Source: Aquimarina amphilecti (lineage in GTDB: Bacteria; Bacteroidota; Bacteroidia; Flavobacteriales; Flavobacteriaceae). From it: a stretch of DNA of 64,000 nt. This document shows positions 1-64,000 of this stretch, piece by piece. How positions within the stretch are numbered: the stretch's first letter is position 1; every line of letters begins with the position of its first letter. The position numbers were made by a program, and so were the translations under genes. The stretch lies in contig NZ_FOAB01000001.1 in the NCBI RefSeq assembly GCF_900109375.1, positions 558,001 to 622,000 on the forward strand, written 5' to 3'. The notes beneath the pieces were generated by a model. The model was not told the DNA's origin. It saw nothing but the letters and a program-made list of their open reading frames with translations, and ran no database searches.

Positions 1-313
1 AATGCAGAGACCAAGAGTTTATTATGATCTTCGTTCTTATTGAAGTTTATATCCATTTGTGTGTATTGTTTGCACGAAAATACAAAAAACAACTAGTTTT
101 TAAATTATTAAAATTCATACCGAACACTTCAATACGTTTTATAGAGAAATGTTTAATAAATGTTAATCTATTTTATGTAAAACCTAAATTCTATAACATT
201 TCTATAACAGTTTGCTAACTTTTGATTATCAGATATTTAACACTATAAGGCTAGTTTTATAGATACATTAAATCCAACTATAAAAATTTACTAATCTATA
301 ATCAAATGCTACT
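1..313. other. Upstream non-coding stretch, no gene supported
   Basis: AT-rich sequence before the first clear gene. A 64-codon open frame at 24-218 has no recognisable domain and an odd hydrophobic/basic composition, so I do not call it. The stretch probably holds the promoter of the endonuclease gene at 314, but I see no convincing TAnnTTTG box. Confidence 0.5.
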
Positions 314-1720
314 ATGAAATTATTGAAACTAAATTCGATTTTATATCTATTATCTTTTGCCATTTTTATTACAAGTTGTAATGTAGATGATGATCTTAAC
401 TCAGAAATAGAGCTTAATCCTGTTACCATTACTGGTGAACTAAAAACAGGAACCTTTTTGTATGATAATGAAGGTCCACATGATTATAATCCAAATGGAA
501 AAAGACAGGATGGGTTTATAGAAACTTATGAATCTGGTTCTAAATCAAGCTATGCGGGAGCAAGTGTTACTTTATCATCAGGTGATTGGTATTTAAGTGA
601 TGCTTTATTGGGTGGTTTATCTAATGACCGAAAATATGGATCTAAATCTGTGAGAATTCGAAATACAGGGTATGCAATTATGTCTTTTAATATGGATAAT
701 GGTGCTGAAACAGTTAGAATTCGTCATGCTAAATATGGTAATGATGGTACATCCACTTGGAGGTTGATAGCTTCTTATGATGATGGAGTTTCCTGGTATT
801 ATGTTGGTTCTACTGTGACTACAAACTCTACAACATTAAATACTGTTTCTTTTGAAGTAAATGAATCAGGTAGTGTACGATATGGAATTCAAAAAATTTC
901 TGGAGGATCCAATAGAGTTAATATCGATAATGTAGAAGTAGTGACAAGTTCCACTGGTGGAGGTAATGCTGGAATAGATAGTAATATTACCTTTGGTAAT
1001 CCTTCAGATGCAAATACAAATTCTACTAATTATTATCTTTCTAAACCTGATTTTTCTTTATCATATAATAACAATACAGGAACCGCTAATTGGGTAAGTT
1101 GGCATTTAAGTAGCGCTTGGACGGGAAATACTCCAAGATGTAATTGTTTTAAAAGGGATAATGATTTGCCAAGTAGTTTTTTTAGAGCAACATCTAGTGA
1201 TTACACGAATTCTGGATTCGACAGAGGTCATTTATGTCCATCAGCAGATCGTAATGGATCAGAAGATTCTAATGAAAACACATACTATATGACTAATATT
1301 GCTCCGCAAGCTCCGGATAATAATCAAAGAAGTTGGGCAAATTTTGAAAATTATTTAAGATCACTAACATTAGAGGGTAATGAGGTTCATATTATTGCCG
1401 GTGTTGCTGGAAGCGGAGGAACAGGAAGAAATGGTTTTGCTTCTTCAATTGATGGAGGTAATATTACGGTTCCCGATTCATTCTGGAAAGTTGCTTTGAT
1501 TTTACCTAATGGTAGCGATGATATTAATAGAGTAACAACTTCTACAAGAGTTATTGCGATTAATATTCCTAATGATCAAGGAATAAGTACGGATTGGACT
1601 CAGTTTAGAACATCTGTTAATTCTATTGAAAGTTTAACGGGATATGATCTTTTCGAGAATATTACTAATTCTGTAGAGTCTGTTATAGAATCTGTTGTTG
1701 ATAATGGACCATCAAATTAA
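314..1720 (+). CDS. DNA/RNA non-specific endonuclease, lipoprotein
   Basis: Predicted secreted or surface-anchored nuclease of the NUC (Serratia nuclease-like) family, which cleaves DNA and RNA with a His-metal mechanism. The 468-residue protein starts with a lipoprotein signal whose lipobox ends at Cys22. Residues about 60-210 form a beta-sandwich-like module of the kind often placed before NUC domains in flavobacteria. The nuclease domain covers about 245-450 and carries the signature DRGH at 303-306 (His306 the expected general base), followed by a TNIAPQ segment and an N..W..E-rich helix that normally supplies the metal ligand. It stands alone and is followed by a terminator. Likely roles are nutrient scavenging from extracellular nucleic acid or defence; neither is shown by the sequence. 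Confidence 0.9.
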   Translation: MKLLKLNSILYLLSFAIFITSCNVDDDLNSEIELNPVTITGELKTGTFLYDNEGPHDYNPNGKRQDGFIETYESGSKSSYAGASVTLSSGDWYLSDALLGGLSNDRKYGSKSVRIRNTGYAIMSFNMDNGAETVRIRHAKYGNDGTSTWRLIASYDDGVSWYYVGSTVTTNSTTLNTVSFEVNESGSVRYGIQKISGGSNRVNIDNVEVVTSSTGGGNAGIDSNITFGNPSDANTNSTNYYLSKPDFSLSYNNNTGTANWVSWHLSSAWTGNTPRCNCFKRDNDLPSSFFRATSSDYTNSGFDRGHLCPSADRNGSEDSNENTYYMTNIAPQAPDNNQRSWANFENYLRSLTLEGNEVHIIAGVAGSGGTGRNGFASSIDGGNITVPDSFWKVALILPNGSDDINRVTTSTRVIAINIPNDQGISTDWTQFRTSVNSIESLTGYDLFENITNSVESVIESVVDNGPSN

Positions 1721-1741
1721 ATAGAACAAAGAATTACACAT

Positions 1742-1775
1742 AAAAAGGGATCTGAAATTATAGGTCCCTTTTTTT
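1742..1775 (+). terminator. Rho-independent terminator after endonuclease gene
   Basis: Short GGGA/TCCC stem (1747-1750 with 1765-1768) flanked by an A-run on the left and seven T's on the right, 20 bp after the endonuclease stop codon. Confidence 0.65.
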
Positions 1776-1932
1776 ATAAAATCATTTTTATAACTACTTG
1801 TTTAACAATTAATAAAGTGATTTTACTATTGAAGATAACCTTAAAATGTTATTTTTTGACTATAAAATACCGATATTTGTATGCTGTTTTTGATTTTAAA
1901 TCAAAACTGCATAACTAAATAACTTACTATTT

Positions 1933-2115
1933 ATGGGAATGAATAAAAATACGGTATTAGCTTGGGCTACATTTATAATGATTATAGTGGGATTAGGCCT
2001 TATAGCCATGGGAGCATTTAGATATAGAGATGTTTCTGGATGGGGATTTGCAGCCGTTGGAATTGGTTTTCTCGCTAATGCGTGGGTTTTTAATGCTTTA
2101 AAAGGTAGAGTATAA
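1933..2115 (+). CDS. Small two-helix membrane protein, CAL67264-type
   Basis: A 60-residue hydrophobic protein with two predicted membrane helices (about 7-27 and 37-53) joined by a short loop containing FRYRDVSGWGF. It looks like the flavobacterial CAL67264 family of small membrane proteins; that assignment is from memory of the family. An internal ATG at 1939 would give a start of MNKNTV and is an equally possible start. It sits 56 bp ahead of ettA on the same strand, so the two may be co-transcribed. The function is unknown. Confidence 0.7.
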   Translation: MGMNKNTVLAWATFIMIIVGLGLIAMGAFRYRDVSGWGFAAVGIGFLANAWVFNALKGRV

Positions 2116-2171
2116 TTATCCAAATCTTGTTTGGATTACTAAAAATATTATTAAAATAATTTATAGGGCTT

Positions 2172-3863
2172 ATGTCAGATGATAAAAAAATTATCTTTTC
2201 TATGTCTGGAGTTACAAAAACGTATAAAAGCGCAAATACTCCAGTTCTAAAAAATATATATTTAAGTTTTTTCTATGGTGCAAAAATCGGTATTCTTGGT
2301 CTTAATGGATCTGGTAAATCGACGTTACTAAAGATAATTGCCGGAGTTGACAAAAATTATCAAGGAGATGTTGTGTTTTCTTCTGATTATTCTGTTGGAT
2401 ACTTAGAGCAAGAGCCGCAGCTAGATCCTGAAAAAACGGTTTTAGAAGTTGTTAAAGAAGGTGCAGCCGAAATGGTTGCTGTTCTTGATGAATATAACAA
2501 GATTAATGACATGTTTGGCTTGGAAGAAGTCTATAGTGATGCTGATAAAATGCAAAAGCTAATGGACAAGCAAGCGCTATTACAGGATAAAATAGATGCT
2601 GGTAATGGATGGGAGTTAGATACGAAACTTGAAATTGCGATGGATGCGTTACGAACTCCTGATTCTGATAAAAAGATTGGAGTTTTATCGGGTGGGGAAA
2701 AAAGAAGGGTAGCACTTTGTCGTTTATTACTTAAAGAACCTGATGTCTTATTGTTAGATGAACCAACAAACCACTTGGATGCAGAATCTGTACATTGGTT
2801 AGAACATCATTTGGCTCAATATAAAGGTACTGTAATCGCAGTTACTCACGATAGATATTTCTTAGATAATGTAGCTGGTTGGATTTTGGAACTGGATAGA
2901 GGAGAAGGTATACCTTGGAAAGGGAATTATTCTTCTTGGTTAGATCAAAAATCTAAAAGATTAGCACAAGAAAGTAAATCAGCTTCTAAACGTCAAAAAA
3001 CTTTAGAACGAGAGTTAGAATGGGTACGTCAAGGTGCAAAAGGAAGGCAGACAAAGCAAAAAGCTCGTTTAAAGAACTATGATAAATTAATGAGTCAAGA
3101 TCAGAAACAACTTGATGAGAAATTAGAAATATATATACCTAATGGCCCTCGATTGGGAACTAATGTAATCGAAGCTTCGGGGATTAGTAAAGCATATGGA
3201 GATAAGCTTTTGTATGAAGACCTAAATTTTAAACTTCCTCAAGCTGGAATTGTAGGGATTATAGGTCCTAATGGTGCTGGAAAAACTACTATCTTTAGAA
3301 TGATTATGGGTGAAGAAACTCCTGATAAAGGAAGTTTTTCTGTAGGTGAAACTGCCAAATTAGCATATGTAGATCAATCACATTCTAATATAGATCCTGA
3401 TAAATCTATTTGGCAGAATTTTAGTGATGAGCAGGATTTGGTTATGATGGGTGGCAAGGAAGTTAATTCTAGAGCATATTTAAGTAGATTCAACTTTGGA
3501 GGAAGTGAACAAAACAAAAAAGTATCTACACTATCTGGAGGTGAAAGAAATAGATTACACTTAGCCATGACATTAAAAGAAGAAGGTAATGTATTACTTT
3601 TAGATGAACCTACTAATGACCTTGATGTCAATACATTAAGAGCTTTGGAAGAGGGTTTAGAAAATTTTGCTGGATGTGCTGTAGTGATTTCTCACGACCG
3701 TTGGTTTTTAGATAGAATTTGTACACATATACTAGCTTTTGAAGGAGACTCTCAGGTTTATTTTTTCGAAGGAAGTTTTTCTGATTATGAAGAAAATAAG
3801 AAGAAACGTCTAGGAGGTGATCTAATGCCTAAACGAATTAAGTACAAAAAATTAGTACGTTAA
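2172..3863 (+). CDS. ettA: Energy-dependent translational throttle protein EttA (ABC-F)
   Basis: ABC-F ATPase that binds the ribosomal E site and gates entry into the elongation cycle according to the ATP/ADP ratio; cytosolic, with no membrane domain. The 563-residue protein has two ABC cassettes: Walker A GLNGSGKS near residue 43, signature LSGGEKRR and Walker B LLLDEPTNHLD in the first; GPNGAGKT, LSGGERNR and LLLDEPTNDLD in the second. The intervening linker (about 245-320) is charged and helical as in EttA. Length matches the family (about 555-560). It follows a small membrane protein gene and precedes a broken gene. Confidence 0.95.
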   Translation: MSDDKKIIFSMSGVTKTYKSANTPVLKNIYLSFFYGAKIGILGLNGSGKSTLLKIIAGVDKNYQGDVVFSSDYSVGYLEQEPQLDPEKTVLEVVKEGAAEMVAVLDEYNKINDMFGLEEVYSDADKMQKLMDKQALLQDKIDAGNGWELDTKLEIAMDALRTPDSDKKIGVLSGGEKRRVALCRLLLKEPDVLLLDEPTNHLDAESVHWLEHHLAQYKGTVIAVTHDRYFLDNVAGWILELDRGEGIPWKGNYSSWLDQKSKRLAQESKSASKRQKTLERELEWVRQGAKGRQTKQKARLKNYDKLMSQDQKQLDEKLEIYIPNGPRLGTNVIEASGISKAYGDKLLYEDLNFKLPQAGIVGIIGPNGAGKTTIFRMIMGEETPDKGSFSVGETAKLAYVDQSHSNIDPDKSIWQNFSDEQDLVMMGGKEVNSRAYLSRFNFGGSEQNKKVSTLSGGERNRLHLAMTLKEEGNVLLLDEPTNDLDVNTLRALEEGLENFAGCAVVISHDRWFLDRICTHILAFEGDSQVYFFEGSFSDYEENKKKRLGGDLMPKRIKYKKLVR

Positions 3864-3892
3864 TTTATAGTTCGCTCAATCAAAATTAAAAT

Positions 3893-4471
3893 ATGAATCT
3901 AACCTTTAAGGTATGTGCTTTTCTATTATTTTCAATAGGGGTATAGGCACAATCTGAATTTCCACATGTATTAGTTTTTAAAGACGGTACAGAAATAAGA
4001 GGGAAAGTAGTTATATGGGATCGTAGTAAAGTGATTTTTAGGAAAGCCGATACTAATCAAAAAGAAGATTATAAGTATAAAACGCTTAAATCGATACTTG
4101 AGTTTGATACAGGTAAAGAGTATGAAGGACTATTTGTGTTACGGCAATTAAAAGGTACTGATAAAACGTTGCGATTAAAAAAAGCTATTTCTGGAAAAGT
4201 AGAGTGCTTTTATATTCCAAGAGAAACATCTTCGGCAGCTTTTGGATCTGATGCTGTCGTTGTTACATTTGTTTATTATTTAGCTAGAGAAGGTGATGAC
4301 AATCAGGTTATAAAAATTAGATCAGGACCTAAATTTAAAAAAACTGAAAAATTATTGATAGAATATTTTAATGATTGTCCGGATTTAATCTCCAAAATAA
4401 AAGAAGGATATTTTGATGGTGAAATAGAAGCACTAGAACCAATAGTAAATTATTATAATACAAAATGTTAA
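3893..4471 (+). pseudogene. Secreted hypothetical protein interrupted by a TAG in the signal peptide
   Basis: From ATG 3893 the frame reads a normal signal peptide start (MNLTFKVCAFLLFSIGV), then hits TAG at 3944-3946, then continues as AQSEFPHVLVFKDGTEIRGK and stays open to 4471. The stop lies exactly where the residue before the AQ signal-cleavage site should be; one base change from TAT or TAC (Tyr) explains it. The intact reading would be about 192 residues. A GTG at 4031 could restart a 146-residue product, but that would lack both the signal peptide and part of the mature domain. The mature part has no family I recognise. It overlaps the HAD gene by 7 bp, so it was the first gene of that operon. 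A sequencing error is the alternative. Confidence 0.75.
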
Positions 4472-5154
4472 GTAATATAAAGGTAATTGCATTTGATGCT
4501 GATGATACATTATGGGTAAATGAGACTTTTTTCAGAAAAGCTGAAGGAGATTTTTGTAAACTTGTGTCGGAGTATCTTCCTGAAGAAGAGGCAAATAAAT
4601 TACTTTTTGAGGTGGAAATGCAAAATCTCGATTTATATGGGTATGGGATAAAACCATTTACACTTTCTTTAATAGAAGCCGCATTGAGGATAACAAATGG
4701 AAATTTAGAGGCTAAACTCATAGAGGCTCTAATTGATAATGGAAAACAGATGTTACAGGAACCAGTGGAATTATTGGATGGAATTGAAGAAACTCTTCAG
4801 TATTTGTCTAAAAAATATCGTTTGGTTATGGCTACTAAAGGTGATTTGTTAGATCAAGAGCGTAAATTGATTAAATCTGGTTTAGAAAAATATTTCCATC
4901 ATATTGAAATCGTTTCTAATAAAACTGAGAAACAATACAAAAAACTGGTAGATCATTTAGATATTGATGAGTCTGAATTTTTGATGGTTGGTAATTCTTT
5001 GAAATCAGATATTATTCCAGTTTTAAATATTGGAGCTCATGCATTTCATATTCCATTTCATACAACTTGGGCTCATGAGGTTCACAACGGAACTATTGAT
5101 AACCCAAATTTTAAGAGTTTAACTAACTCTAAAGAATTGCTACAATTTTTATAA
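4465..5154 (+). CDS. HAD family hydrolase
   Basis: Haloacid dehalogenase-superfamily phosphatase, cytosolic, probably a small-molecule phosphomonoesterase. Motif I is DADDTLW at residues 11-17, with Asp11 as nucleophile and Asp13 as acid/base. Motif II is the MATKGD segment near 133, and motif IV is the VGNSLKSD segment near 174. The cap is the alpha-helical C1 type inserted after motif I, and the overall length of 229 is typical. The start overlaps the preceding broken gene by 7 bp and the stop shares one base with the next start, so this is a tight operon. The substrate is not evident. Confidence 0.88.
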   Translation: MLSNIKVIAFDADDTLWVNETFFRKAEGDFCKLVSEYLPEEEANKLLFEVEMQNLDLYGYGIKPFTLSLIEAALRITNGNLEAKLIEALIDNGKQMLQEPVELLDGIEETLQYLSKKYRLVMATKGDLLDQERKLIKSGLEKYFHHIEIVSNKTEKQYKKLVDHLDIDESEFLMVGNSLKSDIIPVLNIGAHAFHIPFHTTWAHEVHNGTIDNPNFKSLTNSKELLQFL

Positions 5155-5792
5155 TGAATAAGAAAGCACTGGATCTTACCACTTGGAACAGAAAAGAACA
5201 TTATGAGTTCTTTGGTGCTTTTGATGAACCTTTTTTTGGAATCGTATCTACGGTTGATTTTACAAAAGGATATCAGAAAATTCGAGAAAATGGATATTCC
5301 TATTTTCTTTATTATTTACATAAAGCAGTAAAAGCTGCTAATAATATAGAACCATTTCGATATCGTATTGAAGATGATATGGTATATGTTTATGATCAGG
5401 TTCATGCTTCAGCTACTATAGGTAGAGAAGATCACACTTTCGGTTTCTCATTTATGAAGTTTAATAAAAATTTCAATGAGTTTGAAAAGAATGCTTTAAA
5501 GGAAATAGAAGCTGTTAAAAATACTACAGGATTGAGGCATAATGAGAATGCAAAAAGGAAGGATAGTTTGCATATTTCATCAATTCCTTGGTATAATTTT
5601 ACTAGTATTTCTCATGCCAGACATTTTCATTATAAAGATAGCGTTCCGAAAATTTCTTTTGGGAAATACACTAAAAAAGGTGAGGAAATGCAACTTCCAA
5701 TATCCATTCATGTGCATCATGGGTTAATGGATGGATATCATGTAGGTTTATATCTTGAAGAATTTCAAAGATTATTGAATGAGGACTTGTAA
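5154..5792 (+). CDS. Chloramphenicol acetyltransferase-like (type A CAT family) protein
   Basis: Trimeric acyl-CoA-dependent O-acetyltransferase fold of the class A CAT family. The C-terminus has the catalytic HxxxDG motif as His189-Gly-Leu-Met-Asp193-Gly, and the 212-residue length matches classical CAT (about 213-219). The family is defined by acetylation of chloramphenicol, but many chromosomal flavobacterial homologues sit with housekeeping genes and their true substrate is unknown. The gene overlaps the HAD phosphatase stop by 1 bp, and its composition is like its neighbours, so there is no sign of recent transfer as a resistance gene. Confidence 0.85.
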   Translation: MNKKALDLTTWNRKEHYEFFGAFDEPFFGIVSTVDFTKGYQKIRENGYSYFLYYLHKAVKAANNIEPFRYRIEDDMVYVYDQVHASATIGREDHTFGFSFMKFNKNFNEFEKNALKEIEAVKNTTGLRHNENAKRKDSLHISSIPWYNFTSISHARHFHYKDSVPKISFGKYTKKGEEMQLPISIHVHHGLMDGYHVGLYLEEFQRLLNEDL

Positions 5793-5878
5793 GTAATATA
5801 TTTTGTTAAATAATATATTAGCGCGTCTTGATTTGAAAGTTTTTTTTTGATTATTTTTCGCCGTATTAAATGACCCTT

Positions 5879-6784
5879 ATGAAAAAACTGATTTTGTGTT
5901 CCTGTTTGTTTTTATTTTCTTTTGTTACGAATGCGCAGGATTATACTGATATCGTGCGGTTAAATATATCTAGAACTAACCTTGAAGATAAAGAAAGAAC
6001 TTTTGATACGGATATTACAAATGTGAATTTCGAAATTATATATCCCAAAATTCTAAATGATAATTTGATATTGTTAACAGGATTAACGGCGGAGCATACC
6101 AACTTAGATATTTCTCAGTTAACTCCTGATCAGAATTTAATTATGACTCGTTTAAACGCAGGAGTTAAGATCAAACATTCTGAAAAATGGTCTGGTACTT
6201 ACGTGGCGCTTCCTAAATTAGCATCGGACTTTGATAATTTAGGGGCTAAAGATTTTCAAATCGGTGGAATAGCGCTTTTAGATTTTCAATATAATAATAA
6301 CGTAAGGGCGAAATTTGGAGTATACTCTTCATCAGAAAATTTTGGTACAATTATAACTCCGCTTTTGGGGTTTTTCTATAGATCAGTCAATAAGAAATTT
6401 CATTTGGATGCTGTTCTTCCAATTCGTTTAGAAGCAAATTACATGTTATGGAATCATTTTAGCTTAGGATTGGATCTTAGGACTTCTGTGAAATCTTATA
6501 ATTTAGTTAATCAAGACATAGATTTTTATGTACAAGAGGAATCCGTAAGAGCATCTATTTATGGTTCTTATGGGTTGTTTGAAAATTCTTTCTTAATAAG
6601 AGCAAAGATAGGTTTAGATACCACAGATTATGGTGTTTATGCTTCGGGTGATAAATCAGGTGTTCAGCTGTTGACATTTACTCTTAATGATGATAATAGG
6701 ATACGATTGAATAATGAATTTGACAGTAATCTATTTTTAGGGTTGGATTTCATTTATAGGTTTGATATTTCGTCTAAAAAATAA
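5879..6784 (+). CDS. DUF6268-like outer membrane beta-barrel protein
   Basis: Secreted protein with a clear signal peptide (MKKLILCSCLFLFSFVTNAQ) followed by alternating hydrophobic/polar strands and an aromatic-rich end, as expected for an outer-membrane beta-barrel. The pattern resembles DUF6268 proteins of Bacteroidota. I prefer the ATG at 5879 over the one at 5870 because it gives a canonical signal peptide. An AT-rich box ending TTTTTCG about 10 bp upstream could be the -7 element. It is monocistronic. No function is known for the family. Confidence 0.75.
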   Translation: MKKLILCSCLFLFSFVTNAQDYTDIVRLNISRTNLEDKERTFDTDITNVNFEIIYPKILNDNLILLTGLTAEHTNLDISQLTPDQNLIMTRLNAGVKIKHSEKWSGTYVALPKLASDFDNLGAKDFQIGGIALLDFQYNNNVRAKFGVYSSSENFGTIITPLLGFFYRSVNKKFHLDAVLPIRLEANYMLWNHFSLGLDLRTSVKSYNLVNQDIDFYVQEESVRASIYGSYGLFENSFLIRAKIGLDTTDYGVYASGDKSGVQLLTFTLNDDNRIRLNNEFDSNLFLGLDFIYRFDISSKK

Positions 6785-7032
6785 TATTGCGTATATATTT
6801 TGTTTGTTATTAATGGGGTTTATAATTTGCTTTTAGGTAATTTTTATAAGAATTTACTTCATTGATTCCTTAATTGTGGTTTTAATATATAGTGATCTGT
6901 ACTAAAATATGTATGAATCCCATATTGGTGATAGTTATTTGCTTATTGTGATCCTAGACTAATAGATGTCTCAGGGATGAAAATTTTTGTAGTAGTTTTT
7001 AATTGTTATTCAATAAAAGTGTAATCAGCTTA

Positions 7033-7623
7033 TTATAGTACTGTTTTTAATTCCTTTACTTCTCCAGGTTCCAGATTTTTTAATTGAATATCTCCAATTC
7101 TAACTCTAACTAATCGCAAAGTAGGGAAGCCTACAGCAGAAGTCATTTTTCGTACTTGTCTAAATTTACCTTCTTTTAGTGTAATAGAGATCCAAGTAGT
7201 TGGTCCATGTCTATCATCTCGTATTTTTTTTGATCTTTTCGGTAAATTTGGAACTTCTTTGATTTTAAATGCTTTACAGCTATTTGTTAAATATTTTTTT
7301 CCATCAAAACCTATTTCTACTCCATTAATTAACTTAGATATGGCATCATCGGTAATGTCACCATCAACTTGTGCATAATATTCCTTTTCTATTTTTTTAC
7401 TACAGATATAATTACTGGTTTTTCCATCTGTGGTTAATAATAATAGACCTTCTGATTTTTCATCTAACCTACCAATTGCCATGGTACCTTTTGGAAAATT
7501 AAAAAGTTCACCTAGCAATTTTTTGGAGTTTTTCTTTTGCCCATTATTTATAAACTGACTTAGATATCCATAAGGTTTATAAATCATAAAATGCTTGTGT
7601 TCGTCAGAAGATTTTTTCAACAT
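7033..7623 (-). CDS. RluE/RsuA-family pseudouridine synthase
   Basis: Isomerises a specific uridine in rRNA to pseudouridine. The 196-residue protein has the family signature GRLDEKSEGLLLLT with catalytic Asp54, an FMIYKPYG start motif and the RQVRKM motif near 157. There is no N-terminal S4 domain, which with the short length points to the RluE branch (23S rRNA) rather than RsuA, RluB or RluF. It is transcribed alone and divergently from the gene at 7784. A TACATTTG -7 box lies 38 bp upstream on the minus strand. Confidence 0.85.
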   Translation of the reverse strand: MLKKSSDEHKHFMIYKPYGYLSQFINNGQKKNSKKLLGELFNFPKGTMAIGRLDEKSEGLLLLTTDGKTSNYICSKKIEKEYYAQVDGDITDDAISKLINGVEIGFDGKKYLTNSCKAFKIKEVPNLPKRSKKIRDDRHGPTTWISITLKEGKFRQVRKMTSAVGFPTLRLVRVRIGDIQLKNLEPGEVKELKTVL

Positions 7624-7660
7624 TAATAAGGTTTTGCTAAATAATTCAGTTTTAGGATTT

Positions 7661-7668
7661 CAAATGTA
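7661..7668 (-). promoter_or_regulatory. -7 promoter box for the pseudouridine synthase gene
   Basis: The minus-strand sequence TACATTTG matches the Bacteroidota sigma-70 -7 consensus TAnnTTTG. The transcript would begin about 30 nt before the ATG at 7623. Confidence 0.5.
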
Positions 7669-7783
7669 ATCATTGTATTTGCTCTATAGAAATTTTCTGT
7701 ATCGTTATGTTAACCTTAAAACTTATAACCTGACTAATTAATAGCAATTCTTTTAGTTGATTTATTAATTAAATTCTTTTAAT

Positions 7784-8572
7784 ATGCCTATTCATATAAT
7801 TTGCGAACCATATACAAGTGATATAATCGTTGGAGGATACGGACGAGGAAGGAGACGAAATAGGGGCCCAGAGTATTCAGGGCCTAATCCTGATGGATCA
7901 TGGGAACGAGATGATATAAGAGGTTTTTATCAAGATTTACAAGGAGAAGGATTAGTAAATGCAAATTATGAATCTAGAGAAAAAATGATGATTTCTCTAT
8001 ATCAAGTAAGGCAATCTGATTTACTTTTGATAGAACGAACACTTGATCTGATTCCTTATGGTCATCTAAAATGGTTAAAGGAACGAAAACCTGAAGGTAT
8101 AATTTTCTCTAATTCGGCAGGAAGAGGTAGATCCGAGAGGTATACTGGTGGTTTAAATCCCGGTTATGATGATAGAAATACTTCCTTTTTTGATGAACGA
8201 GATGGTATAATAATTACTTATGGTGCATTATGGAGATATCATTATCTTGGGATATCTCCAACATTGATTCACGAAATAGGTCATGTAATGACTCATAGAG
8301 GAAAGATTAGTTATCGTTATTTTTCGGATTCTAACCGAGAGAGGCTTTCTAATACAAGAGTTTCTAGGAATCCAGGAAGTTTAGAAGCTTTATGTAATGC
8401 ATATATGTATTTTATCTGTTATGCCAGCGCTACACCAGTGGTCAGACTATTTGGAAGCAGACCGCGAATATTAGAAAGAAGCCCAGAAACAAGAGCAGCA
8501 CTTAGAAGGTGTGCTGCATTCTCTAGGCGAATGTTATCTCCTTCGGAAATATCTAATTTTAGTGACAGATAA
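7784..8572 (+). CDS. Unrecognised protein with a HExxH zinc-protease-like motif
   Basis: I do not recognise the family. The 262-residue protein has no signal peptide or membrane helix. Residues 163-171 read HEIGHVMTH, an HExxH zinc-binding and catalytic motif, and Glu201 about 34 residues later lies in a helix-like segment (SLEALCNAYMYF), the arrangement of a gluzincin-type metalloprotease (His, His, Glu ligands). The N-terminal 45 residues and the C-terminal 60 are rich in Gly, Arg and Pro, giving a strongly basic protein. It stands alone, with a divergent pseudouridine synthase on one side. It could be a self-standing protease, or a toxin-type effector domain delivered by a contractile or T6SS-like system, but no such partner is in view. 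Confidence 0.6.
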   Translation: MPIHIICEPYTSDIIVGGYGRGRRRNRGPEYSGPNPDGSWERDDIRGFYQDLQGEGLVNANYESREKMMISLYQVRQSDLLLIERTLDLIPYGHLKWLKERKPEGIIFSNSAGRGRSERYTGGLNPGYDDRNTSFFDERDGIIITYGALWRYHYLGISPTLIHEIGHVMTHRGKISYRYFSDSNRERLSNTRVSRNPGSLEALCNAYMYFICYASATPVVRLFGSRPRILERSPETRAALRRCAAFSRRMLSPSEISNFSDR

Positions 8573-8659
8573 TCCATTATTATTTTCAAATTATAGACTT
8601 AATCTATTAAGGTATAGATTAAATTACCCATATCATTACCTAAATTAAAATGTATCATC

Positions 8660-8667
8660 TATCTTTG
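8660..8667 (+). promoter_or_regulatory. -7 promoter box giving a long leader to the cold-shock gene
   Basis: TATCTTTG is a good match to TAnnTTTG. Transcription would start near 8673, leaving about 160 nt of untranslated leader before the ATG at 8834. Long structured leaders are typical of cold-shock mRNAs, where they act as RNA thermosensors. Confidence 0.5.
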
Positions 8668-8833
8668 TAGCCTATCAGTGCATGTTATTAAATTTTTAAA
8701 ACATGTATATAGTCGTTGTAATAACTGAGTCAATTATTCGATAAGCCAATCTTTTAGTATTGTCATTTTCCAATTGTTCGTTTAGTATTTCGATGGCAAT
8801 TAATTGTTAATAAATAAATTAGAAGTATACCGA

Positions 8834-9283
8834 ATGGCAAAATCACAACAGACATTTAGCAAGATTGAAAAAGAAAAAAAGAAATTAAAGAAACGCGAGG
8901 AAAAGCAGAAAAAGAAGGAAGAGCGCAGAGCTAATTCTAAAAAAGGAAGTGGTTTCGATAATATGATTGCTTATGTTGATGAGAATGGCCACCTAACTGA
9001 TACTCCACCTGATCCATCAAAAAAGAAAAAAGTAAAAGCTGAAAATATAGAGATTGGTATTCCTAAAAGAGAACATATCGAAGAAGACCCTATTAAAAAA
9101 GGTAGAGTAGCTTTTTTCAATGATTCAAAGGGGTACGGTTTTATTACTGAACAAGAATCTCAGGAAAAGTTTTTTGTACACGTAAATGGCTTAATGCAAG
9201 AAGTGAAAGAAGGAGACAAAGTGCAGTTTGAGTTAGAAATGGGAATGAAAGGTTTAAATGCTGTACGAGTAAAAAAGATTTAA
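8834..9283 (+). CDS. Cold-shock domain protein with lysine-rich N-terminal tail
   Basis: Cytosolic nucleic-acid-binding protein. The C-terminal about 65 residues are a cold-shock domain with RNP1 KGYGFI and RNP2 FFVHV. The N-terminal about 80 residues form a highly charged Lys/Glu tail. The start at 8834 (MAKSQQTF) is chosen over the upstream TTG at 8804 because it gives the usual start of this flavobacterial family; total length is 149. The long leader implied by the promoter at 8660 suggests temperature-dependent translation. A strong terminator follows directly. Confidence 0.88.
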   Translation: MAKSQQTFSKIEKEKKKLKKREEKQKKKEERRANSKKGSGFDNMIAYVDENGHLTDTPPDPSKKKKVKAENIEIGIPKREHIEEDPIKKGRVAFFNDSKGYGFITEQESQEKFFVHVNGLMQEVKEGDKVQFELEMGMKGLNAVRVKKI

Positions 9284-9308
9284 CATAAATAATCTGAATA
9301 AAATATTT

Positions 9309-9345
9309 AAAAAGCATTTGCAAAAATTAGTTGCAAATGCTTTTT
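9309..9345. terminator. Strong bidirectional terminator
   Basis: Perfect 15-bp stem (9309-9323 with 9331-9345) around a 7-nt loop, with A-run and T-run on the two sides. It separates the cold-shock gene from the convergent metallo-hydrolase gene and should work for both. Confidence 0.9.
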
Positions 9346-9354
9346 ACTTTTAGT

Positions 9355-10131
9355 CTATTTAGAATACCAGTTTAATTGAACAACTTCTATTTCTTCATTG
9401 CCCTTAGTGACAATTTCTTTAAACTTAACTACATCGCTAAATCCTTCTGTACCTCTATAGTGGTAAGGGTATATTTGTTTAGGTTTGAATTCTAAAACAG
9501 CATCAGCAGCACTTTCTATAGTCATAGTATATGGTAGATTCATACAAACGAATGCTTTATCTATACTTTTAAGAGCTCTCATTTCTGGAATATCTTCTGT
9601 GTCTCCCGAGAAATATAATCGCTCCTTTCCTAAAGTAAGAACATATCCATTTCCTCTGCCTTTGCTGTGAAACTTTAAGGCTTCTTCTCTTAAATTATAC
9701 ATTGGTATTGCTTCGATTGATATTCCATTAACTTCTTTTACCTCTCCGTTGTTGATTATCACTAATTGCTTGGTGTAGTTGGCAGGAAGTTTTTCTGCAA
9801 CAGCCTGTGGTACTACGATTTTTGATTTAGAAAGATCTAAGCTATTAAGAGTTTCGATATTCATATGATCGCCATGAATATCTGTAATGAGTACTATGCT
9901 AGGTGATTTTTGATTTCCAAATGCTTTTGTACCTCCAGTAGGATCTATATAGATGGTATTATCTTTATATTCTAATACAGCGGTAGCATGCGAAATAGGA
10001 ATAATCTTTATATCAGAAACAGTTTGTTCTATAGGTTCATCTTGAGCAACAGTTTTTCCTTGTTTTACATCTGATTTACAACTAAATAAAAATATGCTAA
10101 TAGCTAAAAGGCTAAGGGTATATGATTTCAT
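9355..10131 (-). CDS. MBL-fold metallo-hydrolase, lipoprotein (UlaG-like)
   Basis: Periplasmic lipoprotein (lipobox Cys18) with a metallo-beta-lactamase fold. The zinc motif reads TDIHGDHMN: the usual HxHxDH has Asp84 in place of the first His, with His86, Asp88 and His89 kept. Further on, a YFSGDTED segment supplies the bridging Asp and PYHYRG a late His. The short core resembles UlaG-like hydrolases. The substrate is unknown. It converges on the cold-shock gene across a shared terminator. Confidence 0.82.
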   Translation of the reverse strand: MKSYTLSLLAISIFLFSCKSDVKQGKTVAQDEPIEQTVSDIKIIPISHATAVLEYKDNTIYIDPTGGTKAFGNQKSPSIVLITDIHGDHMNIETLNSLDLSKSKIVVPQAVAEKLPANYTKQLVIINNGEVKEVNGISIEAIPMYNLREEALKFHSKGRGNGYVLTLGKERLYFSGDTEDIPEMRALKSIDKAFVCMNLPYTMTIESAADAVLEFKPKQIYPYHYRGTEGFSDVVKFKEIVTKGNEEIEVVQLNWYSK

Positions 10132-10200
10132 TTTATATAATTTTAGTTACACTAACAAGGTATAAAATGGTAGTAGAACAGGAAACATTTTAATGTAAGA

Positions 10201-10956
10201 TTAACTATCTAACCATAGTTTAATTGCCATAGTAATTACCATTATGACTAGGAATACCTTAACAATTCCGTCCCCTTTTTTTACAGACCATCTACTAGCA
10301 ATCCAGCCACCACTGGCATTGCCAAAGGCTAAAACGAAGCCATATAAATAATTGATTTGATTATTATAAGCAAAGACAAATAATGCGCCAATGGTGTAGA
10401 CAAAAACGACCAAAGCTTTAACCGCATTTGATGATACTAAACTAATTCTATTGATTGTACTTAATGCTAAAAGAATAAATATTCCAACTCCTGCTTGTAT
10501 AAAACCACCATATATACCAATTATAAAAAAAGTGATAATTGAAATAAAACGATATTTTCCTTGTACTCTTTCAGCAAAATCTGCAATATTTACCTTAGGC
10601 TTAAAAACCATAAAAAGTACAACTAGTACCATTACAATTGCAAGTATTTTATTAAATGTCTCACCTTTTATGTCAATTGCAATTTTTGCCCCAATTAATG
10701 AGCCGATCAAGGCGGATAGACCTAGATAAACACTAAATAGAGACGGTTGTATGCCTTTACTTTTAAATCCAGCGACAGATGTAATACTTTGAATAAAAAT
10801 TCCTATTCGATTTGTACCGTTCGCAATTGCTGGTGGTAAGCCCATAAAAATAAGCATTGGTAGTGTTAATAAAGACCCTCCGCCAGCTATAGTATTGATT
10901 ACTCCTGCGATAAAGCCAACTATAGCTAAAAGAATGAATAGTAGTGTTTCGTTCAT
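10201..10956 (-). CDS. TSUP family (TauE/SafE) permease
   Basis: Inner-membrane transporter of the TauE/SafE family, usually linked to export of sulfite, sulfoacetate or other small sulfur or organic anions. The protein has about eight hydrophobic helices and the family's GGGSLLTLPMLIFMGL segment near the start, repeated in degenerate form in the second half. The frame is open back to 11106, but a TATTTTTG promoter box at 10974-10981 would place transcription after the earlier ATGs, so the ATG at 10956 (MNETLLF, 251 residues) is preferred. It is divergent from the SulP gene, which may be functionally related (both move sulfur oxyanions in some organisms). Confidence 0.85.
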   Translation of the reverse strand: MNETLLFILLAIVGFIAGVINTIAGGGSLLTLPMLIFMGLPPAIANGTNRIGIFIQSITSVAGFKSKGIQPSLFSVYLGLSALIGSLIGAKIAIDIKGETFNKILAIVMVLVVLFMVFKPKVNIADFAERVQGKYRFISIITFFIIGIYGGFIQAGVGIFILLALSTINRISLVSSNAVKALVVFVYTIGALFVFAYNNQINYLYGFVLAFGNASGGWIASRWSVKKGDGIVKVFLVIMVITMAIKLWLDS

Positions 10957-12820
10957 TTGGTTCTGTTTCATCCCAAAAATAAGTAAAACCAAAAAATACC
11001 AATGCTTTTTACAAATCAATTGGTATAAATTATTAAACTGTTGTAGATTTACGAATACAAACAAAAAACCGACTACCGTTAATTCGTTACATAAAATAAT
11101 TCCCATTTTAGAGTCTTTAAAAGACTATAGTAGAGCTATTTTTATCTCTGATGCTATTGCAGGCGTAACAGTTGGAGTAGTTCTTATTCCGCAAGCTATA
11201 GCCTATGCGTTGTTAATGGGAACACCACCAATATATGGATTGTATGCTTGTTTAATTCCTTTAATTTTATATGCTTTTTTTGGAACATCGAGACAGTTAA
11301 GTATTGGACCAGTAGCGGTTACTGCAATTTTGGTAATGAGCGGAGTAAGTCAGTTAGCAACTCCTTTTACTGATGAGTTTACTAATCTTGTTATTTTTTC
11401 AGGTGTATTGATAGGAGTGTTACAAATAGCACTTAGCCTTCTGAGAATGGGGTTTTTAGTTAATTTAATTTCACAGCCAGTAATTTCTGGTTTTATTTCT
11501 GCGGCGGCAATTATTATTATTATATCACAACTTAGCGAATCATTAGGGATGTCAATTCCAAGTTTTGATTATGTTCATGAGTCTGTATGGTATGTAATAC
11601 AGAATATTTCTTCTGTTCACTTTATTACTTTAGGTATGTGTTTGGGATCAATTTTTATTATGTTGATTCTTAAAAAAATAAAAAAGTCTTTTCCAGGAGC
11701 ACTTTTTGTATTAATAATAACTACCGTAATTACCATTATTTTTGATTTAAAAAGTTTAGGACTTGCGGTAATAGAAGATGTGCCTAAAGGCTTGCCTTCT
11801 TTTAGTATTCCTGATATGACTTATGACTCCATGATAGCATTAATACCTTCTGTGTTAACGGTTACTTTTATTGGTTATGTAGGTAGTATTGGTATTGCTA
11901 AATCTTTAGAAATGAAAAATAGAGATCATATAGTACGCCCTAATCAAGAGCTTTTAGCATTAGGTATTGCTAAGGTTGTTGGTGCATTTTTTCAAGCAAT
12001 CCCTTCTTCTGGTAGCTATAGTAGATCGGCTATAAATGATGAAGCAGGAGGGAAGACTACCGTTTCCTCAATTATTACTGTTGTAATGGTAGTAATTTCG
12101 TTATTATTTTTGACCTCTTTTTTTTATTATATACCCAAAGCAGTTTTAGCCGCAATAATTTTGGTTTCTGTTTTTGGATTGATAAATGTTAGTGAAGCAC
12201 GTTATCTACTAGCGTTAAGACGAAGAGAATTCATTGTTATGTTTATAACATTTGTAGGTACTTTGGTTTTTGGTGTAGAAAAAGGGATTTTTATTGGAGT
12301 AATATTATCATACATATTTTTACAATATTACAGTTCTAGACCTCATGTGGCAGAATTGGTTAATATTCCGAATACTAACTATTATCGAAATATTAAAAGA
12401 TTTCCTGAAGCGACAAGATCTTCAAAGTATTTGATTATTCGATTTGATGATCAATTGTATTTTGCTAATACTAGCTATTTTAAGGATGCTATACTACATC
12501 AGATAGAGAAAAGAGAACTATTACCTGAGTTTTTAATTTTAGATAGTACCAATATTAATGATATAGATAGTACAGGCTTACATATTTTAGAAGATGTCCA
12601 TAGATATTTAGAAGATTTGGGTGTTCAATTGTTAATTACTGGTACTATAGGTCCTGTTCGGGATTTCCTTAAAAGATCAGGCTTTACGGATAATTTGGGG
12701 AGTCAACATAATTTTCTAAATATAGAAGATGCTGTCAATTATACGGAGAATAAAACAGTTGAAGAAAACTCTTTAGAAGTTGCTATTCAATATAATAAGA
12801 AACGTTCTTTTCTTGATTAA
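10934..12820 (+). CDS. SulP family anion transporter (SLC26-like) with STAS domain
   Basis: Inner-membrane anion transporter (sulfate, bicarbonate or other) with a SulP membrane domain of about 10-14 helices and a C-terminal cytosolic STAS domain (last about 130 residues, with the LILDSTNINDIDSTG strand-loop). The conserved protein begins around nucleotide 11078 (LHKIIPILESL), but there is no ATG, GTG or TTG in frame between 10934 and that point. The given start is the nearest formal one and adds about 48 unconserved residues that run antisense through the start of the TauE/SafE gene. The real start is therefore uncertain: a rare codon, a mutated start or a sequencing error. The transporter body itself is intact. 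Confidence 0.85.
   Translation: MNSSVSFIWFCFIPKISKTKKYQCFLQINWYKLLNCCRFTNTNKKPTTVNSLHKIIPILESLKDYSRAIFISDAIAGVTVGVVLIPQAIAYALLMGTPPIYGLYACLIPLILYAFFGTSRQLSIGPVAVTAILVMSGVSQLATPFTDEFTNLVIFSGVLIGVLQIALSLLRMGFLVNLISQPVISGFISAAAIIIIISQLSESLGMSIPSFDYVHESVWYVIQNISSVHFITLGMCLGSIFIMLILKKIKKSFPGALFVLIITTVITIIFDLKSLGLAVIEDVPKGLPSFSIPDMTYDSMIALIPSVLTVTFIGYVGSIGIAKSLEMKNRDHIVRPNQELLALGIAKVVGAFFQAIPSSGSYSRSAINDEAGGKTTVSSIITVVMVVISLLFLTSFFYYIPKAVLAAIILVSVFGLINVSEARYLLALRRREFIVMFITFVGTLVFGVEKGIFIGVILSYIFLQYYSSRPHVAELVNIPNTNYYRNIKRFPEATRSSKYLIIRFDDQLYFANTSYFKDAILHQIEKRELLPEFLILDSTNINDIDSTGLHILEDVHRYLEDLGVQLLITGTIGPVRDFLKRSGFTDNLGSQHNFLNIEDAVNYTENKTVEENSLEVAIQYNKKRSFLD
10974..10981 (-). promoter_or_regulatory. 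-7 promoter box for the TauE/SafE gene
   Basis: Minus-strand TATTTTTG, with a TTG about 18 bp further upstream as a possible -33 element. Its position supports the late start at 10956. Confidence 0.45.
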
Positions 12821-12826
12821 AAATTC

Positions 12827-13789
12827 TTATTTTTCATAAACGTGCATTTTTATTCCCATACCATAATTCATAAAACCTTTTTGTATTAGTGTATTGTTTT
12901 CACTGTACTTTTGATCAAAGCGTTGCCAAGTTCTATTTTTAAAAAAGACTCTTCTGGTAAACGTAATGTTATTTTCAATCTTATCAGTGAAAGGAAGTAG
13001 AGGTCTAAATGTAGTAGATACTTTTACAATTCCTTTACGTGTTTCTACTTCATGGTATTTTTTAGTGTGTTGTAGTTTTCCCTGTTTGTCAGTATAACCT
13101 AGGACTTGAACAGAAATGAATACACCATTTTTTGGAATAAATACTTTATATTCAGAAATATCCAGTTCAAAATTCGCCCTATCTTTATTGGTAATCCTAA
13201 AAATAATATCATCACCGGCTAATCTTTTTCCAGGAACTCCATTAGTGTTTTCATAAAATTGCATTTTAAATAAAGTAGAAAAAGATTGTTTTCTACTCGA
13301 AGATCCATTGGAATTTTCCATCATCACTGGTAAAAATACAGATGCAATCTTTGTTGATTTTATTTGATTTCTAGGGAAAAATACTGCAATTTCTGATTCT
13401 ACAGTGGGTAACCAGCATCTAAAGTAATCATCATGTATTTTGGAAGCTTTTTTCTTTGTTCTGTATTTCCCTAAGTTTTCCGCTTTAACAACAACTTCCT
13501 GGAGTTCTGAAACATCAGGTGTTAGAGAAATAGTTTTTGAAAGATTATTTGTACTAATTCCTTTTTCTTTATATCCAAGCGCCGATATATATAAGGAGTC
13601 TATGTCGTTATATCTTTTTTTAGAAAACTTAAAAACTCCATCTTCATCAGCAAATAATCCATTACCATTACCAAATGAAATTGTAGCGTAGGATATAGGG
13701 AATTTTTGCACTGAATCTTTGATTGTGTATACTTGACTATAAATACCGTGAGATATCAGTAATAAAAGTATATAGAAGACTTTTTTCAT
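12827..13789 (-). CDS. Carboxypeptidase-regulatory-like (CarboxypepD_reg) secreted protein
   Basis: Exported protein (signal peptide ending near YSQ at 19) with an N-terminal CarboxypepD_reg-like beta-sandwich (about 20-105) like those found before TonB-dependent receptors, here ending in ELQEVVVKAE, the hallmark lead-in to a plug domain. Instead of a plug and barrel, about 200 residues of unassigned beta-rich sequence follow (320 residues in total). Such stand-alone proteins are common in flavobacteria and have no firm role. It is convergent with the SulP gene, with only 6 bp between the stops. Confidence 0.75.
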   Translation of the reverse strand: MKKVFYILLLLISHGIYSQVYTIKDSVQKFPISYATISFGNGNGLFADEDGVFKFSKKRYNDIDSLYISALGYKEKGISTNNLSKTISLTPDVSELQEVVVKAENLGKYRTKKKASKIHDDYFRCWLPTVESEIAVFFPRNQIKSTKIASVFLPVMMENSNGSSSRKQSFSTLFKMQFYENTNGVPGKRLAGDDIIFRITNKDRANFELDISEYKVFIPKNGVFISVQVLGYTDKQGKLQHTKKYHEVETRKGIVKVSTTFRPLLPFTDKIENNITFTRRVFFKNRTWQRFDQKYSENNTLIQKGFMNYGMGIKMHVYEK

Positions 13790-14009
13790 AGTAGGTTAGG
13801 GGACTAAATAGGGTGTTAAAATAGTGAAAATATTTTAAAACATTTTTTATGTTTCGTTAGCTCAACGGCAACCATTCCTTAATATGTTCACTTTTTATAT
13901 TTTAATATAATCAAAAAAGAAGCCAAAAATTGTTTGAATTGTTATTACGGACTATTGTTTTTTAATAATAACATACTCACTAATAATTAAATAATATATG
14001 TACATAGCC

Positions 14010-14017
14010 TATCTTTG
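14010..14017 (+). promoter_or_regulatory. -7 promoter box for the EamA gene
   Basis: TATCTTTG matches the Bacteroidota -7 consensus, 43 bp ahead of the TTG start at 14060. Confidence 0.5.
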
Positions 14018-14059
14018 CAAGATTAGCGAAATGCCAATTTGGTATAAAACAAAAAATAT

Positions 14060-14893
14060 TTGAAAAAGGCGATTTATTTTATGTTAATGAGCACTGTTTC
14101 CTTTACAGTGATGAATTTACTGGTTAAGTACTTAGTAGGTTTTAGTGCATATCAATTAGTGTTTTTTAGATCTATAGGTACTCTGTTTTTTACAATGCCT
14201 TTTTTAATTCATCATAAAATTTCAATTCTAGGAAATCAGAAGAAATTGCTAGTTCTTAGAGGACTAGCTGGTGTTACTTCTATGGGGTTGTTTTTTATGT
14301 CCGTTGAATATCTTAAAATAGGATCTGCTGTATCTCTGCGATATCTTTCTCCTATTTTTGCTACAATATTGGCTGTTATTTTTCTTAGAGAAAAAGTGAA
14401 AAATATCCAATGGTTATTCTTTTTACTTGCTTTTACTGGTGTTTTAATCATTAAAGGCTTCGATACAGAAATTAGTTCTTTCGGGTTATTATTAATAGTT
14501 TTTTCTGCCTTATTTAGTGGTTTTGTATATGTTCTAATTAATAAAATAGGATTAAGAGATCATCCAGTAGTTATCGTGAATTATTTCATGTGGATTGCTA
14601 CAGTTTTAGGAGGGGTTCTTTCTGTTTTTAATTGGAAGAAAACCCCAGAAGGTATGGAGTGGGCATTATTATTAAGCTTAGGGATTTTTGGTTATTTTGG
14701 TCAATTATTTATGACAAAAGCTTTTCAATCACAAGTTACTAATAAAGTAGTTTCCTTAAAATATATGGAAGTTATATTTACAATGATTGCTGGTATTTTC
14801 TTATTTGGGGATAAATATCCTTTGCTTAGTGTTTTAGGGACTTTAATGGTTATTACAGGGTTGATCTTGAATATGTTTTATAAATCTAAATAA
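14060..14893 (+). CDS. DMT-superfamily transporter (EamA)
   Basis: Inner-membrane drug/metabolite transporter with ten predicted helices in two EamA repeats. The start is a TTG at 14060 (MKKAIYFMLM), chosen because it begins the first helix and follows a good promoter; the next ATG would cut into that helix. The length of 277 fits the family. The substrate cannot be inferred. It is convergent with the flavoprotein gene at 14925. Confidence 0.82.
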   Translation: MKKAIYFMLMSTVSFTVMNLLVKYLVGFSAYQLVFFRSIGTLFFTMPFLIHHKISILGNQKKLLVLRGLAGVTSMGLFFMSVEYLKIGSAVSLRYLSPIFATILAVIFLREKVKNIQWLFFLLAFTGVLIIKGFDTEISSFGLLLIVFSALFSGFVYVLINKIGLRDHPVVIVNYFMWIATVLGGVLSVFNWKKTPEGMEWALLLSLGIFGYFGQLFMTKAFQSQVTNKVVSLKYMEVIFTMIAGIFLFGDKYPLLSVLGTLMVITGLILNMFYKSK

Positions 14894-14924
14894 ATAATGA
14901 TGATTAAAAGGGTTGTCTTTTTTA

Positions 14925-16538
14925 TTAAACAATAACTCCTGATTTTTTATTTAATCCACATTGTTCTACAAATTTATTGGTAAATACTTCTCTTGTTTTT
15001 TCATTAAGTAGTTCATTACGAGAATCTATCCAATGCTGTACGGTTGCAGATCCATACATTTTTTGTATTCTATTAAAGTTAAGGTTGAAGTTTATTTTCC
15101 CCCAATGTAATGTATACGAAATGTTCTTAGACTCTAATCTATTCCATATTTTATCATAAAAATCTCTTGTTACTTTAGAGTCTACACCATCCAATTCTAG
15201 AACACACGTTTTTTTAAATTTTGTAAAGCCTAATAATGCCTTTGTTCCTTTTACGTACCTCAAAGAAATTCCACCAGGAAAAGGATTACCATTATTAATG
15301 ATATCCATTATTTCTTTTACTACTTGTACGCTATCTTTAATGTCGATTCCAAGAGCTGCGCTTGCTACTTTTCCTCTAAACTTAGTGTTGTTATATGTTT
15401 CTCCAATGGTACCTTCTAATGCCGGAGTCTCTTTATAAGCAAGAGGGAATAATAAATTTACTAAGCTTGGCACTAATTTTACGGATAATGATCCAAGACT
15501 GTCCATCATGGTTTGTATTAATCCTAATAAATCATCACCATATGTTAATCCGTTGCTGTCTCTTTTTCTTCGGACATAATCGTTACGATATTTTTTCTTA
15601 TAAGCGACCTTTATGAATACGCCTTTATTGGTGTCGTTAGGTTTAAAATCATACGGATTGATAAGTACTTCGAAATGATATAATTCACGATCCAGTGAAA
15701 CCTGTGGAAAAGGCAATAAATCTTTAATTGTTGAAAAATCTTGAGTTGTCATAGTGTGTTTCAATACATCATTGTATGCTATTTTATCAATACGATGTTC
15801 TTCTAATAAAAATTTAGGTTCTGTTTCTATTAATACTCCATGAATAAAACCAAAACTACCAAAACTTACAATGGCAGAATTAAACATAATATCATCTTTG
15901 ATTCTTTCCGCTCCTAACCAATCAACAAATTTATTAGACATTATAGGAGTAGATTCTCGTTCTAACCAAATATGCCTATCCTTACCAACTATTATATGTA
16001 AACCAACTACAAAATCTTGTAATGCTCCTACATTAAAGGCAGCACCATGGGTTCCGGTTGACAATGCTCCTGCAATAGTTTGTCCATTACTAGCGCCAGA
16101 AGCCTTAATAGATCTACTAGGTCTTTTTTCCTTTTCTAACTTAGTGTTTAATTGTAAAATTGACATTCCACATTGAGTGAAAAACAAGTTTTCTGATAAA
16201 CCTCCTTTTTTTAAATAATCATTTGTTACATATGATTTAGAAATAGAAAAAGAAAGACGTAATGATTTAGTGTCAATAATTCCTCCTTCGGAAACTGCAA
16301 CTTTAGAAAAAGACCATCCGCTACCCATTGCTCGAAGTCTAATCTTATTTTTAATTGCATGTCCTATTAACCATTGAATATTTTTGGTAGTAGCCTTATA
16401 CTTTTCAGAACTTTTAGATAAGGAATGGTCATTTCTTATTTTGAAAGATGCATCTTTAGTTAGTTTTTGAGTAAAATTTTGATGCCTATTTTCCCAAGAA
16501 GTAATTGGTAATAATTCTATGCCTTTTGGTAATGCCAT
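14925..16538 (-). CDS. FAD-dependent oxidase, D-arabinono-1,4-lactone oxidase family
   Basis: VAO/PCMH-type flavoprotein. The N-terminal FAD-binding domain has the RAMGSGWSFS and GALSTGTHGAA motifs that hold the pyrophosphate and isoalloxazine. The C-terminal about 150 residues match the aldonolactone oxidase domain, ending with a YGSATVQHWIDSRNELL-type segment like the C-terminal motif that closes over FAD in sugar-lactone oxidases. At 537 residues it is longer than yeast ALO-type bacterial homologues (about 420-450), with extra sequence in the middle. No signal peptide is seen. It likely oxidises an aldonolactone or sugar alcohol with O2. It is followed upstream on the same strand by a small lipoprotein gene. 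Confidence 0.8.
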   Translation of the reverse strand: MALPKGIELLPITSWENRHQNFTQKLTKDASFKIRNDHSLSKSSEKYKATTKNIQWLIGHAIKNKIRLRAMGSGWSFSKVAVSEGGIIDTKSLRLSFSISKSYVTNDYLKKGGLSENLFFTQCGMSILQLNTKLEKEKRPSRSIKASGASNGQTIAGALSTGTHGAAFNVGALQDFVVGLHIIVGKDRHIWLERESTPIMSNKFVDWLGAERIKDDIMFNSAIVSFGSFGFIHGVLIETEPKFLLEEHRIDKIAYNDVLKHTMTTQDFSTIKDLLPFPQVSLDRELYHFEVLINPYDFKPNDTNKGVFIKVAYKKKYRNDYVRRKRDSNGLTYGDDLLGLIQTMMDSLGSLSVKLVPSLVNLLFPLAYKETPALEGTIGETYNNTKFRGKVASAALGIDIKDSVQVVKEIMDIINNGNPFPGGISLRYVKGTKALLGFTKFKKTCVLELDGVDSKVTRDFYDKIWNRLESKNISYTLHWGKINFNLNFNRIQKMYGSATVQHWIDSRNELLNEKTREVFTNKFVEQCGLNKKSGVIV

Positions 16539-16558
16539 TTTTACGATATTTTAAATAA

Positions 16559-16882
16559 TTATAAATTTTCGATAGGAGTATCTACAGGTGCACATTCCCA
16601 TTCTATTCTTTGTGGAACTACAATACCAATAGTAATTGCAGAAATTAAAATATATCCAAGATTTGTAGAACTGGTTACAGCATTCATTCGATTAGATTCA
16701 CATTCTGGATTGATGTCTTTTGGTGTTATTAACCCCCAAGCATAACTCCAAGATGTTTTATGGTGTTGTACAATAGAATCATTATCGTATTCGCTCACAA
16801 CACGTGTTGACATACAACTTTGAAAGATGATCAAAATCAATAACAATAAGCTAATTCTTCGTAATAGAATATAATTTTTCAT
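16559..16882 (-). CDS. Bor/Iss-like small lipoprotein
   Basis: A 107-residue lipoprotein (lipobox ...FQSC, Cys23). The mature part has the layout of the Bor family: an HH pair near 40, a tryptophan-rich WSYAWGL strand, a cysteine in PECESN, a hydrophobic ISAITIGIVVPQRIEWEC end with a final Cys. Bor of phage lambda gives serum resistance; here I only infer the fold. It sits 20 bp upstream of the oxidase gene on the same strand and is probably its operon leader. Confidence 0.6.
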   Translation of the reverse strand: MKNYILLRRISLLLLILIIFQSCMSTRVVSEYDNDSIVQHHKTSWSYAWGLITPKDINPECESNRMNAVTSSTNLGYILISAITIGIVVPQRIEWECAPVDTPIENL

Positions 16883-17349
16883 ACCTCAGATGTTTTATGA
16901 GGCAATTAGACAAATGAAGGGTGTGTATACGTTGTAAGTAAAAATAGGGATATCATTATTACTTTAAAAGGGGTTTTTACCTGTATTTTAGTACTTTATT
17001 GTTTGTGTAAAGTATGTTAATTGCATTTTTGGGAATGCTTTATTGGACTTTCTTTAGAGCAATACGTTTATTTTTTTAAAAATCTCCATTGTGTAAAGGT
17101 AACCGAATCAAAAGTATTGGGTATGGGGTGAGTTATACAGTACAGTATAATTTTAGGATTTATATCATTGTCCTAATAGCAGCATTTCTAAAACAATAAA
17201 TATTGAGTGCACAAGTACCGAGAAATTTGGTGAATTATTTAGGGCAAAAAATTCGAAATTTGATCACGATAAGCGGGGTAAAATGTTTCAATTTAGAAAC
17301 TAATTTAAGTCTCACTGTACCTATACACTCATTAATATAGTATATAGTT
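16883..17349. other. 467-bp intergenic stretch
   Basis: No open frame of note on either strand. A short TTATAC/GTATAA inverted repeat lies at 17133-17150. The left part should contain the promoter of the Bor-like gene. Nothing else is recognisable. Confidence 0.5.
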
Positions 17350-17607
17350 CTAGTTGAAATCTTCTCTTAAATAAAACATTAACTTTGACTTGTCTGTAAA
17401 ACTCTTAATTGCAATGATTTCTCCATTTAATTTATTATAAATTATTTCGGCAAATAAAAAGTCTATATAGAATATACTGTAGTAAAAGTCTCGATTAGCA
17501 TCGTTTATAGAAAATAGGTGTATTCCTTTATTCCAAATGTTACGATATTTTTCAGCTAAATTTTGCGAATTAAACCGCTTCTCTAGGGTAGTTTTTTGCA
17601 TAAGCAT
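17350..17607 (-). CDS. Hypothetical small protein
   Basis: An 85-residue protein (79-83 if it starts at the internal ATG 17601) rich in Phe, Tyr, Lys and Asn, with no signal peptide, membrane helix or known motif. It is isolated between two intergenic gaps. Coding status rests only on length and plausible composition, so it may be spurious. Confidence 0.4.
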   Translation of the reverse strand: MLMQKTTLEKRFNSQNLAEKYRNIWNKGIHLFSINDANRDFYYSIFYIDFLFAEIIYNKLNGEIIAIKSFTDKSKLMFYLREDFN

Positions 17608-17799
17608 TATGATTTTAAGATTTAAGGCGTCACTAAAATACGGAAAAACCGTAACAATACAAGTGTAAAAGTGGAAAAATTTGAAAATTCCCCATTTATT
17701 ACTTGTAAATTAATAAAATCAACTTTCTAAAGATTCAACATTAATTTATTATGAAAATAGAATAATATATTATTTTCGTATTTTAAAATTAAAACTTCA

Positions 17800-18468
17800 T
17801 TGGCTACCGTTTCTCAAAATATATTTCTTACAAGAAAAGAAAAACAACGTTGTAATTCTTGTGGTAAAAAAATTCCTTTTGGCAAATCATTTGTTGCAGA
17901 AACTGAAGATCATAAGGGAACATGTTTCGGCTGTTCACAATTTATAGGATATACGTTGTTACCTTCTGGAGATGCTGCGATGACAAGAAGATCTAAAAAA
18001 CACTCAAAACTATGTGGAGTTGTTCTAAAATGGAATCAGCGTAGAAAACGATATGAACGCAAAGGGCAATTTGTCGAAGAAATAGCAATAGAAAAAGCAC
18101 GTTTAGAGTGTGAAAAAGATAAAGTTTCTAGGGAGATTAAAAATAAAAAAGCTGCAATTGTTCGTGAGCAAAAAGACAAGATGTATATTTTGGATTTTGC
18201 CAGAGCTATAAGGAATAAGTATCCTAACTGTCCGCAAAAACGAGAATTTAAAATCGCATCACACGCTTGTGAAAAACACAGTGGAAGAGTAGGACGTACG
18301 GCAAATGCAAAAGAATTTGACCCTCAAATGATTGATCTAGCCGTACAGGCTCATATAAGGCATACAGAGACTAATTACGATGATCAATTTGGTAAAGGAA
18401 AAAGAAAAACTGAAATTAGATCTGAGGTGCAGTCAACAATTAATAATGTTATGAAAAGATGGGAATAG
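17800..18468 (+). CDS. DUF2293 domain-containing protein
   Basis: A 222-residue cytosolic protein. The N-terminus has a CNSCGKKI...CFGCSQ pair of Cys knuckles (about 18-45), probably a zinc site. The C-terminal half matches DUF2293: basic helices, then AVQAHIRHTETNYDDQF and a final helix ending KRW. The start is a TTG at 17800; no ATG precedes the conserved region. Function unknown; the fold suggests nucleic-acid binding. It leads a short run with the 56-residue gene and YchJ. Confidence 0.78.
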   Translation: MATVSQNIFLTRKEKQRCNSCGKKIPFGKSFVAETEDHKGTCFGCSQFIGYTLLPSGDAAMTRRSKKHSKLCGVVLKWNQRRKRYERKGQFVEEIAIEKARLECEKDKVSREIKNKKAAIVREQKDKMYILDFARAIRNKYPNCPQKREFKIASHACEKHSGRVGRTANAKEFDPQMIDLAVQAHIRHTETNYDDQFGKGKRKTEIRSEVQSTINNVMKRWE

Positions 18469-18510
18469 TTTATACTATTACCCAATTATGAAATTAGATA
18501 AGTTTTATAA

Positions 18511-18681
18511 ATGGCAAAAAAAGGTAGAGAAAAAAACACATTAAATAAAGCTAAACACTCAAAGCTTGTGAATCGTAAAAAGAACAAACTCAGAAAAGAA
18601 AAAGAACTGAGAGTGGAACGATTAAAAGCAATAGTACAAAAGGTTAACCAATCTAAAGAAAAAGATTCTCATAATGAATAA
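18511..18681 (+). CDS. 56-residue lysine-rich protein
   Basis: Short frame starting MAKKGREKNT and ending KDSHNE; about 40% Lys/Arg with one predicted helix (KLRKEKELRVERLKAIVQKV). Its last 8 bp overlap the start of the YchJ gene, and it follows the DUF2293 gene by 42 bp, so it looks like a translationally coupled middle gene of an operon. Its composition suggests an RNA-binding or ribosome-associated role, which is only inference. Confidence 0.6.
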   Translation: MAKKGREKNTLNKAKHSKLVNRKKNKLRKEKELRVERLKAIVQKVNQSKEKDSHNE

Positions 18682-19060
18682 ATGCCATTGTGGAAGGGAA
18701 CGATCTTATGACAACTGTTGTGCTATTATTCATAAGAGTATTTTAAAAGCCGTTACGGCCGAAGATTTAATGAGATCTCGTTATAGTGCTTTTGTTTTAG
18801 CTGATGGTAATTATTTAATGAAAAGTCATCACAGTTCTACTCGTCCATTAAAAGAAAAAAAATCTATTGTAGCTTGGGCTAAGTCTGTAAATTGGATTAG
18901 GTTAGAAGTATTGAGTGCTATTGAAGGGTTAGAAAACGATATAAAAGGCACTGTCGAGTTTAAAGCATTTTATTTTGAGAATAATAAGGTAGAATGTATA
19001 CACGAAAATTCTTCATTTATTAAAGAAAATGGACACTGGGTTTATCTGGGTGAAGTTTAA
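18674..19060 (+). CDS. YchJ family protein
   Basis: A 128-residue protein of the YchJ (UPF0225) family. It begins with a SEC-C-like zinc knuckle (MNKCHCGRERSYDNCC) and continues with an NTF2-like domain containing LMRSRYSAFVL, the family hallmark. The biochemical role is not established. It overlaps the small lysine-rich gene by 8 bp. A perfect hairpin begins 3 bp after its stop codon. Confidence 0.85.
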   Translation: MNKCHCGRERSYDNCCAIIHKSILKAVTAEDLMRSRYSAFVLADGNYLMKSHHSSTRPLKEKKSIVAWAKSVNWIRLEVLSAIEGLENDIKGTVEFKAFYFENNKVECIHENSSFIKENGHWVYLGEV

Positions 19061-19063
19061 AGA

Positions 19064-19110
19064 TTATTAAATTATCATATAATTAATGGAATTATATGAT
19101 AATTTAATAA
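19064..19110 (+). repeat. Perfect 21-bp inverted repeat with a start codon in its loop
   Basis: Left arm 19064-19084, loop AATGG at 19085-19089, right arm 19090-19110; the arms are perfect complements. The ATG of the next gene (19086) is the middle of the 5-nt loop. In RNA this would form an AU-rich hairpin just after the YchJ stop, able to end transcription weakly or to control translation of the downstream gene. Confidence 0.85.
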
Positions 19111-19655
19111 GACTAATAGATGTAAATATTATCTATTGCCTAATTTCATTAATATTGACATTACTAATAATAGAATTAATATTTAAAAATAGATTCAAAA
19201 CAAAACAGATTTTGAATTTGGTACGATGGGGTATTATCATCTACACTACAGTTGGATTAATTCATTATGTATTTGGTTATCTACGGTTTACGAAAGAATT
19301 TGAATTTATAAGTAAGGCAACAGGACCATATTGGATATTCTATTGGCTAATGTTATTTTCTTCTACAATACTTCCATATTCATTACTATTTAGAAAATTA
19401 AAGGATAGGCCTTGGTATCTTTTATTTATAGCCTTTTCTATGAAATTGGGAGTTTATTTTGAGCGTTTCGTTCTTATTGTAATTAATTTCCATAGAGATT
19501 ATGTGCCTCGTAGTTGGAGCTTTAAAACATTTGGTTTTCCAACGCACGAATTTCTAATGATATTTTTGCAAGGTTTTCTCTTAGCTATTTTATTATTGGT
19601 TTTGTATGAATTTGTTGACCGAAAAATTAATATGCAAAGTGCCACTTCACTTTAA
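19086..19655 (+). CDS. Orphan NrfD/ActC-like membrane protein (C-terminal half only)
   Basis: A 189-residue inner-membrane protein with about five helices. The segment GPYWIFYWLMLFSS, then a loop, then FERFVLIVINFHRDYVPRSW (about 126-150) resembles the C-terminal helices of NrfD/ActC quinol-interacting subunits of alternative complex III, where the motif is ERFVIIV..LHRDFLPSSW. Full ActC has about ten helices and over 430 residues, so this is a half-length relative without the iron-sulfur or cytochrome partners that normally surround it. The start codon lies in the loop of a hairpin. It might be a remnant, a quinone-binding single module, or a distinct family. Confidence 0.55.
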   Translation: MELYDNLIRLIDVNIIYCLISLILTLLIIELIFKNRFKTKQILNLVRWGIIIYTTVGLIHYVFGYLRFTKEFEFISKATGPYWIFYWLMLFSSTILPYSLLFRKLKDRPWYLLFIAFSMKLGVYFERFVLIVINFHRDYVPRSWSFKTFGFPTHEFLMIFLQGFLLAILLLVLYEFVDRKINMQSATSL

Positions 19656-19845
19656 GAAAACACTCTTTTACTTCTCAAATATATCTTGTGAATTCAAGGT
19701 GGGTGTAAAGTTTTTCATCAAAAAGGGGTAACAAAATAATCTCGCATTTATATAAGTATGTATAGTCAAAACGCGTGCTTGATAGTTACATTTTTTGAGG
19801 TCGCCGAAAATCATAAAGAGTAGGCAAAATCTAAACATACAAATA

Positions 19846-20061
19846 ATGAAAAAGGTATTCTTATTACCCAAAGGCTTAGATAAGTTTTCTAAAAAAGAGC
19901 TTAAAAACATGGAAGCAATTTTAGGAGGAACTGTTGATGTGCCAGATATTATATATTACCCTACTAGTGGTGGTAGAAGATGTGCAGAAGGTCAGGTTTG
20001 GTCAGAAACATTAAGGAGATGTGTTGTAGTTGCCATTGGAACCCCTGTAGAGCATCGATAA
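19846..20061 (+). CDS. Candidate RiPP precursor peptide with GG leader
   Basis: A 71-residue peptide. Residues 1-28 look like the Bacteroidota natural-product leader: MKK start, an FSKKELKNMEAI helix and a Gly27-Gly28 double-glycine site of the type cut by C39 peptidases. The remaining 43-residue core contains Cys46-A-E-G-Q-V-Trp52-S-E-T-L-R-R-Cys59, a C-x2-G-x2-W-x6-C motif, preceded by a YYPTSGGRR stretch and followed by a hydrophobic tail VVVAIGTPVEHR. The ATG at 19846 is preferred to an upstream GTG-type start because it gives the canonical leader. A radical SAM/SPASM gene follows 155 bp downstream and is the likely modifying enzyme. No transporter or peptidase gene is adjacent. Confidence 0.72.
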   Translation: MKKVFLLPKGLDKFSKKELKNMEAILGGTVDVPDIIYYPTSGGRRCAEGQVWSETLRRCVVVAIGTPVEHR

Positions 20062-20097
20062 ATGGGTTGGTTTAAATAACCAGACATACATTAAGAC

Positions 20098-20121
20098 ATA
20101 GGTTGTTTTTTATCAACCTAT
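20098..20121 (+). repeat. 8-bp hairpin after the precursor gene
   Basis: ATAGGTTG (20098-20105) pairs with CAACCTAT (20114-20121) across an 8-nt T-rich loop. It could slow or partly end transcription after the precursor gene, although no T-run follows on the plus strand. Confidence 0.55.
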
Positions 20122-20124
20122 AAA

Positions 20125-20183
20125 ATACTAAGCGGAGTGGAGTAAACTTGTACAATTTTTATTTTCCAAACTTCGCTTAGTAT
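20125..20183 (+). repeat. Long hairpin between precursor and radical SAM gene
   Basis: ATACTAAGCGGAGT (20125-20138) pairs with ACTTCGCTTAGTAT (20170-20183), 14 bp with a single G-U pair, around a 31-nt loop. With the hairpin just before it, this makes the intergenic region strongly structured and may set the precursor to enzyme ratio by attenuation or mRNA protection. Confidence 0.65.
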
Positions 20184-20216
20184 GCTTAGAAAACATAACC
20201 TCTTAATTCTTTATTT

Positions 20217-21440
20217 ATGCAATTCGATGCCTTAATACTCAAAGTAGCTAGTAGATGTAATCTTAATTGTTCATATTGTTTTATGTATAACCTTGGTGAT
20301 ACTACGTATAAAGGGCAACCAAAATTTATGACATATGAAATGATTGATTCAATTTTAGAAAAGACAAAACGGTATATTCAAAAATATAATAGGAAAGAAT
20401 TCTCATTTATTTTCCATGGAGGTGAACCCTTATTGATTGAAAAAGATTTTTATAGAACTTTTATAACAAAAGCTAACGAAATCAAAGAGCAATTATCTAG
20501 TGTTATTTTTAAATATGATATCCAAACCAATGGAGTTTTAATAACTGAAGAGTGGTGTAAGTTGTTTAGAGAATTAAATATCTATCCAAGTACTAGCGTA
20601 GATGGAACCAAGGATGCACACGATATGTTTAGAGTGGATCATAGAGGAAATGGTAGTTATGATGAAGTATGTAAAGGAATAAAATTACTTAAAGAACAAA
20701 TAGGATATGCCGATACAGTTTGTGTAATAAATATCAAAGAAGATGCAAATGCTATTTATGAAAGTTTCAAGAGGATGAATGTAAATTCTGTAAATTTTTT
20801 AATTCCAGATTATACACATGATAATTTTCCGTTTGATGTAAATAAAACTGAGATGGCAGATTGGTTAATTCGATTGTTTGATATTTGGATAAAGGATGAA
20901 ACCCGATACAAAATCCCTATGTTTATTGGGTTAGTAAATAGATTGTTGGGTGTTAGTGAACAAACAAATAATGAATCTGCTGTTTTAGTAATCGAAACCA
21001 ATGGTGAAATAGAAGCAATAGATTCTTTAAAAGCTTGCGGGCATGGATTTACCAAATCTGGTATAAATGTATTAAAGAATGATTTTTCTGATATAAAGAA
21101 TTCTCCTTTAGGAAAATTGTATTTTGAAGAAAGTACTACAAAATTATGTGGTAAATGTCTTAAATGTCCAATTAAGGAAATTTGTCAAGGTGGTAGATTA
21201 GTACATAGATACAAAAAGGAAAATGGTTTTAATAATACATCTGTCTACTGTAGTGATCTTATAAAATTTATTGCGCATATTCAGAATACTCTTATGATTA
21301 TCTTTCCTAAACTATATAGTGAGAAAAATATTGATAGTATTATAAATGAAGAAATTGTTCAATTTTTGAGTAAGGAAAAAGTAAATTTAACTACAAACTC
21401 TATGTTTACTAAAGAGTTAGAATATTTTGCGTCAAAATAG
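20217..21440 (+). CDS. Radical SAM/SPASM peptide maturase (FxsB/GrrM-like)
   Basis: A 407-residue radical SAM enzyme. The Cx3Cx2C cluster motif is Cys14-N-L-N-Cys18-S-Y-Cys21, and the HGGEP SAM-binding motif is at 67-71. The C-terminal SPASM-type region has Cys274, Cys311, Cys314, Cys317, Cys323 and Cys345, able to hold auxiliary 4Fe-4S clusters. The GEIEAIDSLKACG segment and the CQGGRLVHRYKKENGFNN...YC ending resemble FxsB, GrrM and related maturases, some of which form cyclophane cross-links at aromatic residues. Placed directly after a GG-leader peptide gene, it should modify that core, possibly at Trp52. Tailoring type is inference; it is not an anaerobic sulfatase activator because no sulfatase is near. 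Confidence 0.85.
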   Translation: MQFDALILKVASRCNLNCSYCFMYNLGDTTYKGQPKFMTYEMIDSILEKTKRYIQKYNRKEFSFIFHGGEPLLIEKDFYRTFITKANEIKEQLSSVIFKYDIQTNGVLITEEWCKLFRELNIYPSTSVDGTKDAHDMFRVDHRGNGSYDEVCKGIKLLKEQIGYADTVCVINIKEDANAIYESFKRMNVNSVNFLIPDYTHDNFPFDVNKTEMADWLIRLFDIWIKDETRYKIPMFIGLVNRLLGVSEQTNNESAVLVIETNGEIEAIDSLKACGHGFTKSGINVLKNDFSDIKNSPLGKLYFEESTTKLCGKCLKCPIKEICQGGRLVHRYKKENGFNNTSVYCSDLIKFIAHIQNTLMIIFPKLYSEKNIDSIINEEIVQFLSKEKVNLTTNSMFTKELEYFASK

Positions 21441-21535
21441 AATAGATATCTCTCTTTCTTATTTTAGTCTCATTAAAAGAATTACTTATGTCTATTGTTA
21501 TGCTACTAGTGGGATAACACAATACTTGTTATACT

Positions 21536-21844
21536 ATGAAAAATAATGTTCAAAATAATGATTATTCAATGGGTGAGTTTGCTACTGTAGATCAATGTTC
21601 TTTACGAGGACATTTACGGTGCGTGTATACCACAGGAAAAGAAGTATATCGTGATGGTCGCAACGGTCGAAAAACGATACATTGGTGGACTATGTCTTAT
21701 ATCGGAAGAGCTTGTACTAGAAAGTGGGGTAAACGAGCTGGAATTTTTTATGAAGCTTTATTCGTAGTTCCTCATTATATTGGAATATTCTTCGGAAACC
21801 TTCTTGGATATTGTATGTTTTTACTTTTAGGAAGTAAGAAATGA
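21536..21844 (+). CDS. Small membrane protein of unknown function
   Basis: A 102-residue protein with a polar, aromatic- and Arg-rich first 65 residues (including RNGRKTIHWWTMSYIG) and a single long hydrophobic C-terminal segment (about 70-98), probably one or two membrane helices. No family is recognised. It begins 96 bp after the radical SAM gene. It could belong to the peptide locus (immunity or export helper) or to the OmpA gene that follows; there is nothing in the sequence to decide. Confidence 0.55.
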   Translation: MKNNVQNNDYSMGEFATVDQCSLRGHLRCVYTTGKEVYRDGRNGRKTIHWWTMSYIGRACTRKWGKRAGIFYEALFVVPHYIGIFFGNLLGYCMFLLLGSKK

Positions 21845-21944
21845 TTTATCTAATTCATTATTTGGATTAGAATTATTTTGAAAATATTACCACAATAATT
21901 GGCCTGTTATTGTGTTTAAGTAATGTTAATTTTATGAAATAATT

Positions 21945-22748
21945 ATGAAAAATTGGCTAATTATATTTTCATTCATTTTTTGTTGTTCTTCTATTATTGC
22001 TCAAAAGGAAATTAAATTTTCTACTTATTTTAAAACCAATAAGACGAACTTACGACTTAGTGATTTCTCAAGACTTACTAGATATATTGATTCAATTTCG
22101 AAATTAAAAAACGTTGGTAAAATAAAAGTTTTTGGTTATTGCGACGATGTAGGAGAAGAAGCTAATAATCTTATGTTATCTCAAAAAAGATCAGAATTCG
22201 TCTCTCAACAAATTAAGGTTAAAGCAAATAAGCAGACGGTACTATTTTCTCCTGTAGGTAAAGGGGAGTTACCAATTGATGACGAGAGTGATTTTTCTGT
22301 ATCGGAACAAAGAAAGAAAAATAGAAGAGTTGATATTATTGTTTATTTCAATGATAAGAATCAGATTATTGATGATTATCACGAGAAGGGTGATAAAATT
22401 ATTTTAGATAATGTTTTATTTCAAGGTGGTAAAACTGTATTCTTACCAAGAACGGATTTTGTATTGCATAAATTGGTAAAAGAATTAAAGGAAAAAAAGA
22501 AGTTACACATACAACTTCAAGGTCATATAAATGAATTAAAACCTCAGCAGATGGCTGACTCTACATTGTATAGACCCGAAGATAACTTATCTACGCGAAG
22601 AGCAAAAAAGGTATATGATTTTTTAATTTCTAATGGTATTGATAAAGAACGATTATCTTACATAGGTTTCGAGGGTAAATTTCCGTTAGATACATATCCG
22701 CAATATAATAGAAGAGTAGAAATAGAAATAACAGATATCAAAGAATAA
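21945..22748 (+). CDS. Secreted protein with two tandem OmpA domains
   Basis: Signal peptide (cleavage after ...SIIAQ, about 20) followed by two OmpA C-terminal-like peptidoglycan-binding domains and nothing else. Domain 1 (about 21-135) has FGYCDDVGEEANNLMLSQKR and ends KKNRRVDI; domain 2 (about 150-265) has the LSTRRAKKVYDFLISNGI and NRRVEIEI parts of the motif, with a longer insert after the GHIN strand. There is no beta-barrel or lipobox, so it is probably a free periplasmic protein bridging peptidoglycan at two points. It is followed by an unknown gene 18 bp later, likely an operon. Confidence 0.8.
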   Translation: MKNWLIIFSFIFCCSSIIAQKEIKFSTYFKTNKTNLRLSDFSRLTRYIDSISKLKNVGKIKVFGYCDDVGEEANNLMLSQKRSEFVSQQIKVKANKQTVLFSPVGKGELPIDDESDFSVSEQRKKNRRVDIIVYFNDKNQIIDDYHEKGDKIILDNVLFQGGKTVFLPRTDFVLHKLVKELKEKKKLHIQLQGHINELKPQQMADSTLYRPEDNLSTRRAKKVYDFLISNGIDKERLSYIGFEGKFPLDTYPQYNRRVEIEITDIKE

Positions 22749-22766
22749 TATAATTCTGTTAAAAAC

Positions 22767-23393
22767 TTGTTTTCTTTTTCTCCTAAAAAAACAAGTTATT
22801 TGTCTCCGGAAAAAAAGAAGTCATTGGAAGAAGAGTTAATCAAAACAAAGAAGTTTACTAGAAATAATTTCTTTAAAAATACATATTGTGTTTTTAAAGG
22901 TGTGCGATTAAGAGAAATTTCTAGAAGAAAACCACATTATAGAAGTGAATCTGGTAGTACTTATTATTATACTACTAATGGTGTATATAGGTTATCAAAT
23001 CATTGGGGAAGAGCTGCCAAATGTAATTGGCGATTAGTATCAGAAATTCCTGTAGAGATAGATGATCTACGTTTAGGGTATGCAGAATGGACTGATTTTA
23101 GAGAAAATTTAAACGAAGATGTAGATGCATATTATGTTTCTGTAGATTTCGAAGCTAAGACCGTAAGTTATAAACATAAGGATAATCCTGCTTATAATCA
23201 GGTTGCTGTTATAAGACCGGTAGACGCCACACGTAAGTTGATTAAACAGATTAAAACACTTTTAGAGGATCATAAATGGGCAAAATACTATGATTATGAT
23301 GATTTAGATGAGTTCCGTAAGGAAATAATTCTTGAATTAGTAAATACGACAAAAACATTACATGATATTAGAAGAGAATTAGCTACAGGTTAA
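22767..23393 (+). CDS. Hypothetical cytosolic protein
   Basis: A 208-residue protein without signal peptide or membrane helix. The start is a TTG at 22767 (MFSFSPKK). The middle contains a strand-rich region with YYYTTNGVYRLSNHWGR (about 66-82), and the C-terminus is helical and charged. No family is recognised. It lies 18 bp after the double-OmpA gene, so the two are probably co-expressed, although one product is periplasmic and this one cytosolic. Confidence 0.65.
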   Translation: MFSFSPKKTSYLSPEKKKSLEEELIKTKKFTRNNFFKNTYCVFKGVRLREISRRKPHYRSESGSTYYYTTNGVYRLSNHWGRAAKCNWRLVSEIPVEIDDLRLGYAEWTDFRENLNEDVDAYYVSVDFEAKTVSYKHKDNPAYNQVAVIRPVDATRKLIKQIKTLLEDHKWAKYYDYDDLDEFRKEIILELVNTTKTLHDIRRELATG

Positions 23394-23399
23394 CTCAAG

Positions 23400-24272
23400 C
23401 TATTCTGGCATTGTAACATAACTAGTATCATTTGGTACTTTAGGAAACTGTTTGTTTCTCCATTTTTCTTTTGCTTTTTCTAGATTTTCTTTGCTAGATG
23501 AAACAAAATTCCAATAGATATGTCTTTCTTCGGGAAATGGTTGCCCTCCAAAAAGTAATACATGTGTATTTGGTTCTAAAACGACAGTACATGTATCTTC
23601 TATTTTAGAAACTAACATATTTCCTTTTGATATGATGGTTTCACATGCTTGTATTTCACCGTCGACTATACAAATACCTATTTCTCCTTGTAATTCACCT
23701 TTAATTCCTAACTCATATCTTTCTGTAGTTTTTACTTCTATCATAAAAAGTTCTGAATGCACAGGTAAGGAAGATATTTTTCCATAGCCTTTTCCTGCAA
23801 TAAGCCTAAATTCTGTTGTTCCATCCTTCCAATATGGTATCTCAGCTTTGTCTAAATGGTGGAATTCGGGTTCCATATTTTCCAAATGTTTAGGTAATGC
23901 TATCCAAATTTGATATCCGTGTGCTAAAAACTCTGTGCCATTTCGCATGTCATTTGGAGTCCGTTCAGTATGTGTAACACCTTTACCAGCAACCATCCAA
24001 TTTACAGAACCAGGAGAAATACGTTGATTCGTTCCAATGCTATCTTGATGAATAATTTCTCCATCCATTAAATAAGTTAGTGTAGATAAACCAATATGTG
24101 GATGCTGATCTACATCCATATATTTACCTTTCTTAATGATTGTAGGTCCCATATGATCTATAAAGATAAAGGGACCAACCATTCTTTTTTTTCTAAAAGG
24201 AATGAGCCTACCAACAAGGAAATCACCGATATCTCTACTTCTTTCTTCAATAATTAAACCTTGATTAGACAT
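23400..24272 (-). CDS. Pirin family protein
   Basis: Bicupin protein of 290 residues. The N-terminal cupin carries the metal-binding pattern HPHIGLSTLTY (His57, His59 region), HQD and a late HTE (about 100-103), as in pirin and the YhhW quercetinase. Pirins bind iron and act either as quercetin 2,3-dioxygenases or redox sensors; which applies here is not evident. It is transcribed divergently from the antiporter operon and converges with the preceding unknown gene. Confidence 0.88.
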   Translation of the reverse strand: MSNQGLIIEERSRDIGDFLVGRLIPFRKKRMVGPFIFIDHMGPTIIKKGKYMDVDQHPHIGLSTLTYLMDGEIIHQDSIGTNQRISPGSVNWMVAGKGVTHTERTPNDMRNGTEFLAHGYQIWIALPKHLENMEPEFHHLDKAEIPYWKDGTTEFRLIAGKGYGKISSLPVHSELFMIEVKTTERYELGIKGELQGEIGICIVDGEIQACETIISKGNMLVSKIEDTCTVVLEPNTHVLLFGGQPFPEERHIYWNFVSSSKENLEKAKEKWRNKQFPKVPNDTSYVTMPE

Positions 24273-24433
24273 GAAAACAGATTTTTATTCGTTTTGAATT
24301 TCTAAAATACATTATTTACCAACGGAATTTCGTTAAATAAGTATTAACAATTTATAGCTATATATAGGATGTTCATACCTTAAAATATTTTACTATCTTT
24401 TCCCTTGCAATATAAAACAACCACAATTAACCA

Positions 24434-25747
24434 ATGGAAATATTCTCCTCGTATAATTTAATAATAGAAGTTTCATTAGTACTTATTTTATCTTTTATTT
24501 TTAATGGAATAGCAAAAAAGACTAATATCCCGGCAGTATTGATGCTGATCATATTGGGTATCATTATCCAATATGCAATTAAAGCATTTGGAGCAGGTTC
24601 TTTTGATTTTTTCCCGATGTTAGAAATTCTTGGGATAGTTGGATTAATAATGATAGTACTAGAAGCTGCGCTTGAATTAAAGTTGAAAAAAGAAAAGTTA
24701 GTTCCGATACTAAAATCTCTTGGAATTGCTTTAATAGGACTGGTAGCCTCAGCATATATTGCAGCGGTCATATTAAAAGCACTTATAGATGGAATGACTT
24801 GGCAATCTGCATTGTTATATGCAACTCCATTGTCTATTTTGTCGAGTGCGATAATTATACCTAGTGTAGCTGGATTATCAGAAGCAAAAAAAGAGTTTCA
24901 TGTATACGAAAGTACATTTTCTGATATTTTAGGAATTATGATGTTTTATTTCCTCACAGGGAAATTAAATCCCGCAGAGGATGCTGGAGTATCAGGTTTT
25001 GCTTTTAACTTGATTATTACAATTATAATTTCGTTAATCGCTAGTTATGGTATTATTTTGATTTTTCAGAAAATAAAAAGTCAAGTAAAACTCTTTTTAT
25101 TAATAGCTGTTTTATTATTGCTGTATGGAGTTGGAAAAAAAATGCACTTATCTTCTTTAATTATTATCTTAATTTTTGGTCTTGTAATCGCAAACATGAA
25201 ATTGTTTTTTCAATGGAAATTAGAAGGCTTATTGGATTTTGAAAAAGCAAAAACTATTTATCACGAATTACACGTCATTACTGCCGAAACGGCATTTGTA
25301 GTAAGGACTTTGTTTTTTGTTATTTTTGGTATCACTATTACGTTATCTTCTCTACTAAACTTAAAAGTTGCCTTGATAAGTATTCTAATTATAATTTCCA
25401 TTTATTTAATTAGATATGTATTATTACGAATATTTGTAGGTAAAGACATTTCTCCTCAATTGTTTATAGCGCCCAGAGGATTGATTACTGTATTGTTATT
25501 CTATGCAATACCAGCAGAAGCTATTATTCCAGGTTTTGAACCAGGTATTTTGTTATTTGTAATTATAGGAACAAGTCTTATCATGACTGGAGGAATGATT
25601 CGTGATAATAGAGTAAAAGCCGTAGTCTTAAGTCCTGAAGAAATAGAAGAAGCTGCGGATGCAGAGGTAGAATATATAATGAACACAACTACAGATCTTA
25701 GTGAAATAGAGGATTCTTCTGAAGAAGATAATGAAACTTATGAATAG
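24434..25747 (+). CDS. Cation:proton antiporter (CPA1-like)
   Basis: Inner-membrane sodium or potassium/proton exchanger with about 12 helices covering residues 5-400 and an acidic cytosolic tail (EEIEEAADAE... to the end, about 20 acidic residues). The first helix pair and the NIPAVLMLIILGIIIQYAIK segment are typical of the family. A TATCTTTT box at 24394-24401 could be the promoter. The stop is 8 bp before the WYL regulator gene, so they form an operon. The length of 437 is normal. Confidence 0.85.
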   Translation: MEIFSSYNLIIEVSLVLILSFIFNGIAKKTNIPAVLMLIILGIIIQYAIKAFGAGSFDFFPMLEILGIVGLIMIVLEAALELKLKKEKLVPILKSLGIALIGLVASAYIAAVILKALIDGMTWQSALLYATPLSILSSAIIIPSVAGLSEAKKEFHVYESTFSDILGIMMFYFLTGKLNPAEDAGVSGFAFNLIITIIISLIASYGIILIFQKIKSQVKLFLLIAVLLLLYGVGKKMHLSSLIIILIFGLVIANMKLFFQWKLEGLLDFEKAKTIYHELHVITAETAFVVRTLFFVIFGITITLSSLLNLKVALISILIIISIYLIRYVLLRIFVGKDISPQLFIAPRGLITVLLFYAIPAEAIIPGFEPGILLFVIIGTSLIMTGGMIRDNRVKAVVLSPEEIEEAADAEVEYIMNTTTDLSEIEDSSEEDNETYE

Positions 25748-25755
25748 TATTCAGA

Positions 25756-26436
25756 ATGAAACGATTACATCGGTTAACAGCAATTTTAGTAAAGTTACAA
25801 TCCAAGAAAGTAGTACAGGCTTCAGACTTAGCGGAAAAATTTGATGTAAGTACTCGTACAATTTATAGAGACATGTTGGCTTTATCGGATGCCGGTGTAC
25901 CTATTGGAGCAGAGGCTGGTACCGGCTATTTTTTGGTAGATGGATATTCTCTTCCTCCAATTATGTTTACCGAAAAGGAAGCCAATGCATTACTAACAGC
26001 CTCTAAGATTATAGAAACAAATAATGATGAATCATTAATTTCGGATTATAATACTGCTGTAGAAAAAGTAAAAGCAATTCTAAACACAACACAAAAAGAA
26101 AAGTTAGAACTGTTAGAAAAGAGAATTGTAAGTCCTCCTTATAAAAAATCACCTGCAAGCACCCATTTATCGGTTATACAAAAAGCAATTACAGATTTAC
26201 GAATATTGGAGATAGAGTATACATCCGCTTCTAAAGAATATACAAAACGTACGATTGAACCTCTGGGAGTATACTTCACAAATACTATTTGGGTGCTAAT
26301 TGCATATTGTAGGTTGCGCAATGATTATAGAGAATTTAGAACAGATAGAATAGTTAATCTTATAGAAACTTCAGAGTTATTTCCTCCCAAATTCTTTACG
26401 CTAGAAGATTATTTTAAAAAATATATGGAACATTAG
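25756..26436 (+). CDS. YafY-type transcriptional regulator (HTH_11 + WYL)
   Basis: DNA-binding regulator of 226 residues. The N-terminal HTH_11 winged helix (about 5-60, SDLAEKFDVSTRTIYRDM recognition region) is followed by a WYL-type ligand-binding domain (about 135-215) ending in FRTDRI. WYL proteins respond to small ligands or nucleic acid. It shares an operon with the antiporter upstream and possibly the small monooxygenase-like gene downstream. Confidence 0.88.
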   Translation: MKRLHRLTAILVKLQSKKVVQASDLAEKFDVSTRTIYRDMLALSDAGVPIGAEAGTGYFLVDGYSLPPIMFTEKEANALLTASKIIETNNDESLISDYNTAVEKVKAILNTTQKEKLELLEKRIVSPPYKKSPASTHLSVIQKAITDLRILEIEYTSASKEYTKRTIEPLGVYFTNTIWVLIAYCRLRNDYREFRTDRIVNLIETSELFPPKFFTLEDYFKKYMEH

Positions 26437-26494
26437 ATTTCCTACTGACATAAGGTTGTCACACTCCACTTGTAGTTTTGGTGAAAATTAAAAT

Positions 26495-26887
26495 ATGTAT
26501 CACTTAATTCACACTATTATGCTTAGTATGTTTTTATGCTGCGCAACTACATTTAGTCAAAATCAGAACCTTATGAAAGACAAACCCTATTCAATTGAAG
26601 TCGTATTATTCGAAGTAATGCCGGGTTATTCAACAGAACAAGCCAAGGATGCAATAACTTCTTTAAATGACATCGTTAAGCTATATGATGGCTTTATAGA
26701 TAGAACAACTGCAAGCAATCTTGATGGTAAATTTATCGATCTGTTATATTGGTCTGATATTAAATCTGCTAAGAAAGCAGGGGAGGATATTATGAAAAAT
26801 CCAAAGGCATTGGCAATTTTTGAGGTTATAAGACCCGAATCAATGCAAATGTTTCATATGGATGTTTTTAACCAATTCGAGGAATAA
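26495..26887 (+). CDS. Small ferredoxin-like-fold (ABM/Dabb-like) protein with signal peptide
   Basis: A 130-residue protein. The first 22 residues resemble a signal peptide (MLSMFLCCATTFSQ); the rest shows an alpha/beta ferredoxin-like layout (SIEVVLFEVMPGYS, a helix, FIDLLYWSDI, then a helix with NPKALAIFEVI) as in antibiotic-biosynthesis-monooxygenase or stress-response Dabb proteins. An internal ATG at 26573 would give a cytosolic form without the leader. It follows the WYL regulator by 58 bp. Function is unproved. Confidence 0.6.
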   Translation: MYHLIHTIMLSMFLCCATTFSQNQNLMKDKPYSIEVVLFEVMPGYSTEQAKDAITSLNDIVKLYDGFIDRTTASNLDGKFIDLLYWSDIKSAKKAGEDIMKNPKALAIFEVIRPESMQMFHMDVFNQFEE

Positions 26888-26909
26888 TTATATATTTAAA
26901 CAAGTAACT

Positions 26910-27749
26910 ATGTTATTAGATTTAAAAACTACCGTGCAAATGAATAAAAAGATTCCAGAGCATATTGTAAATCGGAAAGGACCAAGAAGTGCTAAAGATT
27001 TAAATCCCGAAGTATTGGAGTATTTAAATGGAGGTTTAATAGAAACAGCTAATCTTATGGAATGGTTAGCTGTAGATCAACTAAAACTATTGAAACTTGT
27101 ACTAGATGATTTAGGGAAATCTAATTGGTATGATAATTTTTATGAAGTTGTGTCAAATCAAAAGAAACCTAGTGCAAATACAAATACCAAAATCATAGGA
27201 ACAACCTTTGCTCAATTGACCAATGATAGTAAAGTTATAAGTTATTTGTCTAATCATAATTCTGATGTATGTAGATGTTGGGCAACTCAATATTACAGTG
27301 GAATAGAAATGTCAATTACGGAACGATTGCATACTACCAAACCATTTGCAGGAGATTCACATTTTGGAGTTAGAGAAGTTGCAATTTTTGCTACTAAAGA
27401 ATTTATTATAGAAGATCTGGATCAAGCTGTTATGATATTATTGAATTGGACAAAAGATGCAAATGAAAATATAAGAAGATATGCTGTAGAAACTATAAGG
27501 CCAATAGGTGTTTGGACAAAGAAAATAGATGAGCTTAAAGAGAATCCAGAAAAGGCGATTGATATTTTGGAAGCGTTAAAGTCTGATAGTTCAAAATACG
27601 TAAAAGATGCTGTTGGAAACTGGCTTAATGATGCAAGTAAAACAAGGCCTGATTGGGTACGAAATATATGCTTACAATGGGAGAAAAAATCTCTATCTAA
27701 AGACACGAAATATATCATAAAGAAGGCATTAAGAACTATTAATAGGTAG
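26910..27749 (+). CDS. DNA alkylation repair protein (AlkC/AlkD-like, HEAT repeats)
   Basis: Cytosolic HEAT-repeat DNA glycosylase-like protein that would remove N3- and N7-alkylated purines without base flipping. The protein is helical throughout; the repeat WTKDANENIRRYAVETIRP and the following EALKSDSSKYVKDAVGNWLND are the characteristic AlkC/AlkD repeats. The ATG at 26910 (279 residues) is chosen instead of an upstream in-frame codon at 26862, which would overlap the previous gene and add an unrelated polar stretch. No other repair gene is adjacent. Confidence 0.82.
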   Translation: MLLDLKTTVQMNKKIPEHIVNRKGPRSAKDLNPEVLEYLNGGLIETANLMEWLAVDQLKLLKLVLDDLGKSNWYDNFYEVVSNQKKPSANTNTKIIGTTFAQLTNDSKVISYLSNHNSDVCRCWATQYYSGIEMSITERLHTTKPFAGDSHFGVREVAIFATKEFIIEDLDQAVMILLNWTKDANENIRRYAVETIRPIGVWTKKIDELKENPEKAIDILEALKSDSSKYVKDAVGNWLNDASKTRPDWVRNICLQWEKKSLSKDTKYIIKKALRTINR

Positions 27750-27968
27750 CTTAAAACTAGTTGTTAACCATTGTCCATTTTTTAACAATTATGATATTAT
27801 TATCAAATCAGAAATAATGGTGCTAAATAATTATTAAATAATCATTAAATCTTATTCTTTTTAAAATTTATATAGGTAAATGTTTTCAGCTTTTTTATAG
27901 CTTTAAACTCCTGTTCGAAGTTATTAACAACAGATTGATTTCATAAATTTTGCACTAAAGAATAAGTA

Positions 27969-29384
27969 ATGAGAGTACTTCATGCCAGTTTAGAATGTTA
28001 TCCTTTAGCAAAAGTTGGTGGTCTTGGAGATGTGGTTGGGTCGTTACCTAAATATCTAACAGAATTAGGTTGCACCACTGAAGTTATTATGCCATTTTTT
28101 GATAACCCAAGAATCAATAAACTCCCTTGTGAAAATGTCTATTCTGATACTTTAGTTTTGGGATCTGATTCGTTCGATTTTACTATTAAAAAAGTAATTT
28201 CCGTTGAATTTGGGTTCCAGATATATTTGGTAGATATAAAGGAATTATTGTATAGACCAAATGTATATAGTTATGATGACGATACAGAACGATTTGTAGC
28301 GTTTCAAATAGCTGTTTTGAATTGGATTTTATACAAGGATATAAAACCAGATATTATACATTGTCATGATCATCATACAGGACTGATTCCTTTTTTAGTC
28401 TCGCAAGTTGATATATATCAAAGTTTAATTGATATACCTACTATACTCACTATTCATAATGCACAATATCAAGGTCAATTTTCTTATGAAAAACTGGATT
28501 ACATACCGCAATTTGATTTGCATAATATAGGTTTGTTAGACTGGGATCAATGTATTAATCCCTTAGCTACTGCAATAAAATGTGCTTGGAAAGTAACAAC
28601 AGTTTCACCAAGTTATATGAATGAACTACAAGGTGAAGCTAATGGTTTAGAAAGGCTTTTGTCTCATGAAAAAGAAAAATGTATTGGAATATTAAACGGC
28701 ATTGACCATCAGATATGGAATCCAGAGACAGATCCCATGATCATATCTAATTATGGAAGTAAGAATATAGTTTCTGGACGTAAGAAAAATAAAAGTTGGC
28801 TATGTAAAGAGTTTGGATTCGATATAGATAAACCGTTAGTAGCATTTATAGGGAGATTGGTTTATGAGAAAGGAGCGGATCTTTTACCTGATATTGTTTC
28901 AGAAACATTGCAACATTTAGATATTAATATTCTCATATTAGGGTCTGGTGATCCTGAAGTAGAATCAAGATTAAGTGAGTTAAAAGAACGTTTTCCTAAT
29001 AGATATAACACATATATAGGATATGATGAAAAACTATCTCATATGATATATGCTGGTGCGGACTTTTTATTAATGCCTTCTAGAGTAGAACCTTGTGGGT
29101 TAAATCAATTGTATTCATTACGATATGGTCTTATACCTATAGTTAGGAGAATAGGTGGTCTAAAGGATACTGTTATAGATATTGGTGATGATGGTTTTGG
29201 GATCTGTCATGATCAGGTAAATGTTCAGGACGTTTATAATTCAATTAAAAGGGGAATTGAATTTTATAACGATCAAAAAGAGTATAAGAAAACACAAAAA
29301 GAAATTGTAAAAATTGATCATTCTTGGAATAATTCAGCCAATCAATACATTGAATTATATAAATCTTTAAAACAATCACAATGA
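27969..29384 (+). CDS. glgA: Glycogen synthase (GT5)
   Basis: Elongates glycogen from ADP-glucose. The 471-residue GT-B enzyme has the N-terminal KVGGLGDVVG motif at residues 15-24 (ADP-glucose binding), the HCHDHHTG region near 135 and, in the C-terminal Rossmann domain, FIGRLVYEKG and the PSRVEPCGLNQ motif with the catalytic Glu. Length matches bacterial GlgA (about 475). It overlaps glgC by 4 bp (ATGA), so the pair is translationally coupled. Confidence 0.95.
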   Translation: MRVLHASLECYPLAKVGGLGDVVGSLPKYLTELGCTTEVIMPFFDNPRINKLPCENVYSDTLVLGSDSFDFTIKKVISVEFGFQIYLVDIKELLYRPNVYSYDDDTERFVAFQIAVLNWILYKDIKPDIIHCHDHHTGLIPFLVSQVDIYQSLIDIPTILTIHNAQYQGQFSYEKLDYIPQFDLHNIGLLDWDQCINPLATAIKCAWKVTTVSPSYMNELQGEANGLERLLSHEKEKCIGILNGIDHQIWNPETDPMIISNYGSKNIVSGRKKNKSWLCKEFGFDIDKPLVAFIGRLVYEKGADLLPDIVSETLQHLDINILILGSGDPEVESRLSELKERFPNRYNTYIGYDEKLSHMIYAGADFLLMPSRVEPCGLNQLYSLRYGLIPIVRRIGGLKDTVIDIGDDGFGICHDQVNVQDVYNSIKRGIEFYNDQKEYKKTQKEIVKIDHSWNNSANQYIELYKSLKQSQ

Positions 29385-30652
29385 TTAACAAAAAAGTCCT
29401 TGCAATTATCCTTGGAGGTGGACAAGGAACCAGATTATCTCCTTTAACCGAAAGTAGATCAAAACCGGCAGTATCCATTGCTGGAAAATATAGATTGGTA
29501 GATATTCCTATAACCAATTGTATACATTCGGATATTAAAAGAATGTTTGTGCTTACGCAGTTTAATTCAGCCTCTCTAAATAGTCATATAAAAAACACTT
29601 ATGTTTTTAGTTCTTTTAGTCAGGCTTTTGTAGATGTTCTTGCTGCAGAACAAACTCCTGGTAATAAAACTTGGTTTCAAGGTACGGCGGATGCAGTTCG
29701 ACAGTCGATGCATCATTTTCTTAATCATGATTTTGAGTACGCACTTATTTTATCGGGTGATCAATTGTATCAAATGGATTTTAATGATATGATTGAGGCA
29801 CATATAGAAAAAGGAGCTGATATTTCTATTGCGACTTTGCCAGTTAATCCTAAGGATGCTACTGATTTTGGGATCTTAAAAACAGATGAAAATAGTTTTA
29901 TCAGTTCTTTTATAGAAAAACCAAATTCAGATAAACTTCCTGGTTGGGAATCTGAAGTAAGTGAAGAAATGAAAAGTGAAGATAGACACTATTTGGCATC
30001 TATGGGGATTTATATATTCAATAGACAGTTATTAGTAGATTTACTTTCTGACCCATCTAGAATAGATTTTGGAAAAGAAATTATTCCTCAGTCTATTGAA
30101 GATCATAAGGTATTGGCTTATCAATATGAAGGATATTGGACAGATATAGGAACTATTCCTTCTTTTTTTGAAGCGAATATTGAATTGGCTAATGATATCC
30201 CAAAATTTGATTTGTTTGATAATGATAGAAATATACTTACCAGACCTAGAATACTTCCTCCCTCAAAGATTTCAGGGACATTACTTAATAAATCAATGAT
30301 TGCAGAAGGTTGCTTAATACAAGCTAAAGAAATTGAGCAATCTGTTATTGGTATTAGATCCCGTATAGGGAAAGATACTATTATAAAAAACACTTATATG
30401 ATAGGTAGTGATAGATATCAGGATTTAGAAGAATTGCAAACTGATGATAAGGAGAATAGACCTTACATAGGTGTTGGAGAAAGATGTGAGATCAATAATG
30501 TCATTGTTGATAAAGATTGTAGAATTGGTAATGATGTAGTTATTAATGGAGGACCACATCTAGAGGATACCGATAATGAAAAGTATGTAATAAAAGATGG
30601 TATCGTAGTTTTTAGAAAGGGAGCGATAGTTCCAGATAATTTTAAAATCTAA
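29381..30652 (+). CDS. glgC: Glucose-1-phosphate adenylyltransferase
   Basis: Makes ADP-glucose, the committed step of glycogen synthesis. The 423-residue protein has the nucleotide-binding loop GGGQGTRLSPLTESRSKPAV near the N-terminus, the central SGDQLYQMD and FIEKP motifs, and a C-terminal left-handed beta-helix of hexapeptide repeats. The start overlaps the glgA stop by 4 bp. GlgB begins 87 bp further on. Family members are allosterically controlled by glycolytic intermediates. Confidence 0.95.
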   Translation: MINKKVLAIILGGGQGTRLSPLTESRSKPAVSIAGKYRLVDIPITNCIHSDIKRMFVLTQFNSASLNSHIKNTYVFSSFSQAFVDVLAAEQTPGNKTWFQGTADAVRQSMHHFLNHDFEYALILSGDQLYQMDFNDMIEAHIEKGADISIATLPVNPKDATDFGILKTDENSFISSFIEKPNSDKLPGWESEVSEEMKSEDRHYLASMGIYIFNRQLLVDLLSDPSRIDFGKEIIPQSIEDHKVLAYQYEGYWTDIGTIPSFFEANIELANDIPKFDLFDNDRNILTRPRILPPSKISGTLLNKSMIAEGCLIQAKEIEQSVIGIRSRIGKDTIIKNTYMIGSDRYQDLEELQTDDKENRPYIGVGERCEINNVIVDKDCRIGNDVVINGGPHLEDTDNEKYVIKDGIVVFRKGAIVPDNFKI

Positions 30653-30739
30653 GTATCAATAATTTCTAAATTCAATAAATACAAATAGAGCTTTTTTATT
30701 TAGCTAAAATGATATGTTTTATATCATGACCATTTTTAT

Positions 30740-32653
30740 ATGAATAAAGTAACAATACATAGTCTATTTTCTGATTTCGATATTAATCTTTTTAAAGCTG
30801 GAAAGCATTATCGATTATACGAAAAATTTGGTTCTCACATTATCACTTTAGATGGAGTTAGAGGAACATATTTCTCCGTTTGGGCTCCATCCGCCAAAAC
30901 TGTTTCGGTTATTGGTGATTTTAATTATTGGGTAGACGGAGAACATCTATTGCATGTGCGTTGGGATGAATCTGGAATTTGGGAAGGTTTTATACCTGAT
31001 GTCGGAAAAGGAAATATTTATAAATATAAAATCCAATCTAATAACAATGATGTTATAACCGAAAAAGCAGATCCATACGCACGTAGATGTGAACATCCTC
31101 CTAAAACAGCTTCAGTAGTATGGGAAGACTCTTATGATTGGAAAGATAATCAGTGGATGAAAAACAGAAAAAAGCATAATGCTATTGATGCTCCTTTTTC
31201 AGTTTATGAAGTTCATTTAGGGTCTTGGAAAAGAAAGATTGAAGAAGATAGGTCACTTTCATATGTAGAATTAGCGGATGAATTAGTCTCATATGTAAAA
31301 AAAATGAATTTCACACACGTAGAGCTAATGCCAATAATGGAATACCCTTATGATCCATCCTGGGGATATCAGTTGACAGGTTATTTTGCTCCAACATCTC
31401 GTTTTGGTTATCCCGAAGAGTTTAAATTACTAGTGGACAAACTTCATCAGAATGATATCGGAATTTTATTAGATTGGGTGCCATCTCATTTTCCTGAAGA
31501 TAGTCATGGTCTAGGTTTTTTTGATGGATCGTGTTTATACGAACATCCAGATAAAAGAAAAGGCTTTCATCCGGATTGGAAGAGTCTCATATTTAATTAT
31601 GAAAGAAACGAAGTTAAAAGCTTTTTGATCAGTAATGCGATTTTTTGGTTAGATCAGTTTCACGCAGATGGATTAAGAGTAGATGCTGTTGCTTCTATGT
31701 TATTTTTGGATTATTCTAGAGAAGATGGTGAGTGGGAGCCCAATCAATATGGAGGAAGAGAAAATCTTGCAGCGATTGACTTTATGAAAGAATTAAATAA
31801 AGAGATTTATATAAGCTATCCCGATGTTCAGACTATTGCAGAAGAATCTACTTCGTTTCCAATGGTCTCTAAACCAACGTTTCTTGGTGGTCTCGGTTTT
31901 GGTATGAAATGGATGATGGGATGGATGCATGACACTTTATTATATTTTTCTAAAGAGCCAGTTCATAGAAAACATCATCAAAACGATCTTACTTTTAGCA
32001 TGACGTATGCATTTACTGAAAATTTCATGTTACCCTTATCACATGATGAAGTAGTATATGGGAAAAGAAGTATTATAAATAGAATGCCAGGTGATGAGTG
32101 GCAGCAGTTTGCTAATTTGAGATTGTTGTATGGTTACATGTTTACACATCCTGGGTCCAATTTACTCTTTATGGGAGCAGAATTTGGACAGAGAGAGGAA
32201 TGGAATTTTCAGAGTAGTTTGGATTGGCATTTATTACAGTATGATTACCATTCTGGGATACAAAAATTGATTACAGATCTTAATTCTTTATATAGAAAGC
32301 AACCTGCACTATATGAGAAACAGTTTGAAGCTGATGGTTTTGAATGGATTAGTTATGATGATCATGAAAATTCTGTAGTTGCTTATTTAAGAAAAGGAAA
32401 TAATAAGAAAGATAATCTAGTAATAGCATCTAATTTTACACCTGTACCGCGGAAAAACTATCGAATTGGATTACCTGCACAAGGAGAGCTAATTTCATTA
32501 TTCAACAGTGATGAAAAAACCTATGGAGGAACAGGTGATTTTATATGTGAAAATATTATAATAAAAGATGAAAAATGGCATTATAGAGATTATTCTGCAG
32601 AGATTACTATTCCTCCATTAGGGATAGTAGTGTATAGAATTGAAGGCCGATAA
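30740..32653 (+). CDS. glgB: 1,4-alpha-glucan branching enzyme (GH13_9)
   Basis: Introduces alpha-1,6 branches into glycogen. The 637-residue enzyme has an N-terminal CBM48 (GTYFSVWAPSAKTVSVIGD near 40-60), the GH13 barrel with GLRVDAVAS (nucleophile Asp315), AEESTSFP (acid/base Glu368) and LSHDEVV (transition-state Asp), and a C-terminal beta domain. It is about 90 residues shorter than E. coli GlgB because the extra N-terminal N1 domain is absent, as in many Bacteroidota. It completes the glgA-glgC-glgB order. Confidence 0.95.
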   Translation: MNKVTIHSLFSDFDINLFKAGKHYRLYEKFGSHIITLDGVRGTYFSVWAPSAKTVSVIGDFNYWVDGEHLLHVRWDESGIWEGFIPDVGKGNIYKYKIQSNNNDVITEKADPYARRCEHPPKTASVVWEDSYDWKDNQWMKNRKKHNAIDAPFSVYEVHLGSWKRKIEEDRSLSYVELADELVSYVKKMNFTHVELMPIMEYPYDPSWGYQLTGYFAPTSRFGYPEEFKLLVDKLHQNDIGILLDWVPSHFPEDSHGLGFFDGSCLYEHPDKRKGFHPDWKSLIFNYERNEVKSFLISNAIFWLDQFHADGLRVDAVASMLFLDYSREDGEWEPNQYGGRENLAAIDFMKELNKEIYISYPDVQTIAEESTSFPMVSKPTFLGGLGFGMKWMMGWMHDTLLYFSKEPVHRKHHQNDLTFSMTYAFTENFMLPLSHDEVVYGKRSIINRMPGDEWQQFANLRLLYGYMFTHPGSNLLFMGAEFGQREEWNFQSSLDWHLLQYDYHSGIQKLITDLNSLYRKQPALYEKQFEADGFEWISYDDHENSVVAYLRKGNNKKDNLVIASNFTPVPRKNYRIGLPAQGELISLFNSDEKTYGGTGDFICENIIIKDEKWHYRDYSAEITIPPLGIVVYRIEGR

Positions 32654-32840
32654 TTACCGTTCGTTGAACATATTGTTATATTCTTTTAAGAGCAGTAGTT
32701 TAAGGAATTGTTAATTGATTTTAGTTTCAAACGTTTTCGTAAAATGTTTTTGATAAATACTAATTAAAAGAATTTATTTATTGCAATAGATATTGTTTTT
32801 TTACATAAGATAAGAGTATAAGAAAAGAAACCAACCAACT

Positions 32841-35246
32841 ATGATTACTAATACTGAGTTAGAGATAAAAGGGAATTTGTTTCCCGGAAAAATCATTTCC
32901 TTTTCACAAATTGTAGATAAGATCAATTTCACTACGGAGAATGGTGTAATTCTTCAAGTAACTATCATAAGAGGAAGTGTTGTACGTTTTAGGTATGCAA
33001 CTGATAATAACTTTGAGAAAGACTTTTCTTATGCTATTAGTGATAAAGGTGCTCGTGGTTATAGTGAGTTAGAAGTCAAAGATCTAGAAGATCAATATGA
33101 AATTATTACTAAAAAAATAATAATTTCTATTGCAAAGGCCAATATTAGTGTCAAGATTAGTGATAGAGAAGGAAATGTTATTTGTAAAGATGACTGGGGA
33201 TTTCATTGGGAACAAAGCTACGAGTATGGTGGAAACATCGTGAAGATGAGTAAATCAGCACCTCAGGGAGAGTGTTACTATGGCTTAGGAGATAAACCAA
33301 TGCATTTAAACCTAAAAGGGAAACGAATTGAAAATTGGGCTACAGATCAATATGCTTTTGGTAAAGATCAAGATCCATTGTATAAGAGTGTTCCGTTTTA
33401 TATAGGAATGTATGAAGAAAGAGCTTATGGAATTTTCTTTGATAATTCTTTTAAAACGTTTTTTGATTTTTGTAATGAAAGACGAAATGTAACTAGTTTT
33501 TGGGCGCATGGAGGAGAAATGAACTATTACTTCTTTTACGGACCCAATATGCAAGATGTGGTAACCAGATATACCGATCTTACAGGTAAACCAGAGTTGC
33601 CACCATTATGGGCTTTAGGCTATCATCAATGTAAATGGAGTTATTATCCAGAAAGTAAAGTAAAAGAAGTTACTACCAAATTTAGAGATTTAAGAATACC
33701 GTGTGATGCGATATACCTAGACATAGATTATATGGATGGGTTTAGATGTTTTACTTGGAATAAAGAGTATTTCCCTGATCCAAAACGAATGGTGGAAGAG
33801 TTAGCAGAAGATGGATATAAGACCATTGTTATTATTGATCCAGGAATTAAGATTGATGATGAGTATTCTGTATATCAGGAAGCAATGGAAAATGATTATT
33901 TCTGTAAGCGAGCAGATGGACCGTATATGAGAGGAAAAGTATGGCCGGGAGAATGTTTTTTTCCTGATTTCACTAATCCAGAAGTTAGAGAATGGTGGGC
34001 AGGATTATTTAAGGAGCTAATTGATGAAATAGGGGTTAAAGGCGTTTGGAATGATATGAATGAACCAGCTGTAATGGAGGTTCCTGGAAAAACATTCCCA
34101 GATGATGTACGTCATAATTATGATGGTAACCCTTGTAGTCATAGAAAAGCGCATAATATTTATGGCACACAAATGGCACGTGCTACTTATGAAGGTATCA
34201 AACGATTTGCATATCCAAAAAGACCGTTTGTAATTACTCGATCGGCATATTCAGGAGCACAACGTTATACTTCTTCTTGGACTGGTGATAATGTAGCTAC
34301 CTGGGAACATCTATGGATAGCTAATATCCAAGCTCAGCGCATGAGTATGAGCGGAATGTCTTTTACAGGAAGTGATATTGGTGGATTTGCCGAGCATCCT
34401 ACAGGAGAACTATATGCTCGTTGGATACAATTGGGGGTATTTCATCCTTTTTGTAGAACTCATTCTTCTGGCGATCACGGAAATCAAGAACCTTGGACCT
34501 TTGGTGAAGAAGTAATAGATGTTACTAGAAAATATGTTGAGTTGCGCTATCAATTGTTACCATATTTATATACAATGTTTTGGGAATATGCAGAAGAAGG
34601 AATACCAATGCTAAAGTCATTGGTGTTGTATGATCAATTAGATCCTCAAACACATTATAGAACAGATGAGTTTGTGTTTGGTAACCAAATTTTAGTATGT
34701 CCTGTACAGGAACCTAATGCTAAGGGTAGACGATTATACATCCCTCGTGGTAATTGGTATAACTACTGGACACGTGAATATGCTAAAGGAGGGATGGAAC
34801 AATGGGTTGATGCAGATTTAGATACTATCCCAATTTTCATAAAAGAAGGAGCCATTATTCCTAAATACCCAATCCAACAGTATGTAGGAGAAAAAAAGAT
34901 TGAAGAATTAAAATTGGAAGTATATTATAAACTAGGAAATAAGGAAGTATCTAAAGTTTATGAAGATGCACAAGATGGTTATGATTATGCTAAAGGTAGA
35001 TTTAGTTTAAGAAGTTTTGCTTTTACAGGAAAAGAAAATGAAATTATCATCCAACAACATAAAAATGGAACTTATATCACCGAATATGAAAGAATGAAAA
35101 TAGAATTTATTGGGTTACCATTTGCTGTCGGAGAAATTGAAATTGATAATGTTGTAGTATCTTTAAATGATTTGAAATATGATGAAAAAAATAATACAGT
35201 GGTAGTCCCTAAAGATTTTACAGAGCTTCATATTGTTGCTAAATAA
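32841..35246 (+). CDS. Alpha-glucosidase, GH31 family
   Basis: Releases glucose from alpha-linked oligosaccharides. The 801-residue protein has an N-terminal beta-sandwich (1-250), the GH31 barrel with catalytic nucleophile Asp405 in GVWNDMNEPA and acid/base Asp483 in SWTGDNVATW, and C-terminal beta domains. No signal peptide is present, so it is cytosolic and probably trims glycogen breakdown products or imported maltodextrins. It follows glgB with 187 bp between, and is on the same strand, extending the glycogen block to a synthesis-plus-degradation unit. Confidence 0.93.
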   Translation: MITNTELEIKGNLFPGKIISFSQIVDKINFTTENGVILQVTIIRGSVVRFRYATDNNFEKDFSYAISDKGARGYSELEVKDLEDQYEIITKKIIISIAKANISVKISDREGNVICKDDWGFHWEQSYEYGGNIVKMSKSAPQGECYYGLGDKPMHLNLKGKRIENWATDQYAFGKDQDPLYKSVPFYIGMYEERAYGIFFDNSFKTFFDFCNERRNVTSFWAHGGEMNYYFFYGPNMQDVVTRYTDLTGKPELPPLWALGYHQCKWSYYPESKVKEVTTKFRDLRIPCDAIYLDIDYMDGFRCFTWNKEYFPDPKRMVEELAEDGYKTIVIIDPGIKIDDEYSVYQEAMENDYFCKRADGPYMRGKVWPGECFFPDFTNPEVREWWAGLFKELIDEIGVKGVWNDMNEPAVMEVPGKTFPDDVRHNYDGNPCSHRKAHNIYGTQMARATYEGIKRFAYPKRPFVITRSAYSGAQRYTSSWTGDNVATWEHLWIANIQAQRMSMSGMSFTGSDIGGFAEHPTGELYARWIQLGVFHPFCRTHSSGDHGNQEPWTFGEEVIDVTRKYVELRYQLLPYLYTMFWEYAEEGIPMLKSLVLYDQLDPQTHYRTDEFVFGNQILVCPVQEPNAKGRRLYIPRGNWYNYWTREYAKGGMEQWVDADLDTIPIFIKEGAIIPKYPIQQYVGEKKIEELKLEVYYKLGNKEVSKVYEDAQDGYDYAKGRFSLRSFAFTGKENEIIIQQHKNGTYITEYERMKIEFIGLPFAVGEIEIDNVVVSLNDLKYDEKNNTVVVPKDFTELHIVAK

Positions 35247-35371
35247 TACAGTTTGTCGATCATAAAAGCCTTACATAGATTATGGTGAATAAATAGATTG
35301 ATTTTTATTAAAAAGGATGTTTCGAATTTTGTAATTTTAACCTACAATATTCACATCTATTTTATAATATT

Positions 35372-36193
35372 ATGAAAAATAAAAAAATAGTAGTTGCACT
35401 GGGATCTGTGTTCCTTTTTCTTTCTTGTGCAACTAACCCTTTTACTGGTAAACAAACCTTAGCTTTAGTACCCAATTCTCAGATATTACCAATGGCTTTT
35501 CAGCAGTATGATCAGTTTTTGGGAGAAAATAAAGTGGTAAAAGGAACGGCTGATGCACAAATGATAACACGTGTCGGTCAAAAAATATCTAAAGCTTCAG
35601 AAAGATGGTTGAATGCCAATGGTTATGCAGGATACTTAAAAGATTATAAATGGGAATATAATCTGGTAGATGATAAAACGGTAAACGCTTGGTGTATGCC
35701 AGGAGGGAAGATCGTTTTTTATACAGGTATTTTACCAATAGCTGATGGAGAAACAGGTGTTGCAGCGATTATGGGCCATGAAGTTGCCCATGCATTGGCT
35801 AACCATGGTCAGCAACGAATGAGTGCTTCTCAGATTCAGCAGGTTGCTGGAGTTGCAACTACTGTTGCTGCTAGTGGACAAAATGAGCAAACTCAACAAA
35901 TTATAGGAACGGCATTTGGATTAGGAAGTCAATTAGGAGTAATGTTACCTTTTAGTAGAAGTCATGAAACAGAAGCTGATCGTATTGGTTTACAGTTAAT
36001 GGCTATAGCAGGGTACAATCCAGATGAAGCGGCGGAGTTATGGAAAAGAATGAAAGCGAATAGTGGTGGACAAGCACCAGCAGAGTTTATGAGTACGCAT
36101 CCATCTAATGATACGCGTATCTCTAATCTTACTGCTTGGTCACCCGCTGCGAAAGCTGAAGCTAGAAAATTTGGAGTTACAAGTTTTAAATAA
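35372..36193 (+). CDS. M48 family metallopeptidase, lipoprotein
   Basis: Periplasmic or outer-membrane-anchored zinc protease of the M48 (LoiP/BepA-like) group. Lipobox Cys20 (...FLSCATNPF) precedes the family start motif TNPFTGKQTLALV. The active site is HEVAHALANH, with a further SHETEADRIGL glutamate ligand. The length of 273 is typical. It is likely involved in outer-membrane protein quality control. It is followed by a strong terminator. Confidence 0.92.
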   Translation: MKNKKIVVALGSVFLFLSCATNPFTGKQTLALVPNSQILPMAFQQYDQFLGENKVVKGTADAQMITRVGQKISKASERWLNANGYAGYLKDYKWEYNLVDDKTVNAWCMPGGKIVFYTGILPIADGETGVAAIMGHEVAHALANHGQQRMSASQIQQVAGVATTVAASGQNEQTQQIIGTAFGLGSQLGVMLPFSRSHETEADRIGLQLMAIAGYNPDEAAELWKRMKANSGGQAPAEFMSTHPSNDTRISNLTAWSPAAKAEARKFGVTSFK

Positions 36194-36234
36194 TTGTAAA
36201 TTTTCAATTCTTAAAAAGATTATACTTATTTTAG

Positions 36235-36268
36235 AAGCTGTTCTGGAAAAATCCAGAACAGCTTTTTT
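36235..36268 (+). terminator. Strong terminator after M48 peptidase gene
   Basis: Perfect 12-bp stem (36235-36246 with 36253-36264) and a 6-nt loop, followed by a T-run. It ends 12 bp before the transporter start at 36280, so the two genes are separate units. Confidence 0.92.
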
Positions 36269-36279
36269 AATTTTCATAC

Positions 36280-37602
36280 ATGGGAAACACACTACCTAAA
36301 GGACATAAGAAATTATTAAATGCCTGGGCTTTTTATGATTGGGCAAACTCTGTATATAACCTAACTATTTCATCTGCAGTATTTCCTATATTTTGGGGAG
36401 CATTAACGATTATTAGAGATGATCAAGGAGATATAGTTAGTGATACTGTTTCTTTTTTAGGATATGATTTTAATAATGACTCCTTAATTAGCTATGTAAC
36501 AGCTTTGGCGTTTTTGATAGTCTCGTTTATTAGTCCCTTTTTATCCGGAATAGCCGATTATGTTGGTAATAAGAAGAATTTTTTGAAATTCTTTTGCTAT
36601 TTAGGGGCATTATCCTGCATCGGTCTATATTGGTTTTCGTTAGATAATTTGTTTTTCAGTTTGTTATGCTATCTTTTAGCATTGATCGGTTTCTGGGGAA
36701 GTATTGTTTTTTACAATTCTTATTTGCCAGATATAGCTTTTCCTGAACAACAAGATGCTATAAGTGCTAAAGGGTATTCTTTAGGGTATATCGGTAGTGT
36801 AATACTTTTAATTATAAACCTAGTAATGATATTAAAATATGATTGGTTTGGTTTCGAGAATGAAGGATTACCAACTAGGTTGTCATTTTTGATGGTAGGT
36901 GTTTGGTGGATTGGATTTAGTCAATATACCTATTATTATTTGCCTAAAGGAAATAAAAAGAATACCTTATCTAAAGATGTTTTATTTAATGGTTTTAAAG
37001 AATTAAAACTAATCTGGAAAGAATTAAAGCATAATATTAGATTAAAAAGGTATTTATTTTCTTTTTTTGTTTACAGTATGGCTGTACAAACCATCATGCT
37101 TATTGCTACTTATTTTGGTATAGAAGAATTGGATTGGGGAACACAGAATGCTACAACAGGTCTTATTATTAGTATTCTTTTAATTCAATTGGTAGCGATA
37201 GCAGGCGCATTTCTTACATCGAAAGCATCTGCCAAATATGGTAATATAAAGACACTTATAGTTATTAATTTTATTTGGATTATAGTGTGTATTTATGCCT
37301 ATACAATTACAACACCAACACAGTTTTATATTGCTGCTGCTATTGTAGGTCTAATAATGGGAGGTATACAGGCACTATCTAGATCAACATACTCTAAGTT
37401 ATTACCTGAAAATGCTGTAGATACAGCTTCGTATTTTAGCTTTTATGATGTAGCAGAAAAAATAGGAATAGTTATTGGTATGTTTTCTTATGGTATTGTA
37501 GCTCAGTTAACAGGAAGTGTTAGGTTTTCGATATTGTTTTTCATTATATTTTTTATAGTGGGTGTTTTTCTACTTTTTCGAGTGCCAAAGGAACAAGAAT
37601 AA
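36280..37602 (+). CDS. MFS transporter, UMF1/Atg22 family
   Basis: Inner-membrane transporter with about 11-12 helices. The start NAWAFYDWANSVYNLTI and the long hydrophilic loop in the middle are the signature of the UMF1 group, relatives of yeast vacuolar Atg22. The group is implicated in amino-acid efflux. The length of 440 fits. The substrate cannot be deduced. Confidence 0.87.
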   Translation: MGNTLPKGHKKLLNAWAFYDWANSVYNLTISSAVFPIFWGALTIIRDDQGDIVSDTVSFLGYDFNNDSLISYVTALAFLIVSFISPFLSGIADYVGNKKNFLKFFCYLGALSCIGLYWFSLDNLFFSLLCYLLALIGFWGSIVFYNSYLPDIAFPEQQDAISAKGYSLGYIGSVILLIINLVMILKYDWFGFENEGLPTRLSFLMVGVWWIGFSQYTYYYLPKGNKKNTLSKDVLFNGFKELKLIWKELKHNIRLKRYLFSFFVYSMAVQTIMLIATYFGIEELDWGTQNATTGLIISILLIQLVAIAGAFLTSKASAKYGNIKTLIVINFIWIIVCIYAYTITTPTQFYIAAAIVGLIMGGIQALSRSTYSKLLPENAVDTASYFSFYDVAEKIGIVIGMFSYGIVAQLTGSVRFSILFFIIFFIVGVFLLFRVPKEQE

Positions 37603-37900
37603 GAATTGTGAACTTTAGCATAAGTACATTAAGTGTTGTTAAATTTTGTTAACAATAGGCAGTTAATATATGATAATATTCTTTGTTTCGTTTTATTAGT
37701 TGTGTAGATTAAAAACAAACTTTTAAAACCAATAACCTTATGACTAATAAAACAGACTTCATCACTTTAAACCAGAATCTTTGCATTTGATCTAAATTAT
37801 TAAATACTCTTATGATTTTTTAAATCAAAGTGCATTTATATTATGATATTTGAATAGAAATTGGCAACCAAATTTTACATTTAAACATAAATTAATACTC

Positions 37901-38380
37901 ATGAAAAAACTGATATTATTACTTACAGTTATTTTACTAGCCTCTTGTTCTGCTAGCCAGAAAACGATTATAGCTGCAAAGAAAACTTTAAAAGGAGAAT
38001 GGTCTTTGGATAAAATATCCTATGATCGTTCTGGTGTTTTTGAAGTAACATTATATAATGATGCCTCGGCAGAGTGCCTAACTGGAGGTATTTGGAAATT
38101 TATCCCAAATAATAATACAGGTAAGTATACTGTAAACGAAAGTCAGTGTACCTCTACAGGAGCTCGTAATTTTAGATTTACCATTCCTGAGCCTACGGAA
38201 AATGGAGATTATAGTTTTCTTTTTAAACCAATTGATGAAAAGAAAAAAAGTACAAATAATAATAAAGGGTATCGCATGACACTTAAGCATTTGGATGATA
38301 CTACCATGACTTGGACACAAACAGTAAGTCTGGAAGGAAAGCCATTTGTGATCACAATGAATTTTAATAAATTACAATAA
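37901..38380 (+). CDS. Lipocalin-like lipoprotein, copy 1
   Basis: A 159-residue lipoprotein (lipobox Cys17 in ...LLASCSAS) with a beta-rich mature domain. The pattern KGEWSLDKISYDRSG, GGIWKFIPNNNTGKY and GYRMTLKHLDDTTMTW is that of small lipocalin-like proteins of Bacteroidota. The start is the ATG at 37901; an upstream codon at 37850 would add a non-signal extension. The same pair (lipocalin then glycine-zipper OmpA) is repeated immediately downstream at 39269-40483. Confidence 0.75.
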   Translation: MKKLILLLTVILLASCSASQKTIIAAKKTLKGEWSLDKISYDRSGVFEVTLYNDASAECLTGGIWKFIPNNNTGKYTVNESQCTSTGARNFRFTIPEPTENGDYSFLFKPIDEKKKSTNNNKGYRMTLKHLDDTTMTWTQTVSLEGKPFVITMNFNKLQ

Positions 38381-38396
38381 ATCAAATCTTTAGATA

Positions 38397-39089
38397 ATGA
38401 TACGATCAAATTTTAATAAAATAGCAATAGCATTAACTACTTTAATTGTCTTAAATAGTTGTGATGCTGTTCAAAATGCAAACAACACACAAAAAGGCGC
38501 TGTCATTGGAACAACTACGGGTGCTGTTCTTGGTGGTGTGATAGGGAATAATGTAGGAAATAAAGAGAATTCTGTACTAGGAGCTATTATTGGAGGTGTT
38601 GTAGGTGGTGTTGCCGGTGGTGTAATTGGTAAACAGATGGATAAACAAGCCCAAAAAATAGAAGAAGAAATTCCTGGAGCAGAAGTAACTAGAGTAGGAG
38701 AAGGAATCGATATTATATTTGATGAAAATAGTGGTGTGTATTTTGACACTAATAAGTATAATATCAACTCAAAATCTAAGGAAAATTTAAATAAGCTTAT
38801 TGGAATTTTTAAGGAGTATCCAGATACTAATATTATAGTAGATGGACACACTGATAGTTCAGGTGACGATGCATATAATATGGAATTGTCTAAAAAGCGA
38901 GCAAATGCGGTTACTAGTTATTTGGTATCTCAGGGAATTAGTACATCGAGATTGACCACATATTATCACGGAGAAACGTTACCTAAATATGATAATGCTA
39001 CTGCAGAAGGAAGAGCAAAAAATAGAAGAGTAGAATTTGGTGTTTTGGCAAATGATAAGATGATTGAAGACGCCAAGAAAATAGATTAA
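38397..39089 (+). CDS. Glycine-zipper OmpA family lipoprotein, copy 1
   Basis: A 230-residue lipoprotein (Cys22, VLNSCDAVQ). Residues about 33-85 form a Gly-rich zipper (repeats of GAVxGGVIGN type), followed by a C-terminal OmpA domain with VDGHTDSSGDDAYNMELSKK, the peptidoglycan-binding Asp and Arg site, and NRRVEFGV. Such proteins tether the outer membrane to the cell wall. It is 16 bp after the lipocalin gene, and a terminator follows. Confidence 0.88.
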   Translation: MIRSNFNKIAIALTTLIVLNSCDAVQNANNTQKGAVIGTTTGAVLGGVIGNNVGNKENSVLGAIIGGVVGGVAGGVIGKQMDKQAQKIEEEIPGAEVTRVGEGIDIIFDENSGVYFDTNKYNINSKSKENLNKLIGIFKEYPDTNIIVDGHTDSSGDDAYNMELSKKRANAVTSYLVSQGISTSRLTTYYHGETLPKYDNATAEGRAKNRRVEFGVLANDKMIEDAKKID

Positions 39090-39110
39090 TCTTAACTTAA
39101 TAATCTTTTT

Positions 39111-39149
39111 AATCTCCAAAGAATATATTTTTCTTTGGAGATTTTTTTT
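39111..39149 (+). terminator. Strong terminator between the two lipocalin-OmpA pairs
   Basis: Perfect 13-bp stem (39111-39123 with 39131-39143), 7-nt loop, then a run of T's. It separates copy 1 and copy 2 into independent transcription units. Confidence 0.93.
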
Positions 39150-39268
39150 GCAATAATGTTTTTACCCTGAAAACAGTGATGCTATTTTCACTATTTAGGA
39201 TGTAGTATGAAGACAGTAATAAGAAGATATTTGTTGTGTAAAACAAATTAACCTTTTTAATCTAAGTT

Positions 39269-39751
39269 TTGAGAATAATTTCTTTTCTATTTATCGGTAT
39301 TCTTTTATCAAGTTGTGGTGCATCAGATGCTTTTACTAGAGCGGCCAAAGTTTCAATTAATGGAGTTTGGATTTTAAAACGAGCAAATTTTGATACTACT
39401 AGTACTACTAAATATAACGTAACTGTATTAGGAGATGTTCCTTTAAAGTGTATTGAAAGTACAAATTGGGAATTTATTTCTAATAATAATACTGGTAGTT
39501 ATGCACTATCAGGCACTTCTTGCCCAAATACAGGTAATTATAATTTTATATGGTCTATTCCTAAGGGAATTCAGGGTGATAATCATAGTATTCTATTAAA
39601 ACCTGTGAATGAAAAAATGAAAAGTGAAATAAATAATAAAGGGTATCGTATGCATTTGTATGAATTGAATGAGGATAAAATGATCTGGAGTTATGATATG
39701 ATCGCTGATGGAGAAAAGCTTACGATCAAGTTATACTTTGATAAACAATAA
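39269..39751 (+). CDS. Lipocalin-like lipoprotein, copy 2
   Basis: A 160-residue paralogue of the protein at 37901. The start is a TTG at 39269 and the lipobox is LLSSCGAS (Cys16). It keeps the NNNTGSYALSG, FIWSIPKG and NNKGYRMHLYEL segments. Divergence from copy 1 is moderate, so the duplication is not recent. The next gene starts only 39 bp after its stop. Confidence 0.72.
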   Translation: MRIISFLFIGILLSSCGASDAFTRAAKVSINGVWILKRANFDTTSTTKYNVTVLGDVPLKCIESTNWEFISNNNTGSYALSGTSCPNTGNYNFIWSIPKGIQGDNHSILLKPVNEKMKSEINNKGYRMHLYELNEDKMIWSYDMIADGEKLTIKLYFDKQ

Positions 39752-39790
39752 CTAGTGAAATTTATAACCAACAAATATAATTTTATACAC

Positions 39791-40483
39791 ATGAAATCAC
39801 ACAAAATCAAAAACTCAAAGAAACTAATATATGTAGGAGTATTGTTAATTACTCTCATGAGCTGTAAATCCATGAAAAATTCCGAATTAGGTGGTTTTAT
39901 AGGAGCTACCGGAGGTGCAATTATAGGAGGAGTTATTGGTAACAATACTGGGGGAGATACTGAGCTTGGTGCTGTTATCGGCGGAATAGTAGGAGCTACT
40001 GTAGGAAGTGTTATTGGTAATCAGATGGATCAACAAGCGAAAAAAATCGAAGAAGAACTACCAACAGTAGTGGTAGAAAGAGTAGAGGAAGATATTAATA
40101 TAGTTTTTGATGAAGAGAGCGGAGTTTATTTTAAAACTAATAAACACGAATTAAATGAAAGTTCTAAAGAAACGATAAATAAACTAGCAGAAGTGCTGAA
40201 AGAATATCCAAATTCCGATATTCTTATAGAAGGGCATACCGATAATGTTGGTAAAGAAGAATCCAATTTTGTTTTATCAAAATATCGAGCACAATCGGTT
40301 AAGAATTATCTAGTAGAATTAGGAGTAGAGGAACAGAGATTTACTGTTGCTTATTATGGAGAATCACAACCTAAGTATACAAATGATACTTCAGATGGTA
40401 AATCAAAAAATAGGAGAGTAGAGGTTACAATATCACCTAATGAAGCTCTAAGAAAACAAGCAGTTGCTCAAATAAAAGAGTAA
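39791..40483 (+). CDS. Glycine-zipper OmpA family lipoprotein, copy 2
   Basis: A 230-residue paralogue of the OmpA protein at 38397: lipobox Cys25 (...LMSCKSMKN), Gly-zipper about 33-85, OmpA domain with IEGHTDNVGKEESNFVLSK and NRRVEVTI. The ATG at 39791 is preferred to a GTG at 39755 because it gives a signal peptide starting MKSHKIKN. It probably acts with the lipocalin-like partner upstream. A terminator follows. Confidence 0.87.
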   Translation: MKSHKIKNSKKLIYVGVLLITLMSCKSMKNSELGGFIGATGGAIIGGVIGNNTGGDTELGAVIGGIVGATVGSVIGNQMDQQAKKIEEELPTVVVERVEEDINIVFDEESGVYFKTNKHELNESSKETINKLAEVLKEYPNSDILIEGHTDNVGKEESNFVLSKYRAQSVKNYLVELGVEEQRFTVAYYGESQPKYTNDTSDGKSKNRRVEVTISPNEALRKQAVAQIKE

Positions 40484-40504
40484 AATTCTGTAATTGAGAA
40501 TTAT

Positions 40505-40534
40505 AAATCCCGACTTATTAGTTGGGATTTTTTT
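40505..40534 (+). terminator. Terminator before the polyketide cluster
   Basis: AAATCCC (40505-40511) pairs with GGGATTT (40524-40530) with partial pairing inside, then T's. It isolates the PKS cluster from the lipoprotein genes. Confidence 0.75.
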
Positions 40535-40550
40535 ATGCTCAAAATTTATG

Positions 40551-40558
40551 TATCTTCA
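40551..40558 (+). promoter_or_regulatory. Possible -7 box of the type III PKS cluster
   Basis: TATCTTCA resembles TAnnTTTG imperfectly and lies 5 bp before the first ATG, which would make the message nearly leaderless. It is the only candidate between the terminator and the cluster. Confidence 0.35.
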
Positions 40559-40562
40559 ATAA

Positions 40563-41690
40563 ATGAATAGTCATAAACACATAGTTATTATTGGTGGTGG
40601 TTTGGCTGGTTTAACCAGTGCTATACATTTGGCTAAATATCAAATACCTGTGTTAATTATAGAAAAAGATAGGTACCCAAAACATAAGGTTTGTGGGGAG
40701 TATATTTCTAATGAAATCTTACCATATTTAGATTTTTTAGGAATAAAAATTGATGATTTAGGTGTTACGAAAATTTCTGAGCTAAATATTAGTACAACAG
40801 AAGGTAAAGTAATCAAGAGTAAACTTCCTTTAGGAGGGTTTGGAATTAGTAGATATACATTAGATAATTATTTATGGAATTTAGCCAAAGGATTAGGAGT
40901 GCAAATGCTAAATGATCAAGTTTTAGATGTTGATCACCAAAATAGTATGTTTTATATTAAAACGGCTAAGCAAGGCGTATTTACTAGTGATTATGCTATA
41001 GGAGCCTATGGTAAACGATCCATATTAGATAAAAATTTGAAACGAAGTTTTAGTAATAAGAAATCTCCTTGGTTAGCAGTAAAAGCTCATTATAAAGCTG
41101 ATTTTGATCCTAATACTGTTGCGTTACATAATTTTGATGGAGGTTATTGTGGTTTATCTATGGTCGAAAATAACATTGTTAATGCTTGCTATCTTGTGAA
41201 TTATGATAGTTTCAAAAAATATAAGGATATAGCGCATTTTGAGCTTAATGTCATTAAGAAGAATCCATATTTAAAAGACTTTTTTGAAAAATCCGAACCA
41301 ATATTTGAAAAACCGATTACTATAAGTCAGATTAATTTTGATAGAAAGAAGCCTGTTGAAAATCATATCTTTATGTTGGGAGATGCTGCGGGATTAATTC
41401 ATCCTCTTTGTGGTAATGGTATGGCTATGGCTGTTCAGAGTTCTAAAATTTTATGCGAGTTACTTATCAATAATTATAGTTCTAAAATTTATACTACCGA
41501 ACAGATAGAAAAGCTTTATACAAAAAAATGGAATTCTACATTTTCTAAAAGGTTATATGCAGGAAGAGTGCTTCAAAAAGTTTTATTAAATAGTAATATC
41601 CAGCGAATAGTACAGAAAATGGCAAATTTAATCCCCGTTATTGTTCCGCAGATTATAAAACAAACACACGGAAAACCATTAGTATGTTAG
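40563..41690 (+). CDS. FAD-dependent oxidoreductase (geranylgeranyl reductase/halogenase-like fold)
   Basis: First gene of the type III PKS cluster. The 375-residue flavoprotein has a dinucleotide fold GGGLAG at 11-16, the KHKVCGEYISNE motif near 41-52 that is typical of geranylgeranyl-reductase-like enzymes, and the FAD-binding GDAAGLIHPLCGNGM near 273-287. The fold is shared by reductases, hydroxylases and halogenases; the absence of a WxWxIP motif argues against a classical flavin halogenase. It probably reduces or hydroxylates the polyketide or its acyl chain. It overlaps the methyltransferase gene by 7 bp. Confidence 0.85.
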   Translation: MNSHKHIVIIGGGLAGLTSAIHLAKYQIPVLIIEKDRYPKHKVCGEYISNEILPYLDFLGIKIDDLGVTKISELNISTTEGKVIKSKLPLGGFGISRYTLDNYLWNLAKGLGVQMLNDQVLDVDHQNSMFYIKTAKQGVFTSDYAIGAYGKRSILDKNLKRSFSNKKSPWLAVKAHYKADFDPNTVALHNFDGGYCGLSMVENNIVNACYLVNYDSFKKYKDIAHFELNVIKKNPYLKDFFEKSEPIFEKPITISQINFDRKKPVENHIFMLGDAAGLIHPLCGNGMAMAVQSSKILCELLINNYSSKIYTTEQIEKLYTKKWNSTFSKRLYAGRVLQKVLLNSNIQRIVQKMANLIPVIVPQIIKQTHGKPLVC

Positions 41691-42394
41691 TGAATCTTAT
41701 AAAAAGAAGTAACGAGGCCGAGCTAATGGATGATCCTAATGTTGATGAAAAAGATCTTGCAATAGCATTATATGATATCTCTAGAGTGAATAGATTATTG
41801 GGAGGTAATAGTATCACGATTAACTCAGTACTAGAAAAGATAAAAGCTAATGAGAACAAGCGTGAATGGATTATAGCTGATCTAGGATGTGGTGATGGAG
41901 AAATGCTAAGGCAGTTAGCGGATGTGCTTAGAAAAAAAGGTGTTAAAGCAAAATTGATAGGGATTGATAATAATAAAAAATGTTTGTCACAGGCTAATAA
42001 TTTAAGTAAATCATATACCGAGATTATTTATAAAAACATAGATATCTTAACATTAACAAAAGAAGATTTTTCTTGTGATATTATTCTTTGCACATTGACC
42101 TTACACCATTTTAAAGATGATGAAATAAAGGAAGTGCTTCAGAAAAGTTTAGAATTAGTTTCGAGTGCTTTAATTATTAATGATATACACAGGAATACTT
42201 GGTCTTATTATTTATTCAAAGTATTTAGTTATTTCTTTATTAAAGGGCGTATTGCTAAAAATGATGGATTAGTGTCTATTAAGAGAGGTTTTAAACGAAA
42301 AGAATTAGTAAGTTTTGCAGAGGATTTAGGACTTAAAAAGTATCAATTACATTGGAAATGGGCATTCAGATACCGCTGGATAATCAATAATTAA
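41684..42394 (+). CDS. Class I SAM-dependent methyltransferase
   Basis: Tailoring enzyme of the type III PKS cluster, 236 residues. The SAM-binding glycine-rich loop is IADLGCGDGEM at about 65-75, followed by IGIDNNKKCL and a TLHHF motif near 137. An N-terminal helical cap of about 50 residues precedes the fold. It likely methylates a phenolic oxygen or ring carbon of the polyketide. It is coupled to the oxidoreductase by overlap and lies 15 bp before the PKS gene. Confidence 0.85.
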   Translation: MLVNLIKRSNEAELMDDPNVDEKDLAIALYDISRVNRLLGGNSITINSVLEKIKANENKREWIIADLGCGDGEMLRQLADVLRKKGVKAKLIGIDNNKKCLSQANNLSKSYTEIIYKNIDILTLTKEDFSCDIILCTLTLHHFKDDEIKEVLQKSLELVSSALIINDIHRNTWSYYLFKVFSYFFIKGRIAKNDGLVSIKRGFKRKELVSFAEDLGLKKYQLHWKWAFRYRWIINN

Positions 42395-42409
42395 AAAAGG
42401 GAAAAGAAT

Positions 42410-43462
42410 TTGAGCGTAAAAATAACAACAGTTGCTAAACAGTTGCCAAAATATGTAAGAGATACAAAAGAGATACTTCCTTTTGTATCACAATGGCTTA
42501 CAGGTCAAGAAGATCGTTTTAAAAGAAAGGTTCTTAAAATTTTTGAGAATGCTGCTGTAGATAGACGTTATGGAATTATGAGTATAGAAGAAGTTTTTAC
42601 GGCAACTTCTTTTGAAGAAAAAAATGATATTTATATAAGAGAAGTAAAAGATTTGGGAGAATCCGTCCTCAAGAAAGCTTTGGATAAGTCTGATTGGGAT
42701 CCAAAATCATTAGATTATATAATTACGGTTAGTTGCACAGGCATAATGATTCCGTCATTGGATGCATATTTAATCAATTCTTTAGGCCTTAGGCAGGATA
42801 TAGTTAGACTTCCTGTTACCGAAATGGGTTGCGCCGCAGGAGTTTCTGGTATTATATATGCCAGAAATTTTTTAGAAGCTAATCCAAATAAAAGAGCAGC
42901 TGTGATAACTGTAGAAGCACCTACAGCCACTTTTCAACATGATGATTATAGTTTGGTGAATATAGTAAGTTCTGCTATTTTTGGGGATGGAGCGGCGTGT
43001 GCGTTGCTTTCTTCTGAGGAACAGTCTGATGGTCCAAAAATTTTGGCTGATGAAATGTATCATTTTTATGATGCGACCATGATGATGGGATTTAAGCTGA
43101 CTAATGGAGGATTACAAATGATATTGGATAAAGAGGTTCCTGAGAAAATAGCCAAGTATTTCCCAGATATTATACATCCTTTTCTATTAAAACATGGGAA
43201 GTCTATTGAAGAGATAGATCATCTAATTTTTCATCCTGGAGGTAAAAAAATTGTACAGACGGTAGAAAATCTTTTTGGTGACCTCGGTAAGAATATTGAC
43301 GAAACAAAAACTGTATTACGGGAATATGGTAATATGAGTAGTGCTACAGTACTGTATGTTTTAGAGCGTTTTATGGATCAAAAACCTAATAAAGGAGAAA
43401 CAGGATTGATGTTAAGTTTTGGTCCTGGATTTTCTGCACAAAGAATACTATTAGAGTGGTAA
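42410..43462 (+). CDS. Type III polyketide synthase (chalcone/stilbene synthase-like)
   Basis: Homodimeric ketosynthase that extends a CoA- or ACP-borne starter with malonyl-CoA and cyclises it. The 350-residue protein has the catalytic triad Cys141 (EMGCAAGVSG), His275 (IFHPGGKK) and Asn308 (YGNMSSAT), and the family's C-terminal LSFGPGFSAQR. The start is a TTG at 42410. Relatives make phloroglucinol, alkylpyrones or alkylresorcinols. The adjoining dehydratase, ketosynthase and ACP suggest a fatty-acyl-type starter, which favours an alkylpyrone or alkylresorcinol-like scaffold, but this is inference. Confidence 0.93.
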   Translation: MSVKITTVAKQLPKYVRDTKEILPFVSQWLTGQEDRFKRKVLKIFENAAVDRRYGIMSIEEVFTATSFEEKNDIYIREVKDLGESVLKKALDKSDWDPKSLDYIITVSCTGIMIPSLDAYLINSLGLRQDIVRLPVTEMGCAAGVSGIIYARNFLEANPNKRAAVITVEAPTATFQHDDYSLVNIVSSAIFGDGAACALLSSEEQSDGPKILADEMYHFYDATMMMGFKLTNGGLQMILDKEVPEKIAKYFPDIIHPFLLKHGKSIEEIDHLIFHPGGKKIVQTVENLFGDLGKNIDETKTVLREYGNMSSATVLYVLERFMDQKPNKGETGLMLSFGPGFSAQRILLEW

Positions 43463-43500
43463 ATGTATATATTGAAATAGCAAATCTAAATTAGAATAAA

Positions 43501-43977
43501 ATGAAAAACGTATTAGTTTATGTCTTTTTTATAGTAATATCAACATCTTCTTGTAAAGCCAATGATACTAACACTACCAATACTGATTTAGAAATTTCTA
43601 ATGCAGAAGTTACTAGTGTTTCTGTTGCTGGAGAACAAAACAGTTATACATTTAGTGTGCAAATAAAAAGCCCAGATTTAGGGTGTAATCAATATGCGGA
43701 TTGGTGGGAGATTGTGTCAGAAGATGGCACATTATTATATAGAAGAATTTTAGCACATAGCCATGTAAATGAACAACCATTTACAAGATCAGGAGGTCTA
43801 GTTAACATCACCAAAGATCAAATAGTATATGTCAGGGCGCATATGAATACTGTTGGGTATGGTGAATTAGTTTTTAAAGGAAATGTTTCTGATGGATTTA
43901 GTCAAGAAATACTTGAAACAACGTTTGCAAATCAATTAGAATCTGAAGAGCCTTTGCCTAGTGATTGTGCTTTTTAA
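43501..43977 (+). CDS. Hypothetical lipoprotein within the PKS cluster
   Basis: A 158-residue lipoprotein (Cys18 in ...STSSCKAN) with a beta-sandwich-like mature part (NAEVTSVSVAGEQNSYTF, DWWEIVSEDGTLLYRR, VRAHMNTVGYGELV). No family is recognised. It lies between the PKS and dehydratase genes with short gaps on both sides. It could carry or display the lipophilic product at the outer membrane, or be an unrelated passenger; its conserved position would need comparison. Confidence 0.7.
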   Translation: MKNVLVYVFFIVISTSSCKANDTNTTNTDLEISNAEVTSVSVAGEQNSYTFSVQIKSPDLGCNQYADWWEIVSEDGTLLYRRILAHSHVNEQPFTRSGGLVNITKDQIVYVRAHMNTVGYGELVFKGNVSDGFSQEILETTFANQLESEEPLPSDCAF

Positions 43978-43991
43978 AAACCAATATAATT

Positions 43992-44423
43992 TTGACAGAA
44001 GAACAGATCATTAAAAACTTACCTTATCAAGATCCATTTTTATTTGTTGATCAAATTTTAGAAGTAGATGAAAATCATATCAAAGGTACCTATACGTTAA
44101 AACATGATGAATATTTTTATAAAGGACATTTTAAAGAAAAACCTATAACCCCTGGAGTTATTCTTACAGAAATTATGGCGCAGATTGGGTTGGTATGCTT
44201 AGGAATATTTATTCTAGATGAACAAATTAATGAGAATCCAATTAAGGTAGCGATGAGTAGTACAGCTATTGATTTTTATAAACCAGTATTACCAGGAGAT
44301 AAAGTAATAGTAAAATCAAAAAAGGAATATTTTAGATTTAATAAATTGAAATGTAAAGTTGAAATGTTTAATGGCGAAGGTAATTTAGTAGCAAAAGGAT
44401 TGATCGCAGGTATGACAGGTTAA
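43992..44423 (+). CDS. FabZ-like 3-hydroxyacyl-ACP dehydratase
   Basis: Hot-dog-fold dehydratase of 143 residues. The active site is His46 (YKGHFKEKP) and Glu60 (PITPGVILTEIMAQ), as in FabZ. The start is a TTG at 43992 (MTEEQII); an upstream in-frame codon at 43965 would overlap the lipoprotein gene and add an unlikely extension. It is about the length of FabZ (140-150). In this cluster it should dehydrate the 3-hydroxyacyl chain made by the neighbouring ketosynthase. Confidence 0.87.
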   Translation: MTEEQIIKNLPYQDPFLFVDQILEVDENHIKGTYTLKHDEYFYKGHFKEKPITPGVILTEIMAQIGLVCLGIFILDEQINENPIKVAMSSTAIDFYKPVLPGDKVIVKSKKEYFRFNKLKCKVEMFNGEGNLVAKGLIAGMTG

Positions 44424-44453
44424 AATTTACTATTAGTAATTCTTTAAAATTTT

Positions 44454-45731
44454 ATGAATAATAGAAGAGTAGTAGTTACAGGTTTAGGCGTGGTTTCTCC
44501 AAATGGAACGAACGTTTCTTTATTTAAAGAAGCTCTTCGGAAAGGAGTATCTGGAATTAGATATATTGACGAATTAAAATCACTTAATTTTTCTTGTCAA
44601 ATAGCTGGTAAACCAGAATATAAAAAAGAATACTTAAACAATTACTTTAACAGTATTCAGTTGAAAGGTTTAAATGCTTCTGGATTAGAATATGGTGTAA
44701 TAGCAGGATTAGATGCTTGGAGAAATGCAGGTTTAGAATTAATTGATAAAAAGGATAATCCATTATGGGATGCAGGAGTTATTTTTGGTACAGGGATACT
44801 CGGAGTTGATAAGTTCAGAGAAGCTATTTATAAAGTTGATGATGGTAATGTTAGAAGATTAGGTAGTACATCTGTAATACAGACAATGGCAAGCGGTATT
44901 AGTGCATATTTAGGAGGCATTATAGGATGTGGTAACATAACAACAACGAATTCTTCTGCATGTAGTACAGGCACAGAGGCTATTTTAATGGCATATGATC
45001 GTATTACTCAAGGAAAAGCAGAAATTATATTAACAGGCAGCACTAGTGATAGTGGGCCTTATATTTGGGGTGGTTTTGATGCGATGCGAATCCTTCCTCA
45101 TAAATACAATGATAACCCTACAGTAGCTTCAAGACCTATGAGTGCTACAGCAAGTGGTTTTGTACCAGGAAGTGGAGCAGGAGCGTTAGTAATAGAAAGC
45201 TTAGAAAATGCTCAAAAGCGTGGAGCTACGATTTATGCAGAAATATTAGGCGGCCACGTAAATAGTGGCGGCCAAAGAAATGGAGGAAGCATGACAGCTC
45301 CCAATAGTGCAGCTGTAAAACAATGTATCAAACAAGCTGTCATTAACTCAGGTATCAATAACAATGATATTGATACGATTAATGGACATTTAACAGCAAC
45401 TACAAAAGATGTTGTAGAGATAGAGAATTGGTGCAGTGCTTTAGCAAGGAATGGAAAAGAGTTTCCATATATAAATTCATTGAAAGGTTTAGTAGGACAT
45501 TGTTTAGCTGCGTCTGGTAGTATAGAAAGTGTAGCTACTGTACTTCAGTTGAAAGAAGGTTTTATTTTTGGAAATAAAAATTGTGAAGATTTACATCCGG
45601 AAATAGAAGCTATGATTGATAAAGAACGGGTTCCTACTAAAACAATATTAAAACCTATTAATATTGCTGTAAAAGCTAGTTTTGGGTTTGGAGATGTAAA
45701 TGCTTGTATTATCTTTAAAAAATATTCATAA
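44454..45731 (+). CDS. Beta-ketoacyl-ACP synthase, KAS II-like (FabF family)
   Basis: Thiolase-fold condensing enzyme of 425 residues. Active residues are Cys170 (NSSACSTGTE), His312 (INGHLTATTKD) and His349 (LVGHCLAASGS). The motif around His312 is NGHLTAT in place of the usual HGTxT, a small departure. It extends the acyl chain on the ACP encoded next. It follows the dehydratase by 30 bp. No ketoreductase is in the cluster, so that step would use a housekeeping FabG. Confidence 0.9.
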   Translation: MNNRRVVVTGLGVVSPNGTNVSLFKEALRKGVSGIRYIDELKSLNFSCQIAGKPEYKKEYLNNYFNSIQLKGLNASGLEYGVIAGLDAWRNAGLELIDKKDNPLWDAGVIFGTGILGVDKFREAIYKVDDGNVRRLGSTSVIQTMASGISAYLGGIIGCGNITTTNSSACSTGTEAILMAYDRITQGKAEIILTGSTSDSGPYIWGGFDAMRILPHKYNDNPTVASRPMSATASGFVPGSGAGALVIESLENAQKRGATIYAEILGGHVNSGGQRNGGSMTAPNSAAVKQCIKQAVINSGINNNDIDTINGHLTATTKDVVEIENWCSALARNGKEFPYINSLKGLVGHCLAASGSIESVATVLQLKEGFIFGNKNCEDLHPEIEAMIDKERVPTKTILKPINIAVKASFGFGDVNACIIFKKYS

Positions 45732-45744
45732 TCAAAAAAAGTTC

Positions 45745-45999
45745 ATGACGAAAGAAGAATTACTATCTAAATTAAAAACTATTATAGAACCCTATGTTCA
45801 AAATCAGGAAGGATTAAAGCAAATTTCTGAAGCTACTAATTTCATTGATGATTTAGAGATCAATTCAGCAAATTTAGTAGATATAATACTTGATGTAGAA
45901 GATGAATTTGGTATCGAAATAGATAATGATGGTATGGATAAAATGTTGACTGTAAAAGCATCAATAGAAGTAATTCAGGATAAATTAGCTACTAAATGA
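45745..45999 (+). CDS. Acyl carrier protein
   Basis: Small acidic carrier (84 residues) that holds the growing chain on a phosphopantetheine arm. The attachment serine is Ser41 in EINSANLVDI, with the helix II pattern VDIILDVEDEFGIEI following. The ATG at 45745 is chosen over an upstream start that would run back into the ketosynthase gene. Its last 4 bp overlap the transferase gene that should activate it. Confidence 0.93.
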   Translation: MTKEELLSKLKTIIEPYVQNQEGLKQISEATNFIDDLEINSANLVDIILDVEDEFGIEIDNDGMDKMLTVKASIEVIQDKLATK

Positions 46000-46541
46000 T
46001 AGGTGATGATATTGTAGATCTTAAACTTGCCAGAATCCAAAGTAATTGGAGAAGAAAAGGCTGGTTACAAAAGATTTTTGCAGAATCAGAACAAGAAATG
46101 ATCTGTAATTCTGAAGATCCAGATGGATTAATTTGGAAGCTTTGGAGTATGAAAGAAGCTACTTATAAAGCACACCAACGCCGTTTTTCTATTCCTAGAA
46201 AATATAACCCTTGGGCATTTGTTTGCTCGGATGAACAGGTGACAATTAATAACTATAGTTATAATACCGTTTCTAAACATACGGATAAGTATGCATATAC
46301 TATTTCCTATACAGATCAAAGTAATTTTATTTCTAAAGTGTTTACTGATAATTCATTAAGATATAAAAGAGTACTTCAGAATTATGTTGCTGATGTAATT
46401 GGAGTAAAAGAATCTTCTATTTCTATTCATAAAGATATCAATGGAATACCTAGTATCAAGATCAATAAAGAAGCTGTAGATATACCTCTTTCCTTTTCTA
46501 GCCATGGATCATTTTCGGCTTTTACTATTGATTTACCTTAA
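45996..46541 (+). CDS. 4'-phosphopantetheinyl transferase (AcpS/Sfp-type)
   Basis: Converts the adjacent apo-ACP to holo-ACP using CoA. The 181-residue protein has the motif GDDIVDL at 3-9 (metal-binding Asp) and WKLWSMKEATYKAH at 47-60 (catalytic Lys-Glu). The length lies between AcpS (about 125) and Sfp (about 225). It overlaps the ACP gene by 4 bp and is the last gene of the cluster, making it self-sufficient for carrier activation. Confidence 0.92.
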   Translation: MIGDDIVDLKLARIQSNWRRKGWLQKIFAESEQEMICNSEDPDGLIWKLWSMKEATYKAHQRRFSIPRKYNPWAFVCSDEQVTINNYSYNTVSKHTDKYAYTISYTDQSNFISKVFTDNSLRYKRVLQNYVADVIGVKESSISIHKDINGIPSIKINKEAVDIPLSFSSHGSFSAFTIDLP

Positions 46542-46613
46542 AGAAGAAGAATAGGGGCAAAATACCCTAATAAAAACAGTATTTATACCCTTATACAGTA
46601 TTCTTATCATTTG

Positions 46614-46621
46614 TATTTTCG
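46614..46621 (+). promoter_or_regulatory. -7 promoter box before a 47-residue open frame
   Basis: TATTTTCG, one base from the TAnnTTTG consensus, about 34 bp before the ATG at 46655. Confidence 0.35.
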
Positions 46622-46654
46622 CAATAGGGAAAATAAAATTTAAACGAATCAAAA

Positions 46655-46798
46655 ATGATCAGTACTTTATTAAGTAAAAGGAATACTATACCTGATGAGA
46701 AGATAAAAATAACTCGTCTAAAAGAAATGAATATTGTAAATAACGAATTCCTAAAATCTTCAGAAAAATTAGCAAAAGCGTATAATATTCATATATAA
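46655..46798 (+). CDS. 47-residue hypothetical protein
   Basis: Short frame MISTLLSKRN...AYNIHI with an amphipathic, Lys/Asn-rich composition and no membrane helix. A plausible -7 box lies upstream. It lies alone after the PKS cluster. There is no homology evidence, so this is a tentative call. Confidence 0.35.
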   Translation: MISTLLSKRNTIPDEKIKITRLKEMNIVNNEFLKSSEKLAKAYNIHI

Positions 46799-46814
46799 AT
46801 CAAAATAGTATAAT

Positions 46815-47420
46815 TTATTTCAAAATAGGAAAATCAAATACAATATCTAGTTTGTTTTTTTCTCTTTCATCGTGGATATTAACTCCATAATCACTGGTGT
46901 AAATAGTAGTTTTGCCAAGTAATTTTTTAGTAATATCTAAGGTGAAATTGATAATGACTTCTTTGGTAATACCTTTTATTGTGAGATTACCTATTACCTT
47001 ATAGTTGTTATCTCCAAAATGGACTACTTCAGAACTTTCGAAGTTTATTTTAGGATATTTCTTTTTGTAAAAGAATTTTTCCCACATTAAATGACCATCT
47101 CTTAAAAAATTACCAGTTTCCAACGTATTTACAAGAGCTGTTCCTTTAAAATAGGCATTGTCGGGATCTTCTGGATTAAAAGAGATTTTGAAATCTAATC
47201 CTGCAATAGTTCCACTAGTATCTTCAGAAGTAAAATCAAAAGATATTTTTGCGTTTTTCTTATCAAAATCAAGTTTAATAAAATCATTTATTAATGCATC
47301 TTCATGCCCGATGTATCCATCAGATCCACTAATCATCTTATCCGCAGGAGGTGTAAACTGACCATAGCCAAACGGAATTAAAAAAATTAAGAAAAGAATC
47401 GAATTAAGGTAGGTTTTCAT
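46815..47420 (-). CDS. YceI family protein
   Basis: Secreted (signal peptide to about residue 20, ...FGYGQ) 201-residue protein with the YceI lipocalin-like barrel that binds polyisoprenoids such as ubiquinone or menaquinone precursors. Motifs KISFDFTSEDTSGTIAGLDF and LTIKGITKEVIINFTL are typical. It converges with the short frame at 46655. The role is periplasmic lipid or quinone handling. Confidence 0.85.
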   Translation of the reverse strand: MKTYLNSILFLIFLIPFGYGQFTPPADKMISGSDGYIGHEDALINDFIKLDFDKKNAKISFDFTSEDTSGTIAGLDFKISFNPEDPDNAYFKGTALVNTLETGNFLRDGHLMWEKFFYKKKYPKINFESSEVVHFGDNNYKVIGNLTIKGITKEVIINFTLDITKKLLGKTTIYTSDYGVNIHDEREKNKLDIVFDFPILK

Positions 47421-47615
47421 ATCAAAAGTTAAGTTTTAAATATATAAATAATCAATAATCATTCCAATAGCTTTAACATATCAAACTTGGTAAAGGTTTT
47501 GAAAATCAACAGAATAATGATAATTTGATGTTAACATTTCTAAGAAATTCTGAAAAAAAATATAACTTAGAAAGGATTTAAAATATCAGGTTACGAATCT
47601 ATAAAGTTTTTGAAT

Positions 47616-47798
47616 ATGGAAAATCAAAATAAAAAGAAATCTTGGTCAAAGAGAAAATTTGCTGATTTCCAAAACAAGTATCGTAGATCTTCTAATTTTG
47701 GATATGGATCCAAAAGAGATAAGTTTGCTATTGCGGGAGATGGTGAATTAGCAGTACTAAGAAAAAAGAATTCAGATGATATGAATATTATGAGCTAG
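47616..47798 (+). CDS. Small basic hypothetical protein
   Basis: A 60-residue protein starting MENQNKKKSW, very rich in Lys, Arg, Ser and aromatic residues (SKRKFADFQNKYRRSS), ending in DDMNIMS. No signal or known motif. The ATG at 47616 is preferred over a TTG two codons upstream. It is a single gene before the convergent exporter. Function unknown; the composition suggests nucleic-acid binding. Confidence 0.5.
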   Translation: MENQNKKKSWSKRKFADFQNKYRRSSNFGYGSKRDKFAIAGDGELAVLRKKNSDDMNIMS

Positions 47799-47804
47799 TA
47801 TTCA

Positions 47805-49007
47805 TTAGTTGATCTTTTTGTCACTAGCTTTGATATATATTAAAATACCAACAGAAATTGCAGCACAAATGGAGAACCCTAAGAAAAGTGGTAACGCTGT
47901 ATCACTTACATACTTTCCTATATAAGTACTAATAGGAACAGCCATTATTGTGCTTATAAATCCTGTAATAGCTGCTGCTATTCCTGCAATATGACCAACA
48001 GGTTCCATTGCTAGTGCTCTTAAATTACCAAACAGAAATCCTATTGAAAAAAATTGCAATCCAAAGAAAACTAAAAGAACTATTACATTAGGATTCGGAT
48101 TTCCATAAAACAAAATAAGGTAAACTAACGAAATACCTAAAAAAGAATATAACGAAATCGTTACTAATTTTTCCATTCCATATTTTAAAACTAAAGTTCC
48201 ATTTAAGAAAGTAGCGGAACCAATAGAGATTGCTAATAATGCGAAAATATATGGGAATTCATCTTTGAGTTGATATTGCTGTTCGAAAATTTGCTGCGAG
48301 CTACTTAAATATACTAAAAATGATCCTACAATGAACCCTGAAATAAGCGTATATGCAATGGTTGTTTTGTATTTCACTAATTCTCGTAAACCATCTATAA
48401 ATATAGAAGGAGTAAACTTTATCCGTTTTTCTACAGTTAGAGTTTCTTTTTGCCGTTTCCAGAACCAAAGAGACACCAAACCGCTAAATACTAGTTGAAT
48501 ATAAAAAATTGCTTGCCAGTTTGCATGATCTAATACTGATTTACCTAATGCTGGAGCTACAATTGGAACCAGTAGAAAAACAACGGTGATAAAAGACATA
48601 ATACGTGCCATATAATCTCCACTATATGTATCTCTAATCATTGCAATAGCAATTGTTCTAGGTGCCGAGAGTCCTATACCTTGTAAAATTCTTCCAGCAA
48701 TCATGACCGTAAGATTAGTAGCGTTAATACACATAAAACTTGCTATAACAAAAAGTAAGATTCCAATATATACTACAGGTTTCCTTCCGATACTATCCGA
48801 TATTGGTCCAAAAATTAATGGCCCGATACCAAGTCCCAAAAAAATCATAGTTATCAATAATTGGTTATCCGCAAGTTCTGTTGTACCAATACTAATTCCT
48901 ATAATATCTAATGCTGGCAATAGAGCATCTATGGCTAATGCAACAATGGACATAAGTGATGCCATTAAGCCAATAAATTCTAATTGAGCATATTTTTTAT
49001 TTTGCAT
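47805..49007 (-). CDS. MFS drug-resistance transporter, Bcr/CflA family
   Basis: Inner-membrane efflux pump with 12 predicted helices and the motif-A-like GPISDSIGRKPVVYIGI loop between helices 2 and 3 that defines the major facilitator superfamily. The Bcr/CflA group exports bicyclomycin, sulfonamides or cysteine. The length of 400 is normal. It is monocistronic and could export the PKS product, which lies 1.3 kb away, but there is no evidence of coupling. Confidence 0.87.
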   Translation of the reverse strand: MQNKKYAQLEFIGLMASLMSIVALAIDALLPALDIIGISIGTTELADNQLLITMIFLGLGIGPLIFGPISDSIGRKPVVYIGILLFVIASFMCINATNLTVMIAGRILQGIGLSAPRTIAIAMIRDTYSGDYMARIMSFITVVFLLVPIVAPALGKSVLDHANWQAIFYIQLVFSGLVSLWFWKRQKETLTVEKRIKFTPSIFIDGLRELVKYKTTIAYTLISGFIVGSFLVYLSSSQQIFEQQYQLKDEFPYIFALLAISIGSATFLNGTLVLKYGMEKLVTISLYSFLGISLVYLILFYGNPNPNVIVLLVFFGLQFFSIGFLFGNLRALAMEPVGHIAGIAAAITGFISTIMAVPISTYIGKYVSDTALPLFLGFSICAAISVGILIYIKASDKKIN

Positions 49008-49125
49008 TCCGCAAAAGTAATTTATTTAAGAATGTAGTCTTCTATTAATCTTAGCTATTTAACCTTTAGTTAAGAGCATTTTTGCTACGATCTAATACGA
49101 TAGAATTTGTTGTATATTGGATTAT

Positions 49126-49842
49126 ATGAAATTGTTTAACGCACAACGCAAAAATCTAATGAAAGATAAGGGGATACGAAAATATCTATTGTATGCTATT
49201 GGTGAAATTATTTTGGTAGTTATCGGTATACTAATCGCTGTTAGTATTAATAATGCAAATGAAATAAGAAAAACTAAAAATAATCTAAAAAATATTCTTA
49301 CTACATATAAAGAAGATTTAAAGATTGATACGATAATGGTGGGGCGTGCTTTGGATGTATTAGATGCTAGAAAGAAAATGTTTGATCAATTTTTAAGTGA
49401 TTCTGTAACCATAGAAATGTATAAGAAGAATCCATCAGCAATGGGATTGATTCTTAATTATAATCCATTCGAGCTGCAACAAAAAGGAATCCGATTATTA
49501 GAAAAGTTTAATAGTAATACAGAAACGGATAGTCTTGTTACAATCATATTAGCTAACCATAATGCTTTTGATAAACTTATAAAAGAGACACACGAACGAA
49601 TCGGTAGTGATATTAGCGACAATATGAATTACCTAAAATATAATCATCCATGGATTGGTGATCTATTATTAGGGAAATTAGAAAACCCTGCGATGTATGA
49701 GTATTTTATAAGTGATACGTACAGAGCTAGATTGGCAATCCATAATATGCTAGTTTATGGAAATCTAAAACCTATATTAGATCAATATATCAAAAGCACA
49801 AAAACAATTTTAGTTGATATAGAAAAAAGAGTAGGAGATTAG
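49126..49842 (+). CDS. DUF6090 family membrane-anchored protein
   Basis: A 238-residue protein with a short cytosolic N-terminus, one membrane helix (YLLYAIGEIILVVIGILIAVSINN) and a helical periplasmic domain. This arrangement and the KYLLYAIGEI signature define DUF6090, common and expanded in Flavobacteriia. The ATG at 49126 follows an in-frame TTG three codons earlier. Function unknown. Confidence 0.83.
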   Translation: MKLFNAQRKNLMKDKGIRKYLLYAIGEIILVVIGILIAVSINNANEIRKTKNNLKNILTTYKEDLKIDTIMVGRALDVLDARKKMFDQFLSDSVTIEMYKKNPSAMGLILNYNPFELQQKGIRLLEKFNSNTETDSLVTIILANHNAFDKLIKETHERIGSDISDNMNYLKYNHPWIGDLLLGKLENPAMYEYFISDTYRARLAIHNMLVYGNLKPILDQYIKSTKTILVDIEKRVGD

Positions 49843-49932
49843 TAGGTGTCATATAATTGAATTATGGCTTAAAATTCGTAAATTACGGTATAGAGTTTGG
49901 TGGTAATTAGTTGTAATACAAAATAATACATT

Positions 49933-50499
49933 ATGAGGGCTGTTTTTTTATTGTTCGTGTTAGGAAGTTTTTTGATAGGGTGTAGTGGTGCAAAAATTGT
50001 AGCTCCAACTGCCCAAAGTGAAGCATTAGAAGCATTGATTGCTAAAAAATCTTTTACTATAGAATCTGATTGGATGTATCCATTAGCAACGTCAAGCATG
50101 AATACTATAGCTAATAGTGGTTTGTTACCGCCGGGAAGTACTGTTAATGGAATTAGTCTTATAGGAAATCAGAATTATGTAAGAGTCCACGGAGATAGTA
50201 TTTCAATGGAACTACCATTTTATGGTGAACGACAATTACCCGGTCAGTTTACTAGAAATGAAGGAGGTATTGTGTTTAAAGGAGTTCCAGATCGGTATGA
50301 AGTTACTAAAGACGAGAAGCGCCAAAGACATATGATTAAGTTTACGGTTAAGAATAATAGAGAATCCTATAGGGTTATGGTAACGTTGTATCCAAATTGG
50401 ACTTCTAATATTAATATAAATAGTAGTCATCGTACATCTATTCGTTATAGAGGAAATGTGTCGATTTTAGAATCGGATGACGGATTGGTTACTAATTAA
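49933..50499 (+). CDS. DUF4251 family lipoprotein
   Basis: A 188-residue lipoprotein (lipobox ...LIGCSGAK, Cys17). The mature domain contains SKSFTIESDWMYPLATSS-like and the FYGERQLP and FKGVPDRYEVTKDEK patterns of DUF4251, found in Bacteroidota. The start is ATG at 49933. No function is known. Confidence 0.8.
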   Translation: MRAVFLLFVLGSFLIGCSGAKIVAPTAQSEALEALIAKKSFTIESDWMYPLATSSMNTIANSGLLPPGSTVNGISLIGNQNYVRVHGDSISMELPFYGERQLPGQFTRNEGGIVFKGVPDRYEVTKDEKRQRHMIKFTVKNNRESYRVMVTLYPNWTSNININSSHRTSIRYRGNVSILESDDGLVTN

Positions 50500-50535
50500 T
50501 GTTTTATTTCTAATAGTAAAAGTTGGTAAGTAGGT

Positions 50536-51381
50536 TTAAATACTTTTAAGAAGATCATCAATATCTTCTATATAAGTTTGATAAAACTCTTCAACATAGG
50601 GTCTTCTGCTATTGTAACCTTGTGCTAAAAGTTCCTTAGAAGTTTCTAATGCATTTTTTATTTCTAAAGGATTATGATCTAGAGCTTTTAATGTTTTTGC
50701 TTTCCAATACATTAGATCAGCATTATTATTATACTTTATCCCTAATTCAAATTTTTCCATTGCTTTATTAAACTCACCTGTTTCATAATAGGTAATACCA
50801 TAGTACATAAACGCTCTACTCTCTATATAATTTAAATCACCCGATTTAGTTTCGTGAGCAAAAAACTTTTTGAAATAATCTTGTGCTTTTGGATACTCCT
50901 TTTTCATCATATATGAGATACCTCGCATAAAATCGATATTCTCAGATTGTGGATAATCAACAAAATTTGGAGTAAGCGTATCTAATTCATTAAAATCTTT
51001 AATAGCATTATCATAATCTCTATAAAAATATAAATATAAATATCCTCTATATCCTTGCCAAGACTCTGGATCAAGTGATACAGCTTTTTTGTATTTTTTC
51101 ATAGTTTCTGTATTGATACCACGCTTTACTCTAGAGGCCCCCATTTCTCTATGGGGATCAGAGAAAGTAGTATCTAAAATACTAGCCTCTTGAATTTGAA
51201 AATGTTCCTCTGGAGAACCTTGATAATACACTCCATGCAGTCCTTTCATAAACTGTTTAGCATATTTTTTGGACTCGGTTTCCGTAAACTCAGTTTTGTA
51301 CAATTCTGGATTTTGATTGCAAGAGCTAATGAACAAAACCAGAAAAAATAAACTACGGTAAAATATCTTGAATCTTTCCAT
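50536..51381 (-). CDS. TPR-repeat lipoprotein
   Basis: A 281-residue lipoprotein (Cys21, ...FISSCNQN) with a string of tetratricopeptide helices from about 60 to the end (SWQGYRGYLYLYFYRDYDNAIKDF, YYETGEFNKAMEKFELGI). TPRs give a protein-protein interaction surface, probably on the periplasmic side of the outer or inner membrane. The 5' end overlaps the 3' end of the next gene by 29 bp, so the two form an operon. Confidence 0.8.
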   Translation of the reverse strand: MERFKIFYRSLFFLVLFISSCNQNPELYKTEFTETESKKYAKQFMKGLHGVYYQGSPEEHFQIQEASILDTTFSDPHREMGASRVKRGINTETMKKYKKAVSLDPESWQGYRGYLYLYFYRDYDNAIKDFNELDTLTPNFVDYPQSENIDFMRGISYMMKKEYPKAQDYFKKFFAHETKSGDLNYIESRAFMYYGITYYETGEFNKAMEKFELGIKYNNNADLMYWKAKTLKALDHNPLEIKNALETSKELLAQGYNSRRPYVEEFYQTYIEDIDDLLKSI

Positions 51382-52480
51382 TTTTTAAAATAAAGGTTAT
51401 GTAGAAGTAAGAATCTCTTTCTGTATTTCTAATTACACAAGGTTTCCATTGTTTTACATTAGAAATGATATCATATAAATGCATAATTGTTTCCTCAGGA
51501 AACTCCTTCTTATTGTATTCAAAATCAGCGGTTTGATCAGTAGTAAATTTGCCAGCTTTTCCTTTACAATTAATAACAAACCTAAAAGTTAAATAACCCG
51601 ATTCATTTTTTAGTTTACTCAAATCTAGTTTGCTAAAAACTAATCGTTTCAAACTTCCTTTTCCTCCAATAAATCCCGCTCGATCATTTGCTCCATTATA
51701 ATAATCCGCTATATAATCATGATCACCACAGAGCACTAGCTCTTTATCCTTATCAATAGTTTTATTAAAATCAATATAACCAACACGTTTTATATTGTGC
51801 TGAGAAAGATTATTAAAATCTGAAGGTAATAATTGTTCAACTAGTATTCTTTCTATTCTATATGCATCAGTAGTAAGAGTAGATGCGTATAGTCCTAAAT
51901 CTTGAACGTAAATGCTACGAGAATAAAAGTTTGTAGTTTTTTTTTGATTTTCTCCAAACACTGAGGTATTTATAATATTTTGCTCTACAATTTTAGCTGG
52001 TTTTGATTCAATTGTAGTATCCTTAACCATTTTAATAGATCTACTATCATCAATATACCTAGATGTATTATTCTTCAGTTTTGCCTTATAGTAAACAGTA
52101 TCCTGATTAAAGGTAAGATAATAATTCATAGCTTCTTCTTGGTACACAGCCGTAAGTGTATCTTTGCCATAGAAACGTTGCGCACTAACTTCTATCATAT
52201 GGTTACCTTGAATACTAAATTGATTAGAAGATAGTATTTTAAAATCTGGGCCATATATTTCTTTACGATAGATACTATCATTTAATTTTTTGATTAAAGA
52301 ATAGTCGATATAAGTTCTTGGATCTTGTTGATCTTTTAAGTAAACATTTCTATAATATTTATTTACGATACCTTCGTTTCCTCCATGTTTAGGGATAAAA
52401 AAACGTTCATTCTGACTAAGGTTTTTATTACAAGAAGAGCATATAATGCATAAAAATAAAAACAGTAATTTTTGGTACAT
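51353..52480 (-). CDS. Hypothetical lipoprotein with TonB-C-like C-terminus
   Basis: A 375-residue lipoprotein (Cys17, ...ICSSCNKN). The first 270 residues are beta-rich with no recognised family. The last about 100 residues (YLTFRFVINCKGKAGKFTT ... KQWKPCVIRNTERDSYFYITFILKNGKIQDILP) look like a TonB C-terminal domain, which in Bacteroidota contacts peptidoglycan or receptor plugs. It lacks the Pro-rich spacer and the N-terminal membrane helix of a true TonB. It is translationally coupled to the TPR gene. Confidence 0.65.
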   Translation of the reverse strand: MYQKLLFLFLCIICSSCNKNLSQNERFFIPKHGGNEGIVNKYYRNVYLKDQQDPRTYIDYSLIKKLNDSIYRKEIYGPDFKILSSNQFSIQGNHMIEVSAQRFYGKDTLTAVYQEEAMNYYLTFNQDTVYYKAKLKNNTSRYIDDSRSIKMVKDTTIESKPAKIVEQNIINTSVFGENQKKTTNFYSRSIYVQDLGLYASTLTTDAYRIERILVEQLLPSDFNNLSQHNIKRVGYIDFNKTIDKDKELVLCGDHDYIADYYNGANDRAGFIGGKGSLKRLVFSKLDLSKLKNESGYLTFRFVINCKGKAGKFTTDQTADFEYNKKEFPEETIMHLYDIISNVKQWKPCVIRNTERDSYFYITFILKNGKIQDILP

Positions 52481-52519
52481 TGATTTGATATAAGTTGATG
52501 AATAAAGGTAATTCTTATT

Positions 52520-53419
52520 TTATGAATATAAAATTAAAAAAACACCAACCATAATACCGAATAAGGGAACTAGCTTTTTTCTTTTATTCTTTTCTTTGAA
52601 GACAAGACCACCGATCACAACTGCTATTAATATTTGACTTCGTTTTATAGCAGACAACAGCATAATTAATGCTTCAGGATCTTGTAGCGCTTTAAAATAG
52701 AAATAATCCGCTGCTTGCAATAATACACCTACTGCTACAATCGTCCAACGCCAAGTGAATTTCTTTCTTTTTTCTACATTATTAAACCAGGTAAATGACA
52801 AAATCACTAATAAGATTAAAACAGTGTAAAAACAAAACCAAAATTGTAAAGTTTGTGGTGTAAGTGCCAAACTCTGAATAAGAAACTTATCATATAAACC
52901 ACTAGAGGCTCCTAAAAATGTGGCTCCAATAATCGCAAAAATCCACTTATTTCGTTTAAAATTGATCCCTTCTTTTTTACCAATTTTAGAATATAATACT
53001 ACAGAAAATATGATCAAAAAGAAACCTATCCATTGTAAGAAATTTGGTCGCTCTTGATAAATCAAAATAGCTCCTATAAATGTAAAAAATGGACCTGCAG
53101 AACGTATTGGGGTAACTATAGTAATTGGTAAATGTTTAAGTGCTTGATATGCTAAAATCCAAGAAGTAGCCATTATCATTGATTTAATAAAAATAAAACC
53201 ATGTGTTTGCCAAGGAATTGCATCAATATAAAACCCGATCTCTTTTGTAAATTCCGGATAATATTGAGATCCTATAAAAAAGGGAAGGAGTAACAAGAAA
53301 CCAGATCCAATAGTACCAAGAAGTACAGGAAAAACCTCATTTCCCTGTACAGCATGCTTTTTACATAAATTGTGCAATCCTAAAAAAAGAGCTGCTAATA
53401 AACCTTGATACATCCACAT
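52520..53419 (-). CDS. EamA-type DMT transporter
   Basis: Inner-membrane transporter of 299 residues with ten predicted helices. The start MWMYQGLLAALFLG is retained because it matches the usual beginning of this flavobacterial group. The second copy of the EamA repeat begins near 150. The substrate is unknown. It is upstream of the lipoprotein operon on the same strand, 39 bp away, and may belong to it. Confidence 0.8.
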   Translation of the reverse strand: MWMYQGLLAALFLGLHNLCKKHAVQGNEVFPVLLGTIGSGFLLLLPFFIGSQYYPEFTKEIGFYIDAIPWQTHGFIFIKSMIMATSWILAYQALKHLPITIVTPIRSAGPFFTFIGAILIYQERPNFLQWIGFFLIIFSVVLYSKIGKKEGINFKRNKWIFAIIGATFLGASSGLYDKFLIQSLALTPQTLQFWFCFYTVLILLVILSFTWFNNVEKRKKFTWRWTIVAVGVLLQAADYFYFKALQDPEALIMLLSAIKRSQILIAVVIGGLVFKEKNKRKKLVPLFGIMVGVFLILYS

Positions 53420-53739
53420 GCCGCGAATATAAGTTATTAGAAAATTTTATAAAGAGTTGTGCTTATTCTATTTTTTGGGAATTACCTGATTAAAAACTTC
53501 CTCGAGTTTTTAGTATAGTGCAAGGCTAACAAAGTATTTGATCAGAAAAAGTTAAAATAACTGTAGGAATTATACTTCTTATATTTTTTATATAACATAA
53601 TTACGAATATTGTATTTTTTTAAGACTTAAATTGATGTTTACTTAATTAATTGGATATATTTGCGCCATCATACCAATTTATTATTCACGCATAATACTT
53701 TTTAACTATTTAACACAAATCATTTAATTAAAACCTAAA
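53420..53739. other. 320-bp divergent promoter region
   Basis: No gene. It separates the EamA gene (minus) and the esterase gene (plus) and holds the -7 box at 53656-53663. Its long AT-rich left part may contain the promoter of the EamA operon, but no clear box is seen there. Confidence 0.6.
53656..53663 (+). promoter_or_regulatory. -7 promoter box for the T9SS esterase gene
   Basis: TATATTTG matches TAnnTTTG; a TTGATG about 20 bp upstream could be the -33 element. The leader would be about 70 nt. Confidence 0.6.
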
Positions 53740-55941
53740 ATGAAAACTCAACTAAGCTTTACGAAAAAAACGTTATGGCTACTTGCCATAATAATGATAA
53801 CCAGTGTTGCAACTTATGCACAGCAGGTTATTAATGCAACATTGCAAAACGATGGTAGAACGAGACAGTATCGTCTGTACATTCCCGCTAGTTACGATGC
53901 AAGTAAACCAGCACCTTTGATACTGAACTTTCACGGATTTACCAATAACATCGATACTCAGTATAATCAGAGTGATTTTAGACAATTAGCTGAAGACAAT
54001 CAATTTATTTTTGTTACTCCTCAAGGGTTAGGAGGTTTTTTCTCTGGATGGGCCATAAATAATAATTTTGGAGGTAATGAAGATGATTTAGGATTCTCAG
54101 ATGCTTTAATAGACGTAATTCAACAAGACTATAATATCAATGAAAAACGAATATACGCGACTGGATTTTCCAATGGTGGTTTTTTTAGTTATCGACTTGC
54201 TTGTGAATTAAGCCCTAGAATTGCTGCAGTAGCTTCTGTAGCAGGGAGTATGACCAGAAGCTGGATTACTAACAATCAATGTCAACCACAGCATCCTACC
54301 GCTGTATTACAGATCACAGGGACCAATGATAATGTAATTTCTATAAATGGTAATGGGACAAATGAACCAATACAAGATGTTATGGAATATTGGTCTGCCG
54401 TCAATAATGGTGATAGTACTCCTGATGTAACCCAATTAGGTGGTGGTTCTACACGTTCTGTTTGGGATAATGGTGATAACGGTGTGACAGCAGAATTTAT
54501 TAGAATACAGGGAAAAGGACATAGTTGGAATGGCGGAAATGTAAACACATCTCAAGAAATTTGGGATTTCTTTTCTCGATTTGATATTGATGGAGCTATA
54601 GATGGGACACCACCGCCTCCACCTAATGATGTTTGTTCTGGAGATATATCTTCTTTTCCTTTCAATGAAAGTTTTGAAAGTAATTTTGGGGATTGGAGTA
54701 ATGCTACATCTGGTGATGACATAAACTTTACTCGAAATTCTGGAGGTACGCCTTCTAATCAAACAGGACCAAGTAGCGCTGTAGATGGAAGTACTTATAT
54801 TTATGTAGAAGCATCTGGTAATGGAACAGGTTTCCCTAACAAAAGAGCGATACTTAATTCTCCTTGTTTAGATTTTACAGCAGTAAATACGCCAATACTT
54901 AATTTTCAATATCACATGTTTGGAAGTCAGATTAATAGTTTGACTGTAGAAGCTAGAACAAATAATACAGGAAATTGGTTGCCAGTATTTAGTAGATCTG
55001 GAGATCAAGGTAATGTTTGGAACACTTCTAGTATTGATTTATCAAGTTATGCAGGTAACCCAAGTGTTCAGTTACGATTTAACGTGCTAACAGGTACTGG
55101 AACTAGTGGGTGGCAAAGTGATATTGCTATAGATGCTATCTCTATTCAAAATGGTTCGGGAAATCCTGATCCAGTTTGTGAAAGCCTAGATTTTAACGAT
55201 TTTATAGTAACTTCTTTTTCTAATCAAGATAGCGCAGGAAACTTCTCAATACAAAGTGGAGGATCTTCGATTTCATTAACCAATAATACTTGGAAATCTA
55301 TTGGATTCAATTATACAGTAACTTCAAATACGGTAATTGAGTTCGAATTTAGCAGTACATCACAAGGAGAAATCCATGCAATTGGTTTTGAGGATAATAA
55401 TTCACTAACATCATCACGTTATTTTAAGGTACATGGTACTCAGAACTATGGTGTAACTAATTTTGATAATTATTCTTCTGGGACGACTACGTATGTAATT
55501 CCTGTTGGGAATTTTTATACAGGTGCTATGGATAGACTGGTTTTCATAAACGATAATGATGCGGGATCAGGAAATAATTCAATTTTTTCTAATGTAAAAA
55601 TATACGAAGGATCTTGTAATGGTTTATCGGCAGCACAACTTATTGCTGACTTGGATAATAAAAGTGCGATCATAGGAACAGATAAAGAAGGTATCGAAAC
55701 TATAAAAATGACTCCGAACCCAACAACTGATAAGTTTTCACTACATGTAGATTCAAGAAGTACAGAAGATGCTATAGTTCATATATACAATACTTTAGGC
55801 CAGAAAAAATATGAAGCTGTAATGAAACCAGGGATTAATAATTTCTCTGCTAGCAATTTATCACTTAGTTCAGGAGTCTATATTGTAAAAATTAGATCTA
55901 AAGGAACGGAGGATATTACTAAAAAATTAATTGTTAAATAA
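53740..55941 (+). CDS. CE1-type esterase (PHB depolymerase/LpqC-like) with MAM-like domain and T9SS signal
   Basis: Secreted multi-domain enzyme of 733 residues. A signal peptide (cleavage near AQQ at 27-30) is followed by an alpha/beta hydrolase (about 30-285) with nucleophile Ser144 in TGFSNGGF, likely Asp197 in GTNDNV and His261 in GKGHSWNGG: the layout of feruloyl/acetyl xylan esterases and PHB depolymerases. A MAM-like beta domain (about 300-470) and a second adhesive-type beta domain (about 475-640) follow. The last about 75 residues (PNPTTDKFSLHV ... GVYIVKIRSKG ... KKLIVK) are a type A sorting domain for the type IX secretion system, so the enzyme is exported to the cell surface. The substrate is probably a plant or algal ester. 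Confidence 0.9.
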   Translation: MKTQLSFTKKTLWLLAIIMITSVATYAQQVINATLQNDGRTRQYRLYIPASYDASKPAPLILNFHGFTNNIDTQYNQSDFRQLAEDNQFIFVTPQGLGGFFSGWAINNNFGGNEDDLGFSDALIDVIQQDYNINEKRIYATGFSNGGFFSYRLACELSPRIAAVASVAGSMTRSWITNNQCQPQHPTAVLQITGTNDNVISINGNGTNEPIQDVMEYWSAVNNGDSTPDVTQLGGGSTRSVWDNGDNGVTAEFIRIQGKGHSWNGGNVNTSQEIWDFFSRFDIDGAIDGTPPPPPNDVCSGDISSFPFNESFESNFGDWSNATSGDDINFTRNSGGTPSNQTGPSSAVDGSTYIYVEASGNGTGFPNKRAILNSPCLDFTAVNTPILNFQYHMFGSQINSLTVEARTNNTGNWLPVFSRSGDQGNVWNTSSIDLSSYAGNPSVQLRFNVLTGTGTSGWQSDIAIDAISIQNGSGNPDPVCESLDFNDFIVTSFSNQDSAGNFSIQSGGSSISLTNNTWKSIGFNYTVTSNTVIEFEFSSTSQGEIHAIGFEDNNSLTSSRYFKVHGTQNYGVTNFDNYSSGTTTYVIPVGNFYTGAMDRLVFINDNDAGSGNNSIFSNVKIYEGSCNGLSAAQLIADLDNKSAIIGTDKEGIETIKMTPNPTTDKFSLHVDSRSTEDAIVHIYNTLGQKKYEAVMKPGINNFSASNLSLSSGVYIVKIRSKGTEDITKKLIVK

Positions 55942-55972
55942 CGAATAAAGTAATAATTGGTTAATGATACAT

Positions 55973-56008
55973 AAAGATGCTTCAATTTCATAATTGGGGC
56001 ATCTTTTC
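55973..56008 (+). terminator. Terminator after the esterase gene
   Basis: AAAGATGC (55973-55980) pairs with GCATCTTT (55999-56006) with an inner CAATT/AATTG pair, then T's. It lies inside the long open frame of the downstream AraC gene and thereby argues for the later start of that gene. Confidence 0.75.
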
Positions 56009-56054
56009 TGTTTATCGTAGAATCCTAAAGTTAAAAAGCAGAAATAACATTTCT

Positions 56055-56062
56055 TATATTTG
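56055..56062 (+). promoter_or_regulatory. -7 promoter box for the AraC regulator gene
   Basis: TATATTTG matches TAnnTTTG and lies 19 bp before the TTG at 56082. This box is inside the upstream part of the open frame and supports the late start. Confidence 0.5.
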
Positions 56063-56081
56063 TAAAACTAACGACAAGCTT

Positions 56082-57137
56082 TTGGAATTCAGCAAAAACT
56101 TATTATTCTTTTTTAGTGCCTTAGGTGCTTTTAATGGACTTTTTTTAAGTCTTTATTTTGGGTTTTTGATTAAAAATAGGAGTAGAGCAACTCATTTTCT
56201 AGCCGCTCTTTTATTTGTGATTAGCGTACGAGTTACTAAATCTGTTTTCCTGACTTTTTATCCTGGCACTTCTTCTATATTTGTTAGTATTGGATTAACA
56301 GCTTGTTTTTTAATTGGTCCATTTTTATATCTATATACAAGAATAGCTTTAAATCCACACAAAGTGTATAAATGGAATTGGTTATTTCATATCATTCCTG
56401 TACTAATTTTTATGACTATTATTAGTATTGAGTATCCATATAGAGAATATAAGTATCTATGGTGGCGTAGTCCTCCTAGAATTTTTGGAACATTACTCTT
56501 CGCTCAATGGTCCATCTATACAATCGCTGCTGTTTATCAGGCAAGAAATACGTTTTCAACACTCTGGAGTAAGACAAAAAAGATAACTACATTGGATTTC
56601 TGGATTATTAATATCGTTACAGGAGGATTCATTATATGGTTGGCGTATAATACCACAACATATACTTCATATATTGTAGGAGCTTTGTCCTTTTCGTTTA
56701 CGTTTTATATCACTTTAATTATTTGGATTATAAAACGCAGAAAAAGTACACTTACATTTCTTACACCTACAGTAAAATATGCTAATAAAAAGATAGATCA
56801 AGTAAAGGCTTCTTCGATTTCGGATAAATTAGATACACTTTTTATAAAGGAAGAAATACACCGTAATCCTAATTTAAAACTATCCGATGTTGCCAATGAG
56901 TTGGATATCAAACCTCATGAACTTTCTCAATATCTGAATGACAATTTGGGATTAAGCTTTTCTAATTATATCAATACTCATCGGATTGTTACTGCTACAG
57001 AGTTAATTAAGACCAATACATTACTTACGCTAGAAGCTATAGGAAATGAGTGCGGATTTAAATCAAATTCTACATTTTATGCAGCCTTCAAAAAACAAGA
57101 AGGAATGACTCCGTCACAGTTTAAAAAATCCTTTTGA
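56082..57137 (+). CDS. Membrane-bound AraC-family transcriptional regulator
   Basis: A 351-residue regulator with six or seven hydrophobic helices in its N-terminal half (a common flavobacterial arrangement, FSALGAFNGLFLSLYFG...) and a C-terminal AraC double helix-turn-helix (about 245-350: LSDVANELDIKPHELSQYLND, then ECGFKSNSTFYAAFKKQEGMTPSQFKK). The membrane domain probably senses an external or lipid-soluble signal. The start is TTG 56082; the frame is open to 55977, but a terminator and a promoter lie in between. Confidence 0.83.
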   Translation: MEFSKNLLFFFSALGAFNGLFLSLYFGFLIKNRSRATHFLAALLFVISVRVTKSVFLTFYPGTSSIFVSIGLTACFLIGPFLYLYTRIALNPHKVYKWNWLFHIIPVLIFMTIISIEYPYREYKYLWWRSPPRIFGTLLFAQWSIYTIAAVYQARNTFSTLWSKTKKITTLDFWIINIVTGGFIIWLAYNTTTYTSYIVGALSFSFTFYITLIIWIIKRRKSTLTFLTPTVKYANKKIDQVKASSISDKLDTLFIKEEIHRNPNLKLSDVANELDIKPHELSQYLNDNLGLSFSNYINTHRIVTATELIKTNTLLTLEAIGNECGFKSNSTFYAAFKKQEGMTPSQFKKSF

Positions 57138-57254
57138 TAATAATCTTATTTTCTTCGAAATTATAAATCCGAAGAAGTTAAACATCCATTTTCACGTAGT
57201 TTTTTAAAGTATCTCATAGTTTAGTATTTATAATGAATCATTAAAAAACGAACA

Positions 57255-57668
57255 ATGAAAAACTTATGCGTACTTGTGCTATGTCTTATCGGTGTGGAAA
57301 TGGCAATCGCTCAATCAGACAAGGATCAAATTACCGAAACTCTTTTAAATTATATAGAAGGAACGGCTAATGGATCTCCAGAAAGAATAAAAAAAGCATT
57401 TCATAAAGATCTAAATTTATATGCTATTTCTAACGATACCTTAAGTGTTACATCAGGAAAAAAATATATAACATATTTTAAAAAAGGTCAAAAGCGAGAT
57501 AGGGTAGGGAAGATTGTTTCTATTGATGTGGTGAACAATGCAGCAGTGGCCAAAGTAGAAATTGATGTACCTACCAGAAAACGATTATATACGGATTATA
57601 TGATGTTACTAAAGGTAAAAGATACCTGGAAGATTATTCATAAATCATATACTTTCGTAAATTATTAG
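57255..57668 (+). CDS. NTF2-like (Lumazine_bd_2 / DUF4440-type) secreted protein
   Basis: A 137-residue protein with a signal peptide (...EMAIAQ, about 19) and an NTF2-like cone fold (LLNYIEGTANGSPERIKKAF, KVEIDVPTRKRLYTDYMMLLK, KDTWKIIHKSY). Members bind small ligands in a central pocket and are mostly uncharacterised. It follows the AraC gene by 117 bp. A terminator lies after it. Confidence 0.78.
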   Translation: MKNLCVLVLCLIGVEMAIAQSDKDQITETLLNYIEGTANGSPERIKKAFHKDLNLYAISNDTLSVTSGKKYITYFKKGQKRDRVGKIVSIDVVNNAAVAKVEIDVPTRKRLYTDYMMLLKVKDTWKIIHKSYTFVNY

Positions 57669-57672
57669 ATCT

Positions 57673-57705
57673 AAAGGCTCTTTATAACAGTAGGGAGCCT
57701 TTTTA
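57673..57705 (+). terminator. Terminator after the NTF2-like gene
   Basis: AAAGGCTC (57673-57680) pairs with GAGCCTTT (57695-57702), then T's. Confidence 0.85.
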
Positions 57706-57759
57706 TTTTAATTATATCATTCTAAGTAGTTGTATAAAACAATGTTAAAAACAAATAAT

Positions 57760-57773
57760 CGAATATTTATTCG
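57760..57773 (+). promoter_or_regulatory. Operator-like inverted repeat upstream of tetR gene
   Basis: CGAATATTTATTCG is a perfect inverted repeat with 6-bp arms and a 2-bp spacer (CGAATA-TT-TATTCG). It sits 11 bp ahead of the -7 box at 57785. The core GAATATTTATTCG recurs before the gene at 58417, so it is a candidate TetR operator for autoregulation. Confidence 0.6.
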
Positions 57774-57784
57774 CTTATTATGTG

Positions 57785-57792
57785 TACTTTTG
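57785..57792 (+). promoter_or_regulatory. -7 promoter box of the tetR gene
   Basis: TACTTTTG matches TAnnTTTG. Transcription would begin near 57798, so an upstream ATG at 57782 cannot be the real start. Confidence 0.55.
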
Positions 57793-57802
57793 CATTGTGA
57801 GA

Positions 57803-58369
57803 GTGAAAGATGAAACAAAACGATTGGCCATTATAGCAAACACTTTGGATATTGTTTTCGAAAAAGGTTTTGCTGGTGTTAAGATGTCTACCTTAGCAAA
57901 AAAGGTAGGTATTTCTGTTTCTACACTCTATGTTTATTATAAAAACAAAGAAGATCTAATAGGTTCTATTGCCACAGAAATAATCCAACGACAAACTAAA
58001 AATAGTGTTCAGGAGATAACGGAGGATTTACCCTTTAAGCTAAAGTTAAAAACGATGTGGTTATATTGGATAAACTTCAGTATTAACCATAGTAAAGAGA
58101 TGAATTTTATAACGATGGTAAAAAAATCTCCTTATTATGATAATGTACCTAAGTCGGTTAAAGATACTAAGAGCAGATTGGGGATAGATTTATTCGAGTT
58201 AGGAAAGAAGGAGGGGTTAATCAGAGATGTAGATAATGAAACTTTAGAAGCGGTTACTGCAGCTATTTTGTTAGAAACCGTTAATCTGATACTAAACAAG
58301 CGACTAGGACTTAATGAAAAAGACATGGATATGATGTTCTCATTTGCATGGAATGCGATAAAAAGCTAA
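57803..58369 (+). CDS. TetR/AcrR family transcriptional regulator
   Basis: A 188-residue DNA-binding regulator. The N-terminal helix-turn-helix (about 14-60) has GFAGVKMSTLAKKVGISVSTLYVYYKNKEDLI, the TetR recognition region; the rest is a helical ligand-binding and dimerisation domain. GTG 57803 (MKDETKRL) is preferred over ATG 57782 because of the promoter box at 57785. An operator-like inverted repeat lies upstream, and the same motif is repeated before the adjacent hydrolase, suggesting that it controls itself and that gene. Confidence 0.85.
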   Translation: MKDETKRLAIIANTLDIVFEKGFAGVKMSTLAKKVGISVSTLYVYYKNKEDLIGSIATEIIQRQTKNSVQEITEDLPFKLKLKTMWLYWINFSINHSKEMNFITMVKKSPYYDNVPKSVKDTKSRLGIDLFELGKKEGLIRDVDNETLEAVTAAILLETVNLILNKRLGLNEKDMDMMFSFAWNAIKS

Positions 58370-58387
58370 TTTTTTTGATTTAAAAAA

Positions 58388-58400
58388 GAATATTTATTCG
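58388..58400 (+). promoter_or_regulatory. Second copy of the operator-like motif, before the metallo-hydrolase gene
   Basis: GAATATTTATTCG is identical over 13 nt to the motif at 57761-57773, in the 47-bp gap between tetR and the hydrolase gene. Confidence 0.6.
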
Positions 58401-58416
58401 ATTATAACATAGTGTA

Positions 58417-59562
58417 ATGAAAAGTAAAATTTATAAATATCTAAAACGAATGATAGCAGGAATAGGAATTCTCATAGGAGTCGTAATTATAATAGCAACT
58501 CTATTTATTAATTTGAGCCCACAATTTGGAGGCAAAGCAACTAAGGAGCAGCAAAGTAATTATGCTACTTCTAAAAACTATAAAGATGGTACGTTTATAA
58601 ATACTAATAAAGTAAAACTAGATATGAGTCTAATCGATATGGGAAAAAGCTTGATTGGATATTTAAAATCTCAGCCAAATACAGTTCCAAAGAACGGCTT
58701 GCCTGTGAAAGAAGTAGATTCTTTAGATATCGTAGAGTTTAAAAAAGAATCTAGTCTTATCTGGTTTGGACATTCATCATTCTTGCTGCAGATACAAAAT
58801 AAAAACATATTGATTGACCCAATGCTAGGAGAAGTTCCTGCGCCACATCCTATGTTAGGTGGCAAACGTTTTAGTAAAAGTCTACCAATAGAAATTGAAA
58901 AAATGCCTAAAATTGATGCTGTATTGATCTCGCACGATCATTATGACCATCTAGATTATGGTTCTATCCAAAAATTAAAAGGAAAAGTAAAAATGTTTTA
59001 TACACCATTAGGAGTAGGAGTTCATCTACAAAAATGGGGTATAGAAAAAAATAGAATTGTCGAATTAGATTGGTGGGAAGAAACTAGTTTCGAAGGATTA
59101 AACTTCATATGTACGCCTGCTCAGCATTTTTCTGGTAGAGGTCTTAGCGATAGAACAAAAACTTTATGGAGTTCTTGGGTTATACAATCAGATAGCGAAA
59201 ACATCTTTTTTAGTGGTGATAGTGGATATGCAGATCATTTTAAGCAAATCGGCGAAAAATATGGACCATTTGATTTTGCTATGATAGAATGTGGCCAATA
59301 CAATGAGATGTGGTCCGATATTCATATGTTTCCAGAAGAAACTGCGCAAGCAGGATTAGATGTAAGAGCAAAAGTAATAATGCCAATTCATTGGGGAGGC
59401 TTTAAATTGGCCTTACATACCTGGAAAGACCCTATAGAACGTGTAAACAAAAAAGCAAAAGAGCTAAATATAGATATGGTAACACCCTTAATTGGAGAAG
59501 CTATCTTTTTAAAAACTGCTGCCGCCTACAGTAATAATAGTTGGTGGAAGGATTATGAATAA
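58417..59562 (+). CDS. MBL-fold metallo-hydrolase, membrane anchored (RomA/NAPE-PLD-like)
   Basis: A 381-residue protein with one N-terminal membrane helix (MIAGIGILIGVVIIIATLFI) and a metallo-beta-lactamase domain from about 115. The zinc motif is complete: SHDHYDHLD (HxHxDH), followed by PAQHFSGRG, FFSGDSGYADH and MPIHWGGF. The layout matches RomA and N-acyl-phosphatidylethanolamine phospholipase D relatives, which act on phospholipid-type phosphodiesters; the exact substrate is inferred. It lies just after tetR and shares a putative operator with it, so it is probably derepressed by a hydrophobic stress ligand. Confidence 0.85.
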   Translation: MKSKIYKYLKRMIAGIGILIGVVIIIATLFINLSPQFGGKATKEQQSNYATSKNYKDGTFINTNKVKLDMSLIDMGKSLIGYLKSQPNTVPKNGLPVKEVDSLDIVEFKKESSLIWFGHSSFLLQIQNKNILIDPMLGEVPAPHPMLGGKRFSKSLPIEIEKMPKIDAVLISHDHYDHLDYGSIQKLKGKVKMFYTPLGVGVHLQKWGIEKNRIVELDWWEETSFEGLNFICTPAQHFSGRGLSDRTKTLWSSWVIQSDSENIFFSGDSGYADHFKQIGEKYGPFDFAMIECGQYNEMWSDIHMFPEETAQAGLDVRAKVIMPIHWGGFKLALHTWKDPIERVNKKAKELNIDMVTPLIGEAIFLKTAAAYSNNSWWKDYE

Positions 59563-59572
59563 ATCGAATGTT

Positions 59573-60184
59573 CTAAACGGAAATCTTTTTAGCATACTCC
59601 ATAAAACTAGTTTCAAAACGTTTTAATTTAGGATGCATAGTTTCTGAGTATAATACATACTGACATTTTTTAATACCACGTGTTATAGAAAGAAGTGCTG
59701 TATATGGTGTGTTTCCTGTTAAAAACTCAGCATCATCAATACTAAATATTTTGAGCTGTGAAACACTTAATCCATTGGATAAAAGCAACTTATTTAGCAC
59801 ACTAGGTGTGGAGATAAGAATGTCTAGACCTTCGAATATTTCTGATTTTAGAAGATCAATATGTAAATCTTCGTGACTTAGATACACTCGCAATGAGTTA
59901 TGTTTAGTGTACTTTAGAAACAAATCATATAACTCTACAGCTTTCTCTTTGTTTTTTACCAGCACTATAGCTCTCGGCGCATTTCCCTCAGCGATGCATT
60001 TTAGTTTTTGCAAAGTGGTAAGAATAAGCGTGGTAGTCTTGCCAATATCTTTTGGTCCATTACAGAATACGTTAGCACCACTTTTTATAACTGGAATAGC
60101 TTTATTCTGAAAAGGAGTAGGGGATACGATTTCTAAAGATGTTAGTTTTTCTTGGATATCAGCGTGTAATTTTTTGAAAGGCAT
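59573..60184 (-). CDS. DEAD/DEAH-box helicase-like protein, one RecA lobe only
   Basis: A 203-residue protein that matches only the first RecA-like domain of a DEAD-box RNA helicase. Seen are the Q-motif-like PTPFQNKAIP, motif I GPKDIGKT (43-50), motif Ib-like STPSVLNKLL and motif II as DDAE (150-153) rather than DEAD. The second RecA domain with motifs IV-VI is absent. A start at ATG 60184 (MPFKKL) is chosen; an upstream ATG at 60220 is possible. It may bind ATP and RNA without unwinding. It converges with the hydrolase gene. Confidence 0.75.
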   Translation of the reverse strand: MPFKKLHADIQEKLTSLEIVSPTPFQNKAIPVIKSGANVFCNGPKDIGKTTTLILTTLQKLKCIAEGNAPRAIVLVKNKEKAVELYDLFLKYTKHNSLRVYLSHEDLHIDLLKSEIFEGLDILISTPSVLNKLLLSNGLSVSQLKIFSIDDAEFLTGNTPYTALLSITRGIKKCQYVLYSETMHPKLKRFETSFMEYAKKISV

Positions 60185-60423
60185 ATAAGTAGTGATAACA
60201 TTAATATAATCGTGCGGCAAATATACTATCTACAAACTAATAAATTATACTGTATTGTTCAGTAATAATATAATGATATCGTGATGAGATGAATTCTTCT
60301 GGTTTTGAATCAATAAGTGATGATCATTGTTTTTTATGTATAGTGTCTGCTAATAATTGTGGTTGGACAAGTGTTTTCTAAAGTATTGTTAGGAGAATAA
60401 ATGAGTATACTAGTATATTTTAA

Positions 60424-60439
60424 AACTAAAATATTAGTT
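60424..60439. promoter_or_regulatory. First of two tandem palindromic operator-like sites
   Basis: AACTAAAATATTAGTT, 6-bp arms (AACTAA/TTAGTT) around a 4-bp centre. It lies 18 bp upstream, start to start, of a perfect palindrome of the same kind. Confidence 0.5.
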
Positions 60440-60441
60440 CA

Positions 60442-60457
60442 AACTAAATATTTAGTT
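60442..60457. promoter_or_regulatory. Second palindromic site, overlapping the promoter
   Basis: AACTAAATATTTAGTT, a perfect 16-bp palindrome whose last base is the first base of the -7 box, so a bound regulator would block RNA polymerase. Confidence 0.6.
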
Positions 60458-60464
60458 ATATTTG
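60457..60464 (+). promoter_or_regulatory. -7 promoter box of the S41 peptidase gene
   Basis: TATATTTG matches TAnnTTTG, 16 bp before the ATG at 60481. Confidence 0.6.
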
Positions 60465-60480
60465 TTTCAAATTCAATTTT

Positions 60481-62778
60481 ATGAAACGTATTCTATTAAC
60501 CATTGTCTTATTATTATTTGGCTTATTGGTAAAAGCTCAAAGCACGAAATACTTCAAACACTTGATTTTTCGTGAAACACCTTATTCAAAAACAGAGGGT
60601 AGAATACCACTAACAGAAGAGGAAGCCCAAAAGGGAAATCATTTTAAACTGGATTACGATTCATTAAATAGATTAATATTAGTTGAATATATATATTCCA
60701 AAAATCTTATTGATATAAATAGAAGCGGTATTCTTGATGGAAAAAGAGCATTGGCTCCAAAAACTAAAATAGTCTACACTAAGAATACAGAAACAAGACT
60801 ATTTTTTGATGTTGATAATCAACCTACTAGAAATGGAATGGGAGTATTTAAGGAAGTGTATTCATATAATAAAAAGGGGCAAAGAATTGATTTAAAATTC
60901 TATGATAACAATGATAAACCTATAAATAACAGTTGGAACATTTATAATTATACCTGGAAACATATTAAAAACAATTCTGTATTAGAAAAAAGAAAAGATG
61001 TAAATGGCGCAAGTGTATCTATGCGGCCATATTATAAGTTTTATAATGTACTATATAAATTTAATAAAAATCGGATTTTATTATCAATGAAAAACGTTGA
61101 TAATAACATGAAACTAATAAATGATGATACAGGGATTGCCATCGATAAAGCTATATATGATAAAGATAATAACTTGGTGAGTTTTAAATTTTTTAATGCT
61201 GAAAACAAAGCCGTTGTAGGTTCTTTTTTAGGAACAGCTGGAGGTTTTGCAACATATGATAAAAATGGAAATTGCTTAAAATATGCTACCGTTGGTTTAG
61301 ATGGGAATTATATGATTAATAAAAGGAGTAATGATGCATATTCAAGATATAAATTTGATAGTATTGGTAATTTGATCAAACGCAGTAATTATGATGTTAA
61401 TAGTAGAATACTGAAGAAAAGGGGAGTTACAAGTGTAGAATACATTTATAATACAAAGAATCCTGCACAACTTATGAAAACTGAACTATATCATACAAAA
61501 CCCAATGTAATTACTGAAGATTCAATTCTACTAAATTTTAATAAAAAAATTGAAAAAGAAAAATTAATCGAAGATTTTAATCAGTTATTAGAAGCATTAA
61601 AAGAACATCCATCACAATTTCAATTTACAGAAAATACCTCCTATCAGAAACTTGTAAAAACTCAGCGAGATAAATTAAAAGATTCTATGACGATTAAAGA
61701 GTTTTATCAAATAGCATCTCCAATTGTTACAAGCTTAGGCTGCCTACATACGCGCCTAGTGGATAATCGATTTTTTAGAACAGCTCGAAAATATTGGTTG
61801 CCGTTAATTATGTGGTTTGAAGATGAAAAAATGTACGCAGTAAATAATCGTGTCGAAAATATTGAAATGAATGCAGGTTCTGAAATATTAGAAATCAACG
61901 GAGTTTCATCAAGTGATATATATAACACATTAAAAACGACAATTTCTGCTGATGCTTTTAATCAAAACTTTTATAGAGGAGATCTAAATGTCAACTTTTT
62001 ATATTATTACCATAGTTACTATGGCTTTGATTCTGAATACACAATAAAATTTAAACCTTATAATTCCGAAAAAATAATTACTACATCATTTCGTATTGAT
62101 GAGCCTTCTCCTAATTATAAGGAAGAAATTAATAATAAACCAAGATTAAGTATAGAGATTAAAAAAGAAAAGAAAACTGCTATAATCAAGATTAAGAATT
62201 TCGGCTATTTTCCCAGAGGTAAACAAAATATCGATTTTTTTAAAGAGACTATAGATGGCTATATGCAAAAAATAAAAGATGAAAATATAAGTAAAGTCGC
62301 GTTTGATTTAAGAGGAAACAGAGGAGGAAATCCAGAATGTACTAAGCATGTAATATCCTATATTATTGATAAAGAAATTAATTTCTACGAAGATAATAAC
62401 TTAAATAAAAGACGAAATAGGGCAATAACTATACAACCTAAAATAATTAATAACATTAATAAAACTAATGTATATATGTTAGTAAACGGTCGTAGTGCAT
62501 CTGCAACAGCACAAATGTTAGCAGTTGTAAAGCATAATGAGCTAGCCAACATAATAGGAGAAGAAACAGGAAGTACATATAGTACGCATCCTGGAGGAAT
62601 AGTTCCTTCTTTAAAAAACACAGAACTTTCTCTGTCATTAGGAACGCAAAGAGAATCGGTTAACATTCCTAAATTAGTATTGGACAAAGGTATACAACCA
62701 GATAAAAAAATAACAATGAAATTAGATGATATATTAAACCAGAATGACTTGTTGTTGAACTATGTTTTCAATGATTAA
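60481..62778 (+). CDS. Secreted S41-family (C-terminal processing-like) peptidase
   Basis: A 765-residue exported protein (signal peptide to about residue 20, ...LLVKAQ). The N-terminal about 340 residues have repeated strand-turn segments (YSYNKKGQRIDLKFYDNNDKP, YDKDNNLVSFKFFNAENK) with no firm family, like WG- or MORN-type repeats. The C-terminal half is an S41 peptidase: a PDZ-like region near 460-500, FDLRGNRGGNP near 607-617 and the catalytic NGRSASATAQ segment at 669-678. It is about 300 residues longer than a typical CtpA because of the extra N-terminal region. It has its own promoter and two palindromic sites upstream. Confidence 0.83.
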   Translation: MKRILLTIVLLLFGLLVKAQSTKYFKHLIFRETPYSKTEGRIPLTEEEAQKGNHFKLDYDSLNRLILVEYIYSKNLIDINRSGILDGKRALAPKTKIVYTKNTETRLFFDVDNQPTRNGMGVFKEVYSYNKKGQRIDLKFYDNNDKPINNSWNIYNYTWKHIKNNSVLEKRKDVNGASVSMRPYYKFYNVLYKFNKNRILLSMKNVDNNMKLINDDTGIAIDKAIYDKDNNLVSFKFFNAENKAVVGSFLGTAGGFATYDKNGNCLKYATVGLDGNYMINKRSNDAYSRYKFDSIGNLIKRSNYDVNSRILKKRGVTSVEYIYNTKNPAQLMKTELYHTKPNVITEDSILLNFNKKIEKEKLIEDFNQLLEALKEHPSQFQFTENTSYQKLVKTQRDKLKDSMTIKEFYQIASPIVTSLGCLHTRLVDNRFFRTARKYWLPLIMWFEDEKMYAVNNRVENIEMNAGSEILEINGVSSSDIYNTLKTTISADAFNQNFYRGDLNVNFLYYYHSYYGFDSEYTIKFKPYNSEKIITTSFRIDEPSPNYKEEINNKPRLSIEIKKEKKTAIIKIKNFGYFPRGKQNIDFFKETIDGYMQKIKDENISKVAFDLRGNRGGNPECTKHVISYIIDKEINFYEDNNLNKRRNRAITIQPKIINNINKTNVYMLVNGRSASATAQMLAVVKHNELANIIGEETGSTYSTHPGGIVPSLKNTELSLSLGTQRESVNIPKLVLDKGIQPDKKITMKLDDILNQNDLLLNYVFND

Positions 62779-63101
62779 ATTTGTTTAATACAATACAGAT
62801 CAACAGGAGCATTAGTTTATTTAATTCTATTGTTTATTATAGAATTTATCTAACGAAATGTTCTTAAAAAAAATGAGATTATAGAAATCAATCCTGTTAT
62901 AATACTATTTAAAAAGGATTTTATCCTATTTGATCTTTTTTCATTTTTTTAGATTTTCATTTTTAGATAATATTACGAGTATAAATCAATAGCTCACATA
63001 GTTACTGCTTAGGTTCTAGAAGGGAGCGTATAGATAGAAAATAATCGATTTAAGATCCAAAGTATATTATTTTTATCTTACTAGTCATATTAAAACCTTT
63101 G
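62779..63101. other. 323-bp intergenic stretch
   Basis: No open frame of note. A weak hairpin (AATTCTAT 62823-62830 with ATAGAATT 62839-62846) could end the peptidase transcript but lacks a T-run. The right part should contain the promoter of the kinase gene. Confidence 0.5.
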
Positions 63102-64000
63102 ATGAACTCTATTAAATTTAATAAAACAGATTATCAACTTTTAGCGGTCTATTTTTTAGTCTACTGGGGTTGGAATGGTTTTGGTCATTTTTATGACACG
63201 AATACATTTTCTTATACAGAATATTTTATTGGTATCCCTTTAAGAATCATTCAGATGATTGTATTGCTATGGTTTATTAAATGGGTCATAGAAACTTTCT
63301 TAATTAAGTTTAAAAGTTATATTGGTTTATTTGGAATTGGTATATCAGGTTTGTCGGCTATTGGTTTTTTTTTCTTCTTGTTAAATAAATACTATATCCC
63401 ATTTGGTTACATAAAATGGGCAGAATTACCATCCGTTGGAAAAACTATTCTTTTTAATGTTGAAGATTCTATTATTAATGTTTCTATTCCGTTAGTATTA
63501 GTATTCGGTAAAAAATATTATGATTATCGCGAAGATCAACTCAACCGAATTAATTTACAAAAAGAGCTAGAGTTAAAAGTGTTACGAGCGCAATATGATC
63601 CACATTTTTTATACAATAACCTCAATACTATTGATGCTCTGGTGGATTATTCTTCTAAAGAAACCATAAAAAAATATATTTCGAATTTAGCAGCCCTTTA
63701 TCGCTACCTCATTCATACAAAAGACGAAGAAGTTGTTTTACTTGAAGAAGAATTATCGCTTATCAATAAGTACTTTTTTTTGATAGAAACCCGCTTTGAA
63801 GGTGATTACAGTTTTGAAATTTTGAGAAATACTTCTCATAAAAATAAATACATATTAAATGGTGCTTTATTAACGTCTGTTGAAAATATAATAAAACATA
63901 ATGCGGTGGATAATGAAATCATAATTACGACACAAATTCATATCGAAAAGGATAAAATTAGAATTGAGAACAATAAATCAAATACAGACAACATAAAAGA
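63102..64000 (+). CDS. LytS/YehU-type sensor histidine kinase, cut by the window end
   Basis: Starts at ATG 63102 and stays open to the window edge. The visible 299 residues have four hydrophobic helices (about 10-30, 44-68, 75-98, 115-138), then a cytosolic His_kinase domain of the PF06580 type with the phospho-acceptor His168 in QYDPHFLYNNLNT. The ATP-binding lobe begins near 250 (LLTSVENIIKHN) and is incomplete. In this family the partner is usually a LytTR response regulator encoded just downstream, outside this window. Confidence 0.87.
   Translation, partial: MNSIKFNKTDYQLLAVYFLVYWGWNGFGHFYDTNTFSYTEYFIGIPLRIIQMIVLLWFIKWVIETFLIKFKSYIGLFGIGISGLSAIGFFFFLLNKYYIPFGYIKWAELPSVGKTILFNVEDSIINVSIPLVLVFGKKYYDYREDQLNRINLQKELELKVLRAQYDPHFLYNNLNTIDALVDYSSKETIKKYISNLAALYRYLIHTKDEEVVLLEEELSLINKYFFLIETRFEGDYSFEILRNTSHKNKYILNGALLTSVENIIKHNAVDNEIIITTQIHIEKDKIRIENNKSNTDNIK

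Follow-up and report, generated by a model that had tools for sequence, protein, structure and literature searches.

A conserved precursor and radical SAM maturase gene pair of Aquimarina amphilecti predicted to yield a triceptide-like peptide

The window analyzed here, a stretch of 64,000 nucleotides from Aquimarina amphilecti (contig NZ_FOAB01000001.1, positions 558,001 to 622,000, forward strand), encodes a real two-gene unit of RiPP type, conserved where present, which consists of a short precursor with a double-glycine leader and a radical SAM peptide maturase. From the observed gene pair, residues, enzyme scores and C39 exporters we infer, with a probability of roughly 0.6, that the product is a triceptide-like RiPP in which a Trp52-Glu54 cyclophane would lie inside a Cys46-Cys59 disulfide loop, the peptide being cut and exported by a C39 exporter encoded elsewhere in the genome. 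The unit would most likely represent a new triceptide variant with a cysteine-framed Trp site. With this compact system, conserved in some marine Flavobacteriaceae, one could test if a single small loop can accommodate both a disulfide and a cyclophane made by radical chemistry.

Precursor gene and peptide

The precursor gene is laid out as follows:
19846..20061, + strand: precursor peptide gene, 71 aa, with an ATG start (open reading frame and alignment of relatives)
19846..19929, + strand: leader, residues 1-28, with Gly27-Gly28 at its end as the predicted double-glycine processing site (Gly-Gly invariant in 16/16 rows)
19930..20058, + strand: core, residues 29-71, with Y37-x-P39-T40 followed by the Cys loop (invariant residues in the alignment)
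19981..20022, + strand: C46-x5-W52-x6-C59 loop of constant spacing, predicted to hold a Trp52-Glu54 cyclophane enclosed by a Cys46-Cys59 disulfide

An initial annotation of the locus had described a 71-residue peptide with Gly27-Gly28, Cys46, Trp52 and Cys59, and a check of the open reading frames agrees with it in coordinates and residues. Indeed, Cys46, Trp52 and Cys59 are encoded at 19981-19983, 19999-20001 and 20020-20022, respectively, in a core motif C-x2-G-x2-W-x6-C. A mechanical list of open reading frames uses an upstream TTG (88 aa) as the start, and the ATG at 19846 is common to the aligned relatives. P39, T40, C46, W52, C59 and Gly27-Gly28 are invariant in the precursor alignment (16/16 rows). 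In a set of 21 rows (20 distinct), every precursor has exactly two Cys and one Trp with C-x5-W-x6-C spacing, and the two cysteines frame a loop around the single Trp, as the same annotation had proposed. The invariance of the PT and C-W-C letters in these 21 rows is partly due to selection of the rows, because the motif filter required PT and C-x5-W-x6-C, while the 16-row alignment and the listings of upstream open reading frames and loci were unfiltered. This set omits precursors identical to included rows (L025, L027-L031, L033, L034) and locus L070. Position 53 is Ser in all rows but one (His), and position 54, the i+2 position of Trp52, is Glu in 12, Asp in five, Asn in three and Thr in one, and is thereby chemically variable.

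The window precursor matched no NCBIfam family at E 1. The Pfam family CBM_14 gave 13.6 bits over residues 44-61 only, and membership was dropped since this score is under the gathering score of 22.1; weak CBM_14 matches (E up to 1) were found in 14/16 precursor relatives, with a best E of 0.016.

Pairing, distribution and selection

A contig scan with the maturase gave 15 loci, namely eight from Aquimarina, six from Tenacibaculum and one on a Calothrix plasmid. When ATG-started open reading frames of at least 30 aa were sought on the same strand in the 1000 bases before the maturase, the same precursor was found in 14/14 flavobacterial loci (14/15 overall); no such precursor lies within 1000 bases upstream in the Calothrix locus (L023, maturase at 38 percent). 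With a precursor profile, 13 of the 66 same-genus genomes were positive and the maturase was next to the precursor in all 13; these genomes overlap with the 14 loci, several of which print identical precursors. One extra weak match (L036, E 0.008) was printed without a maturase. The unit is patchy, since only 13/66 genomes of its own genus carry it.

Wider searches were made at three ranks, those with the maturase using strict cut-offs and, for the order and the phylum, scoring at most four candidates per genome, so that their counts are lower bounds: (i) in the family (299 genomes), a search with the precursor as the single query gave two positive genomes and one with the maturase (E 1e-30) at least four genomes with six matches, of which those in the window and G179 lie beside a precursor of this type, (ii) among 395 order genomes (E 1e-60), at least 12 were positive with 13 matches, of which the window and G542 have this precursor type, and (iii) among 395 phylum genomes, at least eight matched, G1037 being the sole one not met before. 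The genus to which G542 belongs gave four matching genomes out of 150, two near E 1e-12 and two weakly. The initial annotation had proposed a RiPP-type locus and had set conservation of the precursor beside maturases in other flavobacteria as a test; such conservation was found in Aquimarina, Tenacibaculum and two further lineages (G179, G542), and such a conserved pairing of a precursor with a radical SAM gene for peptide modification is the arrangement expected of a radical SAM RiPP.

The nearest named relative by maturase is Aquimarina latercula (86 percent identity), against which the precursor has a dN of 0.043 and a dS of 0.575. Over eight named Aquimarina relatives the dN/dS of the precursor is 0.08 to 0.24, so that among near relatives selection maintains its reading frame. 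The ratio is 0.32 for L002, 0.52 for L016 and 0.85 for L043, and dS is saturated for L035. The pN of the leader is below that of the core in 12/12 comparisons. For the core, pN and pS are 0.47 and 0.42 against L016, and 0.49 and 0.44 against L043; in such distant pairs the core changes at about the rate of silent sites, and they tell little on selection.

In G179 and Tenacibaculum (L004; L016, L017, L020), the unit adjoins a convergent gene that by eye is lon protease-like, which suggests a common site. No title on the precursor-maturase locus was found in the literature searched, outside of which three primary cyclophane papers lie, nor was any literature joining radical SAM, RiPP and Tenacibaculum.

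Maturase and family placement

The maturase gene starts 155 bases after the precursor gene and has the following features:
20217..21440, + strand: radical SAM peptide maturase, 407 aa (NCBIfam and Pfam Radical_SAM profile matches)
20256..20279, + strand: radical SAM cluster motif C14-x3-C18-x2-C21, invariant in 21/21 rows
21156..21251, + strand: auxiliary-cluster cysteines C314, C317, C323 and C345, invariant in 21/21 rows and with counterparts in ChlB

Among NCBIfam models, the maturase scores best with YhhB (NF041707; 318.5 bits, cut-off 445), residues 3-360 of 407 matching positions 1-366 of the 369 of the model, and second-best with FxsB (TIGR04269; 284.4 bits, cut-off 370). These are followed by the anaerobic sulfatase maturase (TIGR03942; 188.1 bits, cut-off 349.45), XyeB (176.5 bits) and DynA (159.4 bits), both under their cut-offs, GrrM/OscB (TIGR04261; 122 bits, cut-off 310), PapB (103 bits) and DarE (101 bits). 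The maturase is under the curated cut-off of every named cyclophane family. The YhhB and FxsB models both match 20/20 aligned maturase members, that of the window included. The enzyme had first been described as FxsB/GrrM-like: the FxsB half of this description stands, with YhhB scoring higher still, but a GrrM type was rejected on a score far under those of YhhB and FxsB. The GG-Bacteroidales-type maturase model TIGR04148 was also rejected (64 bits, residues 3-161 only).

Anaerobic sulfatase maturases have two auxiliary clusters. In a profile alignment, a CxxCx5C...C cysteine set is common to the maturase, the sulfatase enzyme and ChlB (9gm3), the closest in sequence among solved chains; the anSME cysteines which we take to be the Aux I ligands are matched by no cysteine of the maturase when it is aligned with the sulfatase enzyme. 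The initial claim of intact SPASM cysteines is therefore valid for the former set and not for the latter cysteines. The maturase is expected to have, besides its radical SAM cluster, a single auxiliary cluster, because the CxxCx5C...C set is present and those presumed Aux I cysteines are not. A sulfatase activator was rejected on these missing cysteines and on the score (188 bits vs 318 for YhhB and 284 for FxsB); a grouping with such activators, which the initial annotation had named as refuting its proposal, thus did not appear. C274 is also invariant in 21/21 pairs and stands opposite a Thr in ChlB.

In a midpoint-rooted tree of 38 maturase rows, with L006 left out and with ChlB and the sulfatase enzyme as long branches, the 21 rows with a C-W-C precursor form one group (support 96/73, under the starred level); the family membership of the maturase is not settled by this tree.

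Sister loci and the predicted cross-link

Related maturases from this family and from one other family of the order adjoin other short precursors, whose cores contain aromatic-x-polar triplets: WEE-WGE-WGE-WAE (L007); YSE/YAE/FPE (L044, the locus of L005); YTE with YVK or YVR (L052, L053); YDK, YDR, YSK or YNR with FLK, FLR or FLL (L045, L008, L047, L050, L051); WTQ/WTK (L048); and HSR/HVN with WDR or WER (L054, L046). In 12 sister cores, which are mutually related and whose border with the leader is Gly-Gly in 8/12 and was set by eye in the other four, an Asp, Glu, Asn, Gln, Lys or Arg stands at i+2 of 25 of the 29 Trp, Tyr and His residues (shuffled mean 0.31; reached by 0/20000 shuffles). 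The count is 19/21 for Trp and Tyr only and 29/36 with Phe included (0/20000 shuffles each), and 8/8 for Trp alone (8/20000 shuffles). The 12-core set omits L006 and L055, which have no clear precursor, and L049, whose precursor is that of L047; with L006 added the count becomes 28/34, and with five representatives 13/15 (0/20000 each). A cross-link between Trp52 and Glu54 is predicted because the invariant site of the window core fits this sister pattern, which also agrees with the initial proposal of Trp52 as the likely site; the sister precursors indicate that its partner is probably the i+2 residue. Each maturase group having its own aromatic-x-polar cores, these loci make the substrate rules of the enzyme family testable.

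In one sister group, the maturase is immediately followed by a gene encoding some 271-283 aa (L047 2736-3566; L045, L049, L050, L051), whose copy in L047 matched no Pfam or NCBIfam family at E 0.01. Two tandem maturases are present in G646 (L046, L054), with one HSR/HVN/W-x-R precursor preceding the first and another such precursor following the second.

Enzymes forming three-residue cyclophanes join an aromatic residue i to the C-beta of residue i+2, the pairs given in the excerpted text of PMC11002830 being Trp with Arg, Asn or Asp, Phe with Asn or Ser, Tyr with Asp or Arg, and His with Ala or Arg. The window locus has the corresponding features of a triceptide, namely a conserved aromatic residue (invariant W52) and a suitable i+2 partner (E/D/N/T at position 54). 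Trp-Glu is not among the pairs of that text, and Glu would join the partner set as listed there if the prediction is true, adding a stable scaffold. Compared with known systems, (i) YhhB is the closest by score and would share the aromatic i to i+2 logic, but the sites reported for it are Tyr and His two places before an Arg (PMC11002830, same text) instead of Trp-x-Glu/Asp/Asn, and the window maturase is below the cut-off with 47 residues beyond the matched stretch; (ii) FxsB and ChlB, the latter a "multiple cyclophane synthase" by a title cited in the excerpt of PMC12636437, resemble the window unit in that FxsB is the second-best family and ChlB has counterparts of C314/C317/C323/C345, whereas the 407 aa maturase has no HExxH, unlike the fused ChlB-type proteins of that excerpt; and (iii) the XncB/OscB/MscB triceptides likewise join Trp to the C-beta of an Asn, Asp or Arg at i+2 (PMC11002830), but the XyeB and GrrM/OscB models stay below their cut-offs here, and the excerpted text mentions no pair of invariant Cys framing their Trp.

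In the proposed pathway, the precursor would be made with its double-glycine leader in a minimal two-gene unit and bound by the maturase, with its radical SAM cluster and single auxiliary cluster. The maturase would then link Trp52, the only Trp, to C-beta of Glu54 (Asp, Asn and once Thr in relatives) and so close a triceptide-type cyclophane of three residues. Cleavage after Gly28 and export of the core, 43 residues long, would fall to a C39-peptidase ABC exporter from elsewhere in the genome, and oxidation of Cys46 and Cys59 would form a disulfide around the cyclophane. As a guess, this exported compact peptide could serve in competition or signaling. Points that weigh against this pathway are the maturase scores under the family cut-offs, the mutual relatedness of the sister cores and their borders set by eye, the variable position 54, the lack of Trp-Glu among the listed pairs, the likeness of the loop to an unmodified disulfide loop, the fast change of the core in distant pairs and the Calothrix locus.

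It is unlikely, but conceivable, that the maturase acts on Tyr37 instead of or besides Trp52, joining it to Pro39 or to some other nearby residue, with Y/H-x-P-T as the true or a second site. Position 37 is Tyr in 19 and His in two of the 21 rows, next to the invariant P39 and T40, and the sites reported for YhhB in the excerpted text of PMC11002830 are Tyr and His; however, Pro is not listed there as an i+2 partner, and the sister pattern of an aromatic followed at i+2 by D/E/N/Q/K/R fits Trp52 and not Tyr37.

A different radical change at or near Trp52 (epimerization, hydroxylation, decarboxylation, or a C-N or C-O link) has a distinctly low probability. It would agree with a maturase that stays under every equivalog cut-off shown and that the DynA and DarE models match too (159 and 101 bits), but, the sulfatase maturase aside, the top three families (YhhB, FxsB and XyeB) are all named cyclophane-forming.

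It is improbable that the enzyme acts on the cysteines to form a thioether of sactipeptide or ranthipeptide type. Both Cys are invariant, the maturase is similar to PapB and 5/12 sister cores, all of one group, have a single Cys, yet the PapB score is far under those of YhhB and FxsB, and the common substrate is not cysteine, since the other 7/12 sister cores lack Cys entirely.

Finally, an unmodified double-glycine-leader disulfide peptide, with a maturase acting elsewhere, is very hard to credit: the loop does resemble an unmodified disulfide loop, namely the last loop of CBM_14, and other double-glycine-leader peptides of the genome are not flanked by a maturase within the stretch read, but the precursor and the maturase are paired across genera and the maturases form one group in the tree. 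The Trp52-Glu54 cyclophane remains the preferred reading.

Export

No exporter adjoins the precursor-maturase pair, and the initial annotation had accordingly called for a trans-acting double-glycine peptidase, for which the genome supplies two candidates. Indeed, there are five C39 matches in the genome, four of them over the Pfam cut-off, including two full C39-ABC exporters of 727 and 734 aa, each adjoining an open reading frame that by eye resembles a membrane-fusion partner. An invariant Gly-Gly (16/16) and a C39 peptidase in the genome are both features of double-glycine leader systems, and processing of the precursor by these exporters is a candidate route inferred from sequence. The leader and the C39-ABC exporters recall bacteriocin-type double-glycine peptides; the unit differs from these in its dedicated radical SAM maturase and its lack of an adjacent exporter. 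In the sister unit L048, a C39-like gene lies directly downstream (by eye).

Elsewhere in the same genome, a row of short double-glycine-leader peptides stands beside a C39 exporter and an HlyD-like gene (L056 1717-6955, by eye), and a Cys- and Tyr-containing double-glycine-leader peptide with no Pfam match lies near the second C39 exporter (L057 11268-11471).

RNA elements

Two RNA elements are predicted at the locus:
19794..19826, + strand: DUF805b-like cis element (RF02914) in the precursor 5' region, 35.1 bits, whose loop GCC could pair with a downstream GGC (pseudoknot)
20125..20183, + strand: hairpin in the precursor-maturase gap, from the fold of the 155-base gap

For the gap as a whole (155 bases), the fold has an energy of -39.5 kcal/mol (z -4.78; 0/200 shuffles as good). 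The hairpin stem is seen in an alignment of eight Aquimarina gaps, in which no pair of the main stem is changed on both sides and four such pairs occur in a smaller adjacent hairpin. A repeat pattern made for the hairpin gave no match in the genome and the window, and also misses the window's own copy. The hairpin possibly lowers maturase expression.

The RF02914 match (E 1.6e-07) just misses the gathering score of 35.6. At that score, the element lies before the precursor in 3/18 relative loci (L014, L021, L035), and past the maturase, before another double-glycine peptide, in L016 and L020. By eye, a recognizable form precedes the precursor in other Aquimarina; the form has a longer insert in Tenacibaculum, is diverged in G179 and is absent in L043. 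The pseudoknot triplets pair in 19/19 parsed precursor upstream regions (of 21), which 6/5000 shuffles equal. Among 38 RF02914 matches (11/11 of this genome and 27/32 from other genomes; L059-L069, L074-L100), the triplet before GAAAA and the triplet after GAGTA pair fully in 33 (shuffled mean 15.6; reached by 0/5000), with combinations such as GCC/GGC, ACC/GGT, TCC/GGA, ACT/AGT, CTC/GAG, TTC/GAA and CCC/GGG. These compensating triplets identify the DUF805b element as a predicted covarying pseudoknot. No literature on DUF805 as an RNA motif was found.

Under a broader reading, which is tentative and has less than even chances, the peptide would define a new triceptide subclass: a Trp-x-Glu/Asp/Asn cyclophane enclosed by a conserved disulfide would form a nested two-ring loop mimicking a chitin-binding-type Cys hairpin, possibly with a second cross-link at Tyr37, and the pseudoknotted DUF805b-like mRNA element would tie the unit to a regulon of exported proteins. 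A double-glycine-type peptide follows RF02914 in 5/11 cases in this genome and 2/27 elsewhere, and many of the other products look signal-peptide-like by eye.

DUF805b elements stand shortly before the start codons of double-glycine-type peptides and of other proteins judged by eye to be exported. In L059 (1558-3035, reverse complement), a DUF805b element is followed by a Cys-containing double-glycine peptide and then by an open reading frame that by eye is LanC-like.
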